DNA from: Chrysophaeum taylorii
Lineage: Eukaryota; Sar; Pelagophyceae; Pelagomonadales; Pelagomonadaceae
Reading direction: 5' to 3'
Length of the DNA stretch: 64,000 bases
Assembly: GCA_029834535.1 (NCBI GenBank)
Contig: JAQMWT010000404.1
Location: forward strand, 89,791-153,790
Under the pieces are notes generated by a model. It had not been told where the DNA came from. It made no database searches and saw only the letters and a program-made list of their open reading frames with translations. Both the position numbers and the translations under genes were made by a program. Below, piece after piece: positions 1 to 64,000 of this stretch. How positions within the stretch are numbered: position 1 is the stretch's first letter; every line of letters starts with the position of its first letter.

Positions 1-680
1 GTGGCGTCGGCTTTGTTGGGTTCGGGGATGAAAGCGTAGTGCAGGAGCCATAGGGCGTTGGAGCGGGGGCCGTAGTCGAGCGTAATCTCTTCGCCGCGCC
101 GCACGCCGCGCGGTCCGGCGACGAGGCAAATGTCGCCGTCGTCGGTCGCGTAATAGCCTCCGCCCTCGTCGTGGTTGGCCAGATCGAGGAGAGGAACGAG
201 AGCGAGATCCGAACCTAGCCGGATTGTCCTCGAGCAAACGAGATCGAGCGCATCTAGGAAACATTGGGGGTCGAGACCCTCGCCGTGGCGAGCGAGCTGC
301 TCGTGCCTCCAGAAGAAAACTGTGTCGATCTCAGCCTCGAATCGAGGATCCTGCAATGCTTCGAGGACGTCGTCGGGCCAGTCGCCCCTCGCCGGCGTTG
401 GCGGTGGCGCGGGCAGACCCAGCGGTTTGTCCGACGCAACCACGCGTGCAGCGAGGCGCCCAGCCCAGTGGTCCCTCGCCTTCTCGGGTTCCACCATCGC
501 AAGCTCCCGCGGCACGCGTATCGCGACTTCGTCCGGGCCGATGTCTTCTGTCGCTAAGAGACCGCGCCCATGAGGCGTCGAGCCCACGGCGCACCGTCGC
601 ATGCCCCTCGCCCCATCAAACCGGTGCACCACGCTCTCCTGCTGCACCGCACCCACCAGAACTCCCACAACGGCAATCAT
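1..680 (-). CDS. SET-domain protein lysine methyltransferase (Rubisco LSMT/SETD3 type), C-terminus cut by window edge
   Basis: The minus strand is open from an ATG at 678-680 to the window edge, about 226 residues. The N-terminus MIAVVGVLVGAVQQ is hydrophobic, so the protein may be targeted to the secretory route or plastid. Near the C-terminal end are the two diagnostic halves of a SET catalytic core. LVPLLDLANHDEG matches the NHxx motif that binds S-adenosylmethionine. GEEITLDYGPRSNALWLLHYAF matches the ELxxxYG motif and the leucine-rich segment that follows in the LSMT/SETD3 subfamily. The post-SET, Rubisco-LSMT substrate-binding domain would lie outside the window. By family knowledge such proteins methylate lysine or histidine of non-histone substrates. 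The substrate cannot be read from this sequence. No introns are needed in the visible part. Confidence 0.8.
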   Translation of the reverse strand, partial: MIAVVGVLVGAVQQESVVHRFDGARGMRRCAVGSTPHGRGLLATEDIGPDEVAIRVPRELAMVEPEKARDHWAGRLAARVVASDKPLGLPAPPPTPARGDWPDDVLEALQDPRFEAEIDTVFFWRHEQLARHGEGLDPQCFLDALDLVCSRTIRLGSDLALVPLLDLANHDEGGGYYATDDGDICLVAGPRGVRRGEEITLDYGPRSNALWLLHYAFIPEPNKADA

Positions 681-839
681 CCTATCATATCGACGACGCC
701 GTTTGGAATTTTTTTTACCGGTCCGTTGATTCCACGCGCGCGCACGCACGCACGCTCTCTAGGGGTCTGCTACACTTTGAACACGACGACTGACACGACT
801 CGTGGGGGTGGATGTGGATGTGATTATTGTCAAAGTACT
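681..839. other. Intergenic region with possible promoter of the SET gene
   Basis: About 160 bp between the SET gene start and the old stop of the GPR180-like gene. It contains an alternating GC run (gcgcgcgcacgcacgcacg) near 735-755 and an A/T run at 708-716. No gene is seen. Confidence 0.4.
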
Positions 840-848
840 CAGGAATCC

Positions 849-1251
849 TAACCTAACATCAGACCTCTCCCTAGCATATGGGAGCCAGGCCGGACCGGTA
901 GAAGCCGGTACGGAATCACAGAGGAAAATCACGCAGTTGGGGCAGAGGCGAGGGACGAGGACGGGCTTGTTGATGGTGGACCGCCACTGCGCGCGGTCTT
1001 GTGCGAGGTCGTGCAAAAGCGTCGTAGGCCGCGGACGTGTTGGTCCACGAACAATCGACCTGTCCGTCGAGTTTTGCCCAACCGAGCGAACCCCATCCCA
1101 GCGCGGACTTTTTTTCCGTGTGCTAACCGGCCAGCCAGCCCGGAAGGCGAGCAGGCACCGTCTCACTCCGGGACGGCCGGGGCCGCCGCAGGGAGCAAGC
1201 AAGCGCGTTAGGCAGGCGCCGTCCTCCATCGCAACCAACGGTTAGCGATCG
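849..1251 (-). mobile_element. (TTAG)n-ended SINE-like retroposon, copy A, full length, with 9-bp TSD
   Basis: The 3' end, ctaacctaac on the plus strand, begins at 849. The 5' head (gcgatcgctaaccgttggttgcgatggagg read on minus) ends at 1251. The nonamer CAGGAATCC flanks it on both sides (840-848 and 1252-1260), a target-site duplication. It is near-identical over its length to the copy at 42837-43254. The internal sequence shares its 3' half with the LINE fragment at 20228-20472. The insertion lies at the 3' end of the GPR180-like gene and supplies its present stop codon. Confidence 0.85.
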
Positions 1252-2873
1252 CAGGAATCCAAGCCATCCTTATGGTGGTCGATGTCGCACTCGAACTCGC
1301 CCTGGAGGTCGAGGAGGGCGCGGTCGAGGTCGGCGGATATTTTGGACATGGTGCGCATCAATCTTGCCGTCTTGCCGCCGGCGACGGATATTCGTCGGAA
1401 GACCGAGGCGCGCGAGAGGGTATAGTTGGTGGTGGTGGTACCAGGCGCGTGGGGTGCTAGGTTGTTGTCGATGGGGCGGCCGGTGTCGATGTCGATTCCA
1501 GCGTCCTCATCTCGGTTGACGTCGGGCGAGTTGTAGTCGCCCTCGGCGGCGGCGGCGCCGAGAAAAAAGGCGTTGGTAATGCCGAGGTCGGCGGAAGAGT
1601 TTGCGTGGAAGGGAAAGGCCGTGTTGCAGCGGAGGTTGGGCAGGTAGAGGAAGGCGAGCGAAGCGTGCGCGGCAAAGGCGAGGGCGAGGTCCGAGGCGAG
1701 GATAAAAATTTGGCGTCGGTTGTCGTCGACCGCGAGGCCGACGAGGACCAGGAGAGGCTTGGCGATGAGCCAGAGCGTAAAAATGGCGTTGAATTTGCGG
1801 TAGAATCTGATTTTTGATCTGTAGTTTCGGGCGGTCGTGCGGGCGGCGTGCCAGAACCAGAGGACGGCGGCCGCGCGGAGCGAGACGAGGACGACGCCGG
1901 GGGGCGACTCGTAGTGGGAGGCTGTCTTGGCGGGGTCGAAGACGTAGAAGCGCCAGAGTTCGAGGGAAAGGGTGGTCCACGTCAGGGCGGTCACGTAGGC
2001 GGCGACGCGGACGCGGCCGTTGATGCTCAGCTTGCGACGCACGATCGTCCAGCCTTTGGCGAGCAAGACGACGAGAAGGACGAGGAGCAAATCGGCCGCG
2101 TGCCACAAAAAGGTGGCCGTGTTGCGGCACGCCGGGGCACCCTCGCCGTCGGCCGCGAAGGTCGCGTAGTGGACGGCTGCGAAGACGCAGCCGGCGAGCT
2201 GGACCCAGACCGACCAGCAGAGCATCGCGACCGTGTGGTGGAACTTGCGGCGTCGTCGGAGGCGCGCTCGGAGAAGGGTACAGAGAGCCCCGAGCACCCC
2301 GTAGGCCCCCAGAAAGGTGAGGGTCGTGGGCAGGGCGCCCGTCTCGTCGGCGCTGAACTCGCGGGTCTGGGGATCGTTGCCGTTCGTGAGGTGGAGATCG
2401 TAGTCCAGGACGAGGGGTCCCTGGCAAAACCCCGAACACTCGGCGTCGCAGTTGGAGAAGGCGATGAAGACCCACACGTTGGTGCTGACGTCGATCTTGA
2501 CCTTGCCCGACGCCGTCGTTTCGCCGTCGGACGTCGAGACGCGGCGCACGAAGCCGCCCTTGGTGCCGAGGTCGAGGCTCCGCGTCGCCTCGCGCCGCTT
2601 CTTCGAGCACGTTCCGTCGCTCGTGTAGAGGTCAACCCACTTATCGAACCCGTCGTAGTACAACAGCATCTCGGGGGACGCGCCGACAGGAAATGTGACA
2701 CGGAAGTCGAGAAGACCGTACTTGCGCGACGTCTCGTGGGCGTCGAGGTTCTTGGGAGTCGGCACGAAGCAGAACCGCTCCACAAACACCCATGGCTCCA
2801 GCGTGTCGAGCGACCCGTCCTTTACCCGCAACCCCCCAGCGAATCCCACCACCACCACCAGCGGCAACAGCAT
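1242..2873 (-). CDS. GPR180/TMEM145-family seven-transmembrane protein (intimal-thickness-receptor-like)
   Basis: 543 residues from the ATG at 2873, which starts a clear signal peptide (MLLPLVVVVGFAGG). The frame is open further upstream to 3074, but that part is low-complexity and overlaps the 3' end of the neighbouring gene. A lumenal domain of about 200 residues follows the signal. It has paired cysteines (NCDAECSGFCQG) and LVLDYDLHLTNG just before the membrane part, typical of the GPR180/TMEM145 ectodomain. About seven hydrophobic segments follow, including LLLVLLVVLLAKGWTIVRRKLS, the characteristic KGW-type loop of the family. The tail is acidic and Ser/Thr-rich. Family members act in secretory-pathway membranes; the function in algae is unknown. 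The last three residues (CDR) and the TAA stop come from an inserted retroposon; the original stop was TGA at 839-841. Confidence 0.72.
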   Translation of the reverse strand: MLLPLVVVVGFAGGLRVKDGSLDTLEPWVFVERFCFVPTPKNLDAHETSRKYGLLDFRVTFPVGASPEMLLYYDGFDKWVDLYTSDGTCSKKRREATRSLDLGTKGGFVRRVSTSDGETTASGKVKIDVSTNVWVFIAFSNCDAECSGFCQGPLVLDYDLHLTNGNDPQTREFSADETGALPTTLTFLGAYGVLGALCTLLRARLRRRRKFHHTVAMLCWSVWVQLAGCVFAAVHYATFAADGEGAPACRNTATFLWHAADLLLVLLVVLLAKGWTIVRRKLSINGRVRVAAYVTALTWTTLSLELWRFYVFDPAKTASHYESPPGVVLVSLRAAAVLWFWHAARTTARNYRSKIRFYRKFNAIFTLWLIAKPLLVLVGLAVDDNRRQIFILASDLALAFAAHASLAFLYLPNLRCNTAFPFHANSSADLGITNAFFLGAAAAEGDYNSPDVNRDEDAGIDIDTGRPIDNNLAPHAPGTTTTNYTLSRASVFRRISVAGGKTARLMRTMSKISADLDRALLDLQGEFECDIDHHKDGLDSCDR

Positions 2874-2973
2874 TGTGGCGTTGTGAACTCTGTGTCCGTT
2901 GAGGAGGAGTCGGGCGCACGAAATGAATGAGGCCGTCATGACGACAGAGACACATTGGTGGTGGTGGTGGTGG

Positions 2974-4254
2974 TCAGTTGTTTGGGGCCGCGGCACGGAC
3001 GGCGTCGAGGACTCGGCGCGTGGACTCGGGGGTCTCGCAGCGGTCGTGGCCCATGGTCTTCTTGGAATGCACAAGTTCGCCGTCGACGGTGACCTCGAAG
3101 TTGCCCGTGGGGACTGCGTCGCGGATTTCCGTCACCTTGGCGGCTGGGACCTCGGTCTCGATCGCATCCTTGAGAGCGGTCGAGAAGCGGTCGTACCCTC
3201 AGGCGCCGCAAAACTGGATGTCGACGGCGGGAGACGACGACGACGGAGCGTAGATTTCCTCGAGGTCTTTGGCCGCGTCGGCGAGGGTTGGTCTCGGTTT
3301 TTCGAGCTCGCGCCTCGCGAGGGGGGGGAGGGCGAAGGCGGCGACGTGTGCCTGGGGGTCGTAGAAGTCGAGGGCGTGTTCGGTGGCGAAGGCGGCAGCG
3401 CGGTTTTCGTCGTCGAGAGCCCGGGGATCGTCGCCGAGCGTGGCGCACGCGAGGTTCCACTGGCCGCCCGGGTAGACCGCCGAAAAGCACGAGTAGGGCA
3501 TGACCACGGGAAAGCCCGCGGCCTTGAGGCCGTGGTACACCGTGCGGAAGACGCGCGGCAGGTACCAGTAGCTGCCGGCCTGGGCGACGACGGCGCCGCG
3601 CGGCCGGAGACATCGCCGGAGGGCCTCGTAAAAGGCGGGAGCGTAGAGCTGGACCCCCGGGCCGATCGGGTCCGAAGCGTCGACAACGACGAGGTCGTAC
3701 TGGGAATCGGGGCTCGCGCGCACGAATTCGCACCCGTCCGCGAAGACGACGTCGAGGCGAGCGTCGGCGTCGAGACTCGCGGGCCAGAGGGTGGGCATGA
3801 GGTCGCGAGCCGCGTCGACGACGCCCCTGTCGATGTCGACGAGTGTCACGTGTTCTACCTCGGGGTGCCGAAGGATCTCGCGCGCGACGCCGCCGTCGCC
3901 GCCGCCGACGATCAATACCCTCAGCTCGCGTCGGGGCGCGCCGCGCCGCAGGAGGGGCACGTGGGCGAGGAACTCGTGGTACCCCGCCTCGTCGCGCTCG
4001 GCGCACTGGAGCGCGCCGTCGAGGATGAGCGCGCGGCCGAGCGACACCGTGTCCACGACGGTGATGTGCTGGAACTCGCTTCGCACGTCGCGGACGACGC
4101 CCTTGATCTCGGCCGACCACACGATGCCTCGCAGCCACGAGTCGCTCACGAACCGTCCGTCCCGCGACACCCCGCACCGTGGCACGCTGATCTCGGGGGC
4201 CACGAGCGCCGACGTGATGGTGCACCACCACGACAGTAAATGAAGGATCCCCAT
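2974..4254 (-). CDS. Spermidine synthase-selenoprotein W fusion with selenocysteine (UGA at 3199-3201)
   Basis: Residues 1 to about 330 form a polyamine (spermidine/spermine) synthase. The Rossmann methyltransferase-like fold shows VLIVGGGDGGVAREILRH (glycine motif binding decarboxylated SAM), YHEFLAHVPL, VTLVDIDRGV and the catalytic-loop motif DASDPIGPGVQLY. A short linker leads into VDIQFCGA, then TGA, then GYDRFSTALKDAI, matching the CxxU/CGAUGY redox motif of selenoprotein W. The reading frame continues 74 codons to TGA at 2974-2976 with NFEVTVDGELVHSKKTMGHD, the conserved SelW core. A plain stop at 3199 would leave the SelW domain cut in its own active site, so UGA is read as Sec352. The start at 4254 has a good context (aggATGg) and opens a signal-like segment ending in SALVAP, suggesting plastid targeting. 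An alternative ATG at 4263 overlaps the upstream gene's stop. No SECIS element could be confirmed. Confidence 0.85.
3199..3201 (-). other. In-frame UGA selenocysteine codon inside a CGAU motif
   Basis: On the minus strand the codons read TGC GGC GCC TGA GGG TAC, giving C-G-A-U-G-Y, the signature of the SelW/Rdx thioredoxin-like family. SelW-family sequence continues in the same frame on both sides. Confidence 0.85.
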
Positions 4255-4259
4255 CCTCC

Positions 4260-6167
4260 TCATGTCGCGTCCTGGAACGGAACGCACGCCAGATCGTCGT
4301 CCGACCCGGCCCCTGCACCTGCCCCTGCCCCTGCGCCTGGGGGGGCGGAGTCAGCAGGAGCCCCAGTCGCCCAGCACCACCGCCACAGGGCGAGCGCTGC
4401 AGAGACGACGAGGAGTGGCCGCCATCCCCGAGGGGAAAAGAGAGCGTCGAGCCTCGGGAGGAGAGAAAGGTGAAGGAGGTCGGAGCGGAGAAACCTGGCG
4501 AGCTTGGCCTCGAGGTCGTCGGGGGCCCCCAGAACGAGCTTGCGGAGGCGGGGAGGGTCCCGGAGGATGGCGCGCGCGAGGCGGCGGATGGCGCGGGGAA
4601 ATGCGCGCTCGACGCGGCGGGTCCAGCGGTAATTCAAGGGGAGCGAGAGAAGCGCCGCGTCGGCCGCTGCCCGCGGCGAGTAAGTCGACGACGAGACCCG
4701 GTGGTACTCCTGGAGCGTCTGGCGCGCGTACTTGGCCCAGAGCGCGGCGATCGAAAAGGTGGTCTCGCCGAGGACGGCGAGGCACCGTCTGAGAGCGCCG
4801 ACCGTGCGCGCGAAGAAGATGACCTCCGACGGTACTTTGGAGAAGATCGGGAGGCTCGCGGGGTCGTGTGAGAGGGCGTCCTCGATACGACGGAAGATGG
4901 CCTCGGGGATCTCGCAGTCTTGGGCGGTCGAGTCGAAGAACTGGTACAAGAGCGCTCGCCGGGTCTCGAGGTCGGCCGCCGTCGCGGCGAACTCGTAACG
5001 GTCGGCGAGGCCGGTTCCGAGCGGGTCGTCGAGGGCCGCGGCGACTAAATCAGGGCTGCGCGCATTCAAGAGCAGCACGAGCCTCGCGAGGTGGGCGCGT
5101 TGCTCGAGGTCGAGCTCGCAGCACTGGCCCCAGTCGATGAGCGCGAGAGCGTCGCGATCGTCGAGGACCAAAACGTTGCCCGGGTGCGCGTCCGCGTGGA
5201 AGAAGCCGTCGAGAAACAAGGAGGCCCCGATCGCGTCGATCACGGCAACGAGTCGGCGCTTGACGACGAGCTCGCGGCGGCAGTGCGCATCGAACGAGGC
5301 GAGCGTCGTCCCCTCGAGAAACTGTGCCGTCAACGACGACGAGCCGCACAGCTCGACGACGGGCTGCGGGACGACGACCGCCCCGCCAAACCCCCGATTT
5401 TCGAAGATCGCGACGGCGCGCCGCATGTTCCGGAGCTCGAGGGTGAGGTCGAGCTCGCAGGGGAAATTGTTGTCGAACTCGTCGAGGATCACTTCGATCG
5501 TCTGGCGCATTCCGAGCCCCAACAACGCGTCCACTTGCAGACACAACGATCTATGGTTCTTCAGGTCTTGGCACATGTTTCGTCGCGCGTCCTCGAACAC
5601 CACCTTGATGGCGACGTCGGCGAAGGCGCCTTCGCCGGTGCGCGCCTGCCGCGGTCGCGCGAGCCGACCGCGGTGCACCTGCCCGACCGACGCCGCCGCG
5701 AGCGGCTCTTTCGAGACGTTCTCCAGAAGCTCGTCGAGGGTGGCCGAGCCCACGTCGCCCGTCAAAACCCGCTCTATCTCTTCCCAGGGCCGCGACCGCG
5801 CCTTGTCAAACGCGAAGCGCAGCTCGCGCTCCCAAGCGCGCGGCAGCAAGCTCCCCTGGGAAACCGCGTACTGCGCGGCCTTGAGGTAGACGCCGCCGAG
5901 CTCGTCGTACATTCGCGCGACCAGCCGACTCGTCTCCTCGTGCTTGGTATCGAGCAGCGCGTCGCGCTTTCGCCGGTACTCCTCCTCGTCGGCCGCCTCG
6001 GATCGCACCCGCCCGAGTTCCTGGAGTGCGCGGTAGTACCGCACGAGAATCGGCACCGCGTGGCTCAACACCTTGTAGCTCCGCGTCATGTCCGAGTAGC
6101 TCGAATTCATCGACGCGCGGACGCTCGCACTCAATGCCTCGATGTCCCACGTTGCTTCTCTTCCCAT
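4260..6167 (-). CDS. UbiB/ABC1/COQ8-family atypical kinase (ABC1K)
   Basis: 635 residues from the ATG at 6167. The longer open frame upstream runs over the divergent transporter gene and is a shadow. Family motifs appear in order: the N-terminal KxGQ-like helix (YLKAAQYAVSQGSLLPRAW, with A-A replacing x-G), the alanine-rich nucleotide loop (EPLAAASVGQVHRG), the VAIKVVF lysine, the DLTLELRNM helix, the catalytic loop FHADAHPGNVLVL and the metal-binding ALIDWGQCCEL. A C-terminal hydrophobic segment (LLVVSAALALW) may anchor it. ABC1 kinases support quinone biosynthesis in mitochondria or plastids; which organelle applies is unclear. The stop codon TGA (4260-4262) overlaps an ATG (4261-4263) of the next gene on the same strand, an unusually tight junction. 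A GA-repeat codes the C-terminal GAGAGAGAG tract. Confidence 0.88.
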   Translation of the reverse strand: MGREATWDIEALSASVRASMNSSYSDMTRSYKVLSHAVPILVRYYRALQELGRVRSEAADEEEYRRKRDALLDTKHEETSRLVARMYDELGGVYLKAAQYAVSQGSLLPRAWERELRFAFDKARSRPWEEIERVLTGDVGSATLDELLENVSKEPLAAASVGQVHRGRLARPRQARTGEGAFADVAIKVVFEDARRNMCQDLKNHRSLCLQVDALLGLGMRQTIEVILDEFDNNFPCELDLTLELRNMRRAVAIFENRGFGGAVVVPQPVVELCGSSSLTAQFLEGTTLASFDAHCRRELVVKRRLVAVIDAIGASLFLDGFFHADAHPGNVLVLDDRDALALIDWGQCCELDLEQRAHLARLVLLLNARSPDLVAAALDDPLGTGLADRYEFAATAADLETRRALLYQFFDSTAQDCEIPEAIFRRIEDALSHDPASLPIFSKVPSEVIFFARTVGALRRCLAVLGETTFSIAALWAKYARQTLQEYHRVSSSTYSPRAAADAALLSLPLNYRWTRRVERAFPRAIRRLARAILRDPPRLRKLVLGAPDDLEAKLARFLRSDLLHLSLLPRLDALFSPRGWRPLLVVSAALALWRWCWATGAPADSAPPGAGAGAGAGAGSDDDLACVPFQDAT

Positions 6168-6281
6168 CTCTGGCACACACACACACACACTGTGAGGAGT
6201 TTCGTCACGGCATGGAGACCGTCGTCGTGTCACCGCGTCATTAAATTGACGCGGGGTAAACAGAAAAACAAAGATCTGCGG
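6168..6281. promoter_or_regulatory. Bidirectional promoter between ABC1K and CRT-like transporter
   Basis: Only 114 bp separate the divergent start codons. It begins with an (AC)n run (6173-6190) and later becomes AT-rich (gtaaacagaaaaacaaag). No TATA box is evident. Confidence 0.5.
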
Positions 6282-7686
6282 ATGGTCGGGGCGGGTCGGT
6301 GGTGGCGCGAGGGTGTGGCGATCGCGACGGTCGTCTGTCTTGGCGGGCTGAACTCGATATTCTCCAAGATCCGCGCCGACCAGCTCCAGGAGTTTGACGG
6401 TCTTGCCTGCGGCGTGATGAACGCCATCGGCTACGTGGTCTTCTATTTTGCGTATGTGGCGTACGCGTACCGCACCGGGGCCATCACCCCCGAGATGATG
6501 CGGTTCATGTACGTCGACGCTGGAGACGAGACAGCGCGGAAATCTTCGTGGAGAATATGGCGCGGCGCTCACCGGTACATCGTCGCGGGCGGCCTCGCCG
6601 ACGAGGCGGGCCAGGTGTGCGGCTTTGTCGCGCAGCCCTACGTCTCTATTATCGCGAGCGCCCTTCTGTCCCAGACATCGAGCGCCTGGAATATGTGCTG
6701 GTCGGCAAGCCTTCTTGGGGCGCGCTATGTCGCGCAAGAGTTCGCGGGCGTCGGCATAGCTTTGGCCGGAGCGTCGCTCGAGGTCCTCGATATCGAGTCC
6801 GGAAACGACCGCGGCACGCGCTTCGACATGGCCCTCTTGCTTCTGGCCTCGGCGGCTGCCCCTTCGCTTTCGTTTGTATTGAAAGAAAAGTGCTTTCGAT
6901 TGTGGGAGGGGGCACCCCGGCCGCTCCTCGGAGACCGAAAAGACCTCGACGTCTGGGTCGTCGCGTCCGCCGCTGCCGTCTGGTCCTTGGCGTGGGCCCC
7001 CGCCGTCACGCTCGCGACCGCCGTGATTCAGAGGCCCCACAACATGTCGGTTTCTCGCTACTTTGTCGAAACGGCCCGGTGCTTTGGCAACGACGTCGAC
7101 TACGCGTCCAAGTTTATCGACGACGACGACGACGACGGGGACGCCCGCAGAGCGTGCCGCCAAGCCTGGCAGTATTGGTTGCTTTACATGGTCAACAACA
7201 TCTGCTACAACATCAGCATCTACCGTGTCGTCCGCCTCACGAGTGCCCTCACGGCCTTCGTATGCCTCAAAATAGTAGTTCCGGTCGCCGTCGTCCTCGC
7301 CGTCGCCGTCGAATGGCCCTACGTCGGCCGAGGCACCATGACCGCCACCCAGGGCATCAGCCTCGTTGTGATCCTCGTCGGCGTCGCCATCTTCCGCCAC
7401 GGCTCCTACGTCAACGAGCGGCGCTTCGGAGGGCGGCGCCGACGAGAGGGGCGAGACGACGAAAATGGCGGCAGTGACTGGGTCTGCTGCTGGCCGCTCG
7501 CCGACTACATCCTCGGCTCGGCGCGCAAACCTCTGACCCCGCCGCCGCTGCCTCCTCCTCCTGCGGCCGGGGTTCACCCGCAGCCGCGTCTTCACTTCAT
7601 GGACATCGCGCGTCAGACTAGTAGTACCACTTCTCCAGCCAACCGCAGCAGCGCGGCGCGCCTGCTGGACTCTGACACCCCCGCAC

Positions 7687-7717
<31 letters not shown>

Positions 7718-7745
7718 ATTGAGAGAGCAACCTGTTGTTTCATAG
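6282..7745 (+). CDS. CRT-like (chloroquine-resistance-transporter-like) DMT-superfamily membrane transporter
   Basis: 487 residues from the ATG at 6282. The open frame extends upstream but only as the antisense shadow of the ABC1K gene. About ten hydrophobic segments are visible. The first pair (VAIATVVCLGGLNSIFSKI and ACGVMNAIGYVVFYFAYVAYA) and the second half (QYWLLYMVNNICYNISIYRVVRLTSALTAFVCLKIVVPVAVVLAVAV) follow the layout of CRT/CLT transporters. After the last membrane span the tail is cytosolic: basic, then proline-rich, ending in an uninterrupted aspartate run (7687-7719). CRT-like proteins in plants and apicomplexans export small thiols or peptides from plastid or vacuole; the substrate here is not known. 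A generic drug/metabolite transporter is the alternative. It converges on the Tim21 gene with 42 bp between stops. Confidence 0.65.
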
Positions 7746-7787
7746 AATACAGGGCAGGTGCGATCTACCAAATGTCGCGCCGACACC

Positions 7788-8483
7788 TTATTTGTTGCGG
7801 GGGCCGTCGAAGTTGGGTCCGCCGAGGAGAGCCGAGAGGGCGGAGCGCTCCTCGTCGGTACGCATCGCGCGCGCCTCGATCATGGCAGCGCGGTTGTCCT
7901 CGATGGTGATGACGCGGCCAGTGCGCTTGTCCTGGACCATAAGATAGACAAATCCGTCTTTCTTGTTGGAAACTTCTGCGTACACCAAACCCTCGGCGTA
8001 GGGTCCCTTGACGTTGAAGCGGACGCGCACGCGCTTCGAGTTGTCGGACTCTTCGTCGTACGAGGTGTTCTCGATAAAGTTCCGGCGGCCCTCGCGGTGG
8101 CCGCCATGGTCGCGGCCGTACCCCTTGAGCGGTTCGCCGTACCCCCGCCGCACCGCTTCGTCGCCTCTGACCGCGTCGAGAGCCACGTCGAAGATCCGGT
8201 TCGGCGACATCTTCGTCGGGAGCAGCTCGCGGATGATAAAGTACGCGCACGTCCCCACGAGACCAATCGCCGCCCCCCACAGCGTCAGGTTGAACCCAAC
8301 CTGCACCTTCTGCGCTGCCGTCAACGGCGCGAGCTGTGTCTCGTCGGACTCCGTCGGCGGCTCGCCCTTCTTCTCGCTCAGCCATCGCGGGTGACCCATC
8401 GCCAACGCGGGCCGGGCCTCCAGCCTGCGGACGACCGACCGCTGTCCGGCAAACAAGGTACGGACAGGCACCCGTCGCATCAT
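7788..8483 (-). CDS. TIM21: Tim21-like subunit of the mitochondrial TIM23 import complex
   Basis: 231 residues. The N-terminus is basic and Ser/Arg-rich with few acids, as in a mitochondrial presequence. One membrane span (LTLWGAAIGLVGTCAYFIIREL) precedes the intermembrane-space domain. That domain has the Tim21 signatures TKMSPNRIFDVALDAVRGD, GEPLKGYGRDHGGHREGRRNFIENT, RVRVRFNVKGPYAEGLVYAEV and VYLMVQDKRTGRVITIEDN. Tim21 binds the Tom22 intermembrane-space domain and links TIM23 to TOM and the respiratory chain. Length and domain order are normal for the family. The upstream ATG is followed directly by another ATG-like Met, so the exact start may shift by one residue. Confidence 0.88.
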   Translation of the reverse strand: MMRRVPVRTLFAGQRSVVRRLEARPALAMGHPRWLSEKKGEPPTESDETQLAPLTAAQKVQVGFNLTLWGAAIGLVGTCAYFIIRELLPTKMSPNRIFDVALDAVRGDEAVRRGYGEPLKGYGRDHGGHREGRRNFIENTSYDEESDNSKRVRVRFNVKGPYAEGLVYAEVSNKKDGFVYLMVQDKRTGRVITIEDNRAAMIEARAMRTDEERSALSALLGGPNFDGPRNK

Positions 8484-8580
8484 TTCGTCTTCGCCGGGAT
8501 CGATCCTAACAAATCGCTAGCCCTTTACTTCATTATATTAGTCTAACCCTCTCTCACCGAACGGTCCGGAGAACGCGACG
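8484..8580. promoter_or_regulatory. Divergent promoter between Tim21 and CPSF30
   Basis: 97 bp between divergent starts, with an AT-rich stretch (ttcattatattag, around 8530-8543) that is the only initiation-like feature. Confidence 0.4.
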
Positions 8581-9391
8581 ATGGCGACGACGACGACGAC
8601 GGTTGTTGCGAAGAGCGAAGAGAAGGAAAAGGTGCTGTGGCCCGCCGACGGAATCCCCCGCATAGGTAACGCGGACGAATTCGATCACATCACGTTCGAC
8701 TTCGAGGCGTACGTCGAAGAGTTGCTACCCCAGCTCAACGCCCCTGGTCCGCACTGGAGTGCGGAAGCGCGGAAGGCCGCGGTCGAAGCGGCGGCGGCCT
8801 CGGCTCCACCTGGCATGTGAGTACCGAATCCCCTAGATCGCGTCGTGACGATTGCGCAGGTCGATCCAGAAGCTCGAGGAGAAGTACCGAACGGTCGTCT
8901 GCCGACACTGGCTCCGCGGATTGTGCATGAAAGGCGAGCAGTGCGAGTTTCTGCACCAGTACGACACCGATCGGATGCCCGTGTGTCGGTGGGGGACCTC
9001 GTGCCAGATTCCAGATTGTCCCTACCGACACGTCGCCGAAGACGACAAACCCCAGTGCGTCTTCTACCAGCAGGGTTTTTGCATCCACGGCCTCCTCTGC
9101 AAGTACAGACACGTCAAGCAACCCCCCGAGAAGAGACCAAAAATCGCCGATTTTAGCCTCGGCATCGCCCAAAAGTCCCGCCAGGCCGACGGTGCCCCTC
9201 AAAACGCTCGAAATCCTCCGAACGAGTACTACAAAATCGCCCTCTGCAAGCACCACATGCTCGGGGGTATGTGCCCCTTTGGCGACGAATGCCACTTTGC
9301 CCACGGCTCCCACGAACTTCGACCCTTCCGCGGCCGCGGCGGTGGCCGCCAGCAGCAGCAACAGCAGCTGCAGCAGCAGCAGCAGCAGTAG
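8581..9391 (+). CDS. CPSF30/Yth1-like polyadenylation factor, CCCH zinc-finger protein, one 43-nt intron
   Basis: Exon 1 is 8581-8816 and exon 2 is 8860-9391. The intron 8817-8859 starts GTGAGT and ends GCAG; the join restores ATG (Met) and a single frame of 255 residues. Without splicing the first frame stops at 8820. The N-terminus (NADEFDHITFDFEAYVEELL) resembles the CPSF30 N-terminal region. Four CCCH fingers follow: CRHWLRGLCMKGEQCEFLH, CRWGTSCQIPDCPYRH, CVFYQQGFCIHGLLCKYRH and CKHHMLGGMCPFGDECHFAH. In the canonical protein five fingers occur, and the spacing places the missing one first. The C-terminus is a glutamine tract coded by CAG repeats (9350-9390). The role is recognition of the polyadenylation signal within CPSF in the nucleus. 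Confidence 0.88.
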
Positions 9392-9662
9392 AACCTATAT
9401 ATGCGTAACTAACTATTATCCTGCACGTCCGTCCGAGGGCTCATTACAAACTTTAACTATTTATATACTTGTTTATCTGAATGGTTTCCTGTCCCGCGGG
9501 GCTCCCGCGCAAGTCCCGGTAATCCAAAGTAGGACTATCATTCGGCGCCGGGGAGTAGGAGCGCGGGCGTCTATCATGAGGAGGAAGAAGAAGGGCACCA
9601 TGGTTGTCGTCTGAGCTATTCGGTGATCCGGGGGAAATTTATTTATTATTACTCCAGAGAGC
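9392..9662. other. Intergenic, 3' flank of CPSF30 up to the LTR element
   Basis: AT-richer than the genes on its left. It holds probable 3' UTR sequence; no gene is seen. Confidence 0.4.
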
Positions 9663-10052
9663 TACACTATTATATGTACGACACTGGAACTTCTCACTCC
9701 TTTCACACCTTCCACAAGAGGGTTTTCTCTCCGTAATACGCCTTTCCCTCGTTCCTTCCTTACCCCTTCCGCCAATATATCTCAGATTATGAAGAATTAG
9801 ATCTGAAGCTCTTTTCCAACATGGGGTAGGCCTCCAGGTGCGTACCGTCGGGTACGGGGTTGTCTGTTTAATTAACGGAGGCTTCATCCTCATTGTCAGT
9901 GTGAACGCTTCGTTGGGACCTAATGTCCTTAAGGAGTTAGGGCCTAAATCCCTACCTTGTGTAGTAACATGTGACAAGCGGAATGGTCTGTACACGCCTA
10001 AGATTGCACGCAGTCTCTACCATGTACCCGGAGAGGGTCAAATCTCTCCAGG
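9663..10052 (+). repeat. 5' LTR (shared part)
   Basis: About 390 bp alignable with 20914-21302 with scattered substitutions and small indels, from tacactattat to the terminal hairpin ggagagggtcaaatctctcc. The true LTR could extend further, because an AATAAA lies at 10260 beyond the shared part. Confidence 0.8.
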
Positions 10053-10484
10053 TTATGGGCCCAGATGCGTAGGTGTGTCAGCCCAACTGTGTTGTGCGTA
10101 TAATGGAGTGATCAGTTTGTGCCTGATTACGAGTACAATGCGACAATGTGTTTGGCGGTGGTCTACTGTACATATCTGTTGTGTGACGATATTTGACCAC
10201 CAGTTAATTTGGTTTGTGGCCGAGTTGGGTCGGCCACTGGTCATATGCACTCGCATAGCCAATAAAATTATAATTTTTTCCTACACAAGCCGCGGAAACT
10301 TGTACGGGTTTTTCCTCCTATTCCCCAACAAAAGACTGACTGCTCGAGAATTAATCCATTCTTCAGTCTCAGGTCATCCTGTTTTTAAATAGCATGTTGA
10401 TTTTGTTTGGTCTTGTAAATAAATCCACGCTTAAAATAGCGTACTGTACATAGAACCCGCACTCGAGAAACCCTTCATTCTTAT
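10053..10484 (+). other. Untranslated leader of the copia element
   Basis: AT-rich sequence between LTR and gag-position ORF with an AATAAA at 10260. No convincing primer-binding site could be matched to a tRNA by eye. Confidence 0.4.
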
Positions 10485-11267
10485 GTGTCGAATATGTCTA
10501 TCAATCCTATAACCTATTCCTTAATAAGTCACAATCATGTCAAAACAAAATCCAATATCCGCTACGGATATATCTACAAACAAGAACAAATCCTCGTTGA
10601 TAAAATGAACGCAGGGTTGCGTTTCCAAGATAATTCAACCAAGGTGAGCTTGCAAATTGAGGTGCTTCGCAGGCATATGACAAGTCCATATGTGGACGCG
10701 TTATTCTGCTTCGATTCATATGAAGCTTACACCCGGAATGCTCCGGAGTATAATCAACTTCTTGAACAAGAAGTTGATATCATCTTCGCTCAATGGAAAG
10801 CTGAACAAGTAAACGATTTAAACTTGCCTGATGAAGATGCCCTGCCAGATCATTTTAAAACTTGGCACGTCAATTCATCACATCAACTAACAGTTGATGT
10901 CCGTAATAATCTCGAACGACTTTATTACCAAGAGTCATACAATCTCGTTCGTCCCGAATTAAATGAGGATGTTAAACGTGTCCTCAATCTATTAGATACC
11001 CGATTCCCTAAATCAATTGTGTATGATTCTTCTCTAACTAATATATCCTTTACAGGTCTCTCTAATACCGACAGGATCAAACACTGCGAAACTTATGCTG
11101 GTTTCTTGTACACATTCTTTAACCTGGAGTCCCAGGAAAAGCCCGCTCTCGCTATGTGGCCTCAACTAAAGAAAGTTTGTGCAGTTACTGCACATCCCAA
11201 TAAATTACGTGCTGTAATGCTTTTAGCCTATCATTACTATGGACGTGTCTTGTACAGATGTAACTGA
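10485..11267 (+). CDS. Gag-position ORF of the copia element, unrecognised sequence
   Basis: 260 residues, open and uninterrupted in an otherwise decayed element. The sequence is predicted mainly helical and acidic (for example QLLEQEVDIIFAQWKAEQVND). It has no CCHC zinc knuckle and no family signature I recognise. I call it gag-like only from its position between the 5' LTR and pol. A downstream ATG (about 10605) may be the true start. Confidence 0.5.
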   Translation: MSNMSINPITYSLISHNHVKTKSNIRYGYIYKQEQILVDKMNAGLRFQDNSTKVSLQIEVLRRHMTSPYVDALFCFDSYEAYTRNAPEYNQLLEQEVDIIFAQWKAEQVNDLNLPDEDALPDHFKTWHVNSSHQLTVDVRNNLERLYYQESYNLVRPELNEDVKRVLNLLDTRFPKSIVYDSSLTNISFTGLSNTDRIKHCETYAGFLYTFFNLESQEKPALAMWPQLKKVCAVTAHPNKLRAVMLLAYHYYGRVLYRCN

Positions 11268-14200
11268 GCTTAAATCTCAGTTTAATCGAATGTCTCTAAA
11301 TGTTAATTAATGCCCATGTATTTGTCGAATCCTTGCCTTCCATCTCAGGCAGCAATTAAATAATGACGAAGCATCAATCCATTTAATAACTCCATAATCC
11401 TCTTAAAGCTCACGGGAGATCTACCGTCTATTGCTAATCCCTCGGATCACGACGCTATTCTCAATCTTTATTGGAATGGTGTAAACTCTACGACATCTTA
11501 ACAACATCGAGTCACGATCCCATTGTTAAAGCTAGTTGATCCTAACGACGTTCGTCCGTTGGAGTTCTTGTCAAAGATACAAAAACAAAGTTTTCTCTAA
11601 CCGACGCTTGATAAACCCGCTTTGATCCCATCCCTGGTACTACCGCTACCAAGCCACTAAGGTATTATTGATGGATACTATTCATCAATCCCACGACCTC
11701 TAAACAACGCACTCGTTGTTAGCTACTGTAGCTGGACAGTCTGGCTTCAACGCTCAAGCTTCGTAATGCAAAAGACAAAGCATCGACAATTCTACCTCGT
11801 GACGTCGTACTATCGTCCACCTTCAAATTATAACGTCAAAGGTACCAGCTTCGATCGTCCTGTCTACTCACCTTCCTCTAACCGTAATGCACGCCTATAT
11901 GTCTCTTATGGACCGGGCTTTATCAAGTTGATCGTCTTCGCCACCTGTTTGGTAAATTACAGGAAGCAATCCCCCCTCTACCGACTCTAAAATGGTACAG
12001 GGGGAAATGGCTTACTGAGTACCCTCTGGACAAACCGCTTCTCAAGCTTGACAGTCCTTAGATCCTGACGAAGCCACCCAAGTTCATCTCTACTTATCTT
12101 GTTGATACTATGTCCAATACCATATCAACCTCTTAGGCCGATAAGAAAACTTTGTTTCAGAAGGAACATATCAAACTGAAACATCTGCTCCTGAAGCGCC
12201 CCCCAGTGATGGAGCAGAGGGGGACTGCTGATACGGAGAAATGTTCCACACTTTTCTGTCCATTAAAGATGATGAAATCGATAACATCCCTCAGCCGCTA
12301 TTGCAGCACATAAATGCCTCAAATGCTATCGTTCGTCGTCAAGCTCGGGAAACTTCCTCGCACTCTGAGCTCCCAGTAATCTACCCAATGAAGATAATGA
12401 AGATGCACAGATCCTGTGTTGCTACCAAAACAAACATTGTTTTACACTCGTCGTGCCTTCCGAACAAACGCTTATGACACGCCGTGTTTGGTCAAAGCTC
12501 AACACATGCCTGTTATAACAATGCTTAAACTGTACAACGAGCAATTTGCTGCTAATGACTACGCAGGATATGCGTTGACGCCAAGCAAACGTAATTAACT
12601 TTAAACGTTATGCTGATCCTATCCACATCGTAAAGCTACCCGAGTCCTTATCACCTGCTATCCAGACTGCTACGGATACGCAGAGAATCACACATGCTAT
12701 GATTATAAGGACCGTCATTCCCGCTCTCCCAAAGCATCCAAATGAGATATGTAAAGCTAGACGTTGCGCTTTTTACCCAAGCAAAACGACCATAACGATC
12801 CGATCTGCGCCATCATCAGCGCGACTCAATGGGGAGAAGATAAATTGGTATACATCTTATGGAGTTGAATTTAAAGGACAATCATCTATCCAGAGTAAAA
12901 TTGATGATAATGTCAAGATTACTTTGTTTAGACTAAAACCTGTTGCCAACTCTACCACTATTCACAACAAGCAAAAGCGCGTAAATGGAACTTCGCTCAC
13001 TACAGTTCAGACTATGTGCTTTTAATGAACAACGCGAAATGCTCAACTATATTCCACCCTCATGGAACGCGTAATTTACGTCCATGGCTTAAAACCATCC
13101 TGGAGTCCATGCATTCGCAGCTGCCTTACATACGCAGCATTTTCCACCTCCTGTATGACGCAAGGTTACCACACGTTTGCTTCATACAGTAACTTCACTC
13201 CTAGCCCACGAAACCTACTGTAACTCTACTTTGCTCTGGGATGTCCACTCCTGCATTCTTGGCTTGCGCTTCTAATGACTTGCAAATCAACATCAACGTT
13301 AAAGTTCTTGTTGAGAGCGACGACAATATCACGCACATGCACGAACACGTTTTGGTAATTCCATCGGTTTTCCCATCCCTACCTAAGTTTCTTACATATC
13401 TCCATCGAGCATCGGACGTTGAACGTGCACGATATTACACCGATATAGTGGAATTGACATCACCATGCACAAATCGCAACATAATCAATGGGAGATCCAT
13501 TTCCACCTTGCGTGATATGGATTTCCTTCTTTGTTCTGCTCTAAGTGTACTTGCTTTTAAAGCCGCTTGTTCTTTTCATGGAAATGACACCACCACACTC
13601 CGCATCGTATGAAGACATATACGTTGTTGCTAATCTCATATCTCAACGATGCACTATACGGTGGATATATGTGACCGATTTCATGCTATCTATGTGGAGA
13701 TTATCAAGCCAGAGAAAGATGGATCCTCGTTGCACGTAAATATAACACCGGCCCTCTTGATCTGCTTTCATGGCCTAAACAGTCACTTCTTTCTGGACAT
13801 TGCAGACCACGCTCATCAGTCGCAAGTTAATAGTCGACGAACCTTGGACGCAGGTCTTTCCTGACATACCATTCGTGTCCACAAACCTAAACCTTTTCAG
13901 TCGTACAGGATCCGTGCGCTTAACTGTGACTGAGCTTGAAACCTTAACTGCTGTTCTTTCTGCACTCTAATAAAACAGTCGAACATCCCAGTCAAGATGA
14001 AATGGAGGCATTTTAACTTTCGCCTGGGATTCTTGATAATTCAAGAAAACCACTTGCTTGCATGAGATCCCTATTGAACTCAAAGCTTTTGTGCTCCTCA
14101 TAATATTATGGGACGCTTATTCCTAAATCCATCACATTCCTGTGTCCTTTCGTATTACAACTATCGAATCTAACCAACCATCTCACAGGTTATTTTAAAT

Positions 14201-17200
14201 AACTCTCACTCATCCATCATTTACATCACTGAAGACATACGGATAAAACATTTCTAAATTCCTCTTCTAAATACCAGGCACATATAAATGCTTATAAACC
14301 CATCTTCCTAAACATGATGCCGGAATCGATAAGACTGCTTCTTCGAATCTGTTATTGGTTTTCTTTGGCTTTGCTGTTGCCACCATCATAATAATGAAAA
14401 TCAAGACGCGTCGTTTAGTACAAGCACTGGTCACCTATACTTCTCCTGTATTTCACGATTTTTTTGTCTTCTACCCTCAGGAAAATCGTCTCGAATTTAT
14501 AGATAAAATGTTTGCTTTAAGTGACATGCTATTTGTCCCAAAGCATATTTGGGCTTTATTACACGAGCGATAGGAAGATGGGTGCCAAAGTTCATCCTAT
14601 ATACACCTACTCCTACCATTCGTGGATTTGCTAATATGCTCGTACGATCGACTCGATCGCATCCGACACTACCAACTCGCGAATTGGCACGCGCCAATAA
14701 CTTCACAGCGCACCAATCAATTTTCTTCTTGTCTGTCCTGACCTATGCTGTGATATAATCGCGAATGCTATTCCAGCTGAACATATCATATAATTTATAA
14801 ACATTTGTGTCAGCTTGTTCATGACTTGCGTAAATTAACGCTATCACCATCGTTTGACCCTGATCGCGCTTCTAACCAAAACTATAGGTCAACCTTTCAC
14901 ATATATTCCCAACAGATATCCTTATTATTACACCAGAGTTCCATTACAATGTTCTACATCACCAATAAAAACTCTGTGATAATCCTGCTTCTAACCACGA
15001 ACCCTTCATTTCCTCTATTCAGTGCCATGTCTTCCTCTCTAACACCTCATCCGCAGACGCATCATCCTCTACTAAAGAAAACAAATCTTATAACGCCAAG
15101 ACAGCTCCATGAGAAGCATGCGCCCTTCGATAAGAGTCCATGCCAGAGGCACCCTTGCATTTCGAGATGCGCAACAACGAGCCACCATTTTCACAACATC
15201 CACCATTCTAGTGATTCTCAAGCCATAAAGCTGTTCAGGTTATTGCCAGTCCTGGACACCACCATCTGACGTACCCTACCGTTCTGTGTGGATTGTACGA
15301 TCATAAAAAACGCTTTCCTCATCCACATCACCTTACCAAGCAACCATCATTCGAATTTTCAACCTGGTGAAGCCTGGGCATGTGACGGTGGTTGCGCTAT
15401 CCGTTCTCTGAATGGATCCTTTCGACGCCATCATTGTTTTTCAATGTCTCATTCTAAATTTTGTTAGTGTACTTTTGTCGCCACTAACTCCAGCGAATTT
15501 TGTAACGCCCTTGAGTTTGTCCGCAATTTTTGCTCTACTTATGTTCATGTACAACTCAAACAAATCTATTGTGATTCCTTTAAACCCTATTTATTCCAGT
15601 ACAATGCAAACCCCTTTTGTGTGGGCCACGTATGCGTTCCCCTCCGCGTCCCCCCTATCATGTCTTTAATCATGAAGTCGAAGCCGCTGTTGGTCACATA
15701 GCCACTGCTGCGTCTCACGACTCCGGCATATGTTATGTATCCTATAAAGGTCACCCCTAACAGATCCGGCACCACACTACCCGTGGGCTGTTATACATGC
15801 CATCCAATCGCGCATCTCCTCCCACGTTTCCCTCGACATTTACATAAAGTCCTAAGCCCCCACAAGTTTTGTTAGATCAATGTAATGTTCCCCAACAACT
15901 ACCTCAAACCTTTGGTTCTGTTTGTTATCTGCATTTGGAACCTAACGAATTTCATAAATATGAACCCTGATGTCGTCCCACATCTACTATGTGGTGCTAA
16001 CGTTAAACCCTTTAATAACACACCATGTAATCATTAATATTTGCCGATGTTGTCCTTAATCCTGAAAACGGTCGTCCGTGTTTCTCTAAACTGACTTTTC
16101 CTCATCTTATTTCTAAATTCCTCCTGATTATGAACAGCATCCACCTCCTGCACCTTCACCCGACATCCCTTCTCTGTTCAGCACCCCATGATGCGGCGCA
16201 GAGGGGGAATGCCATGCCTACGACACTGACCATGAGAGGGGACTCTTCTTCTCATTTCCATGCTCCCTCTCCTGCTCCCGCATGTGCTCCAGCTGCTTCT
16301 GCACCCGCTACTTCCGCCACCCACCTACATCTGACGTGTCTTCCAACACTTTGCCACTTTACCATCTTATCGGTCTTCTATTCCCGGATGTCCTCCTGTC
16401 TCACCTGTGGTCCTCATCACCCTCAGCCTGTCGAAAACCATCCAGCGATGTTCTTACTGCGATTGCTCGCTACTGTTGCTGCTTATAAACAAGCCGGTGG
16501 TGCGCTTGCCGACTTCAAGACACTTCCCAAGCAGTACATAACTTCTGCGACCCCACCCTCACCCTTCATCTTGCTCATGGCATCCACTGGACGGCCTATA
16601 CCTCCAGAGGGGAATTTACACCATCCCTTCATCACCATGTGCACAAGCGATCTCACAGTCCTCTTCAGTCGTGTCATAGGCTCATAGTCACCATCGCCTG
16701 ATGCTCTCATGTTCACCTGCGACGACGTCAACCTTGCAGACTTTCACTTCCTCAGCTCTCGTTCATTTAATTTCTGAACATGCTCACGCCAGTTCCTCCT
16801 GCTCAATATGCTATGCTTTGTTCACGCCCTCACCCATTTTGATCATAATGACGCTTTATGGTGCCTCCGAGCCTCATCCTCCGCCATCGAAGACTATATC
16901 ACCGTGCAACGCATTACATTGAGGCCCACCTTGGTGATGCCTTCGCCGTTGTTCAAATCTGTCGAAGATCCCGATCACGCTCATCTGCACGATAATGTCG
17001 CTTTACGCAATTACTCATCTGACACGACTCATGACCCCAGCACGGTTGGTTCGACGAATACAAGATTCAAGCCTTATCAAAATTGATGAATATGAGTTGA
17101 ACTGCCTCAAACGTTCTCAGACGCTGATCGCGCTTATGTTGCTGCCATCTCCAAGAGATTTTGATATTGTTAAGTTTGGCTGTTAAACTAGCGCTGCCAA

Positions 17201-18390
17201 TGGTCAACTCAAAGCCTATTGACACCCGCCTCGTCTCTACGTATAAAACCAACGCTGCTGGTCAGTACATTAAACATAAAGCACGCCTGGTCCTACGAGG
17301 ATTCTTTTAGCCTCTGGGCACCGATTTTTTCAACAACATTCAGCCCTATGGCACAGCTTACTGGCATCCGTTGTGTTCTGGCGCTAGCTCATCTGCGACT
17401 TCCTGTCTACCATGTCGACGTCCCAACGCTTTTGTTCAAGCTCCCATCGATTCTCATGTCTATGTCAAACTGCCACAAGGCAATTACCTTCGATCCTGAA
17501 GATACTAAATACCAAGGCCGTCGTCTCCCAAAGCTACTTAAATCTCTGCGGACATGTCAGAGCCCTGCCTTTGGAATCAAACCATAAACGGCTTCTTTGA
17601 TCTATTAGCTATACACGATTTCGAACAGACACGCATTTACGCTAAAGTCCAAGCTGACGCTACTTCTAATTTGCACGCTCTCAGTAGACGACGTCGTCGC
17701 CATTGCACTTCAAACTCTACGTCGAGTTCCAGCAAGCCCTGAAAGGAATACCAGTCGACACCTTCGAGGAAGTCCCACTCTCCTAGGCATGCATAACGCG
17801 TACAACTGATGGTTCTATATCACTGGACTGTCAGGCTAAACTTGATGCATTGTTCGAAGAGTACCCCATTTTAATGCAGTTACGTCCCACTTCCACACCG
17901 ATGTCACCATCAGCCACGTATAAAACTGGAGAGCCATCTTCTGATATGGACAAGTTCATCCTTCACACCTTCTCCACTCTACTCGGCAAGCTCACGTTTG
18001 TCCAATTGGCCTGTCGCCCCGATCTATCACAAAGTCTTAGTCGTTGCTCTCGAGGAATGCATAATCCAGCATTTCTACATGTTCAAGTACTAACAGGAAC
18101 GCTCCGCTACTTGCGCAAGCCCGAAAATCGCAATCTTCGCCTCTGGTACTACTCTGGCTCTTCCTCTCTAATGGACCATCTTCGACTTCTTATCGGTAAT
18201 CGTACTGACATGGCCACCATGTTGGATTACACTAAAGAACAAGTACACGCTGGTTCCGTATTCGCGACTATGTACAGTTAAAACGTATACGTTTACATCA
18301 TGTTGCCGGTACCCAAAATATCGCCGATGGATTTACTAAACCCTTTGGAGCTCCGCTCTTCAGCAGTTACTCGGCTTATAACAACCCATA
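11268..18390 (+). pseudogene. Degenerate copia pol (integrase, reverse transcriptase, RNase H remnants)
   Basis: No frame stays open for long, but family landmarks survive in order. Near 15360-15410 the translation PGEAWACDGG carries the first catalytic Asp context of copia integrases. Near 17260-17310 KHKARLVLRGF is the copia RT N-terminal block, followed by YHVDVP, FVQAPIDSHVYV and LPKLLKSL with stops between. 17850-18240 is the region between RT and RNase H (LACRPDLSQSLSRCSRG, LRYLRKPENRNLRLW), and 18300-18350 retains IADGFTKPFG, the pol C-terminus. Compared with the copy at 21303, a block of roughly 470 bp holding most of RNase H is deleted after DYTKEQV. Protease was not identified in 11.3-14 kb. 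The same block order is seen in the better preserved minus-strand element at 61-63.6 kb. Confidence 0.75.
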
Positions 18391-18524
18391 GCTCAGGAAG
18401 ATGGTTAATCCTTACCCTTCATTATGTCCGAAATGACTTTAAACTAACCCTGCTATGTAAAGGAATACTGGCTCGCTAAAATGTGAAATGCAATGAAAGA
18501 TGTGATGTGGATATTCCTTTTACG

Positions 18525-20790
18525 ATGAATCCCACTAAAAACAAAGATGCTGCGAGCCGGCGCCATTCTACCCTGAACCGTGGTCGTGGTGGTGCACCGT
18601 CACTATCCCCACCTTTTAATGCCCTAACTCCAAGCGTTGCACCGACTAGTTCCCCTAATCGGACGCATCAAACCTATTTGTCGGTGGCTCAAGGACATCA
18701 ATCTACGCCCGTTGCGCCTAAGGCACCCAAGGCAACTGTCCAACAACCGTCTAAATCGCAAACATCAAAGTCTGAGTATTTCCTGCTTAAACATTGCAAA
18801 TTTGACGCACTTGCGATGATGTCAGGGAATATATCCGCCCTTGGTGCATCCCCGCCGAACTTTCTCATCCCTCAGCACAAGGATCCTCAGTGTTGGCTTA
18901 AGTCTTTGCAGCAGCTGCGTACCGAAGCACAACAGACAGAATCTGTGGACAACGTCCAATATCTTAGTTCATTGCTGTGCGTCAAAGCAAAGCGCATTCG
19001 GAATGCCCCCGCTATATCACCCAATGAAGGTATTCGCTTTCACCGCTTTCCACCCATTAAAGGGGTTGTCAAAGTACATGTGGCGTGTACAAAGTGTTAC
19101 AATAAAACTGACATGCCGGGTACACCCCTTGTGCTAATCATCTGTACTGAAGATGAGCTTAAAACTGACAGGATTCGCCAAATTATTGAGGATCATCTCG
19201 CGTCTGAGCTACATGTATCGCACTGCTTCGATGTACCGCGCTCTTTCTTTCTGTTGATTTGCGTGATGTGTAACTTGTCGAACCATGGGATAGCGCTAAT
19301 TCGCAACAATCAGCATCCCTTCCAACTCTCTTGTTATAATGATCCAGCTGCCCACATAAGAGCCATAATCCTCCGTCTTGGAAAGTCCATTGCTATTAAC
19401 AGGCTGCTCATAGAGGCAATCATGCAGTCTGCAACATCCCTTAACGTTGATGCTTCTAAAAGCACCGTCAACCCTGACGCTAATACCATGCTCTTACTGC
19501 AGCTGCCCTTCATTTCGAGTGTAAATCTTGAAATTCTTGTAGCAGCTTGGTCTTTGTTGCAATCTGTGGAAGATAAAAACCTGCGTAGTTACCAATCCTG
19601 AGGAGTTACTTAACGTGCTCATCGAACGCTTTGTTAAAGATGTTTCTCATCAACTTGACGCAACTTCTTCCGAGACGGTACCGCCAATGCTGCACTACTT
19701 TCGCCAACTTCCACCTAATCAACAATTAGCATTTAAAAACGTGTTAATCCAAGTTGGCTACCCATCCCATATCATTGATACCTTCTCTAATAATACCTCT
19801 TCTGAAGATGTGTCACCAGCGCCGATCGATAATCCACCCGCTGAGCCCACGCCAGATAAAGCTAACGACAATATGGCTGAATCCTTACACCAATTAAAAG
19901 AAGAGATTCGGTCTTTATCTCTACGTCTCACTAACACCGAACAGCAATTGATGGCACGAGAACATCAACTATCGCTTGCTCTAACTTCTCTCACACAGAT
20001 GCAAGAAACCTACGAAACTCTTAATACCCAAGTGACCGAGAACATCAAACATGTTTCCTTGTTAGATAACATTTTGTCAAGTCTTTAAATGCATCAGAAC
20101 ACCATAATCCCGACCTCTGCTGTATTTGTCCATATCATTTCTCGGTCGCTTATCTCGTCTATTGGACAGCTCCCTCCAGATACGTATAATGAGGCACAGC
20201 GAGTTCTAATCGACGCAGCTCATACCTAACTAACTAACTTCGGACCTCTCCCGGGCATGGGAGCCAGGCTGGGCCGGCAGTAGCCGGTCCAGGATCACAG
20301 AGCAAAAATCACACAGCTGGGGTAGAGGCGAGGGATGAAAAGCCGTTGATGGCGGACCGCCACTGCGCGCGGTCTTGTGCGAGGTCGTGCCACGAGTTGA
20401 AGGGGATGTCGCATTTCCGGAGTGCCTTGGCGAGCGACCTCCCGTACGTCATCTGCGGAGCCCCCGGTGGGCGCTCATACCTCAACACACATATGTCTGA
20501 TGCACATGATCGCGTTATTCCTGCATTGGATCTACACGCTCTTACACCAGATGCTGCTACGTCTTTCCTTTCGTCTGTTATGTCAACCTTGGCCACCTTG
20601 AGTGATGCAATGACTACGCACAATACCAACACTGCGAACGACCTATCCTCCGATGATCATAATTCGTCTTCTCCAGAGTAAAAGGAACTGGACGATAATA
20701 GCGAGGATGAATTGGACCACACATCTGATGTTGTGGATACCGATACTGCTTCTTTGCGCAACATCACAACACGCTCGACGTCATAATTAA
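18525..20790 (+). pseudogene. Extra 3' ORF (ORF3) of the copia element, broken copy
   Basis: From the ATG at 18525 (MNPTKNKDAASRR) the frame runs to a stop at 19601, resumes in another frame at 19615-20088, is interrupted by a LINE fragment (20228-20472), and continues at 20492-20680 and beyond in an acidic tail (SSDDHNSSSPE). It aligns along its whole length with the intact ORF at 22154-23833. Shared features are a basic Gly/Arg-rich start, two CxxC pairs and a coiled-coil C-terminal part. It stands where an env-like gene lies in some plant copia elements, but no signal peptide or membrane anchor is visible. Confidence 0.7.
20228..20472 (-). mobile_element. 5'-truncated LINE fragment with (TTAG)n 3' end and 10-bp TSD, copy B
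   Basis: GCTCATACCT flanks it at 20218-20227 and 20473-20482. Read on the minus strand, the 5' part translates MTYGRSLAKALRKCDIPF, then SWHDLAQDRAQWRSAIN, which is typical of the extreme C-terminus of LINE reverse transcriptases. A 3' UTR follows and ends in TTAG units. The 3' half is shared with the SINE-like copies at 849, 31002 and 42837. It is inserted in the copia ORF3 on the opposite strand. Confidence 0.8.
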
Positions 20791-20913
20791 TTTGTCCAGT
20801 TCTGTTGTTGTTTGTTCTACTGCTCACTGTTCTCATATATATTGCACAACTTCCGCTTCAAGAACGTCTGAAATGCATAAACCGTTTTCACACGTTGAGG
20901 GGGCCCAGAAAGA

Positions 20914-21302
20914 TACACTATTATGTGTGCGACACTGGAACATTTCACACCTATCCCTACACGAGGGGTTTCTCTACGTAATACGGCTTTCCCTCGTTCC
21001 TTCCTTCCTTACCCTTCCGCAATTATATTTTCATGACTATGAAGAACCCAGTCTGAAGCTCTTTTCCAACATGGAGTAGGCCTCCAGGTGCGTACCGTCA
21101 GGTACGGAGTTTTCTGTTTAATTAACAGGGGCATCGTTCCTCGTTGTCAGTGTAAACGCTTCTATGGGACCTAACGTCCGTAAGGAGTTAGGGCTTAAAT
21201 CCCTACCTTGTGTAGTAGCATGTGGCAAGCGGAATGGTCTGTACACGCCTAAGACTGCACGCAGTCTCTACCATGTATCCGGAGAGGGTCAAATCTCTCC
21301 AG
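20914..21302 (+). repeat. 3' LTR (shared part)
   Basis: Direct repeat of 9663-10052, directly preceded by a purine-rich tract. It abuts a second copia fragment without intervening host sequence. Confidence 0.78.
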
Positions 21303-22040
21303 CCCGAAAATCGCAATCTTCGACTCTGGTACTACTCTGGCTCTTCCGCACTAATGGACCATCTTAGACTTCTCATCGGCAATCGCGCTGATATGGCAAC
21401 CATGTTGGATTACACTAAAGAACAAGTCAATTCAGGTGACTTTGATCCATTGGTCGCGTTCGTTGATGCCGATAACGGGCGCGTGCGCCCTCTTATGAAC
21501 AAGACCGCAAGTCTACAACCGGTTACGCCATCCTTTTGTTCGGTTCTCTCATCACTTGGAAATCCAAACTACAGCCTATCAAAGCTACTTCTACGCATGA
21601 GAGTGAACTTATTGCCCTTAATATGTGTGCCGATGATGTGGTCTGGTTACGCAAATTGTTAACGGAAATGGCATTCGCTATAAACCCACAATACTATCTT
21701 CGTCAACCTCCAGGGAAAGATTTGTTACTAGATTATGATGCTCATGACAACCCTCTCCCATCGGACACGTCGTTCATACGTAACAGTCCTATACTTGGGG
21801 ATTCTGCTTCTGCTATCCAGCTATCCAATAATCCCGCAGTGCGACTAAGGCCAAAGCTATCAGCACACGCTGGTCCCGTATTCCGGACTACGTACAGTTA
21901 AAACGTATACGTCTACATCATGTTTCCTGCACTCAAAACTTCGCTGACGGATTCACTAAACCCTTCGGATTTCCACTCTTCAGCAGATTCCGCACGTTAC
22001 TTGGCTTACAACAACCCCTAGCTCAGCAAGATGGTTGACC
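21303..22040 (+). pseudogene. Second copia fragment: RNase H region of pol
   Basis: It begins abruptly inside pol (RKPENRNLRLWYYSG) directly after the LTR. It carries the RNase H block that the first element lacks: LVAFVDADNG, then, after frame changes, ITWKSKLQPIKATSTHESELIALN, and finally FADGFTKPFGFPLF. The ESELIALN motif holds an RNase H catalytic Glu context. Frame changes near 21500-21560 and a stop before 21900 break it. The upstream part of this copy is missing. Confidence 0.72.
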
Positions 22041-22153
22041 CTTACCCTTCACTATGTCCGAAATGACGTTAAACTAATCCTCATATACAACGGAACCGTG
22101 GCTCGCTAAAATGTGAAATGAAATGAAATACGCAATGCGGGGATCTCTCTAAC

Positions 22154-23833
22154 ATGAACCCCACCAAAAACAAGGATGCTGCGAGCCGACGTTATTCTGC
22201 ACTGAACCGTGGCCGCGGTGGCGTGTCATCATTATCCCTCCCTTTTAATGCTTTAAATCCAGGCGTTGCTCCAACCAGTTCTCCTGATCGGAAACATCAG
22301 ACATACCTTTCGGTTGCTCAAGGAAATCAGTCCACGCCCGTGACTCCTAAGTCAACTGTCCAACAACAAACTAAACCGCATGCGGCAAAGTCCGAGTACT
22401 TCCTGCTCAAGCATTGTAAATTTGATGCAATGGCGATGATGTCAGGGATCGTTCTCTCACTTGGCACCCAGTCACCGAACTTTCTACTACCACCACCTAA
22501 AGATCCTCAATGTTGGCATCAGTCCATTAAACAGCTGCTTACGGAAGCACAACAAACAAATTGTGTTGACAATCTCCAGTTCTCGAGTTCATTGCTATGT
22601 TTAAAGGAAAAGCGCATCCGGAACGCCCCTAACATACCGCCCAACGAAGGTATTCGCTTTCATCGATACCCACCCATTAAAGGGGTTGTCAAAGTACATG
22701 TGGCGTGTACCAGGTGCTATAATAAAACCAATATGCCGGGTACACCCCTCGTACTCGTTATATTCACTGAAGATGAGCTTAAAACGGACAAAATTACTAA
22801 AATCATCGAAGATCATCTCGCGTCTGAACGACACGCCTCGCATTGTTTTGACGTACCGCGTCCCTTCTTTCTGTTGATTTGTGTCATGTGCAACCTGTCA
22901 CTGCACGGGACAGCGTTAATTCGCAATAATCAACAATCTTTTCATCTTTCGTGTTATCATGATCCAGCTGCACACATGAGAGCTATCATTCTCCGCCTTG
23001 GAAAGTCCATTGCTATCAACAAGCTGCTCAAAGAGGCGCTCATGAACTGTATCGCGAGTCATAACGTCGGTGCTTCTAAAATCATCATTAACCCTGACGA
23101 CAATGCTCCTCTCTTGTTACAGCTGCCTTATATCTCGAATGTCAATCTTGAGATTCTTGTAGCGGCTTGGTCATTACTACAGTCTGTTGAGGATAAAACA
23201 TGTGTAGTGACCAATCCTGATGAGCTACTTAATGTGCTCATTGAACGCTTCGTTAATGATGTCTCTCACCAACTTAACGCGACTTCCACCGAGAGGGCAC
23301 CGCCAATGGTTAATTACTTTCGTCAACTTTCACCCGAGCACCAATCTTCTTTTAAAAACGTGTTAGTCCAGGTTGGCTATCCCTCCGCTATAATTGATGC
23401 CTTTTCAGATAATACATTATCTGAAGGTGTAACACCAGCACCAGTCGAAACTCCATCCACTGAGTCCACGCCAGACATATCTAATGACAATGTGGTTGAA
23501 TCTTTACGCCAGTTAAAAGGCGAGACTCAGTCTTTATACTCACGTCTCACTAACAGTGAACAGCAATTGATGGCACGAGATCAACAGCTATCGGTTGCGC
23601 TAAAGAACTTAACCCAGGTACAAGAAGCTTACGACAACCTAAATGCTCAAGTAACCGAGAATATTAAACATGTCGCGCTCTTGGATAACATACTATCAAG
23701 CCTCCAGATGCATCAAGATAATGTAATACCAACCTTAGCTGTCTTTGTCCACATAATTTCACGATCGCCCATTCTAACACTACTAATCGACAGATGTTTG
23801 TCTGTCTGTTTGTCTTTAAATGTCGACTGCTAA
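22154..23833 (+). CDS. Extra 3' ORF (ORF3) of a copia element, intact copy, unrecognised family
   Basis: 559 residues, uninterrupted although the adjacent pol is decayed. The order is: a basic Ser/Gly/Arg-rich start (about 1-60), a globular part (75-330) with CTRC at 185-188 and CVMC at 243-246, a conserved RNNxxSFxxSC segment with AHMRAIILR (near 257-281), a helical region with FRQLSPEHQ, and a coiled coil at about 455-530 (LKGETQSLYSRLTNSEQQLM). The last 30 or so residues run into the CTGT repeat and are probably not original. It is homologous to 18525-20790 and, more remotely, to the minus-strand element at 60.2-60.9 kb. I do not recognise the family; a zinc-binding, self-associating protein is an inference from the cysteines and coiled coil. 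Confidence 0.6.
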   Translation: MNPTKNKDAASRRYSALNRGRGGVSSLSLPFNALNPGVAPTSSPDRKHQTYLSVAQGNQSTPVTPKSTVQQQTKPHAAKSEYFLLKHCKFDAMAMMSGIVLSLGTQSPNFLLPPPKDPQCWHQSIKQLLTEAQQTNCVDNLQFSSSLLCLKEKRIRNAPNIPPNEGIRFHRYPPIKGVVKVHVACTRCYNKTNMPGTPLVLVIFTEDELKTDKITKIIEDHLASERHASHCFDVPRPFFLLICVMCNLSLHGTALIRNNQQSFHLSCYHDPAAHMRAIILRLGKSIAINKLLKEALMNCIASHNVGASKIIINPDDNAPLLLQLPYISNVNLEILVAAWSLLQSVEDKTCVVTNPDELLNVLIERFVNDVSHQLNATSTERAPPMVNYFRQLSPEHQSSFKNVLVQVGYPSAIIDAFSDNTLSEGVTPAPVETPSTESTPDISNDNVVESLRQLKGETQSLYSRLTNSEQQLMARDQQLSVALKNLTQVQEAYDNLNAQVTENIKHVALLDNILSSLQMHQDNVIPTLAVFVHIISRSPILTLLIDRCLSVCLSLNVDC

Positions 23834-23946
23834 GAGGGGGGTGTGTGTGGGGAGCATGAAGGGTGAAACAAACAGACAGGGTCTGTCTGTTTGTCTTTAA
23901 ATGTCGACTGCTAAGAGGGGGTGTGTGTGTGTGGGGAGCATGAAGG
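23800..23946. repeat. 81-bp tandem duplication with internal 12-bp inverted repeat
   Basis: The unit gtctgtctgtttgtc...gactgctaagaggggg(gt)n gggagcatgaagg occurs at 23800 and again at 23881. At the junction acaaacagacag (23868-23879) and ctgtctgtttgt (23883-23894) form a perfect inverted repeat around a 3-base centre. It truncates the copia ORF3. Confidence 0.8.
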
Positions 23947-24008
23947 ATGTGGGTGGGTTTGTGGGGTATGTGGGATGTGCCTGACGGGCGGAGATAAGTA
24001 CGCGGGAC

Positions 24009-24660
24009 CTAGTCGGGGTCATCGCCGAGACGTGGGGCAGGCGAAGAGAGGACGGGCCCCGCCCGTAGGTTGTACGCATGCTGCCGCCGGACGTATGTGC
24101 GACGAAGGGTGACGTCCTGCTGGGATCGGGCGGCCTGGGCGGGGTTCCCCGAGGCGGCGACATGGGTGAGGGCGGTGAGGGCACAGCGAGCCCGGCCTAA
24201 TGCGTTGGCGATCCCCCACTCACGGTAGATGCGGCGAGTTTGGGCCGCCTTTGCCTCTGTGAAGTTGGCGCAGCCGCTTGACACCCAGGTTCGCGCAGCG
24301 ATGCGCTCTGCGCATGTTTGGGCGAGAGCGTGGCACGCCGCGCTGGCCTCACCGAAGGCACCAAAGACGAGGCCGGCGACGGTGCCGTAGCTACGTAGCC
24401 GCTGTTCGACAGGGCCCAAGAAGCCAGGCGGTGGTGCTGTACCCGGCTGGGGGATGATGGCGTCGATGCCGCGGGCGTGAGCGAGGTATTCGGAGTGGAC
24501 TTGCGCTGCGCGCCGATCGACAGGCGACGGGTGGGAGGGATGGAGGGCGTGGGCGGTGTACAACGAACCCCAAGCGAGGGTTTTGATGTCGTAGAGTTGC
24601 TCCTTGTTGTCGAGCGTGGTGAGGATGTCTGGGACGACTAAGGTAAGGATCAGGTAGGCG
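24009..24660 (-). pseudogene. C-terminal fragment of a non-LTR-retroelement-type protein, possible PD-(D/E)xK-like segment
   Basis: The minus frame reads PDILTTLDNKEQLYDIKTLAWG, then VDRRAAQVHSEYL, and ends with GPVEQRLRSYGTVAGLVFGAFGEAS and an alanine-rich helix. I recall the VDRRAxxVxxEYL...GAFGEAS pattern from proteins next to reverse transcriptases in algal and dinoflagellate retroelements, but cannot check this. The PD...DIK spacing is compatible with a restriction-endonuclease-like core; this is inference. No start codon of its own is convincing. Upstream sequence is replaced by the helicase relic on the other strand. Confidence 0.45.
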
Positions 24661-24673
24661 CACGAGCCAGACT

Positions 24674-25230
24674 GTGATCCTCCAAGCCGTCTACGGCGAC
24701 CTCGCAGACTGTTTCCACGACCCGCGGCGGCTCTTTCAGCGCGCCATTCTCACGCCCCGTCGAAACGATGTTGTCGATGCTGACAACGCGCGCATGACCG
24801 CGGCCTTTTTTTCCCGGAGACGAGGCGTCGGAGTTCTTTTCGGCCGACTAGGTTGGGTCGGAAGACGACGCCTCGCTCTCAAGAGTTGAGTTTTGAACTC
24901 CCTGACAACCAACGGCATGCTGACTTTGATCGCGAGCTTAAAGTCTTCGCAACCTCGACCCGTCGCACGGCCACTGCAACGGTACCAGATACATGATCGA
25001 TCGTGTCGTTGTCACCGAGGCTCCTCCAACCTGTATCCCTTAAGGCCCGCCGACGCAAAACGATCACCAAGAGCCAGGGCCAGACGCCCCGCGAGGTCGG
25101 CGTCCTTTTGGCGAAGCCCGTCTTCTGCCACGTCCAGCTCTACGTGGCTCTCTGTCGATCGGCAAGCCCGAGGATATCCTCTTCTGGGTCGACGACTCCA
25201 CCCTACCCCACACGTGCTGCGCAATACCGA
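24674..25230 (+). pseudogene. Pif1/Helitron-type helicase relic
   Basis: Three frames together show the C-terminal blocks of Pif1-like helicases as found in Helitrons: QRAILTPRRNDVVDADNARM (24735-24800), NSLTTNGM followed by a block reading LDPSHGHCNGTRYMIDRVVV (24955-25010), and TKSQGQTPREVGVLLAKP...HVQLYVALCR (25060-25155). Frame changes and missing upstream motifs (Walker A and B) show it is dead. A nearby Helitron end (CTRR hairpin) was not identified. Confidence 0.65.
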
Positions 25231-25254
25231 TAAGCCCCCTCCCGGCGTCTAAAC

Positions 25255-25332
25255 GCGCACTATAGGTTAACTTACTGGGACCAGGTGAACTTACTGGAAC
25301 CAGGAGAACTTAGTGTGGTACCCTTACCCTGA
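25255..25332. repeat. Short direct repeats GAACTTACTGG/ACCAGG, left block
   Basis: The phrase (gg)gaccaggtgaacttactgg recurs two to three times with small changes and continues after the SINE at 25700-25770, so the SINE interrupts the array. Confidence 0.6.
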
Positions 25333-25691
25333 TCGCCGACTGCGGTTGCGATGGAGGACGGTGCCTCATGAATCCTGAGCCTTGCGAGGGCATCCGCCCT
25401 CCCGGCGTAGGTTGGCACCTATTCGCCTCCCGGGCGGGCCGGTTGGCAGCCGGAACGTTCGCAGTGGGACGGGGTATGGCCGGGGGGCGAAGACGGAAGG
25501 TTATCGACGAGTGGGTTGTCAGTCATATCGCGGTCTCCTCGTCGCATGGCGACAAGCTTGATGGTCACTCTCCGCCGACCGACCTTTCGGCGCTCCTCGT
25601 CTACAGGCCCGTGATTCCGGACTGGCTCCTGTCGGTCCGGCCTGGCTCCCATGCTCGGGAGAGGTCTGAAGTTAGTTAGTTAGTTAGTTAG
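25333..25691 (+). mobile_element. (TTAG)n-ended SINE-like retroposon, copy C (second subfamily)
   Basis: It shares the 5' head (ggttgcgatggaggacgg) and the 3' end (ggcctggctcccatgctcgggagaggtctgaag then five TTAG units) with the copies at 849 and 42837. The middle (25450-25600) is different and matches 34110-34275. No target-site duplication could be recognised because it lies inside a short-repeat array. Confidence 0.75.
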
Positions 25692-26014
25692 TGGGGTTAG
25701 AGATTGGGACTAGGTGAACTTAGTGACCAGGTGAACTTACTGAGACCAAGTGTGAACTTACTGGAGCTTTTAGAGTAAACCCAAAGCTTAGCGGCGTGTG
25801 CGGATCAAAGCAGCTTAGATTGGCGGGGGTGAGAGCGACGAGCTCAAAGGAGAGTGGGGTGAGTGGGTGTGGGTTTACGCCAAACTTACTGTACCGGCGG
25901 AGAGGGTCAAATCTCTCCAATTACCCGGGGCCGTGAACCCTAGTTGAACGAACTCAACGGTCACGTTGGCGACCGACCGAAAGTGCGTGTGCGCCAACAG
26001 CAAGATCCTCGGCG
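25692..26014. other. Right block of short direct repeats and copy of the LTR hairpin; promoter of the PPR gene
   Basis: GAACTTACTGG-like units recur at 25710-25765. At 25899-25918 the 20-mer ggagagggtcaaatctctcc found at the end of both copia LTRs occurs again. The last 90 bp are the probable promoter of the gene starting at 26015. Confidence 0.5.
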
Positions 26015-27611
26015 ATGAGGCGGCTGTGGGTGCTCGCTGTGGTTCCGGTATGGAGTCTGGTGGGGCCGCCGGTGACTTACCGTTGTCGTCTTGTCACCGT
26101 CGGGCTGACGGCAGAGGCCGTCGAGGAGCTGAGCTATCGCGAGCTCCAGGCTGAGTGCAAGGAACGCGGGCTGCGAGCGACCGGCAAAGCGGTCGAACTC
26201 AGGGAGCGGCTCGTCTTAGCCTTGGCGCGCGACGCGGGCGGCGACACGGCGAGCGATGACGCCGAACCCAGCGATGACATGTTGGCGTCGTTGCTCGCCG
26301 CGGGGGTTCTGACCGAAAACAACGACGACGTTATCTTGGCATCGCTGCTCGGGGACGACGAAGATTCGAGTAGCGCACCCGAGCCAAAAGACGACGACGA
26401 TATCTTGGTGTCGCTACTCGGGGGCGACAAAGAGTCGAGGAGCGCGACCCAGCAACAGACCAAAGACGTCGACATCCTGGCGGCGCTAGGGGGCGACGAC
26501 GCGTCGAGCGGCGAGACCTCGGAGCCCAAAGACGACGATATCTTGGCGTCGCTGCTCGGGGACGTCGACGACGAAAACTCAAGCGGCGGCGCGACCCAGA
26601 AGCCCAAAGACGACGACGCGTTTGTGTCTCTGGTCCGGGACGACGACGACGACGACGACGACCGCGTCGCGAGCGGGGTGTTCGTCGCCGAGGGAGATGG
26701 CGAGGCGGTGGATTACGCGTACTCGTCTTCTTCCTCGCTGGCCGACGAGGTCTTTGGGAGGAGCGATCGGGGACCAGAAACGGATTTGGCGCGCGAGAGG
26801 CTCCAGCTCGCAGCCAAGTCCGAGGCCCGGCACGAGATGGTGATGGAGTCCTGGGTCGCGTTGTGCGAAACGTTGTTCCGGGCGCGCGAGGAGCTCAAGG
26901 TCGAAGACGGGCTGCTGGTGCTTCAGGCGTGCGCGCGGCTCGGCGCGCCCGAGGCGGCCGAGCGGGTGCTCAAAGACATCGAGCTGATGCGCGGGCCGGC
27001 GAGCGTCGACGAGTGGAAGGTCGTGTTCCAGGTCTACTCGAGAGTCAAGCGGTCGGACGAAGCCGACGCCCTCGCGGCGGGCGCCTTCAAGCGAGGCGTG
27101 TTCCCCAAGTCTCCCGACGGTGCGCTGTGCCGGGCGATGCTCAAGGCGACGGTGTCTTCCAAGTCGTGGCGTCGGGCGGTCGCACTGTTGCGCGAGATGG
27201 AAACGCGGGACGACGTCTACGTCGGACACGTCGACTGGGCGTTCGCGCTGTTCGCGGCTCAGCGGCGGTGCGTCGACCACGGGCGCTTGGGCTTTCAGAG
27301 GTTCTGCAAGCGCGCGCGGTACGCGAATCGTCGCGGCAGCGACGACGAGCGCAAGCAACTCCTCGAGGAGCTCGAGGTCGATCCGAACGTGGTCGTCCCC
27401 GCCGCCGACGCCAACGCGCCCTTCGAGATTTTGAAGGAGATGGAGTCCTTCGGCCACGTCCCGAGTTCGAGAGCGCTGCTGGCCGTGGCCTCGGCGGCCA
27501 ATCACGCGGCGCGGCCCGACCTCGCCCTCGAAGTTCTCAAGACCATCACCGACCGGTTCCCGCTCGACGACGTCCTAGGAGGAGCAGCCCGGAAAGTCGA
27601 CGACGCGGCGC

Positions 27612-27643
<32 letters not shown>

Positions 27644-29212
27644 GAAGGCCCGGCGGCGGCGGCGGCGGGAGTCACGGTTCGAGAAGAGGAGAACGTGGGG
27701 TTCTTGCGTCAGCGCGCATACACGAACGCGCTGGGCGCGCTGAAACGCGCGGCGTTGGTGCTGTGGGAGGCCGCGCCGCCGCGCGGGGAGGACTCGTTGT
27801 TCGTGCGGGTGCGGCGACGGCAGCTCGCCGAGACGGCGGTGACGGCGGTCGAGCGCATGATCGAGGCGGGGGACGCGAGCGACGAGGACATGACCGAGCA
27901 GGCGTTCGTCCTCGGGGCAGCGACGTGCGCGCGGTGCCTCGACCCCGAGAACGCCGCCGCGGTGCTGACGACGTCGAAGAGGCGCGCGGCGCGGCACGCG
28001 ACGGCGCGATGGCCGTCGATTCGCGTCTACAACGCGGTGCTGTCGGCGTACGAGATCGCGGGCCGAACGGACGACGCCGAGCGGCTCCTGAGCGACATCG
28101 ACCCGAGGACGTACGACCAAGGGACGTACAACGTGTGCTTGAAGGTGTGCGCCAAGAGAGGCGACTACCGGAGAGCGCAGGAGGTCATCAACGAAATGTC
28201 GAGCCCGGGGTCGGCCGTGCGGCCGGACGTCATATCCTACACGACGGCCATCCTCGCGTGTTGCCCCAGCAAGCCCGGCGGCCGGAAAAAGGTCAAGCCG
28301 AACGACGCGCGCAGAGTCAAGTGCGCGCTCCGCATCCTCGACCAGGCGCTGGCAGCGAACTGCGTCAACGACGTCACGCTTCGCACGACCGTCCGCGCGT
28401 GCGTCGGCGTGCCCTCGGACCCGCCGCCCTCGGATGCCGACGCCGAGCACGTCGTCGCCGTCTTCGATCGCTTGCGACGACGCGGGATGAGCCCCCCCGA
28501 TTTGGACAGCCAGACGCGCGCGCGCATCGCGGATGCGGTTAGAGCGGGTCCCTCCCCTCGCGGCCCGCTCGATTCCAGGGACTTCCGGGCCACCAAGCAG
28601 GTGTTCGCCTACGTCTGGGACGAGGACTACGACTCGTTGAGGGGGGGGGGCTTTCGGAGTAGAGGCTTTGAAGGTAGCGACGGAGGTACCAGTCGCAGGT
28701 TTCGCCGCGGCGACGCGACCGACGGCGGCCGGTTTCGCGGCGGGGAAAACGAAAGACGAGGAGGCGCGAACGCCCGCTTCAACCGCGATTTTCTGGAAGA
28801 TCGGACGATCGGATCCTTTTTTGGCGACGGCGGCAACAGACGCCCCTTCTATAGCAACCGCGACGGGAACGCGCGCTACAATAATCGCCCGACGAAATCC
28901 TACGATCGGGGCGACAACAGAGGCGACCGCAAGAACAGGAGGCCATACGACGCCGACGAAAACGACGCCAGCAGATTGGGCGGAAGAGGCTCCTCCAACA
29001 GTCGGTACGGCGGGCGAGGATACGACAACTATGACACTCGGAACGGCGGCAGGCGCCAACCTCGATCAATCGATGGCGAAGACGACGAGCTCTCGGCGTT
29101 CGTGTCGGGCCTCGGATCCTCTCCCGGAGACTCTTCGGGGGAGAACGACGACGACGACGACCCGTTCGGTCTCTTTACCGAGATCTTTGGCGAATCGACG
29201 GCGGGTCAATGA
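26015..29212 (+). CDS. SAP-domain PPR-like RNA-binding protein with acidic repeats and RG/N-rich tail
   Basis: 1065 residues without introns. It starts with a hydrophobic leader (MRRLWVLAVVPVWSLVGPP), so organelle or ER targeting is likely. A SAP domain follows at about 31-70 (LSYRELQAECKERGLRATGKAVELRERLV). Residues 80-215 hold six or so imperfect repeats of the form DDDILASLLGDD. The middle (250-830) has helix pairs of pentatricopeptide type, clearest in VRVYNAVLSAYEIAGRTDDAERLLSD-like and TYNVCLKVCAKRGDYRRAQEVINEM segments followed by VRPDVISYTTAIL. A glutamine tract lies near 530, and the tail (860-1030) is rich in Arg, Gly, Asn and Asp. SAP-PPR proteins in plants act in plastid nucleoids or RNA processing; a plastid role here is inferred. 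Confidence 0.72.
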
Positions 29213-29434
29213 GATCGATCCCCTCGCACTGGACGACGTCGAGTTGATCCACCTCGTCGACGGATTGATTCTTCGCGAGACTCCGACGCAAAGTTCTGCA
29301 ACCGCTCTTCTTTGATGCTTGCCACCTCTTCTTTCCCTAGGATGATGTGATTTCTGGCTAGGTCTCTCTCTATCACCCGCGCCGCCGCGTGTCTTATTCT
29401 CGGTGGGCCTTATATGGCGACGTATGGTATACTT
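29213..29434. other. Convergent intergenic region
   Basis: 222 bp between the convergent PPR and PAP2-like genes; no gene or notable element seen. Confidence 0.4.
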
Positions 29435-30250
29435 CTAAATAGAAGGAGAAGAATAGGCGGCGCTTCTCCGTGCGGAGAGTTGGGCAGTAAGAAGAGCGAG
29501 GGAGTCTGGGGGCGTATATGCTCGGAGAGCCCCCGTCCGAGTTCGGTAGTGTCGCTGGGGCGGCGGCGTCGCGGCGGCCGCGGCGTAGACGGCGCGCACG
29601 ACGCGCTTAAATTCGCTGTCGGGAATCGACAACAGGCGGCTGCTGTTGTCCTCGGCTGCGTGCGCGAGAAAAGCAACAAACAGCAGCGACCCGAAGAGCG
29701 CGAGCATCACGTGGGGCCTATTGCGCGCGAACGCGAGCCAGTCGTCGCGCCACTCGGGAAGCGTTCGAAAGACATTTTTGGCGACGGCGAGGCCGAGGGC
29801 GCCCGAGCCATAGCTGAGGAGAATTTGGTGCGGGAATCGCGAGGCGGCGGCAAGGCGCGAGAAGCCAACGGCGAGCGCGAACGCGGCGGCCGCTACTCGT
29901 AAGATTAGAGTTTTTGCGATCGGAAGAACGACGACGACGACCATGTAGGACTCGATCGAAGGGAGGCCGTAGTTCGCCAAGCCGCGGTTTGCGAGCTGTC
30001 GGAGGCGCGGGTCGTAGTCGACCGGCCTCTTGGCGGCGAGGAGAGCGCGCGCCACGAGCGCAGCGCCGAGGTTTATTGCGCAGACGGCGCCGTAACGGAA
30101 CCCCAACGAGTACGCGCCCCACCCAAAGGCTGCCCATGTGAGGACAGTGATGTCGCGCCTTGGATCGTTCGAGACGACGAAGCGCAGCGGGGACGTCGCT
30201 GCGCTCGTGCGAAACCATCGCACGACTTGGAGCTCGAGCCGACGAAGCAT
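29435..30250 (-). CDS. PAP2-superfamily-like multispan membrane protein with altered active-site motifs
   Basis: 271 residues and about five or six hydrophobic segments. The layout follows type-2 phosphatidate phosphatases: AKRPVDYDPRLR at the first motif, GLPSIESYMVVVVV where PSGH is expected, and FSRLAAASRFPHQILLSYGSG where SRxxxxxHxxxD is expected. The catalytic His of the second motif is replaced (PSGH to PSIES), and the third motif lacks His and Asp at the canonical positions, though a different His occurs in SRFPHQ. It is therefore a PAP2-fold protein that may be inactive or use different residues. The N-terminal MLRRLELQVVRWFRTSAATS could be a targeting peptide. The C-terminal 60 residues are Ala/Ser-rich. 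Confidence 0.55.
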   Translation of the reverse strand: MLRRLELQVVRWFRTSAATSPLRFVVSNDPRRDITVLTWAAFGWGAYSLGFRYGAVCAINLGAALVARALLAAKRPVDYDPRLRQLANRGLANYGLPSIESYMVVVVVLPIAKTLILRVAAAAFALAVGFSRLAAASRFPHQILLSYGSGALGLAVAKNVFRTLPEWRDDWLAFARNRPHVMLALFGSLLFVAFLAHAAEDNSSRLLSIPDSEFKRVVRAVYAAAAATPPPQRHYRTRTGALRAYTPPDSLALLTAQLSARRSAAYSSPSI

Positions 30251-30600
30251 CGTTATTATTAGGGAAAAGTCAAGTTTCCAACCACCATATATGTTTGGTC
30301 ACCGTAAACCCTCAACAAGTTTGGTCACTTAAGTTTAGTCAATCCGTATCTTGGCTGACTAAACTTGTACTCTTAGAGAGCAAACATACTGTTCGCTGAC
30401 AAAACAAGGCCCGCCGTGATCAAGCTTTCAGCGGTTCTGTGTGTCGCACTGAGACTCCGGAGCGTCCTTCGACTTCGAAACGAACACGGTATCGATGCGG
30501 GTTTCGTCGCTCAGGTCGAGCGGGAGCGTGGTGGTAACACGCCGACGTCGGTTGACCACGACGCCGAGAAAGAAAACAAGAAGTCGCGTGCCCAGACGAA
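30251..30600. repeat. Intergenic with AAGTTTGGTCA-type motifs
   Basis: At 30290-30375 the motif (c)aagtttggtcac and variants, and its reverse complement tgactaaacttg, occur four times. The same motif is dense at 32460-32730. No gene seen. Confidence 0.5.
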
Positions 30601-30611
30601 GGTAAACGACT

Positions 30612-30862
30612 ATGAGAGATCGCCGAGTACGCTGTCGCAGCTCAGAGCGCGCAAATGCGAGGCTCCACTTTACTCGATCTAACCAAGATGCCAAGTTCAG
30701 CATGTGTGTTCTCGAGGCCGACTTGCAGCAGATGATGTTCGACACGGGCGCCAAGTTGATGGCATGTACAACATGGTCTACAGCGCGACAGCGCTGTCGT
30801 TCAAGAGCTATATGCAAGATGCAGCCTTTATGTGCGTGCTGGTCGTTGTGATGTGCAAGTAG
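30612..30862 (+). pseudogene. Unrecognised frameshifted protein relic
   Basis: Two adjacent frames read as protein-like sequence: FSMCVLEADLQQMMFDTGAKL (about 30690-30755) and, one frame over, DGMYNMVYSATALSFKSYMQ (about 30760-30820) ending in a stop at 30862. They look like parts of one protein split by a frame change. I do not recognise it. Confidence 0.3.
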
Positions 30863-31001
30863 ACAATACCGTCACGTGTGCTAAAAGGCACACCTGCTCC
30901 GAACCTGCTTGCCGACAAAGATCCAGCTATCGCGCGAAGCACTTCTGCGAGGCCGTGTCGGTCCTCATCAAGGGCTTTATGGAGGGCAAGTCAGGCGGCT
31001 C

Positions 31002-31290
31002 GGTGACCGGTTAGCACCCGGAAAGTCCGCGCTGGGATGGGGTTCGCTCGGTTGGGCAGAGCGCGACGGACAGGTCGATTGTTCGTGGACCAACACGTCC
31101 GCGGCCTGCGACGCTTTTGCACGACCTCGCACAAGACCGCGCAGTGGCGGTCCACCATCAACAAGTCCGTCCTCGTCCCTCGCCTCTGCCCCAACTGCGT
31201 GATTTTCCTCCGTGATTCCGTACCGGCTCCTGCCGCTCCGGCCTGGCTCCCATGCTCGGGAGAGGTCTGAAGTTAGTTAGTTAGTTAGTC
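31002..31290 (+). mobile_element. (TTAG)n-ended SINE-like retroposon, copy D, 5'-truncated, with 13-bp TSD
   Basis: AGTCAGGCGGCTC occurs at 30989-31001 and exactly again at 31291-31303. The element lacks the 5' head of copies A and F and starts at gtgaccggttagcacccgg. It ends in four TTAG units. Truncation at the 5' end plus a long target duplication points to target-primed reverse transcription. Confidence 0.85.
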
Positions 31291-31303
31291 AGTCAGGCGG
31301 CTC

Positions 31304-32400
31304 TTCTCGGCATATGCGTTTGATAGACATCTGCAACAATGTCATCCGCTAAAGGCACGAGATGACGAACCGGGATTGTTCGCTGTAGTCTGTCATAAAC
31401 ATCGAACTAATAAGGCGCATCCGAATAATCTTGGGTGACGAAACAGCGTGGTATCAGCGTTGTCTTACGCAGACCTTGTTTGTGGATGTTGTTCTGTGAG
31501 TATTCGCATGTTGATGCGTGTGTATGGGCAAACTTGGTGGCTTTCAATTTGGTGTGATCAAATTTCGAACAATCACATCAAACTTGTCATATTATAGACT
31601 CGTACTGATGACTGGGTTAGAATTACAGGGTTGGTGTCAGCGATCTTCCAGAGCGAGGCTGTCGACGTCTTGACATCCCTTCGCGCCGCAGCTTGTATTT
31701 GCCGACTTTCTCGTACAGTGTTCGACGGTGCAGCAGCAGCGGGAGATCTTGCGGCAGGGAGGGGTTGTCGAGATGCGCGAGGAGGAGGATGATAAGGAGG
31801 TGTTCAATTACGGTCGTGCGAGTTGTTTATGCTGGCGTAACGGCACGTGCTCGCGTTGCCGTCGCATGATCAAGCTGGACAGCTAACTCCGGATCGGGTA
31901 CGCGACGATGAGGAACTCCTGAACGTGGTCCTGTACGGCCCCGCACAAGTGTGTGACTACAATGTTTGGGTGCTCCTGGGGCGGTGCTCGCGCAGTTTCT
32001 CGAGGTCGTCGAGTTTCGCGTTCTCGACCCCGAGTCGATTATCAAAGACGCGCTCCCTCTCGAGTTTTGGGATGCAGAATGGGGTGATCCGTCTCACGCA
32101 GACCATGTAAGTCTGGTGTCCGATGTCCGCTTGTTGTTGAAGAATGACGCACGACCACGGCAACACCACCGTGGTGAGTCGCGGTTTGGCTGGCTTCTAC
32201 GAACGATGGAAGGTACGAGAATGGGCCCAGCTTAAATACGCCAAGCCGTGGGAATCTGCTCTCGGGGCCGCGCGTCGCTACCCGCTCTCCTTGCGTATCG
32301 CCGCGCTGTCTTAGGATGGACCTCCTTCTAAGGCGGTCATAGGGGGGTGCCCATGCCGCGCGTGTAACGCGACGGTAGATTCTGCGTGGCTGCAGCACCT
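31304..32400. other. Intergenic sequence without recognisable genes
   Basis: It contains only short open frames (for example 31966-32235, reading EVVEFRVLDPESIIKDALPLE), which I cannot assign. It may be an old transposon remnant. Confidence 0.3.
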
Positions 32401-32454
32401 AGCTCTCGTTTTTAAAGCATTTTCGCACCAAAAGCGCTCACGCGCCCCCTTGAA

Positions 32455-32735
32455 AAGCCCTCTTAAGTTTGATTTTAAAAGCCGAAGTTTGGTCAATACT
32501 GTGGAAGTTTGAGGAGTAGTGATCAAACTTGTTGACCAAACTTACAAGGAAATTAATCAAACTTTAAGGGTTGATTGATCAAACTTAATGCAACTTCGTA
32601 GTGACCAAACTCAACTGACCAAACTTCTATGGAAAGTGACCACACATGTGAATTTTTCCTTAATCCTGCATCAAAATCGAGCAAACATGAAAGAAATTCA
32701 CCAAACTTTTTGACCAAACTTGACCGATCCCTTAT
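32455..32735. repeat. Dense array of TGACCAAACTT / AAGTTTGGTCA motifs in both orientations
   Basis: About a dozen matches or near-matches to (t)gaccaaactt or its complement in 280 bp, irregularly spaced (for example 32483, 32520, 32540, 32574, 32600, 32617, 32700, 32711). The spacing is not that of a simple tandem satellite. Confidence 0.65.
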
Positions 32736-33031
32736 TATTATTATTACGAAATCGTTACGTTACAACAGCAACGCCGCAAAACGTCACTCCACGTGGTTGT
32801 TGCGCCGTTGACGCGTTCGTTCGACTCTTCTGTTTTAAACCTTACCCTAAACTCGCCGAAAATGACCACCTCCTCAAGTGTGTTTAGCGACAAAAGATAT
32901 ACTCACCGGACACGCACTACCTTTTCTAAATTGAAGTGTTGGCTTTTTGTTGCTGAGGTGTCAAGCTCGACGACGCCGGACGCTACCAACGCCAGGAACG
33001 ATTCGAAGGAGGACATCGAGAGGAGAAGAGC

Positions 33032-33511
33032 ATGGCGACTCCCCTTCGTGCTGCCTTGGTCGTCGTCGTCGTGACCCTTCTCCAGCTCTCGCCCTCAGCG
33101 GCCTTGGTCGCGCAGCAGCTGCAATCCAAGTTGCCGTTGAGCCGACACGTCAGCACGCCGTCCGTGAGGCGTTGGGCCCCGCGTGCGATGCTCCCCGGGG
33201 ACACCAAGAAGGACGGGAGGCGTCTCGGGCCTGCGCATCTCGCCTCGCCCGCCTCGATGTTTGTCGAGAGTCAATTTTCCTCGCCCATTTCTTCTCCGGC
33301 GGGCCTGCTCCACCCCGCGACAATGGGCCAGATTGTCCACCACCACGGCTCTTCCCAAATTTTTCAGGATGATCCGGCGATGGCAGCCTTTTTGCGCGAC
33401 TTCACCTCCTACGGTCCGATGATGGCGATGAAACACCTATCGAACAGCCACGTCACCGACCAGCTGGTCACCATGCTGGCGGAGATTCACCCCCCGGCGA
33501 GATTTATCTAG
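33032..33511 (+). CDS. Small secreted or plastid-targeted protein of unknown function
   Basis: 159 residues with a strong N-terminal signal peptide (ALVVVVVTLLQLSPSAALVAQQ). The rest has no domain I recognise. The C-terminal half (IFQDDPAMAAFLRDFTSYGP, MMAMKHLSNSH, LVTMLAEIHP) looks helical and faintly resembles STI1/DP-type segments; this is only an impression. Codon usage and GC content match neighbouring real genes, unlike the AT-rich DNA upstream. Confidence 0.5.
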   Translation: MATPLRAALVVVVVTLLQLSPSAALVAQQLQSKLPLSRHVSTPSVRRWAPRAMLPGDTKKDGRRLGPAHLASPASMFVESQFSSPISSPAGLLHPATMGQIVHHHGSSQIFQDDPAMAAFLRDFTSYGPMMAMKHLSNSHVTDQLVTMLAEIHPPARFI

Positions 33512-34059
33512 GGTGTTTTCCACCACCGCGCCCCACGACCGACTTTATATCTCCTCCCGCTCAGAATGACCTACCCGGTCTGATTGTCAATGCTCGCGGC
33601 ATGCGGCATTGGCGACTAACGCCACCACCACCACCGCCACCACCACCACCACCACGCTATGTTTGTGTTGTACTCTCCTTGGCACTGCCCATTGGTAGCG
33701 TGCCAAGAGGTCTTCCGCCGCGGAGACTCCGACTCCGATACAATGAGTGCTTCTCAGAAGACACTTAAGTTCTCGAAGCCTCGGTCTTGATACCATTACA
33801 TAATAATTGATGTGCGCACCTTGGTACCTTCTGAAAGCGTACTTGAAAGCACGATACTTCGAGTGGGGAAGTGGCAACAAGGTTAATTTATCGTCATCAT
33901 GATTAGAGTGGTACAAAACAAATAAAAACCTCGAGCTGGAAAGATGGAATTTGGACGTAGGATATCAGAGGCCGTGGTGGTGTCGAATTTGAGCCAAACA
34001 CTATAGCTAGCTAGTAAGACCCGTTCTCCACCTGACCACCACCGACTTGTGGCATCAAG
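33512..34059. other. Intergenic with a CAC/CCG-rich microsatellite
   Basis: An interrupted (CAC)n run lies at 33620-33656. The remainder is unremarkable and more AT-rich; no gene seen. Confidence 0.4.
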
Positions 34060-34292
34060 CAAACGAAATATAGGCCAGCCCGGCGTATGGGGCACATAGG
34101 CTAATAATCCTGGCGCCGCGACGAAAGGCGAGTCGGCGGAGAGTGATCATCAGGCTTATCGCCATGCGACGCGGAGAATTCGGTGTGACCGGCGACCACA
34201 ACTCGTCGCCACCTTTTCCATCTGAGCCCCCCGGCCATTCCCCGTCCTACTGTGAACGTTCCGGCTACCAACCGGTAGCAAAGGAACATACT
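34060..34292 (-). mobile_element. Degenerate SINE-like retroposon, copy E
   Basis: 34110-34275 on the minus strand matches the middle of copy C (gtagccggaacgttc...gatggtcactctccgccgac in C). The TTAG tail is not visible. The near-identical 13-mers ttgtggcatcaag (34047-34059) and ttgtggcattaag (34293-34305) may be a decayed target-site duplication. Confidence 0.6.
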
Positions 34293-34430
34293 TTGTGGCA
34301 TTAAGACTTATTGACTCCTAGTCCGGCCAGTCGTTGTTGAACAAGTGGTCCCAGTCTGTCTGTCAGGGATACAGCTGACGTCACGTAAGGGTAAAGTATC
34401 CGAAATAAGAGAGGGAAGGAGCTCGCGACG

Positions 34431-36000
34431 ATGACGACTAACGTGCTGAACATCCGCGTGCGGACGCTGGACCAGCGGTCGCACGACTTGAGTGTGGCGT
34501 CGGACATCGAGATTAGGAGTCTAAAGGAGACGATCCACGGGCTGACGGAAGTGCCCGGGGACCGTCAGCGGCTAATATACCGCGGGCGTGTCATGGCCGA
34601 CGGCGCCCGGTTGTGCGAGTACAGCGTGGAGGACGGGCACACGATCCATATGATCGCGAGGCCGGCGAGCACCGAGACCCGGAGTCCGGCGGCGGCGGCG
34701 GCGGCGGCGTCGGCGTCGGAAGAGGCTCCGGCGGGGGCGCGACGGCTGCTCGCGGGCGCTTTGGACCTCGACGCGGCGCGGCTCGTGTCGGACGCGCTGG
34801 GTCTGGGTCGCATCGCGACGCCGGCGGGGGCGCGGGGTCCGCGGGCCGCGGGGCGTTCCGGTGCGGTCCCGCCGAGGGCGCAGGGGGGTCCCGAGTCGCT
34901 CGAGCACGTGCGGCAGGGACTCCTGACGGTCCACACGCTGCTGTCGACGATGGAGGAGCCCGAGAGGCTGACGGCGAACGCGCGCGGGCGCGCGCGGAGC
35001 GAAGAAAAGGAGGAGGAGGAGGCGGTGGTGCGGACGCCGACCTTTTACGTCGGGCAGTGGGTCGACGTCGAGGACACGGTCCACCAATGGCTGGAGGCGA
35101 CGGTGATGCGCGTGCGCGCGCGCCGCATGCTCGTCCACTACAACGGTTGGCCGACGCGGTGGGACGAGTGGCTCGACTTCGACTCGCGGCGCGTGGCGCC
35201 CTTCCGCACGCGCACCCTCCACTCCCATCACTCCCCCCACGCGAGCCCCTCCCCCTTGACCTCGGTCGACGACGCGCCCGCGACGGCGTGGGCGCGAGCG
35301 ACGACGGCGCGGACCGAGTCTTCGCGCGCGCGTCGCGCGACGACGGCGCCCCCCCCCGCCCGCCCGCGCCGCCGCGCCGCGCGCCGCGACCTCTCGCTCT
35401 CGGCGGGCGAGCGCTCGCGCGACCCCGACGGCCGCGCGGCGGCCGCCTCGCGCGATGCGAGGGCCGCCGCCGCCGCTGCGGCGGCCGCTCGCGCCGCGCA
35501 GCGCGCCGCCCAGGCCCCCGGGCCGGCGACCTCGACGTCGTCGACGGGGCAGCAGCACCCGCGGCGGCGGAGCCGGAGCCACGTCGCGCGCCGGTGCCGC
35601 GGCGAGGACGCGCGCGTCGCCGTCAACGAGACGCGTCGCGCCCTCGACCGCGTCGCGCCCCTCGTCGACTGCCTCGCGGACCTCGCGCGCGACGAACTCC
35701 TCGCGAGCGTCCGTCCGCGAGTGCCTCCCGACGAGACCGTCCCCGGGGACGCCGCCGCTGCCGCCCCCGACGACGACGACGCCGCTGCGCTGCCCTGGGA
35801 CTGGCCGCCGCCGCCGGCGGTCGTCCAGCGCCGGGAGCCCGACGATGATTGCGCGCGCGCCGCGCGACGCGCGCGACGCGAGCAACTCCGGCGCGTCGCG
35901 CGCGACGCGGCGCCGCTCTTCGACCGCGTCGGCCGCGTGCTCTCGGACCTCGCGCCCCACGTCGCCGAGCTCGCCCACGTTCCCTGGTCCGAGTCGGAGA

Positions 36001-36036
<36 letters not shown>

Positions 36037-36752
36037 CCGCCGTGCCCGCGCGATCGCCCGCCCCGGCCGAGCAGCCGCCGGCCGTCTCCTCGGAAGAGTC
36101 GCCCGCGCCGCCGGGCGAGGAGGAGGAGGAGGATGAGGAGGTCCCGCCCCTCGTGACCGACGCGGCGGACTCGGCGCCCGACGAGTCGGTGTCGTCGGCC
36201 GCGCCCGCGCCCGCGCCCACCTACCGCCGCCGCCGCCGCCACCATCGCGCCGACGAGGAGGACAGCTACCGCCAACTGGTCGCGACCCCGGCGCGCGCCC
36301 CCCACCTCTACGCGCCGTCGACGCCGGGAAACATCGACATCCACATCCACGCTATCCTTACGCCGCTCCGCGGCGGCGCGCGCGACGGTGCGACGGGCGC
36401 CCCCGCCCCCGCCGCCGACGCGCTCCCGGCCGATCCCCCCGCCGCGCCGCCTGCCCCCCCCGCCGACGACCCCGCGCAGCCGCAGCCCGACGCCGACGTC
36501 GGCCCGATCGTCGCCGTGCGGGCGCGTGCGAGCGTCCCGCTCGCGGCCGTTGCCGTCGCTCCCGCCCGTCAGCCCGCCTCGGACGCGCCCGCCCCCGCCG
36601 CTCCCCAGGCCGCCCGAGGCGCGACGCCCCAAGAGTCCTCCTCCTACACCGCCGCTATCACCAACTTCTTCAACGGTCCGTGCGCTTTTCTCCCAGAAAA
36701 ACCTTTTACTCTCTTCGCAGGCTTCTTCTCCTCCTCGGGCGGGTCGCAGTGA
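34431..36752 (+). CDS. Ubiquitin-like domain protein with Tudor-knot/chromo-like module
   Basis: 773 residues. Residues 1-75 form a ubiquitin-like domain (NIRVRTLDQRSHDLSVASDI, LKETI, GDRQRLIYRGRVMADGARL), as at the N-terminus of BAG6, ubiquilin and related proteins. Around 205-265 is FYVGQWVDVEDTVHQWLEA...VHYNGWPTRWDEWLDFDS, a Tudor-knot/MBT-type module. The remainder is low-complexity: Ala/Arg-rich and Asp/Glu runs, with HVAELAHVPW as one possibly folded helix. The N-terminal Met begins UBL directly, so no targeting signal. A role in protein quality control is likely from the UBL but not shown. At 36676-36720 a 45-nt stretch with gt...cag ends could be an in-frame intron; splicing would remove 15 residues and keep the same C-terminus. 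Confidence 0.72.
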
Positions 36753-37050
36753 ACCGTCCGTCCCTTGGAGACAAGCGGCTGCTTCTCGTCCACAAACAAC
36801 TCAATCGTGCGCGCAAACGCGCGCGTACTCTACCCCCCCCCCTTTGTTCGCCCTCTTTGTTGTTCTACCTTTGTTTTCCTCCTCTCTTCTTCTCGCTTTG
36901 GTTCTATCACCTATCGAAGGAGGCCGCCACCGCGTCTTCCACCACCACCACCACCACCACCCTCGCCCCGCGCTTCTTCATCCAGCTCTCGCCAACCACC
37001 CTCGCAGCCCGCCCGCCCGCCCTTGTGCCATCACCCCCACTCGGAACAAC

Positions 37051-37083
<33 letters not shown>

Positions 37084-37412
37084 GAAGATATCAAAAAGAA
37101 AACCACCTGCCGCCGAGCCCCGGACGTACGGGATGCCGCACGACGTCGGGCACGACATGGCGCCCAGCCAGATGCGGCTCTCCCTTGATGATGTCCTGCG
37201 TCGTTGGTTGCAGCACCACACCGGTCCTCGAGGCGTGCTAGTCACACACACGCCCCTGATTATGCCTTTCTTCTTCTTCTTCTTTCCTTCCAGCATGCTG
37301 CCGTCGTCATTACGTGACGCCCCCCCCTCCCCTTGCTACGCACTAATAACTTTCTCATCGACGAAACCGCCAGCAAAATCTACGCACGACGGGTCCACGA
37401 CGGCGGCGGAGG
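36753..37412. other. Intergenic, low-complexity (CCA, AAC, TTC repeats)
   Basis: Runs of (accacc)n near 36940, (aac)n at 37045-37085 and (ttc)n at 37267-37286. Long open frames across it are repeat translations. It should contain the SLC25 promoter. Confidence 0.5.
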
Positions 37413-38472
37413 ATGCTCGGCGGCGCCGCGGAGATCGTGGCGGCGTCGATCCTCGCCGGGTGGGCGCAGCACGCGTCTCTCCACCCGCTCGACACGCTCA
37501 AGGTGCGGCTGCAGTACTCGCGCGGCGTGCCGTTCACGAGCTCGGTGCGCGCCGCGCTGTCGGACGCGCTCCAGGACCTCGAAATGCCGACAAAGCGCGA
37601 GAAAAGCGTCGTCCAGAACCTCGCGCGCCAGACGGCCAAGTCCTCCCGGGGCGGCATCTGGGCGGCGCCGCTCATGGTCGACATCGCCGGCGTCGCGAAA
37701 ATGCTTCGATCGACTAACGTCGCTTCGCTCTATGCTGGTCTCGTGCCTTCGCTGCTCGCGGTCATCCCGACGGCCATAGTCTACATGCCGACCTACGAGC
37801 TCGCGAGCGCGGCGCTTTCTCCGGTCCTCGCCTCGCAGGCCGTCGCGCCCCTCGCCGGCGTCGTCACCGGCGTCGTCTGCGCGACGGTCAGAGTTCCGGC
37901 CTCGGTCCTGAAGAGCCGCGTCCAACTCGGTCTCGCGCCTTCCGCGACCTCTGCGCTCCGCATGGCCTTCGCCGCCGGCGGCTTGAGGAACCTCTATGCC
38001 GGCTTTGCCGCGACGCTCGCCCTCGACGTCGCGACGGCCGTCGTCCAGTTCTCGGCGCTCGACGTCGGCCGCCGCACGCCCTACATCTCGACCTCCCCGG
38101 CCACCCTCGGCTTTCTCGCGAGCGCCCTCGCGACCACCTGCACCGAGCCCATCGACGTCGTGCGCACGCGCATCATGGCCCGAGTAAAGGGACGACCGGA
38201 CTCTCGCTTCCACTACGCCGGCCTATTCGACGGCCTCGCCACGGCCGCGAGGACCGAGGGCATCGCCGCCCTCTACCGCGGTCTCCTCCCCCGCCTCGTC
38301 CTCAAGAGCTTTGGCGGCGCCATTTGGTGCGCGGCCCTTGTGTTGTTTGCGACACATCATCTTCATCTTCCTTCCTCCGCGCAGGTACTCGACCTACGTC
38401 TACAGTAAATCCTCGCTGGCTTCGCTCCGCATGGGTGGCCTTTCTCCGGACGCGCCGCATAAAACCGCGTAA
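37413..38472 (+). CDS. Mitochondrial carrier family (SLC25) protein, one 58-nt intron
   Basis: Exon 1 is 37413-38326 and exon 2 is 38385-38472. The intron 38327-38384 starts GTGCGC and ends CGCAG. Splicing changes the C-terminus from a frame reading into intron to GGAIWYSTYVYSKSSLASLR, which completes the sixth helix, so I prefer it. The product has 333 residues in three repeats with signatures HPLDTLKVRLQ, VPASVLKSRVQ (degenerate PxD/E) and EPIDVVRTRIMAR. The layout and the long insert between helices 1 and 2 resemble the S-adenosylmethionine carrier group, but the substrate is not certain. It may act in the mitochondrial or plastid inner envelope. Confidence 0.82.
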
Positions 38473-39169
38473 GAAATACATGAGCGGTGTGTGGTCGCCT
38501 ATTGCGGACTTTAGTAGTAGGGAGAAGTCGGGTGGGAAGTTTTAGGTTGCTTTCAGCTCGAGTTCGCGCAACGAGAAGGATTGTTGTGCGCTAGATGTGT
38601 GGTCGCTGTTCGTTCGTTCGTCGTAGTGATTACATGTGGTTTCCAGACGGGTCCGACAATGGTAGTAGTGGTTCCGTTCGTGCGTCATGCGCACGGAAAT
38701 GCGGATCGTGGTCATCATCTCGCGAATCTCAACCCACTTTTATCATACTTCGAAGTTGATTGGCCCTGCCGGCACGAGCGGCGTATGCTGGTACCAGATG
38801 ACTGGCTGATGACACGTTGCTGGAGCCCGTTGCGAGTATACGCCGTGCGCGGACAGCATCGACAAAACCCTATTGATATTATTTCAAGCGAATTGCAGCG
38901 AGGCTCGCCGCTCCCGCCAAGTCGCACGCGTAGCGACGACGCTCACAACGCCGATGGCGCCTATCTATATTTATGCGTCGCGAGAAAACTTATATTCCAG
39001 CGTCGGCGATCGACATCATCCGAATAAATTATAATTCGCTCGAAAGCTCGTCATCGATCTCCTTTCAGGTGGGGGGAGGTCTACCACCGCTACTCAGAAA
39101 CTAACACCCTCGGTGGCTTTGTATATACCGGTCGGGCCGTGGTTCTCGATGCGCGCGTAGCTGGCGCCA
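38473..39169. other. Intergenic without convincing gene
   Basis: A plus-strand open frame at 38581-39027 has no recognisable features and mixed base composition; I do not call it. Confidence 0.35.
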
Positions 39170-39964
39170 TCATGAGGCAGACGAAGAATCCGTATCACGG
39201 CGGGTCGCCGCTTCCCGGCTCCAAAGCGGCTCATCTGGCGCGAGGAGCCGCTCGCACCAAGGGAGGTCCGTTGGGTCGAAGGCGGAGGGGTCGTCCAACG
39301 CGAGGATCCACTCGAGGTCTGGTCGATGGAGCGACCGCACGAAGAGCGCAGCCCGGGTGGCGTCGGGAAAGAGGCTAAAGAGTCGGGCGGTTTCGCGTGT
39401 TTTGTCGACGAGGCGAAGGCCCGAGTTTTTTGGGGCAGGGGAGTAGAGGGTGTCGTCGCCGGGAATGCGACACAAGGCCGGCGAGGTCTCTAGGAGCACG
39501 ACTTTGTGTCGTCGCGTCAAGGCGACAGCGACTGTCGGCGTGAGCTGTCTGAGCGCGGCGAGAGCCCACCGCAGCTCGTCGGCATTTTCATCGGGGGCGA
39601 TGACTAGGCGGCGCTCGACGACGGCAGCGGGGGTTTCGCGCGACGGGAGCAAGTAGGGCACCACAACAGCGAGCGCGGCCGCAGCCGCCAGCGCCTCGGA
39701 CACCACCAACGGCGCGTCCCAGGCGGCGCGCGCCGATTCCACGTGATTGGCGGCGAGAAGCGCGAGGATCGCCGTTCCGCCTGCTATACGCACTTTTGGG
39801 CCCTCGAGGCCGGGTACGAAAAACCCGCCCCCGCGCTCTATGGCCGCCGACGGTCGGACATAGAACCCTTTCGCCTGCTTGCCGATGTCGTCTTGGGGCT
39901 GCGCGCGGCAGCTCACGCCGCTCCGCAGTCCCAGGGCGTGCCCCAAGACGACCAAGATCATCAT
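39170..39964 (-). CDS. CCB2/CCB4-like plastid cytochrome b6f assembly factor
   Basis: 264 residues from the ATG at 39964, which opens a signal-peptide-like segment (MMILVVLGHALGLRSGVSC). The following FFVPGLEGPKVRIAGGTAILALLAANHV is the first membrane hairpin region of the CCB2/CCB4 family, and a second hydrophobic stretch (LVVSEALAAAAALAVVVPYLLPS) follows with a soluble domain behind it. In plants these proteins help attach haem ci to cytochrome b6 at the stromal side of thylakoids. Assignment rests on the membrane-hairpin pattern and length, so it is moderate. A long N-terminal leader fits targeting to a complex plastid. Confidence 0.55.
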   Translation of the reverse strand: MMILVVLGHALGLRSGVSCRAQPQDDIGKQAKGFYVRPSAAIERGGGFFVPGLEGPKVRIAGGTAILALLAANHVESARAAWDAPLVVSEALAAAAALAVVVPYLLPSRETPAAVVERRLVIAPDENADELRWALAALRQLTPTVAVALTRRHKVVLLETSPALCRIPGDDTLYSPAPKNSGLRLVDKTRETARLFSLFPDATRAALFVRSLHRPDLEWILALDDPSAFDPTDLPWCERLLAPDEPLWSREAATRRDTDSSSAS

Positions 39965-40275
39965 GATGGCTCCTGGCCACGGGAATAGTAGAGGCTTATA
40001 CACTTACCCTAATTTTTTTCCCAGCATTGCTGCACCGACCACCCTCCTCGCCGAACAAGGTCGCCACCACACTACTTCTCCTCGCGGACAGAAAGTTGCC
40101 GATTGCTGGCAGTAGTATGCTGCGGGGCGCAGCGGCGTCAGCTGACCTATTTCTACAGGAGAGGCGCGGCGATAACATTACTTTGCTTTACTTGCGGGTG
40201 TCCCTGGTGCCGTCGAGATAAAACCCCCCTTTGCGCATCCCTGCAAGAAAGGCAGATAAAAACGACAAGACGAGG
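39965..40275. other. Intergenic region between two minus-strand genes
   Basis: About 310 bp of mixed composition; contains the promoter of the CCB-like gene and the 3' flank of the next. No gene seen. Confidence 0.4.
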
Positions 40276-40881
40276 TCAAAAAGACAAGAACAGACCACCC
40301 AACTCACGGAAGCCGCTGGTTTTCTTGAGCTCGTCGTCATCCGTGGAGAGCTGGTCGGCGTAGAACCAGGTGCCCGGAACGTACTTGGAGTAGCCGTACT
40401 TGTCTTTCCAGAAGGTGAGGAGGTCCTTGTACTTTTCCTCGGCCTCGGCTTCCTTCTTGATGGCCTTTTTCTTCTCTTCCTGTCGCGCCGCGTTATTGGA
40501 GGTCGAGGTGAAGCCTAAAGCCTCCCAGATCGAATCAACCTCCGGCGCGGCAATGCTGACGTCGACGTTGAGCACGGGCACGGTGAACTTAACCTCGGGG
40601 AAATTGAAGAGCTTCATACCCGCGCGCTCCTTGTCGGTCTTGTTCATCTTGTACCGCAGGCCCTGCTTGTTCATGTAGGTCTCCATCTTGGCCTCGCTGA
40701 TGCACTCCTCGCCTGCCCATTCGTCCTTGAAGCTGAAGGGCGTGCCGCGAAGGATACCGAAGTCCTCCATGGCGATCCGCATTCGCGTCCCGGATTGAGT
40801 GCGCCGGGGAGTCTTCAGGAGCCGCTGGCCCGGCGCAAACGCCGACACCACGCCCAACGCGATCAACAACTTGGGGCCCAT
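40276..40881 (-). CDS. Plastid-targeted soluble protein of unknown function, with SAFAP motif
   Basis: 201 residues from the ATG at 40881. MGPKLLIALGVVSAFAPGQRLL is a signal peptide whose cleavage site fits the ASAFAP rule (Phe at +1 of the transit peptide) for plastids of secondary red origin, followed by a basic transit region. The mature part has no cysteine cluster or membrane span. Conserved-looking blocks are MEDFGILRGTPFSFKDEWAG, MKLFNFPEVKFTVPVLNVDV and ADQLSTDDDELKKTSGFREL, separated by a Lys/Glu-rich helix. I do not recognise the family. The motif-rich, compact mature domain suggests an abundant plastid protein. Confidence 0.7.
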   Translation of the reverse strand: MGPKLLIALGVVSAFAPGQRLLKTPRRTQSGTRMRIAMEDFGILRGTPFSFKDEWAGEECISEAKMETYMNKQGLRYKMNKTDKERAGMKLFNFPEVKFTVPVLNVDVSIAAPEVDSIWEALGFTSTSNNAARQEEKKKAIKKEAEAEEKYKDLLTFWKDKYGYSKYVPGTWFYADQLSTDDDELKKTSGFRELGGLFLSF

Positions 40882-41145
40882 GAGCGTCAGTGCCGCAGCG
40901 AACGTGGTTGAATCTGCAAATCCCAAACCCTCTTTATTCTGAGATGAAATAACGGACTTGGAACGACAAGCGGTGAAAGATGATCCGTGTTTTTGAATCT
41001 GATCATCCGACGATGGTGGCGCCTTCTAAAAATATTCTCACAATAATAATAATAATAATAATAAGACACCATGAGAAGGAGTTGGATAATAATAAGACCG
41101 AGGAGTCGCGCTCGCTCTGCTAGACTAGGCTACGATATGGTATCA
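40882..41145. other. Intergenic with ATA/TAA microsatellite
   Basis: (ataata)n at 41042-41064 and AT-rich surroundings. No gene seen. Confidence 0.4.
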
Positions 41146-41823
41146 TCAAAGGTCGACGGCGGCGTCTTTTGTCTGAGGGATGGAATCGCTGCCAACGCCT
41201 TCCATATGGGTTGAGGGGACGGAGTAGGCGCCGGGCTCGGGGGGCGGGACGCCGATGGGGTTATAGGCGTCGGTGGGGCGCGCGTCCGGGTCGGCGCCGC
41301 GTTGCTTGACGAGGATGAGGGCAAGACTGCCGGCGGCGGCGGCGGTGGCGAAGAAGGCGAAGACGACCGAGGCCGAGACGCGGGAACAGAAGAACTGCGC
41401 CTTCTTTTTGACCGAGGAGCCAGCCCCCCTCGGGTTGCAGGTGCTCGAATCGTTGCCGCCAAACTCGTCGTGGTTTTGCGTGGAGCTCGCTGCGCCGGCG
41501 ACGGCACCGGTGTAGATCATCGCGCAGACGACGACCGTTCCATAGAGTTCGCACTTGGCCGTCGTGGTGGCGTCGAGGAGGTTTGCCTTTTTGACCGCGA
41601 CGATGCCGATCGCAAAGCCCCATTGCAGGATGCCGACCGCAAGCAAAAAGTTGAGGGGGGTGTAGTTGTCGTACTCGAACAGGCCACCGTAGCCCGCCTT
41701 GTGGGCCGAGGCGAGGACCGACCAGCTTATGAGCGAGCACACGACCTCGACGGCCCGCAGCACGGGCTCGGCGTCGAGGTCGCCGATCGAGCTCGCGATC
41801 GTCGATGCGATGTCCTGGGCCAT
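41146..41823 (-). CDS. Four-transmembrane MARVEL-like protein
   Basis: 225 residues with four hydrophobic segments: AVEVVCSLISWSVLASA, FLLAVGILQWGFAIGIVAV, ELYGTVVVCAMIYTGAVAGAA and VSASVVFAFFATAAAAGSLALIL. A short cysteine-containing loop and FEYDNYTPLNF lie between. The four-helix layout with a long final loop resembles MARVEL, synaptogyrin and CASP-like proteins. The C-terminal 50 residues are proline-rich and cytosolic. Its start codon is only 24 bp from that of the divergent HAAO gene. Confidence 0.6.
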   Translation of the reverse strand: MAQDIASTIASSIGDLDAEPVLRAVEVVCSLISWSVLASAHKAGYGGLFEYDNYTPLNFLLAVGILQWGFAIGIVAVKKANLLDATTTAKCELYGTVVVCAMIYTGAVAGAASSTQNHDEFGGNDSSTCNPRGAGSSVKKKAQFFCSRVSASVVFAFFATAAAAGSLALILVKQRGADPDARPTDAYNPIGVPPPEPGAYSVPSTHMEGVGSDSIPQTKDAAVDL

Positions 41824-41847
41824 GGAGCCTTTGCGGTCCGTTGAAAA
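41824..41847. promoter_or_regulatory. 24-bp divergent gap between MARVEL-like and HAAO start codons
   Basis: The start codons are so close that the promoters and 5' leaders must overlap each other's coding regions, unless one gene starts further in. Confidence 0.5.
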
Positions 41848-42776
41848 ATGCGGCGAAACTTGGCTTTATGGCTTGCGAAGCATGGGCCGAGCCTGCGACC
41901 CCCCGTCGCCAACAAGCTCTTGTACGCGGGCGACCTCAAGGTCATGGCTGTCGGTGGGCCCAACGAGCGCAACGACTATCACATCCAAACCGGCGAGGAG
42001 TTTTTCGTGCAGCTCCGGGGTCAGCTCGTGCTCAAAGTGATAGAGGGTGGCGCATTCAGGGACGTCAGGGTAAATGCGGGGGAGGCATTTTTGCTCCCGA
42101 GCCACCTCCCCCACTCGCCACAACGCGAGGCGGGCTCGATCGGCCTCGTCTTCGAGCGATCCCACGTGAGTGACGTCGTCGTTCTCGCCTCGACGTCTAG
42201 AGCCCGCGTCGCAGACCGACGACGAGATGGACGGCATGATGTGGTTTGGGAAGGGCGTCGACAGAAGCCACGGCCGACCGGCTAGCCTCGCGGACGTGGC
42301 GTACGAGGAGTACTTCCACTGCGTTGACCTAGGCGCGCAGCTCAAGCCGATTATCGAGCGTTACGAGGCGAGCAAGAATCCGCGACGCGTCAAGAACCCC
42401 CCGATCGAGCCGGACCCCGATGCGCGATGCGTTCCTCCTGAACCCTTCGACGAGACCCTTGCCGAGTTGCAGGCTCATCGGCTTCTCCACCGCGGCGACG
42501 AGGTCATCTGTGATGCCCACGTCGGCCCGCGCACGCTCGAGGCCTCGGCGAGCCCCTTCGAGGTTTTCGCCTGGCAGCGTCGCGGCACTTCGACCTGCCG
42601 CCTTGAGGATGGCCTTGTCCTCGACTTCCAGCCCGACGACGTCTACCTTCTTCCGTGCGTCCTCCCTTGCTCTCGTTCTCACTTATCCTTCTGCTTCTAG
42701 GAAAGGTGCGAGGTATGAGTGGCACCTCCCGGACGGCGACGCCTGCCTCCTTACCGTCTCGAACGTGTACACCTAG
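41848..42776 (+). CDS. HAAO: 3-hydroxyanthranilate 3,4-dioxygenase, two short introns
   Basis: Exons are 41848-42165, 42203-42654 and 42701-42776. Introns are 37 nt (GTGAGT...AG) and 46 nt (GTGCGT...CTAG). The product is 281 residues, close to the family's usual 286. Family motifs are visible: VMAVGGPNERNDYHIQTGEEFFVQLRG (Fe-ligand His and Glu), FLLPSHLPHSPQR (second His), EYFHCVDLGAQLKPIIERYEASKN and the C-terminal cupin half FEVFAWQRRGTS with DDVYLLPKGARYEW. It oxidises 3-hydroxyanthranilate to aminocarboxymuconate semialdehyde in the kynurenine route to NAD. No targeting peptide is evident, so cytosolic. The last exon only joins well through the second intron. Confidence 0.9.
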
Positions 42777-42836
42777 GGTGTAGTTGCCGCCAGGGGTGGC
42801 CGCCGGAGGGGCGGGCGGCTCACTCTCTCATACCGT

Positions 42837-43254
42837 ACACTAACTAACTTCAGACCTCTCCCGAGGCATGGGAGCCAGAGCATGGGAGCCAGGCCGCACA
42901 GGCAGGAGCCGATCCGGAATCACAGAGGAAAATCACGCAGTTGGGGCAGAGGCGAGGGACGAGGACTCGTTGATGACGGACCGCCACTGCGCGCGGTCTT
43001 GTGCGAAGTCGTGCAAAAGCGTCGCAGGCCGCGAACGTGTTGGTCCACGAACAATCGACCTGTCCGTCGCGTTCTGCCCAACCGAGCGAACCCCATCCCA
43101 GCGCGAACTTTCCGGGTGCTAACCGGCCAGCCCGGGAGGCGAGCAGGCACCGTCTCACTCCGGGACGGCCGGGGCCGCCGCAGGGAGCAAGCGTGTTAGA
43201 CGCCGTCCTCCATCGCAACCAAACGGTTAGCGATCGCAGAGTTAGGATAGGTAA
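42837..43254 (-). mobile_element. (TTAG)n-ended SINE-like retroposon, copy F, full length, with 10-bp TSD
   Basis: CTCATACCGT flanks it at 42827-42836 and 43255-43264. It is almost identical to copy A along its length, from cgatcgctaaccg at its 5' head to TTAG units at its 3' end, apart from a 13-bp duplication of a gggagcca phrase near its 3' end. It lies in the promoter of the gene starting at 43308. Confidence 0.88.
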
Positions 43255-43307
43255 CTCATACCGTGTGCAAGAGAATCATTTACCGTCCGGGACACTGTAC
43301 CCTTTCG

Positions 43308-44054
43308 ATGGACCGAATCATCGTTGCGGGGTGTGCCGCGGCGACGCTCGTGGCCTCCACAACGATGCTCGCGTTCACTTTCCGCAAGCCCTTCTACGGC
43401 GATTCCCTCGAATCGCACGGCGAGACGGCAGCGAAGAGCGGCTTCTGCGATGAGCTGTACATCGAGCACACGAGGCCTTGGCGATTCACCGCAAAGCACG
43501 GACCCTACTCGTGTCCGTGGCCTGCCGAAAATACCGCCTTCCGCGCGACGCTCGGTTCGGTGGGAATCTTGCTGACGGCGCTCGCAGCTTACCTCGTCAA
43601 AGCCGACGAGGTCGCCTGGCTGCGGCGCGTCTCGGTGATCTACGCTATCTACGCCGCCTGCTGGCTCTCGTGCGCGACCCTCGACGCCGACGCCGTGCGC
43701 CGCGGGAACGCCCTCTGCGAAAGCGATTTTAAGGTAACGGCCGACGGCAACGCCCACCGCCTCCTCGAGGTCCTGGGCAAGATCGACTGCCAACCCGCGC
43801 CCTTCGTCTGGCTCACCATCGGGGACTTCCTCAACGTCCTCCTCTTTGCCACCGTCGGTTACGCGTGCGTCCGTCGTCTCAGTCGAGACTTGATTCACTG
43901 TGCTCCATCCAGGTGGCGCGTCTACGCCGTGGTATCGATCAAGCATCTCCAGACAACCAATGCCGCGCTTCAGGACCCCTTCCTCGCGGCCACGATGAGC
44001 GGGGCCATCGACCGACAAACACCCTATGAGCCTGCCCCCTCCGATTCCCCCTAA
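43308..44054 (+). CDS. Four-span membrane protein of unknown function
   Basis: 248 residues from the ATG at 43308 (the upstream in-frame codons lie next to the SINE and have no ATG). Hydrophobic segments are IIVAGCAAATLVASTTMLAF, GSVGILLTALAAYLV, VSVIYAIYAACWLSC and FVWLTIGDFLNVLLFATVGYACV. The first extracellular loop holds three cysteines (FCDELY, YSCPWP) and the second two (LCESDF, IDCQPAP), probably disulphide-bonded. I do not recognise the family. The C-terminal 50 residues are polar. Confidence 0.55.
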   Translation: MDRIIVAGCAAATLVASTTMLAFTFRKPFYGDSLESHGETAAKSGFCDELYIEHTRPWRFTAKHGPYSCPWPAENTAFRATLGSVGILLTALAAYLVKADEVAWLRRVSVIYAIYAACWLSCATLDADAVRRGNALCESDFKVTADGNAHRLLEVLGKIDCQPAPFVWLTIGDFLNVLLFATVGYACVRRLSRDLIHCAPSRWRVYAVVSIKHLQTTNAALQDPFLAATMSGAIDRQTPYEPAPSDSP

Positions 44055-44513
44055 GTGATCATACCGCCAATTATTGTAGTAAAATCGCAAAAAAATTCTC
44101 TCGGACCAGAATTATCCAACTAACACGCATCTCACTCCCGAGAGAGCTCTCACTCGTCGTCGCCATCGGCGGCCCGTTTATATTTAGTCAGGAGGGCTGT
44201 CTGTTTTTCCCCCTCCTCTCCCCGCGCGGGCGATCCGTTGAAAAGCTGCAGTAGGTGCCATGGGCAACGTCGCAGTAGTATATATATCGTGTCGCTCGAC
44301 GGCGTCGTCGTCATACATGTGCGTGCGTCTGTCCTTGGCGCAACGTTGACCAGGTTTTTGTTTGTTGGTCGTCCATCGTTTCATCGACGCGGGGCTGACG
44401 AACAACGACGCGCTCTCTTGTCCGACACCGAAATCAGCGCCGCCGGCCCGCGGGCGCGGCTGAAGCCACTCTTTCTTACCCTTCGAACAAAAGTAAATTC
44501 TGTCGCCGCCGGG
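44055..44513. other. Intergenic, promoter of the cold-shock gene
   Basis: AT-rich stretches including tatatatatcg (44278-44288). Open frames crossing it lack ATG; no gene seen. Confidence 0.4.
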
Positions 44514-45005
44514 ATGCGCCGATCCGCCGGGTTGCCGCGTCGGTTTCGGCCAAGGCAGCGTGCGCCGTCGACGGCCGTAGCCGAGCGGCCGGCGGAGCCC
44601 GCCGAATTGCACGATCTTGTGGTGCTGCTCGAGGGCAGCAAAAGAGACGACGACCGGTGTCACGTCGGGGACGTGCGGCGCGGACGCGTGCAAGTGTACT
44701 TTGAGGAACGTCGTTTTGGCTTCATCAAGCCGCTCGACGGTGGCCGCGATGTCTTCTTCCACAAGAGCATGATGCGCGAACCGTTGCGGTTCGACGATGT
44801 TGTGGAGTTTAGCGTCGACCAAGAGATCGAGACGAAGGCCCACCTCGTCGTCAAAGTCGAGCCAGAGCTGTCCTCGGATGCCGACATTCGCTTTTTGCAA
44901 CAATACCCAGACGAATACATCTGGCTCGCGCGCGAAAGCGAGGAGGGTCACCGGCGTCGCAGAGAGAGACAACTCCGACGAGAGTACTGGCGATCAAGGA
45001 AGTGA
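44514..45005 (+). CDS. Cold-shock-domain protein
   Basis: 163 residues from the ATG at 44514; the frame is open upstream but begins with TTG and has no other ATG. The domain lies at about 60-120: GRVQVYFEERRFGFIKPLDGG with the RNP1-like RFGFIKP and RNP2-like DVFFHKSMM, then DVVEFSVDQ. These are hallmarks of single-stranded nucleic-acid binding. The tail is Arg-rich (RRRRERQLRREYWRSRK). The N-terminus is Arg-rich too and could be a transit peptide. It probably binds RNA in plastid or cytosol. Confidence 0.72.
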   Translation: MRRSAGLPRRFRPRQRAPSTAVAERPAEPAELHDLVVLLEGSKRDDDRCHVGDVRRGRVQVYFEERRFGFIKPLDGGRDVFFHKSMMREPLRFDDVVEFSVDQEIETKAHLVVKVEPELSSDADIRFLQQYPDEYIWLARESEEGHRRRRERQLRREYWRSRK

Positions 45006-45180
45006 AGAGCGCGCCCATGCATATGATGATGATGATGATGAGGTAGGTTGAGGTTGAGAGCTCGTCCCGCCCATTCCCGCCCGGATAAGAATAGTAAGGT
45101 GTCGATGTTACAAAGATGTTTGATCCCCGGTTCCGCACGACATAAGGGTTTATTTAGCTTCATATATAGACAGAAAGAAG

Positions 45181-46095
45181 ATGATTCTCGTTTTGATTTT
45201 TGCCGGGCTCGCCTGCGGTTGGGCACCGAGGTCGTTTGTCGGCCGTTATGGAACGAGGCGCACGAACAGCGAAAAGGATGCCGACGAGCAGCCCGTCGTT
45301 GACGTTTCTGAAGAGGTGGAGGCCCCCCGCGAGGACTTCCGGACGTACTTGTTTGGGGCGCCGGGTGAGCTCGAGCGCGATCTGCGGTTGCTTGGAACGA
45401 GCCGGGAGCGCGTGTTGACGTACTGGGCCGCCGGCGCGGGGATTGGTCTAGCAGGGGACTTGCTGGGCGTGACGTCCGGGCTTCTTACGTCGAGTCCCGA
45501 AGGCGTAAAGCGCGCCGCGCGCCGAGCGCGAATCGACGCGTATTACCCGATCGACGGGCGGAAGCGGTACATCGACGACGAGTACGGTTTCGAGTTCTTG
45601 TACCCGAAGACCTGGCTCGGCGACCAAGCCGTCTACCTGAGCCGCGCCTCGGAGCGGTCGGGAGCGCCGGAAGCGTTAGTCGCGCGCCAGCGCCGCGGCG
45701 TCGCGGCCGTCGCGGCCTTCGGCCCTCCGCGCGGCACCTTCGAAGAGAACGTCTCCGTGTTCCGCAGCTCGACGGAGCCGGGATTTTCGCTTCGAGGCAC
45801 GCTCGGGGAGCCCGCGGATGCGGCAACGCGCCTCCTCGACGCGGCGATCGCGCCGCCGTCGTCGGGCAAGGTCGCCGCGTTGATCGACGCCTTCGAGACG
45901 CCCGAGAGTACCTATGTCTTCGAGTACACGCTCCAGCTCCCAAAGAGCACCAAGGTGCTCCACAACCTTGCCGTCGTCGCGCAACGCGGAGGCACCGAGC
46001 TCCTGACCATGACCGTCCTCTGCCGAGCCTCCGATTGGCCCGACAGAGAGCCTCTCTTCCGAGACATGGCCCGCTCTTTCCGACTCACGAGATAA
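45181..46095 (+). CDS. PsbP-domain thylakoid-lumen protein
   Basis: 304 residues. The leader MILVLIFAGLACGWAPRSF fits a signal peptide with a cleavage motif close to the ASAFAP type, and WAAGAGIGLAGDLLGVT at about 82-98 is a probable lumenal (Tat/Sec) segment. The mature domain from about residue 120 has the PsbP signature KRYIDDEYGFEFLYPKTW followed by VAAFGPP, FEENVSVFRSS, FEYTLQLP and a C-terminal FRDMARSF. Members (PPL/PPD) assist photosystem II or NDH assembly. The specific subgroup cannot be told. It ends 48 bp from the convergent gene at 46144. Confidence 0.8.
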   Translation: MILVLIFAGLACGWAPRSFVGRYGTRRTNSEKDADEQPVVDVSEEVEAPREDFRTYLFGAPGELERDLRLLGTSRERVLTYWAAGAGIGLAGDLLGVTSGLLTSSPEGVKRAARRARIDAYYPIDGRKRYIDDEYGFEFLYPKTWLGDQAVYLSRASERSGAPEALVARQRRGVAAVAAFGPPRGTFEENVSVFRSSTEPGFSLRGTLGEPADAATRLLDAAIAPPSSGKVAALIDAFETPESTYVFEYTLQLPKSTKVLHNLAVVAQRGGTELLTMTVLCRASDWPDREPLFRDMARSFRLTR

Positions 46096-46143
46096 AAAGT
46101 TGGTGGCTCTTATTTTTATTAAATAATATTCGAGACCAGGTTT

Positions 46144-47574
46144 TTACGTTTCCGGGCCACCGCGGGGGGCGTCGACGACGACGACGTTGTTCGGGAGAAA
46201 GCCGGCGAGGTTGGACGCGTGTTCTTGGAGGAGTCGCCGGCGCGCCTCGGCGACGACGCGCTTCTTGTAGTCGTCGGCCTGGGCGAGGCGCGCCGCCTCG
46301 TCGAGCTCGGCCTGGCGCGCGATGTCGTACATACGCGCGCGGTCTTCCTTCTGTCGGTTGACCGCGTCGACGTACTTGCGCTTGTCTTCCCAGCGGCGCG
46401 CGGCGAGGCGCTCGTCTTCGCGCTTGTCATCCTCAAACTTTCGGCGCATCATGTCGACGAGCTTGCGCTCCTCGGCTTGTTCCATTTGCTTGCGCTCCTC
46501 CTTGGCGACGAGCTGCTTCTCGTTGGCGAGCGCCATGTCGCGCTTCATCGCGAGGCGCTTGTCCTCGCGCGACTTGGCGTCGCGCGCGCGCGCGGCCTCC
46601 ATCTCCTCCTCCCACACGAGGTCCCGGAGGTTCTGGAGCTCCTCCTCTTCGTGGCGCTGCTTTTCGGTCTCGGCGACGATGCGCCGGAAGTTGTCGGCGT
46701 CCCGAAGCCGCTTCTCCTCGAGTCGCAGGGCCTGCCGACGCTCGCGCTCGCGCACGGCCTCGGCGTGGCGCTGGATCTCTGCCTCCTCGCGGCGCGCCTT
46801 CTCCCTTGCCTCGGCGAGCTCGCGCTGCCGCTGGACCTCGTAGCTCTTGAGGAGCTCGCGGCACTCGGCCTTTCGACGGCCGCGGAGCTCGCGCTCCGAG
46901 TCGTCCTCGGCCTGGATCTTGGCGACGACGTCGTCGACGAGCGCGCGGTCGCGCTCGGCCTCGGCGAGGGCCTCGGCCTTGAGGCGCTCGCGCTCGCTCA
47001 TCTGGCGCTGCAGGGCTTCCTTTTGCCGCTGGAGCACGACGTGCTTCGACGCGGCCAGGACGCGCTCGTCCTCGACGGCGCGCCGCCGATCGTCCTCCAT
47101 CTTCTCCTCGATCGCGTGCTCGCGCAGCTGCGCGCGCCGCTCCGCTTCGAGCCGCTCCTCGTGCTGCGCGGCCCGCTCCTTGTTCACGTACGCCACGCGC
47201 AGCTGCTGCTCGAGTTCTTTGAGCTCCTCCGACTCCCCGCAGATACGAAGGATTTCGCGCTCGGCTCGTTCTCGCTCCGTCGCGCGCCGCTCGAGCTCCT
47301 TGGCGATGGCGGTCGACTCCGACGCCTCCAACGCGCGCGCGCGGCCCTGCCGCGCTCGCTCGGCTTCCAACGCCTGCGCGCGCTCCTCCTCCTCGGCCTT
47401 GAGCACGCGGAGCTGCCGCCGCCGCCTGGGGATCGCCACCTCGGACTGGGCGGCGATCTGGAGCTTGCCCGAGGTCTCCACGTAGCTTCGCAACGCCTCG
47501 GCCGACGACTCCTGCGTCCGCCGCGCCGCCATCGCCCTCTCCCGCATCATCGCGCTCCTTCCGGCGGCAGCCAT
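46144..47574 (-). CDS. MNS1-like TPH-domain coiled-coil protein of motile cilia
   Basis: 476 residues, almost entirely a single coiled coil rich in Glu, Arg, Ala and Lys (for example LRICGESEELKELEQQLRVAY). The layout, size and C-terminus (ASNLAGFLPNNV...) fit the trichohyalin-plectin-homology family, whose members MNS1 and CFAP53 sit inside axonemal doublet microtubules. The N-terminus MAAAGRSAMMRERAMAARR has no signal. It implies the organism makes a flagellated stage. Assignment to MNS1 instead of another TPH protein is moderate, since coiled coils mislead. Confidence 0.6.
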   Translation of the reverse strand: MAAAGRSAMMRERAMAARRTQESSAEALRSYVETSGKLQIAAQSEVAIPRRRRQLRVLKAEEEERAQALEAERARQGRARALEASESTAIAKELERRATERERAEREILRICGESEELKELEQQLRVAYVNKERAAQHEERLEAERRAQLREHAIEEKMEDDRRRAVEDERVLAASKHVVLQRQKEALQRQMSERERLKAEALAEAERDRALVDDVVAKIQAEDDSERELRGRRKAECRELLKSYEVQRQRELAEAREKARREEAEIQRHAEAVRERERRQALRLEEKRLRDADNFRRIVAETEKQRHEEEELQNLRDLVWEEEMEAARARDAKSREDKRLAMKRDMALANEKQLVAKEERKQMEQAEERKLVDMMRRKFEDDKREDERLAARRWEDKRKYVDAVNRQKEDRARMYDIARQAELDEAARLAQADDYKKRVVAEARRRLLQEHASNLAGFLPNNVVVVDAPRGGPET

Positions 47575-47764
47575 ATGGTCGGTGTCGGTGTCGGTCTCGG
47601 TCGGTCGATCGTTGCCCGGTTTTCAAATCAATGAGATACCGTATCTTCCACTTGTTGTAGGAGAGAGTTGTTGTCGTTGTTCTTCGTGGTTTCCCAACTT
47701 CGCAACCGCGCGGGTCTACTAAGAGTGCACCTCTGGGGTGGTGCCGCGCGTCTCGTTGTCTGTC

Positions 47765-49075
47765 TTATTGTTTGGTGGCCGTCGCGGGGAGCGGCTCGGG
47801 GCGCCGTCGGCGCTGGTGGCTCTTCCACCAACGGTAGAGCGCCGAGCCGGAGGAGTAATCGTGCTTTCGTCGGGGCCCGTCGTCGTCGTCGCCGTCGTGC
47901 ATTCGTCGGGGCCCATCGTCGCCGACATCGTCGTCGCGTACTGTGACGAGAGTGCGGCGCTCGAGGAGAATGTCCGTCGCGGAGAGTCGAGGGGTGACGG
48001 GGGGACGAGAGGGCTGGGCGGCGAGGGCGTCGAGGAGGAGGTTAGCGACGTCGGCGTTGCCGTGCCAGCCGAGGAGGGGGGCGACGGGCGTCCCGGCGGC
48101 GTCGTAGACGAGGTCGAGCTCGTTGGGGAGGACTTTGGAGGGACACCACTTGAGGGCGTGAGCGGCGGCCCGCGTCGCGTTGCAGTGCCTGCCGTTTCCG
48201 AGGGCGAAGCGACTGAGCGCTTGGTCGAAGACGTCGTCGTCGCAGGGCGGGTGAAACCACGAGGAGGCGGCCGCGGGCGAGAGGGTCGATGGCGGGGCCG
48301 CCGCGCACTTTGGGTCGCGGGCGGTGTTAGTGGCGGTTCGGTTCTCGCCGTCGACGACGTACCATCGACGGAGACTCGCGAAGAGCTCGCCCCTCCGATC
48401 GAGGATGACACGTTCCGGAAAGGAGATGGAGTAGTTCACGACGGCGCATTGGTCGTCGCAGCCGGCGTCGAGGGAGAGGGCAAAGTCAACGAAGGCGGCG
48501 ACCGAGTCCCGGGAGCCCGCGTACTGGCCCGCGGCCGCGAAGAGGTATCGCCACGTCGCCTCTCGCGTCGCCGGGCGCCGCTTACGACGACCTTTCTTTC
48601 GATTGGTGTTGTTGGTTTTCGACGAGTCGTACATCGCGCGGACGAAGCGGGTCGCCTCGTCCTGCGAGCAGGGCCGGCCGACCCAACAGGCCGGGTCGGT
48701 CGAGACGACCAGGCGGTCCTTCTTCCCGCGCGTCAGCCTCCTGAGGACAGCTCTCACGTTCGCCGCAGTCCCCGTTCCTGGGATCACGTCGGTCGCGTCC
48801 CCGAACACCACCACGTCGCATCCCCGAGGATCATCGCGCGCAAGATGTTCCCGGACGAATTGTCGGCCGCCGCGGACTATGACGATGGCGCGGTTTGTCA
48901 CGCGTCCCACGCTCTGCGCGCGTTCGAGCAATACCGACGACTCGGGGTCGCACTCCGACGGCCGGCAGCTCGTGATCCACTCCACGCACTGCCGTCCGCG
49001 GTGCGAGGGCCACGACAGCTTGGACCACACGGGGGACACCACCAACACCAGTGGCAGCAGCAGTACCACCCGCAT
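47765..49075 (-). CDS. PLOD/GLT25-type glycosyltransferase-like secreted protein
   Basis: 436 residues from the ATG at 49075, which starts a signal peptide (MRVVLLLPLVLVVSPVW); the frame is open further upstream but is low-complexity. The domain shows VVVFGDATDVIPG (the DxD-like region of the glycosyltransferase domain next to lysyl hydroxylases), LVVSTDPACWVGRPC, AAGQYAGSRDSVAAFVDFAL (variant of the NSGxxxG segment), and DQCAVVNY.. before FPERVILDRRGELF. Its C-terminal half has HALKWCPSKV and a PLLGWHGNAD motif (the Gly-His-Asn element of such enzymes). It probably adds sugar to secreted proteins in the ER or Golgi. The tail is Asp/Arg-rich and variable. Confidence 0.65.
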   Translation of the reverse strand: MRVVLLLPLVLVVSPVWSKLSWPSHRGRQCVEWITSCRPSECDPESSVLLERAQSVGRVTNRAIVIVRGGRQFVREHLARDDPRGCDVVVFGDATDVIPGTGTAANVRAVLRRLTRGKKDRLVVSTDPACWVGRPCSQDEATRFVRAMYDSSKTNNTNRKKGRRKRRPATREATWRYLFAAAGQYAGSRDSVAAFVDFALSLDAGCDDQCAVVNYSISFPERVILDRRGELFASLRRWYVVDGENRTATNTARDPKCAAAPPSTLSPAAASSWFHPPCDDDVFDQALSRFALGNGRHCNATRAAAHALKWCPSKVLPNELDLVYDAAGTPVAPLLGWHGNADVANLLLDALAAQPSRPPVTPRLSATDILLERRTLVTVRDDDVGDDGPRRMHDGDDDDGPRRKHDYSSGSALYRWWKSHQRRRRPEPLPATATKQ

Positions 49076-49450
49076 TTCTCCTCGGAAAAAATAACAATTA
49101 CAAGGGGTATCCAATCCATTCCATTGTGGAAGAGAAGAGGGGGGGGCGACTAGGTTCCAACAAGAAGGGGAGGGACACTGAACTGATACGATAGGGGGGG
49201 GCGGCGCACGACGGCTCTCGTCGTACCGAATGGCTGGGCGGTGCCTTTCATTCATTCCTTCCTTCCTCCCTTCCTTCCTCGTGCTGCATTGAGCCCCCTC
49301 TCACGGGGCGAGTCCCTCCTGATTTCTTTCTTCTTTCTTTCTTTGTTAGTAGTTTCTTTTTTTTTTCTGGACACACGAAAAAAGCCGTGTCGTCGCCTCG
49401 CTGGACCCTGATCGCGGGCGCGCATCCGTTGGGGCAAATATTTGCTCACC

Positions 49451-52400
49451 ATGGCATTGTCCGCCGGCGCCGCCGCCGCACTGGCGTGCGTTGGCTTGGC
49501 CTCATTGTTGAGCGGCGCGCGCGGCGTGAGCGTGGTGCTCGGCGCCCGGCGCGCCTCGGCAACGCGGCGCGCCATCGCCGCGCTGCAGGAGGCGCCGTTC
49601 GACGTGGACTTGAAAGTGATCTTCGAGCGCGAAGAGGTGCGGCGAGCTGTTGAAGAGACCGCCAAACTCTCACTGTCGTCGCGGGACACCGACGGGATCG
49701 CGGTCATTGCGAGCGACGACGCCGACTGGACTTTGCAGGCGGTCGCGATGTGGCCGTTCCGAGCGGCCGAGGCGCCCGAGGACGCGTGCGCTTTGAGTTT
49801 GCCCGACCGCGAGCGATTCGGGTCGACAATCTCCTCCAAGTACGCCGGCGGCCTCCTCGTGCTCCGGCCGATCGATCTCAACAACACGACCTGGCAAGAC
49901 GTGGAGCGCGAATGCGCGCGGCGCGGCGAGCGCGTCGTCGCCGTCGACGACGACTTCGAATCCGCGGAAAGGTATCGCGCGACGACGTCGAGGATACGAC
50001 GACGACGACGACGACGGCTTGGAGGAGGAGGAGGAGGAGGAGGAGACGCCGGCAAGTACGGCCCGCTCCGGGACGCGTCGTACCACCAGCCCCTCTCGGA
50101 CGTGAGCGACGCGACCTCGGCGACCCTGGCTATGGCCGTGGGGTACGAAGCGGGCGCGCCGCGGTCGCAGCCCGCCGTCGGACTAAACTCGAGGGGATCG
50201 GTGACCCGCGCGCAAGCGCTGTGCGTGCTCGGCGACCTCAACCTCGGCTTTGTGGGGGATTCGGTGACGCGATTCCACTACTACGTGCTGAACGAGTTCC
50301 TCCAGACGGGCGACGTATCGCGCATCGACGGGACGTGGGGCGAGCCGCCGGTCCACTACGACACGTACGACCGCTGGACGCACGCTTCCGACAGCAGCAA
50401 GCACGAGCAACACTTCGTCAAGACGATCGACGTGGACGAACCGTTTTTGTGCCCCGATAAAAAACAAATTGTGCTCCAGTTCTGGTTCCTCGCCGACTGG
50501 GCATCGATCGGAGCCGACGCGGTCTCGCTGTTGGCCGAGGTCGTGTCGCCGTGGGCTGACGTCGTCGTCTACAACGCCGGCTTCTGGGAGATCAAGGAGA
50601 ATCCGGGCCGCGACGCCTGCGATCCCTACGACGCGAGCGGCCTGCGCGCCGCGTACCGCCACGCCTTGACTTCGGCGTTCCGCGAGCTCGAGTCTGCCCG
50701 AACCGTCTACTTCCGAACTTCCTCGTGTTGCGGCGAGGACTCGCTCGAGGCACCCGAGGTCATCGGAGACGCCGAGGCGACAAACCAGGCCGCGCTCGGG
50801 ATCTGGGGGCTGAACCAGGACGCCTTGTCCGTAATTGACAATTTTTCCTCGGTCCGAACCCTCGACGTCTGGCCTCTCATCGTGCCCCGCGCGCTGCGCG
50901 ACCGCACCTTCGACGGCCTCCACCCGGCCGCGCCCGTGTACCACATCTGGAATATGATGTTGCTGTGGACCGTGGCCGAGGACGAGCGAATATATCCCAA
51001 AGACACGAACGGCCGACGTGCCTCGGACGCGTACTTTTTTTCTGGCGGAGCTTTGGCTTTCGCCACGCCGGCACCCTCGGCGCCCTCGCCTCTTCCGACC
51101 GGATCGCCCACGGTCGCGAGGTGCGTAAATGGCGTGCGAGACTTCGACGAGACAGACGTCGACTGCGGGGGCGCGACCTGCTTTTCCAGGTGCGGCATGG
51201 GAAAGGCGTGCGCGGCACCGAGCGACTGCGTCGACGCCGGTTTCTGCAGCGAGTTGTTGATGGTATGCGTGCCGGCCCCGACTGCGACGCCGACCACGTT
51301 GTTGTACGACGGGTCCCCGTGGCACCCCGACGACGACGACGACGACGACGAGGGCTACGGAAAAAAATCCGGCCACGCGATTCGCGGCGCGGAAGGTTCG
51401 ACGACCGCGAACCTCGACTCGTCTCGCGTCAGGCCCGGGTACCGCTTCGGCGGCCTCGCGTCCTCGAGGGCTTTTTGCGAGGCCTCGGCCGGACTCCGGC
51501 TCGCGCTCCTCGTCGCCGTCCTCGTCCTCGCCGCGCGCCTGAGGGCACTGTGTCTTCAATTGGTCTCGGCGCTCGGGCGCGCGCGAGTTGCGGCGGCCGC
51601 GACGAAGGAAACGACCTCGACTTCTGCTGCTGGTGGGACTGCCGCGGCGGGCGCCGAGATATGCGGGTGGCTGCTGGTGGCGGCGTTTTGCAACTCGCGC
51701 GCCCCGGCCGGGCTTCTCCCGGCGGGCACTCGGATCCTCTCCGAGAACCCCGATCTCTGGTGCACGGTTATGGCCGCCCTCCTGCTCGGGTCGGCGTGCG
51801 TCGTCCGCGAGCTTCCCCCCAAAGAAAGCAGCTTCCTCAACCGCGCGCAAACGAACGAGTGGAAAGGCTGGATGCAAGTCGCTTTCGTCGCGTACCATCT
51901 CGCCAACGCCCAGGACGTCTACGTCCCGATCCGATGGTTCGTCAGCGCTTACGTCTGGATGACGGGTTTTGGCAACGCGCGATACTTCTCCAAGACTCGC
52001 GACCTCTCGCTCGCGCGGTTCGCCAAGATGCTGTGGCGCATGAACTTTTTTGCCGCTCCCCTTTCCCTCGCCACCGGCACGCCGTGGATCCAGTACTACG
52101 TCGTCGCGCTCCACACCGTCCACTTCGCGCTCGTCTTCCTCGCGTACGCTATCGTCGCCGCTTTTTCCACACTTTTTTCGAAGAAGAATCAACACGTGTC
52201 GTCGTCGTCGTCGTCGTCGTCTCCTCGAGAGGGCTGGGGGGCGCTCGTCGTGCTCGCGATCGTCGTTTTTGTCGTCTGGGAGCTTCCCGGAACGTACGAC
52301 GCGACTCTCGGGCCCGCGCTGACGGCCGCGTTCGGTCCGAGCTTCGAGCAGAATTTCTGGTACCGCACGCGCATGGACTACCTCTCTTCCCTCTCGGGCG

Positions 52401-53359
52401 CCGCGTGCGCCGCGGCCTTCCCCTTTGTCGTCGCCGCGTGGGAATCATCGTCGCGACCGCCTCTAAACGCTGCTCTTCTCGCTTTCGGCGCTTGCGCGTG
52501 CGCGGCGCTCGCGGGCTGGGTCGCCGCGACGCGCGGCGCGAATCACGAGCGCTATCGCGCCGTCCAACCCTACGTCGCTACGCTCTGGGTGCCCGCGTAC
52601 GTCCTCGCGCGCAACGCGACCCCCAATCTCCGCGGGCGCGTCTCGGTTCCCCTCGAGTGGATCGGCGCTCGGAGCCTCGAGCTCTACCTCCTCCAGTTTC
52701 ACCTCCTCATGAACCGCGGCGCGACCCACGTCCTCTGGCTCCTGCCGGACGAAAACTGGCCCGGCGTCAATCTTGGCTTGTGTGTCGTCCTCTGGCTCCT
52801 CGCCGCCGACCGCGTCTTCCGCGACACGGCCGAACTCCGCGACAGAGCCCGAGACGCGCCCTACGTCGCCGCGACGTGCCTCGCCGCCGCGGCCGTCGCC
52901 TATGCGACCTTGTCGCTCCTCTCGTGTTCGGCAGACTGGGCCATCTCCTCGCTCGCCGTTGCCGCGCTTGTCGGGGCCGCCGCCGTTCCCGAAATCTTTG
53001 CCGCCCGCGGATCCGCGAGGACGACCTGCGCGCGTTCGTCCATCCAGCCGCGCCATTACGCCGCGCTCCGCACTGTGTCGGGACCAGACGAGGAGGAGGA
53101 TGATGAGGAGGATGATGAGGAGGAGGAGGACCCTGCTCGTCGTGGTGACGAAGAAAAGAAGGAGCACCGCCAAAGCGACGCCCCGCCCCGAAAGAAGTTC
53201 GTGCGCCCTAAGAAGCGGCCAGACCACGGCACCGCGTCGCCCGTCTCGGCGAAGAGTCCTCTCCGTAACCCCGACGACGATGTCTTGCAGTCTTTGGTGG
53301 AGCCCATGTCCCCAGGACCCACGACCGAAGTGCCGAATCGCAATCACCACCAAGTGTAG
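49451..53359 (+). CDS. CASD1-like membrane O-acyltransferase with N-terminal SGNH/PC-esterase domain
   Basis: 1302 residues from the ATG at 49451, which begins a signal anchor. Around 275-520 is a PC-esterase/SGNH domain: GFVGDSVTRFHYY (catalytic Ser), VVVYNAGFWEI and TFDGLHPAAPVYHIWN (Asp and His of the triad). An EGF/Cys-rich bridge (CVNGVRDFDETDVDCGGATC) follows. The C-terminal half is the ten-span Cas1p acyltransferase domain with LNRAQTNEWKGWMQVAFVAYHLANAQ and WMTGFGNARYFSKTRDLSL. This order is that of CASD1, which O-acetylates sialic acid, and of fungal and plant cell-wall polysaccharide O-acetyltransferases. An Asp run and acidic C-terminus flank it. The substrate here is probably a secreted glycan. 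Confidence 0.82.
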   Translation: MALSAGAAAALACVGLASLLSGARGVSVVLGARRASATRRAIAALQEAPFDVDLKVIFEREEVRRAVEETAKLSLSSRDTDGIAVIASDDADWTLQAVAMWPFRAAEAPEDACALSLPDRERFGSTISSKYAGGLLVLRPIDLNNTTWQDVERECARRGERVVAVDDDFESAERYRATTSRIRRRRRRRLGGGGGGGGDAGKYGPLRDASYHQPLSDVSDATSATLAMAVGYEAGAPRSQPAVGLNSRGSVTRAQALCVLGDLNLGFVGDSVTRFHYYVLNEFLQTGDVSRIDGTWGEPPVHYDTYDRWTHASDSSKHEQHFVKTIDVDEPFLCPDKKQIVLQFWFLADWASIGADAVSLLAEVVSPWADVVVYNAGFWEIKENPGRDACDPYDASGLRAAYRHALTSAFRELESARTVYFRTSSCCGEDSLEAPEVIGDAEATNQAALGIWGLNQDALSVIDNFSSVRTLDVWPLIVPRALRDRTFDGLHPAAPVYHIWNMMLLWTVAEDERIYPKDTNGRRASDAYFFSGGALAFATPAPSAPSPLPTGSPTVARCVNGVRDFDETDVDCGGATCFSRCGMGKACAAPSDCVDAGFCSELLMVCVPAPTATPTTLLYDGSPWHPDDDDDDDEGYGKKSGHAIRGAEGSTTANLDSSRVRPGYRFGGLASSRAFCEASAGLRLALLVAVLVLAARLRALCLQLVSALGRARVAAAATKETTSTSAAGGTAAAGAEICGWLLVAAFCNSRAPAGLLPAGTRILSENPDLWCTVMAALLLGSACVVRELPPKESSFLNRAQTNEWKGWMQVAFVAYHLANAQDVYVPIRWFVSAYVWMTGFGNARYFSKTRDLSLARFAKMLWRMNFFAAPLSLATGTPWIQYYVVALHTVHFALVFLAYAIVAAFSTLFSKKNQHVSSSSSSSSPREGWGALVVLAIVVFVVWELPGTYDATLGPALTAAFGPSFEQNFWYRTRMDYLSSLSGAACAAAFPFVVAAWESSSRPPLNAALLAFGACACAALAGWVAATRGANHERYRAVQPYVATLWVPAYVLARNATPNLRGRVSVPLEWIGARSLELYLLQFHLLMNRGATHVLWLLPDENWPGVNLGLCVVLWLLAADRVFRDTAELRDRARDAPYVAATCLAAAAVAYATLSLLSCSADWAISSLAVAALVGAAAVPEIFAARGSARTTCARSSIQPRHYAALRTVSGPDEEEDDEEDDEEEEDPARRGDEEKKEHRQSDAPPRKKFVRPKKRPDHGTASPVSAKSPLRNPDDDVLQSLVEPMSPGPTTEVPNRNHHQV

Positions 53360-53706
53360 CTTTGCTGCTGCAGCAACGAGATACTAATCATGTCTGTTCT
53401 GTCGAGACGGACGCCGCCCAGAGTGGGGAGTGGAGACCCCGCCCCGTTTGTTGGTTGAACGCCCGAGGCTCCTGAAGAGGTGGTGGGGACACTGGGGTGG
53501 GGTTGTGGGGGGGGCGGGATCGAAAGAGGGGATCAAGCCCAAAAGGTTCTGCTTTTTTATAGCAAGCAGAGGCGCCGCCCGTGGGGGGGGGCGCACGGAG
53601 CATACATATTTTAGTGGGTCATGCATGCGCAAGCACAGAGGATCCGCCCACGCGATATAGATCCAGAACCGGCTGACTCACCATGCTGCCCAGGTTTAGC
53701 GCGCGC
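53360..53706. other. Intergenic region before the AAAG microsatellite
   Basis: G-rich stretches (tggggtggggttgtggggggggcggg at 53494-53519) could form quadruplexes; no gene seen. Confidence 0.4.
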
Positions 53707-53919
<213 letters not shown>

Positions 53920-54147
53920 GCCGAACTCTATATTGTGACTACGAGTTCCGCGTACTACTACACTGGGCCATGAGATGAATCGGAGCATGATAAATGGCGG
54001 GAACCCAAGCAACGCGTGCCGACACTTTTCATCAGACGGTCGGGGTTGACGTCGGTGCCTTGTGCACAAAGATGTCGTGTAGTGAGAAACGAAGGGAGCA
54101 GTTCCTAAGAAATGCTTCTCGGCCACAAAATAGAAGGTGCGGAGAGC

Positions 54148-55554
54148 TCATGAAGCAAGCGTGGTCGCGGCTGCGCCAACGGGAGTTGACGCGGGCTGCG
54201 GCGGGGAAGTAAGGGCGAGCGGAAGACGCCTGGGTTGTGATGATGAGGTGACCAGAGGTTGGGCGTCGCGATCGTTGTGGCGACGTTCGTTGTGTCGTTG
54301 ATTTTCGTTCTGCTGTCGCCGGCCCCCGGGCGGGTAGTAGTACTCGAGGCGGAAATCGTCGGTGTCCAACTCGGAAGGTCGCGGGTCGGCGACGACGAGG
54401 AGAGCCTCCTGGTGGTTTGCGGCGCAGAGGGAGACACCGGCGGCCAAGGTGTAGAGAAGGAGGATGATCGCGAGGGCGGCGCGTACGTTATAGGCGAGGT
54501 AGACCGCGATGAGGAGGGATGGGGCGAGGGCGTTGCCGAGGCTAAAGGCTGCGCGTCCGAGACCGATGAGCGCAGCCTTGGCCTCAGGGGCGACGTCGTC
54601 GGCGTGTTTCGCCGATGCGAAATTGCCGACGCCCTGGGTGAAGGACATGAGCCAGTAGGCGAGGTTTTGGAGAACGAGGAGGGGCCAGGGGCTCGAGGGG
54701 ACGACTTCGTTGGCGAGGATGACGAGGACGTAGATCAAGGCCATGAGCTGCGTGAGGCGCGTTAGCAAGCGGAAGGAGGTGGCGAGCCTGATGACGATAG
54801 GAAGGAGGTAGAAGTGGTTGAAGATCTGGACAAAGGCCGCCGGGATGAGGGAGAGGGCGAACTGTTGGCGAGAGAGTCCGTAATTTTCGGTGAGTACGAC
54901 GGCGAGCAAGACAAAGTGTACGGTAATTTCTGCGCCGTTGGCGAGCATCGTGACCACCACGCTCGAAAAGCCGAGAGTGCGTACGCCCACCGCGAGCGCG
55001 GCCGCGCGAGATTGCGCGCGCTTGACGGGGGGACTCTTGGTGCTCGCGAGCACCAAGAGAGAGATCAACGGCGGTACGGCCGAAGCGAGACACGCGGCGC
55101 GCCACGACACGAAGCCTGCGCAGATCGTCCCCGAGAGAATACCGACGTGGATGACCGCCGCGACGAGGCCCATGCGCTTGGGGAGGTTGTGGGGGGACGA
55201 GACCCCCGCGACCCAGGCGATCGCGAGCCCCTGCGGCGCTCCGAGCCCCGCGAAAGTGCGCACGACGAGGAGCCATTCGGGGCTCGGGACGAAAGCCGAG
55301 GCCGCGAACAGCGTCGCGTCGATGGCCATGCACGTCGCGAGCGCGACCCCGTTTCCGAACCGATCCGCGAGCGCGCCGAAGGCGAAGCTTCCCACGACCA
55401 CTCCCCCGTACTGTCCGGACATGATGTACCCGACCCACTGCGCCGACCGTTCCTTCGACCGGACCCACTGCGGTAGAATCGGCGCGACGATCGACAGCCC
55501 GAAAAAGTCGCCATACATGCCCAACAGTCCAGGGGCGGCGTCGAGGAGGCTCAT
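54148..55554 (-). CDS. Major facilitator superfamily transporter
   Basis: 468 residues from the ATG at 55554; about twelve hydrophobic segments. SFAFGALADRFGNGVAL is the MFS loop-2/3 motif A (GxLADRxG), and FAGLGAPQGLAIAWVAGVSSPHNLPKRMGLVAA matches the helix 4 to loop 4/5 region. The second half repeats the fold with less clear motifs. A cytosolic tail of about 80 residues is Asn/Arg- and Pro-rich. The closest class by impression is the drug:H+ antiporter type (DHA); the substrate is unknown. The start is shared divergently with the ThrRS gene over 135 bp. Confidence 0.8.
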   Translation of the reverse strand: MSLLDAAPGLLGMYGDFFGLSIVAPILPQWVRSKERSAQWVGYIMSGQYGGVVVGSFAFGALADRFGNGVALATCMAIDATLFAASAFVPSPEWLLVVRTFAGLGAPQGLAIAWVAGVSSPHNLPKRMGLVAAVIHVGILSGTICAGFVSWRAACLASAVPPLISLLVLASTKSPPVKRAQSRAAALAVGVRTLGFSSVVVTMLANGAEITVHFVLLAVVLTENYGLSRQQFALSLIPAAFVQIFNHFYLLPIVIRLATSFRLLTRLTQLMALIYVLVILANEVVPSSPWPLLVLQNLAYWLMSFTQGVGNFASAKHADDVAPEAKAALIGLGRAAFSLGNALAPSLLIAVYLAYNVRAALAIILLLYTLAAGVSLCAANHQEALLVVADPRPSELDTDDFRLEYYYPPGGRRQQNENQRHNERRHNDRDAQPLVTSSSQPRRLPLALTSPPQPASTPVGAAATTLAS

Positions 55555-55689
55555 TTTGTCTGAGATTGTTGCACCAGAAATTATGACGCCTTCAACGTTA
55601 TCATTCCAGAAGAAGAGCAACGTAGTAAGGGTTTGGGTTAATACGTGTTGGCGCGGCGCCGCCTTCGCCGAACAACACACTACTGCAAC
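55555..55689. promoter_or_regulatory. Divergent promoter between MFS transporter and ThrRS
   Basis: 135 bp between divergent start codons; an AT-rich centre (attatgacgccttcaacgttatc) is the only feature. Confidence 0.45.
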
Positions 55690-55776
55690 ATGCCGCCGCC
55701 GCCGGCCCACAATGTGGCCGGGAACGCATGCCTCAACAAGACGACCAAGTTCAGCGTCTTCGACCGGCCGGGTATC

Positions 55777-55809
<33 letters not shown>

Positions 55810-58149
55810 TTGTCCTCCTCCGGCGCGTCGGGGACGACGACGAAGCGTGCGGTGGGGGGGCGGCTGTCGGCGGGGACCGAGGGGAAGATGCACAGCGCGA
55901 AGATCGGGGGTGACTTTAGCTTGGAGAAGGAACCCATGTTCGCGAGGCGGCGCGAAGAGATTTGGGAGCGGGCGAAATCCGCGCGCGCGGCCGAGCCCAA
56001 GCCGGAGTGGCACGGGCTTCCGATTTCGATCGCGCTGCCCGACGGCGCCGTGCACGAGGGCGTCGCGTTCGAGACGACGCCGATGGCCATCGCGAAAAAG
56101 ATTTCCAAGAAGCTGGCGGGTGCGGCCTGCGTGGCGCGCGTCACCTACGCGGCGGCAGTCCAGTCGGAGGCGCTCGCGGTAGTCGAGGACGACGACCGCG
56201 ACGACGACGACGACGACAACGACACCCCTGGTGTTTTGTGGGACCTGCAACGGCCGTTGGAGGGGGATTGTCGGTTGGAATTGTTCGATTTCGACACCAA
56301 GGAGGGAAAGGGGACGTTCTGGCACTCGTCGAGCCATTTGTTGGGCGCGGTGTTGGAGCAGCGGTACGGAAGCAAGCTGACGATCGGGCCGGCGGTCGAG
56401 GGCGGGTTTTACTACGACGCGTACATGGGCGACAGCGCGATTTCAGACGCCGAGTTTTCGGAGATTACCAAGGCCGTCCAGAAGATCACCAACTCGAAGG
56501 CCCCCTTCGAGAGATTGGTGGTGACGAAAGACGAGCTGTTGGAGATGTTTTCGGAGAACCCGTTCAAGGTCGCGCTCATTTCGAGCAAGGTTCCCGACGG
56601 CGGCCGCACGACTGCCTACAAGTCGGGTCCAATTATCGACCTGTGCATGGGGCCGCACCTCCCCGACGCGGGGCGCGTCAAGGCGTTCGAGGTGGTACGA
56701 TCGAGCGCGGCGTACTGGCTCGGCGACGCCGAGAACGATACGCTCCAACGCGTCTACGGCATCGCCTTCCCCGACAAGAAGGACCTCGTCAAGTGGCGCC
56801 AGCGCATGGCCGAAGCGGCGAAACGGGACCACCGGCGCGTCGGACTCAACCAGAAGCTGTTTTTCTTCGACCCGCTGTCGCCGGGCTCGGCGTTTTTCGA
56901 GCCTCGCGGCGCGAGGATCTACAACGGGCTCGTCGAATTTATCCGCGAGCAGTACTGGGCGCGAGAGTACGACGAGGTCGTCACCCCAAATGTCTACAAC
57001 TTTGATCTCTGGCACACCTCGGGCCACGCCCTCCACTACAAGCAGAACATGTTCTGCTTCGACGTCGAGGGCGCCGAGTTTGGCCTTAAGCCGATGAACT
57101 GTCCCGGGCACTGCCTCATGTTTGCCAAGACCCTGCGGTCGTGGCGCGACCTCCCGATGCGGTACGCTGACTTTGGAGTCCTTCATCGCAACGAAGTGAG
57201 CGGCTCCCTCACGGGCCTCACCCGCGTCCGCCGCTTCCAACAAGACGACGGGCACATCTTCTGCCGCGAGGACCAGGTCGAGGCCGAGGTCAAGGGCGCC
57301 TTGGACTTTATGAAGTACGTCTACGACACCTTTGGGATGGGCTACAAACTCGAGCTGTCGACAAGGCCGAAAAAGGCTTTGGGCGACGTCTCGCTCTGGA
57401 AAAAAGCTGAGGCGGCGCTCGCAAGCGCGATGAACGACTTTGCCGGCGTCGGCCGCTGGCGCGTAAACCCCGGCGACGGCGCCTTTTACGGCCCCAAGAT
57501 CGACATCAAGGTCACGGATGCCCTCGACCGCGTCCACCAGTGTGCGACCATTCAGCTCGATTTCCAGCTCCCTATCCGATTCGACCTCAAGTACCGCGCC
57601 GGCGACGACGCCGTTTCCTCCGACGACGCTGCCGCTCCCGACGAAGATTCTGCCCGCAACGGCGAGCTCCCGCCGGGCTACGCGAGGCCCATTATCATCC
57701 ACCGCGCAATGCTTGGCTCGGTCGAGCGCATGATCGCCGTCCTCACCGAGCACTGGGGCGGCAAGTGGCCTCTCTGGATCTCTCCGAGACAGTGCCTCGT
57801 CGTCCCCGTCGCCGCCGCGCACAACGACTTCGCGACCCGCGTCCGCGCGAGACTCCGCGCTGCCAAGCTCCACGTCGACTGCGACCTTTCCGGCAATACC
57901 CTCCCCAAAAAAGTCCGCAACGGCCAGCTCGCCCAGTACAACTTCATTCTTGTCGTCGGGGACGACGAGCTCAAAAACGACGCCGTCTCCGTCCGCACGC
58001 GCAAAAACACCGTCGAGGGCACCGTCGAGATCGACGACTTTATCCGCCGCTGCCGCGCCCTCGTCGACTCCAAGGCTAAAGACGACGACCACCACCAACA
58101 CCACCACAATGACTCCCCCGCTGCCTCCTCTTCACAGAAGAATCAATAA
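55690..58149 (+). CDS. Threonyl-tRNA synthetase
   Basis: 819 residues from the ATG at 55690. The N-terminus is extended with a glutamine tract coded by CAG (55780-55806). A TGS domain (LPISIALPDGAVHEGVAFETTPMAIAKKI) is interrupted by an acidic run. The editing domain shows HSSSHLLGAVLEQR and LCMGPHLPDAGRV. The catalytic core has PMNCPGHCLMF (zinc Cys), motif 2 RNEVSGSLTGLTRVRRFQQDDGH and motif 3 IIIHRAMLGSVERM. The anticodon-binding domain follows (WPLWISPRQCLVVPV...). Length is typical for eukaryotic ThrRS. The C-terminal His/Asn-rich tail is atypical. A clear plastid or mitochondrial leader is absent, so cytosolic function is likeliest; dual use is possible. Confidence 0.95.
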
Positions 58150-58916
58150 CCTGGTTTATCATCCGCCGAAGGTGAGACAACGTCGTGTCGAACAAACCGC
58201 CGTGGCGGAAAGGACGCCTCGTTCGTCGTGCCTGCGCAGAGGTGCGTGCGGGCGAGAGGATCCATCCCCCCGGTGGCCACCGTCCTTTATATTAGGGCGG
58301 CGGACGATATCCTCTACTAATTCCCTCGTCTTGCACGCAACACACCTCGGCCGTTGGTGCATCTCGCGCACCCCTCGCGTGCCGCTTTTCCTCCCACGGC
58401 GGCACGCTCCCAGTTCGTTTTTTTTCCAACAGTCACGCGGTATGTATTCCATTGGTTTCACAACAAGCCCGGTCGCGATCCCGGGTCCTTCTTCTTCTTT
58501 TTCTTTCTTCGGAGAGGGTGGCCTCGCTGCGGGAGCCTTGTACGGCACTGGGACAGACAGACTCCGGGTGTTTTCGATTGACCGCCCTCTCCAGGCAGCC
58601 GAACGAGATCCGCGTCGAGGCAGGCGCCTACGGCGGTTAGGCGACTGAAGTAGTCAAGTACGACCGGGAAGTGAGGGGCTCCTGGACACTTTTTTTGCTA
58701 GCGATTTGTTGTATGCGATTTTTTGCTTGTCACCAACTACGTCTGCCGGTTCTTCAAGAGTTTGAATCCGAGAGTCGACCCCGTCATACTCGTTTGCGAA
58801 ACACCCACCCATATGCTCGTCCGGGGAACGTGGAGCTAACTAACAACTTGTGCAGAGCATTTAGCAAGCAGTGGTAAATCACCTGGGAAACCATCCCGTC
58901 TCATCGTGTACGTCTG
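58150..58916. other. Intergenic region before the minus-strand copia element
   Basis: No gene supported; open frames here are short and without motifs. Confidence 0.4.
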
Positions 58917-59162
58917 GAGAGGTTAATTCGGGGAATATAGGTTATGTTCCCTATATCCTCAGAACACGACAGGCGGCATCTAGAACTACACGAGAAAGGT
59001 TAAGTGTATAGTGCTACATACCTCGGGACGCGCTAGACCATGATGATGAGCGTAGGCACAAATCAGAGCCTCACAGAGGACTATTTGATTGTGTAGAAAG
59101 GAAGAAGAAGGGTAAGGAAGAGATCACGTTCTCAACGGACGGATAAGGGTAAGAGGCAGCAG
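58917..59162 (-). repeat. Possible 3' LTR of the minus-strand copia element
   Basis: Boundaries are inferred: the start from the polypurine tract and the end from a terminal ctctcca like that of the other element's LTR. The partner LTR lies outside the window, so this cannot be confirmed. Confidence 0.35.
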
Positions 59163-60004
59163 ATTTCTCTGCACCCCCTCGAGATGTCTTAGGCGCAAGG
59201 TGCGACTGTAGAGCATCTCTCTTGAGAAAGATGATGATGAAGAGAAAAAGAAAAAAAAAAAGGAAGGAATACAGTCTTGATGGTCACAGAGGTCACATAC
59301 GAAGCATCAAGAGTGTAGAAGGGTCTTAGGACTTGGACTTGGACTTGGACTTGGTGGAGCTGAGAGTCGATTTGACCCTTTTGAACAGAACATTAAGAAA
59401 CACAGATACAACAGACAGTGAGTTAGGTTATTAATCATCGTCAGCTTCTGCTGTAAGGTGGTGAACACCAATAGCTGAACGATGTGGTGCCAAGAGAAGG
59501 GTGAGTGCAAGTAGAGCATTCAGTATGGATGGCGTTAGAGAATCTAGTTGAAAGGTGTCCAGTTGGTTTTCAAAAAAAAAAAAGGTTGGACTTGGCGAAC
59601 GAAGAACGAAGATAGAAGAGTCTTCAGATTCACATGAGAGCGGACGGAATGCTCTGAAGCATGAGAACAACTTGTCACGTAGATTAAGGAGGTGATCGTC
59701 CGGGGAGGAGTAGTTGGTAGCATGTTGATCATGAGCGGTGAGTATTAAGCGAGACAACAGCTCTGTGATCTTGTACAGTGTCTAAGTAACACGTGGGTGT
59801 TGGCTGTAGGAGGGAAGAGCCGGTTCTCCAGGGAGGTGTTTCCTGGAGTTGGTCGACTTGTTGGCACAAGAAGTCGGAATCAGCAAGCGAAGCAGAAGGC
59901 GTAGGTAACGGTGGCGAAGATATCTCCAGAATAGCGTCTAGCGTGGAGTGTGAGTAGTTTAACGACGCTTCGGTCAACGTTAAAGAAAAGGGGTGCAGGA
60001 AGCC
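59163..60004 (-). other. 3' untranslated or decayed region of the copia element
   Basis: Holds an (acttgg)n hexamer repeat (59328-59354), poly-A/T tracts and short open frames with no motifs. Confidence 0.4.
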
Positions 60005-61100
60005 TTAATGTTCTGCCTGAACATAAGTGTGGCCGAACATTACATTCCGGAGTGATAGCGGTTCTGTATCATCAGAGGATGATGCGTAGTTGTTAAGATG
60101 TTGTATACGCGATCGGATAACAGTATGAATCACATCGTGGTATTTGATGGGCTTGAACATAGCCTGAGTCTTACGAGCTTGTGTTCGCTCGAGCGTTACA
60201 AGAAAGTTAAGATGCTCCGGTGCATCTGAGTAATAAGCCGAAGATCCAGTGCCAATGGTAATTGAATAGTGGAGTCTGTGGCTGCATCGGTTACTGATAA
60301 GACTAAATGAGCAAGTGACGAATGTTGTGTTAGATTGCTGGTCAAGAGATGTAGCTCCTTTGGCAAATGATACGTGCGTATGATGGTTGCGCGTATATGA
60401 CCAGCTGAGCACCCGTTACAGGAGGGTTGGAAGGAAGTAGCATTACGTGCACATACGTTAGGTTGTATGGGCGCCTGATCGGTGTTGTGACAAGCACAAC
60501 AAATGTTAGTGGGGATAGTTGAGAGGGGAATATGACCATTCTTCTTGTGGTCATCTGTGTTAAGGTGACTCAGCACTTCAGTGGGGAGTTCACTAGGTGC
60601 TTGTGACTTCGAATTATATGTGGTAGAAGCAAGAAATGTAGGGTGACTGGATGAAACGCTCGCGTTTGGGGCCTCTGTAGCAGCCAATCGAAGTAATAGC
60701 ATGAGCAGCTTCCCAAAGTGTAGTAATGGGTAGGCGCATGGATATGAGCGTCGTAAGTTCCACAAACAGTAAAGAGGCAGCAGAGTCATATATCGAGTTG
60801 AGTGCCGTAGAGATTTCCGCTCGCATAACAGAAGAGAGAAAGGGCGTGGCAGGAGTACGGAAGCTCTCAGAACGAGAGAATCCTCGTTCAATCAGGGCAA
60901 AATCCATGTTGAGGCCATCGCTTGTGTCGGTGAGATAGTAGCAGCCTGGGAGGTAGCAGGAGTGACAGTGGTTATGGGTTGTCGCTTTTGAAACAACTTG
61001 GGAGAGATGCCACGGCCACGGGAGTGTCAAGAAGACATGAACAACACTCGCCCGTGTACAAAAAAATGTGGCAGGAGAAGGAAAGGCCAGGGATAGTTTA
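60005..61100 (-). pseudogene. Extra 3' ORF (ORF3) of the minus-strand copia element, broken copy
   Basis: Split over at least three frames (61135-60614, 60891-60196, 60412-60005). In the second, residues 130-172 contain ICCACHN...RNATSFQPSCNGC...GHIRATIIR, which aligns with ICVMCNL...RNNQQSFHLSC...AHMRAIILR of the intact plus-strand ORF at 22154. This shows the extra ORF is a shared part of both copia subfamilies. It follows pol directly. Confidence 0.6.
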
Positions 61101-61131
61101 ACGACGTTGCGGTCACTAGAGTTAGGTATCT

Positions 61132-62121
61132 TCAATCCTGTAAAGGATTGTCGTGAGAGGCATGATGCATACCGAGTAGAGAACGAAAAGTGGAGAACTC
61201 AGCCGCAAGTGGTTTTGTAAAGCCATCCGCCACGTTCAGCTTGCCGGGAACATGATGGACTCGTATTTTCTGAAGCGATATGTACTCACGAATCTTAAAC
61301 CATCTAGTCGACAGTGCCTTGGATCGAGAGGACCCATCTGGGTTATTAGAGGTGTGAACAGCGGCAGCATTGTCAGACAAAAGAGGTAGGCTTCTGATGA
61401 AGCGCATATCTTCAGCAATTGGGTTGTCATTGTCATCGAAGTCAACAGGGTCAGCAGTGTTCTCACCATTAGCATTGTTGACGTAGAAGGTGGGGTTGAC
61501 GACAAAGGAGAGTTCCAACAGCAGCTTGAGTAGCCAAACAGCTTCATCAGCACAAATACTGAGGGCAATCAACTCAGCTTCGTGAGTTGAGCAGGAGACA
61601 ATCGGTTGAAGTTTGCTTTTCCAACCAATAAGGCAGTTGAAAAGATAGAAGACAAACCCGGTGGTAGATTTCCTATCTTCCTGTGCTAAGGAAGGGGCGT
61701 TGTCAGCGTCAACCATGGCAACTAAGGTGTCAAACTGTCCAGTAGATACATCCTGTGGTTGGTAGTCGACCACAGTGGATAGATCAATTCGATTAGCGGA
61801 GACAGTGCGAAGGTGAGCTTCAATGGCATTATCTTTAGGTTGAAACCAGAGGCGAAGTGAGCGGTTTTCCGGCTTCTTGAGGTAGCGAAGTAAATGCTCT
61901 AGCATTTGGACGTGAACATATGTGGGTGCATGCATACCACGCGAACATCTGCCCAAGGCTTGCGAGAAGTCAGGTCTGCAGGCAACTTGCATGAACACCA
62001 GCTTGCCAAGGAGGGTGACAAAGTGCGAGTTGATGTACAACTCTGTTTCAGTGCTGGGAGTGCCATCTTTATACTTGAAGGACGATGACATAGGATATTT
62101 GAGCGGGATCAGTTGCTGCAA
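61132..62121 (-). pseudogene. Copia pol, RT C-terminus and RNase H segment (frame-shifted from the RT segment)
   Basis: Open for 329 codons. It carries VACRPDFSQALGRCSRGMH, LLRYLKKPENRSLRLW, the RNase H motifs VAMVDADNAP and STTGFVFYLFNCLIGWKSKLQP, CSTHEAELIALSICADEAVW (catalytic Glu context), and the C-terminal VADGFTKPLA. It overlaps the end of the upstream RT frame by 13 bp in a different frame. This may be one disabling indel rather than programmed frameshifting, because copia elements normally use one frame. Confidence 0.75.
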
Positions 62122-63584
62122 GACTGGGTGATCAGCGAAGAGTTCATCCAGCTTGGCACATCCAGAGAAATGGTGCCGTCAGATGTGCGACACACACGCA
62201 CGCCTAGGAGGGTATGGACAGGTTCAAACTGCTCTACAGCATACCGTTTGTGGAGGGCATCCTGTAATTCAGTACGAAGAGGGTCGTCATTGGACACAAT
62301 AACAATGTCGTCTACAGACAGACTGTATACGACGAACTTAGCATGTGCGGATACTCGAGCATATAGGCAAGAGTCCGAATGCAGGCGTTTGTAATCAAGG
62401 CTACGGAAGAAGCCGTCTATCTCTTTGTTCCAAAGGGATGGTGATTGCCTAAGTCCATAAAGTGACTTCAGCAGTTTCGGTAGACGTCGGCCCTTGTACT
62501 TAGAGTCATCGGGGTCGATAAGCTTGATGCCGTCTGGTAATTGAACATAAACATTGGCATCGATGTCAGACTGAACGAAGGCATTCGGGACGTCTGCATG
62601 GTAGACAGGCAATTGCTTGTATGCTGCAATAGCTAGCAGTACCCGGATTGCGGTCATAGTGGCCATGGGGCTGAAGGTACCAAAGAAATCGGCGCCAAGA
62701 GATCCTAGGAAGCCACGTAGTACGAGGCGAGCCTTGTGCTTAACGTATTTGCCTGCAGAGTCTGTTTTAATCTTCAGCACCATCTTGCTGTCAATAGGAC
62801 GAGAGACACCGTCGGGTAAGGAAAGTTTGAAGCAGCCAAAGCGGATAATGTCGTGGAGTTCCTTGGCGATGGCCTTGAGGTAGGCGCGCCTGTTTTCAGG
62901 CGACAAACCATGGGGGCACTTAAGTTTATATTCGTCAATGGGAACGTCCGCTTCTTGGACCTTATATTCGTCAGGACCAACAGTGGCTGGTGAATTGTAG
63001 TTTAGCGACGTTGCGGTCGAGGCAGTGTGCGCAACTTCGGGATAAGCGGAAACAGCGTCGGTAGGAGTAGTAGGGGCAGATTCCAGTTGGATATGGATAG
63101 TAGGGTCGGTACGTAAGACCTGGGTGATAAACTCTGTAGAGACCAGAAGGTATTCCTCCAAGTCAGCCAGAGATGCAGAAGTAGCGCCAAACTCGGATGA
63201 GTTGTGATCAATAAAGCTGGTCGGCGCCAGGTACGTAAGTGCATATTGTAAGGAAGAAGTGCCGAAGGCAGCAGCGTGTTCAGTGAACGCAGATAAAAGG
63301 GGCTGAGGAATAGGGCACGTAGGTGAACCATCAGCAGTTAAAAAGGTTGCAGCTGGGATGCTGGATGCGCACTTGGCGTGGGCGAAGTAACCATCGACGT
63401 GCGGGTAGCGGGCAAGTAAGTCAGTACGCAACGGGAGAAGAAGACGAGCTAACAACGCATGTTCCCCTCTGAGCAGATAGCAGACCAGAGGATACCACCA
63501 CGGAGATGAAGGGCGGAGAGGGCGGAGACTTGAACGTAAGAAAGTGTGGCGAAGATCCCAGCGGAAATCGGCGAGCTTTGCCAC
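62109..63584 (-). pseudogene. Copia pol, integrase-RT linker and reverse transcriptase
   Basis: Open for 491 codons. The first 200 residues are a Ser/Thr/Pro-rich linker. YKLKCPHGLSPENRRAYLKA leads into the RT with KHKARLVLRGFL, YHADVPNAFVQSDID (first catalytic Asp), LPKLLKSLYGLRQSPSLWNK and YSLSVDDIVIVSND. In the last block the usual YVDD reads SVDD; both aspartates are kept. It ends in a frame change near 62150 and continues in the segment at 61132-62121. Confidence 0.78.
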
Positions 63585-64000
63585 CAGCGGCTTTGTAGCA
63601 CCAATAGTAGACGCTTGCAGCCGGGCTTGATAATTTTCATAGAAGTGGCCTGGCTATTGTTAGGCTGTTTGGAACCTGGGACAAGAATGAGGTCATCTTG
63701 TGCAAAAAGGTCTTCGTAAGAAGGAAGCAAGGGCGGCGGTGACATAGAGCCAGATTCGTCGGCGTAGCGTCAGAAGAGGAGAAGAGGCCGGAGTAGGGGA
63801 CGAAGAAGGAGGAGCTGAAGGAGGTGGGGAGTGCCCCCTCTGAGGATGAGAAGTCCTTGTCCCCCTTGAATGACATGGTCTTGTATAGTGGTGTGGGGTT
63901 TGAGCGAGAAAGGCGCGGAGGGGAGCATGTGCGGAGGAGCTAGTTCAGGATCAGAAGTAGATGCTGCAACATGTAATAAGGAATGCAGCTGGACCACCAA
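63585..64000 (-). pseudogene. Upstream pol segment (integrase C-terminal/linker region), partial
   Basis: Short overlapping frames rich in Ser, Pro and Leu, continuous with the linker of the RT segment. The integrase core itself is beyond the window edge. Confidence 0.4.

Follow-up and report, generated by a model that had tools for sequence, protein, structure and literature searches.

The biochemical role of SelW, a widespread selenoprotein, is poorly settled. Selenoprotein W (SELENOW) is described as a 9.6 kDa protein, and the U of its CXXU motif is where it binds 14-3-3 beta (PMC8508763). Fusions of selenoprotein domains to other domains are on record from selenium-using algae, as SELENOM-pVHL, SELENOM-ShKT, and GST-MSRA (PMC7539508), and from ocean metagenomes, where Trx-fold selenoproteins are joined to other domains in Prx, Prx-like, and UGSC fusions (PMC2398784). 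Spermidine synthases also occur with extra domains, including AdoMetDC-APT in bacteria, SpdSyn-saccharopine reductase in Ustilago, and the APT fusions of diatoms (PMC12803844). The pelagophyte A. anophagefferens is reported to have 12 aminopropyltransferases (PMC12803844) and 82 selenoprotein genes (PMC7539508). This richness in both would make a related alga a natural place for a fusion of the two.

At the locus described here, within a window of 64,000 nucleotides (the whole stretch of DNA that was analysed), a spermidine synthase runs in frame through a TGA into a full SelW domain. Judging from sequence, it is highly likely that this is a nuclear gene of a selenium-using alga, by its relatives probably an ochrophyte, encoding a fusion of spermidine synthase and SelW, with Sec352 inserted by means of a SECIS-like element and two products made. 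From genomic DNA and predicted proteins, the locus is judged to be a real selenoprotein fusion.

A spermidine synthase frame running into SelW

The minus-strand frame 4254..2974 translates as 351 codons, a TGA, 74 further codons, and a terminal TGA. An earlier note on this DNA, made from the letters alone, had described SelW sequence running 74 codons to a proper stop, its covalent union with a spermidine synthase, and a TGA at the SelW redox Sec position (CGA-U-GY). The translation bears this out, with both domains in one frame and the TGA at the CxxU site. The features of the frame are as follows.

2974..4254, minus strand: fusion frame of 426 residues, counting the TGA as Sec, from spermidine synthase through Sec into SelW
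4195..4254, minus strand: hydrophobic N-terminal leader MGILHLLSWWCTITSALVAP, containing SALVAP, possibly for secretory or plastid targeting (by eye)
3250..4140, minus strand: spermidine synthase domain (Pfam and NCBIfam profiles, PDB alignment)
3906-3889, minus strand: GGGDGG motif, residues 117-122 (stretch aligned to solved spermidine synthases)
3681-3655, minus strand: DASDPIGPG motif, residues 192-200 (stretch aligned to solved spermidine synthases)
3226..3249, minus strand: linker APSSSSPA, weakly ordered by prediction (pLDDT <50 at residues 339-341)
2977..3231, minus strand: SelW domain (Rdx, thioredoxin-like; Pfam, NCBIfam, PDB match, AlphaFold2)
3201-3199, minus strand: in-frame TGA taken as Sec (codon and residue 352), within CGA-U-GY (translation)
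2976-2974, minus strand: terminal stop TGA

The N-terminal part matches Pfam Spermine_synth at 150.5 bits (cut-off 22.9), the Pfam tetramerisation domain at 33.3 bits, above its cut-off, and NCBIfam PRK00811 at 266.6 bits (cut-off 260), while NCBIfam TIGR00417 speE, at 228.1 bits, stays below its cut-off of 249.55. As in known spermidine synthases (polyamine aminopropyltransferase, PRK00811), the domain is complete and the family motifs are kept. The C-terminal part scores 44 bits with Pfam Rdx (cut-off 22.6) and 48.3 bits with TIGR02174 SelT/W/H (cut-off 34.2). It also aligns with residues 4-84 of the 96 in a solved structure of selenoprotein W, 2npb (E 2.6e-9). The likeness to SELENOW (Pfam Rdx, TIGR02174) extends over the whole domain, including CxxU and the conserved TGNFEV and HSKK blocks. 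The fused copy differs in being the C-terminal domain of a 426-residue protein with no start codon of its own; past residue 252 the frame contains no further ATG up to the TGA. It lies in frame with the spermidine synthase and lacks its own ATG, and is thus a SelW domain rather than a free SelW.

That the frame arose by chance is countered by three observations. Both domains exceed curated cut-offs in a single frame, third-position GC is 0.89 over the synthase codons vs. 0.85 over those that follow the TGA, and the tail shares 62% identity with a free SelW encoded elsewhere in the genome. A start at the ATG at 4263-4261, 9 nt upstream of 4254, is equally possible.

It is improbable that the locus makes two separate products, with the UGA as the ordinary synthase stop and SelW translated from another transcript that takes its start from a 5' exon. 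The CAG/TT just 5' of TGC could serve as a 3' splice site, introns are plausible in this genome, and the top four protein matches (P0001-P0004) end at about DLEEIYS without SelW. However, the frame is open across the junction, the SelW-like VDIQF upstream of CGA is in the synthase's frame, and this frame has no ATG after residue 252 and before the TGA, which also speaks against separate products. An assembly or base error that joined two genes or created the TGA is considered extremely improbable. The judgement is made from the assembly, where the contig spans 153,790 bases and has the junction in its interior; the linker keeps the frame, and the TGA falls exactly at the family's Sec codon. 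At 62% identity, the tail is also no mere copy of the free SelW.

An AlphaFold2 model of the fusion, built with 51 aligned sequences, has a mean pLDDT of 90.8 and consists of two ordered parts with a weak linker between them. Confidence is 64-76 in blocks over residues 331-360 and 81-91 over most of the SelW part. CGAU occupies residues 349-352, with a predicted strand (343-348) and helix (355-368) around it. A structure search with this model returned spermidine synthases for all of the best 50 of 1,923 PDB matches, so that its outcome concerns the synthase fold.

Plastid proteins of ochrophytes follow a rule of a signal peptide plus an ASAFAP-like motif. By eye, the leader of the fusion resembles ochrophyte plastid leaders, and a plastid location of the fusion may be proposed. 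Leaders that look alike by eye are present in the relatives P0001-P0005 and P0016, and AlphaFold2 confidence over the fusion's leader is 61-63. With a start at MAAPG the free SelW would have no such leader, although its open frame extends upstream of that point. Among other Rdx matches in the genome, L001 (contig C362, minus strand) is a protein of Cys type (CTGC) with a leader, containing FARAFVSP, that looks plastid-like by eye, and a weak match of 27.3 bits (L005, 1501-1770) lies in a 925-residue open frame with CLDC replacing CxxU.

Selenocysteine decoding and the SECIS-like element

The genome was searched over 70.8 Mb in 697 contigs. One match to the tRNA-Sec model lies above the gathering score (60 vs. 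47 bits) and has a UCA anticodon. Three weaker matches share one contig with plastid-type genes, and 5 of 14 control genomes also give scores above the model's cut-off. SepSecS and SelD were both found. Profile searches with Rdx, GPx, Sep15/SelM, PMSR, and AhpC-TSA_2, followed by reading of the loci, gave ten other genes with an in-frame TGA at a Sec site: the free SelW, SelT, two GPx, three of SelM/Sep15 type, one MsrA, and two SelU-like genes. A PMSR match with both TGA and TAG inside (L031) was left out of this set. The tRNA-Sec, SepSecS, and ten further genes with TGA at the Sec site indicate that the genome is one that decodes Sec.

Two of the loci have unusual surroundings. SelD (L033, contig C581) lies, with CGGC, in a 930-residue frame behind what by eye is an NADH dehydrogenase-type domain, resembling the Ndh-SelD fusions of PMC2398784. 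The MsrA gene (L026, contig C303) directly follows a bacterial-looking frame, and its contig may be a bacterial contaminant.

Downstream of the fusion's stop lies a SECIS-like element, set between the fusion and the next gene as follows.

4263..6176, minus strand: upstream neighbour, ABC1 atypical kinase (Pfam; start chosen by author)
2882..2954, minus strand: SECIS-like element (from the genome's own Sec-gene pattern and folding)
2939-2935, minus strand: SECIS-like core ATGAC, 37 nt after the fusion's stop
2934-2913, minus strand: short hairpin GGC...GCC of the element
2912-2909, minus strand: CGAC of the element (sequence)
1245..2873, minus strand: downstream neighbour, TMEM145/GPR180-like protein, with its ATG ~100 nt past the fusion's stop

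The kinase's stop TGA (4262-4260) overlaps the possible fusion ATG at 4263. Gene order on this strand is very tight (4263-4260 and 2976-2873 of the window), so that the element fills the gap to the TMEM145/GPR180-like gene. Helix I (TGTG.CTCTGT / ACAGAG..CACA) is good at -14.9 kcal/mol.

An AA/CC apical motif is expected in SECIS elements. The apical hairpin of the fusion's element lacks it and is weak and short (-2.0 kcal/mol, 22 nt), with similarly short hairpins in MsrA (19 nt) and SelU1 (20 nt). Scans with Rfam reported no SECIS for the fusion region or for L001, L002, L003, and L006, which include the SelW and SelT loci. As L002 and L003 hold Sec genes and were also negative, this test is uninformative. 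The earlier note had proposed a search of the 3' UTR for a SECIS; a SECIS-like element with ATGAC at 37 nt is present there, its hairpin is weak, and Rfam does not recognise it.

ATGAC occurs 27-72 nt past the stop in all ten Sec genes, two of which, SelU1 among them, carry two copies in this range. For comparison, ten presumed non-Sec genes with no TGA taken for Sec were drawn from the profile and spermidine synthase searches as controls. One has ATGAC at 20-75 nt (L036, at 50 nt), although in this control the N-terminal part, where Sec would sit, was not matched; another (L029) has it at 87 nt. L036 (contig C102) is SelU-like and may be either a further Sec gene or a chance match. In the window, ATGAC lies at such a distance in 3.4% of random stretches and after 9 of 226 ORF ends. 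At the free SelW locus (L002, 1640-1910), the 3' end including ATGAC is tandemly repeated past the stop, placing ATGAC at 27 and 158 nt.

A loose SECIS rule did not separate the fusion from background, as its score was reached by ~22% of the other ATGAC sites (169 in all) and by 204 of 2,000 shuffles, and a stricter rule was therefore drawn. This rule was shaped after the controls and the fusion had been seen, and its hairpin minimum was widened from 20 to 18 nt for MsrA. A stem of at least 3 pairs with [CT]GA[AC] fits the fusion and eight of the ten Sec genes, compared to 15 of the 169 other ATGAC sites. When the fusion's 3' end was shuffled with ATGAC fixed, 195 of 3,000 sequences fitted and 61 of 3,000 reached the fusion's score. 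The full rule further requires that helix I be at least as stable as -6 kcal/mol and that ATGAC follow the stop by 20-75 nt. It is passed by the fusion and seven of the ten Sec genes (three fail), by none of the ten controls, and by none of the 226 other ORF ends in the window, which comprise ORFs of at least 100 codons, many of them mechanical, with minus-strand ends at 2960-3300 excluded. Upstream of the nine other strict sites in the window, no selenoprotein-like frame was recognised.

Relatives and constraint on the SelW tail

A search with residues 20-427 against 5.8 billion proteins gave 7,995 scored candidates. Among the best 120 of 220 matches, coverage of the query never exceeds 78%, and a SelW tail is absent from all 19 that were opened. 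A search with the SelW part alone for proteins of comparable full length, with 93 candidates scored, also found no such fusion, and no relative of P0001 was found among viral contigs. These negatives are limited evidence, as protein databases of this kind would truncate Sec-containing fusions at the UGA.

The top four matches, P0001-P0004, are 72, 69, 64, and 54% identical to the fusion and end without SelW, 1-16 residues past the last IY of the DLEEIY block. They stop about where the SelW linker begins in the fusion. P0004 comes from a transcript. P0001-P0003 derive from contigs whose kind is not stated, and in these a SelW exon could lie hidden behind an intron. P0034 and P0035 change abruptly mid-protein, as a read-through intron would. 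In a tree of 32 synthases the fusion groups with P0001-P0004, P0034, and P0035 (88/84), its placement within this group not being settled. P0005 and P0007-P0010 are listed with a HAD-type domain (PF12710, phosphatase) beside the synthase domains, and four of them are, going by their names, presumably brown algae. This synthase has thus taken different partners, a HAD-type domain in these relatives and SelW in the fusion. The earlier note had looked to a SelW tail conserved in relatives, which is not what was found among those seen. As the tail is absent from these, the fusion looks lineage-specific, and the union of SelW and spermidine synthase appears, as far as seen, to be confined to this lineage.

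The tail was compared with the free SelW (contig C389), to which it has 62% identity with dN 0.30 and dS 0.69 (NG86, 78 codons); as a single pair, this does not assign the constraint to either copy. Of 14 SelW relatives from a profile search, 11 are matched better by the fused copy than by the free copy, with P0125, P0131, and P0132 favouring the free copy by 1-3 residues. In the well-aligned region of P0122-P0124 the fused copy matches 33/49, 34/49, and 33/50 residues and the free copy 28/49, 24/49, and 24/50. The fused branch of the SelW tree is 0.16 vs. 0.79 for the free copy, which is flagged as a long branch, though only 1 of 13 inner branches is well supported.

These comparisons bear on whether the tail is a decaying, unused duplicate of SelW that ended up behind the synthase by accident, which we regard as very improbable. 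The lack of a tail in P0001-P0004 would fit such decay, as would the survival of an open frame in 50% of neutral simulation runs at 0.2 changes per site and 37% at 0.35; at 0.5 it survived in 30%. However, the tail remained open with both the TGA and Cys kept in 16, 5, and 2% of runs at these rates. The fused copy, besides its shorter branch, has family residues that the free copy has lost (KKTMGHDRCE vs. KTKMGHDRAE), and a SECIS-like element is retained at the usual distance. The SelW tail does not look decayed.

Possible roles and comparison with known fusions

A selenoprotein fusion of this kind would be one protein in which a spermidine synthase carries a Sec-containing SelW domain on a short flexible linker. 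The 3' SECIS-like element would recruit the Sec machinery, UGA codon 352 would be read as Sec, and the full fusion would be made. Without Sec insertion the ribosome would stop at the UGA, giving a complete synthase ending ...DIQFCGA. The earlier note's statement that a stop there would make no sense is therefore too strong, as P0001-P0004 end at about the same place and such a stop would still release a complete spermidine synthase. The SelW part would then be a selenium-conditional C-terminal extension. In most selenoproteins, a stop at the UGA leaves a dead fragment. Here a complete domain lies on either side of the UGA, so the supply of selenium would determine in what proportion the two useful products are made.

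The tethered SelW is probably a thiol/selenol oxidoreductase at the synthase's site, possibly the plastid, and might either reduce partners nearby or act on the synthase's cysteines. A role in tethering or targeting is put forward tentatively. Direct redox control of polyamine synthesis, which the earlier note had suggested, is rather doubtful; any one of the cysteines in the synthase part (11, 27, 84, 175, 215, 256, and 270) could conceivably be the SelW target. It is unlikely that the two domains have no functional coupling at all. Less likely again is a selenium switch, whereby Sec supply at the UGA decides between the plain synthase and a form with a selenol redox arm, and the same low standing is given to the idea that this arm senses or sets the redox state of a polyamine compartment, perhaps the plastid. 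Docking on, or reduction of, a partner is conceivable given that SELENOW binds 14-3-3 beta at the U (PMC8508763). A SelW covalently tied to a metabolic enzyme offers a direct, testable hint at what the SelW domain can serve.

No earlier description of a spermidine synthase–SelW fusion was found in the algal and ocean selenoproteome literature within reach, which excluded most subscription papers, nor in the accessible text of PMC5917014 and PMC13059024. The earlier note did not recognise the union, and the accessible text of PMC7539508, PMC2398784, and PMC12803844 does not describe it. Selenoprotein fusions are known, as are fusions of spermidine synthase, but the pairing of this enzyme with SelW was not found as far as searched. 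The algal fusions of PMC7539508 are of other families, with no SELENOW fusion named and 'spermidine' absent from the main text. In the text of PMC2398784 that was covered, SelW is a neighbour gene of Prx rather than fused to it, and 'spermidine' is absent. The APT fusions of PMC12803844 have no selenoprotein partner, and 'selen' is absent from the main text. The locus nevertheless shares features with each of these systems. Like the algal fusions, it joins a selenoprotein domain to another domain in a selenium-using alga; like those of the ocean metagenome, its selenoprotein has a Trx fold; and like the APT fusions, it is a synthase with an extra domain, which is C-terminal as in the SpdSyn-saccharopine reductase of Ustilago (PMC12803844).
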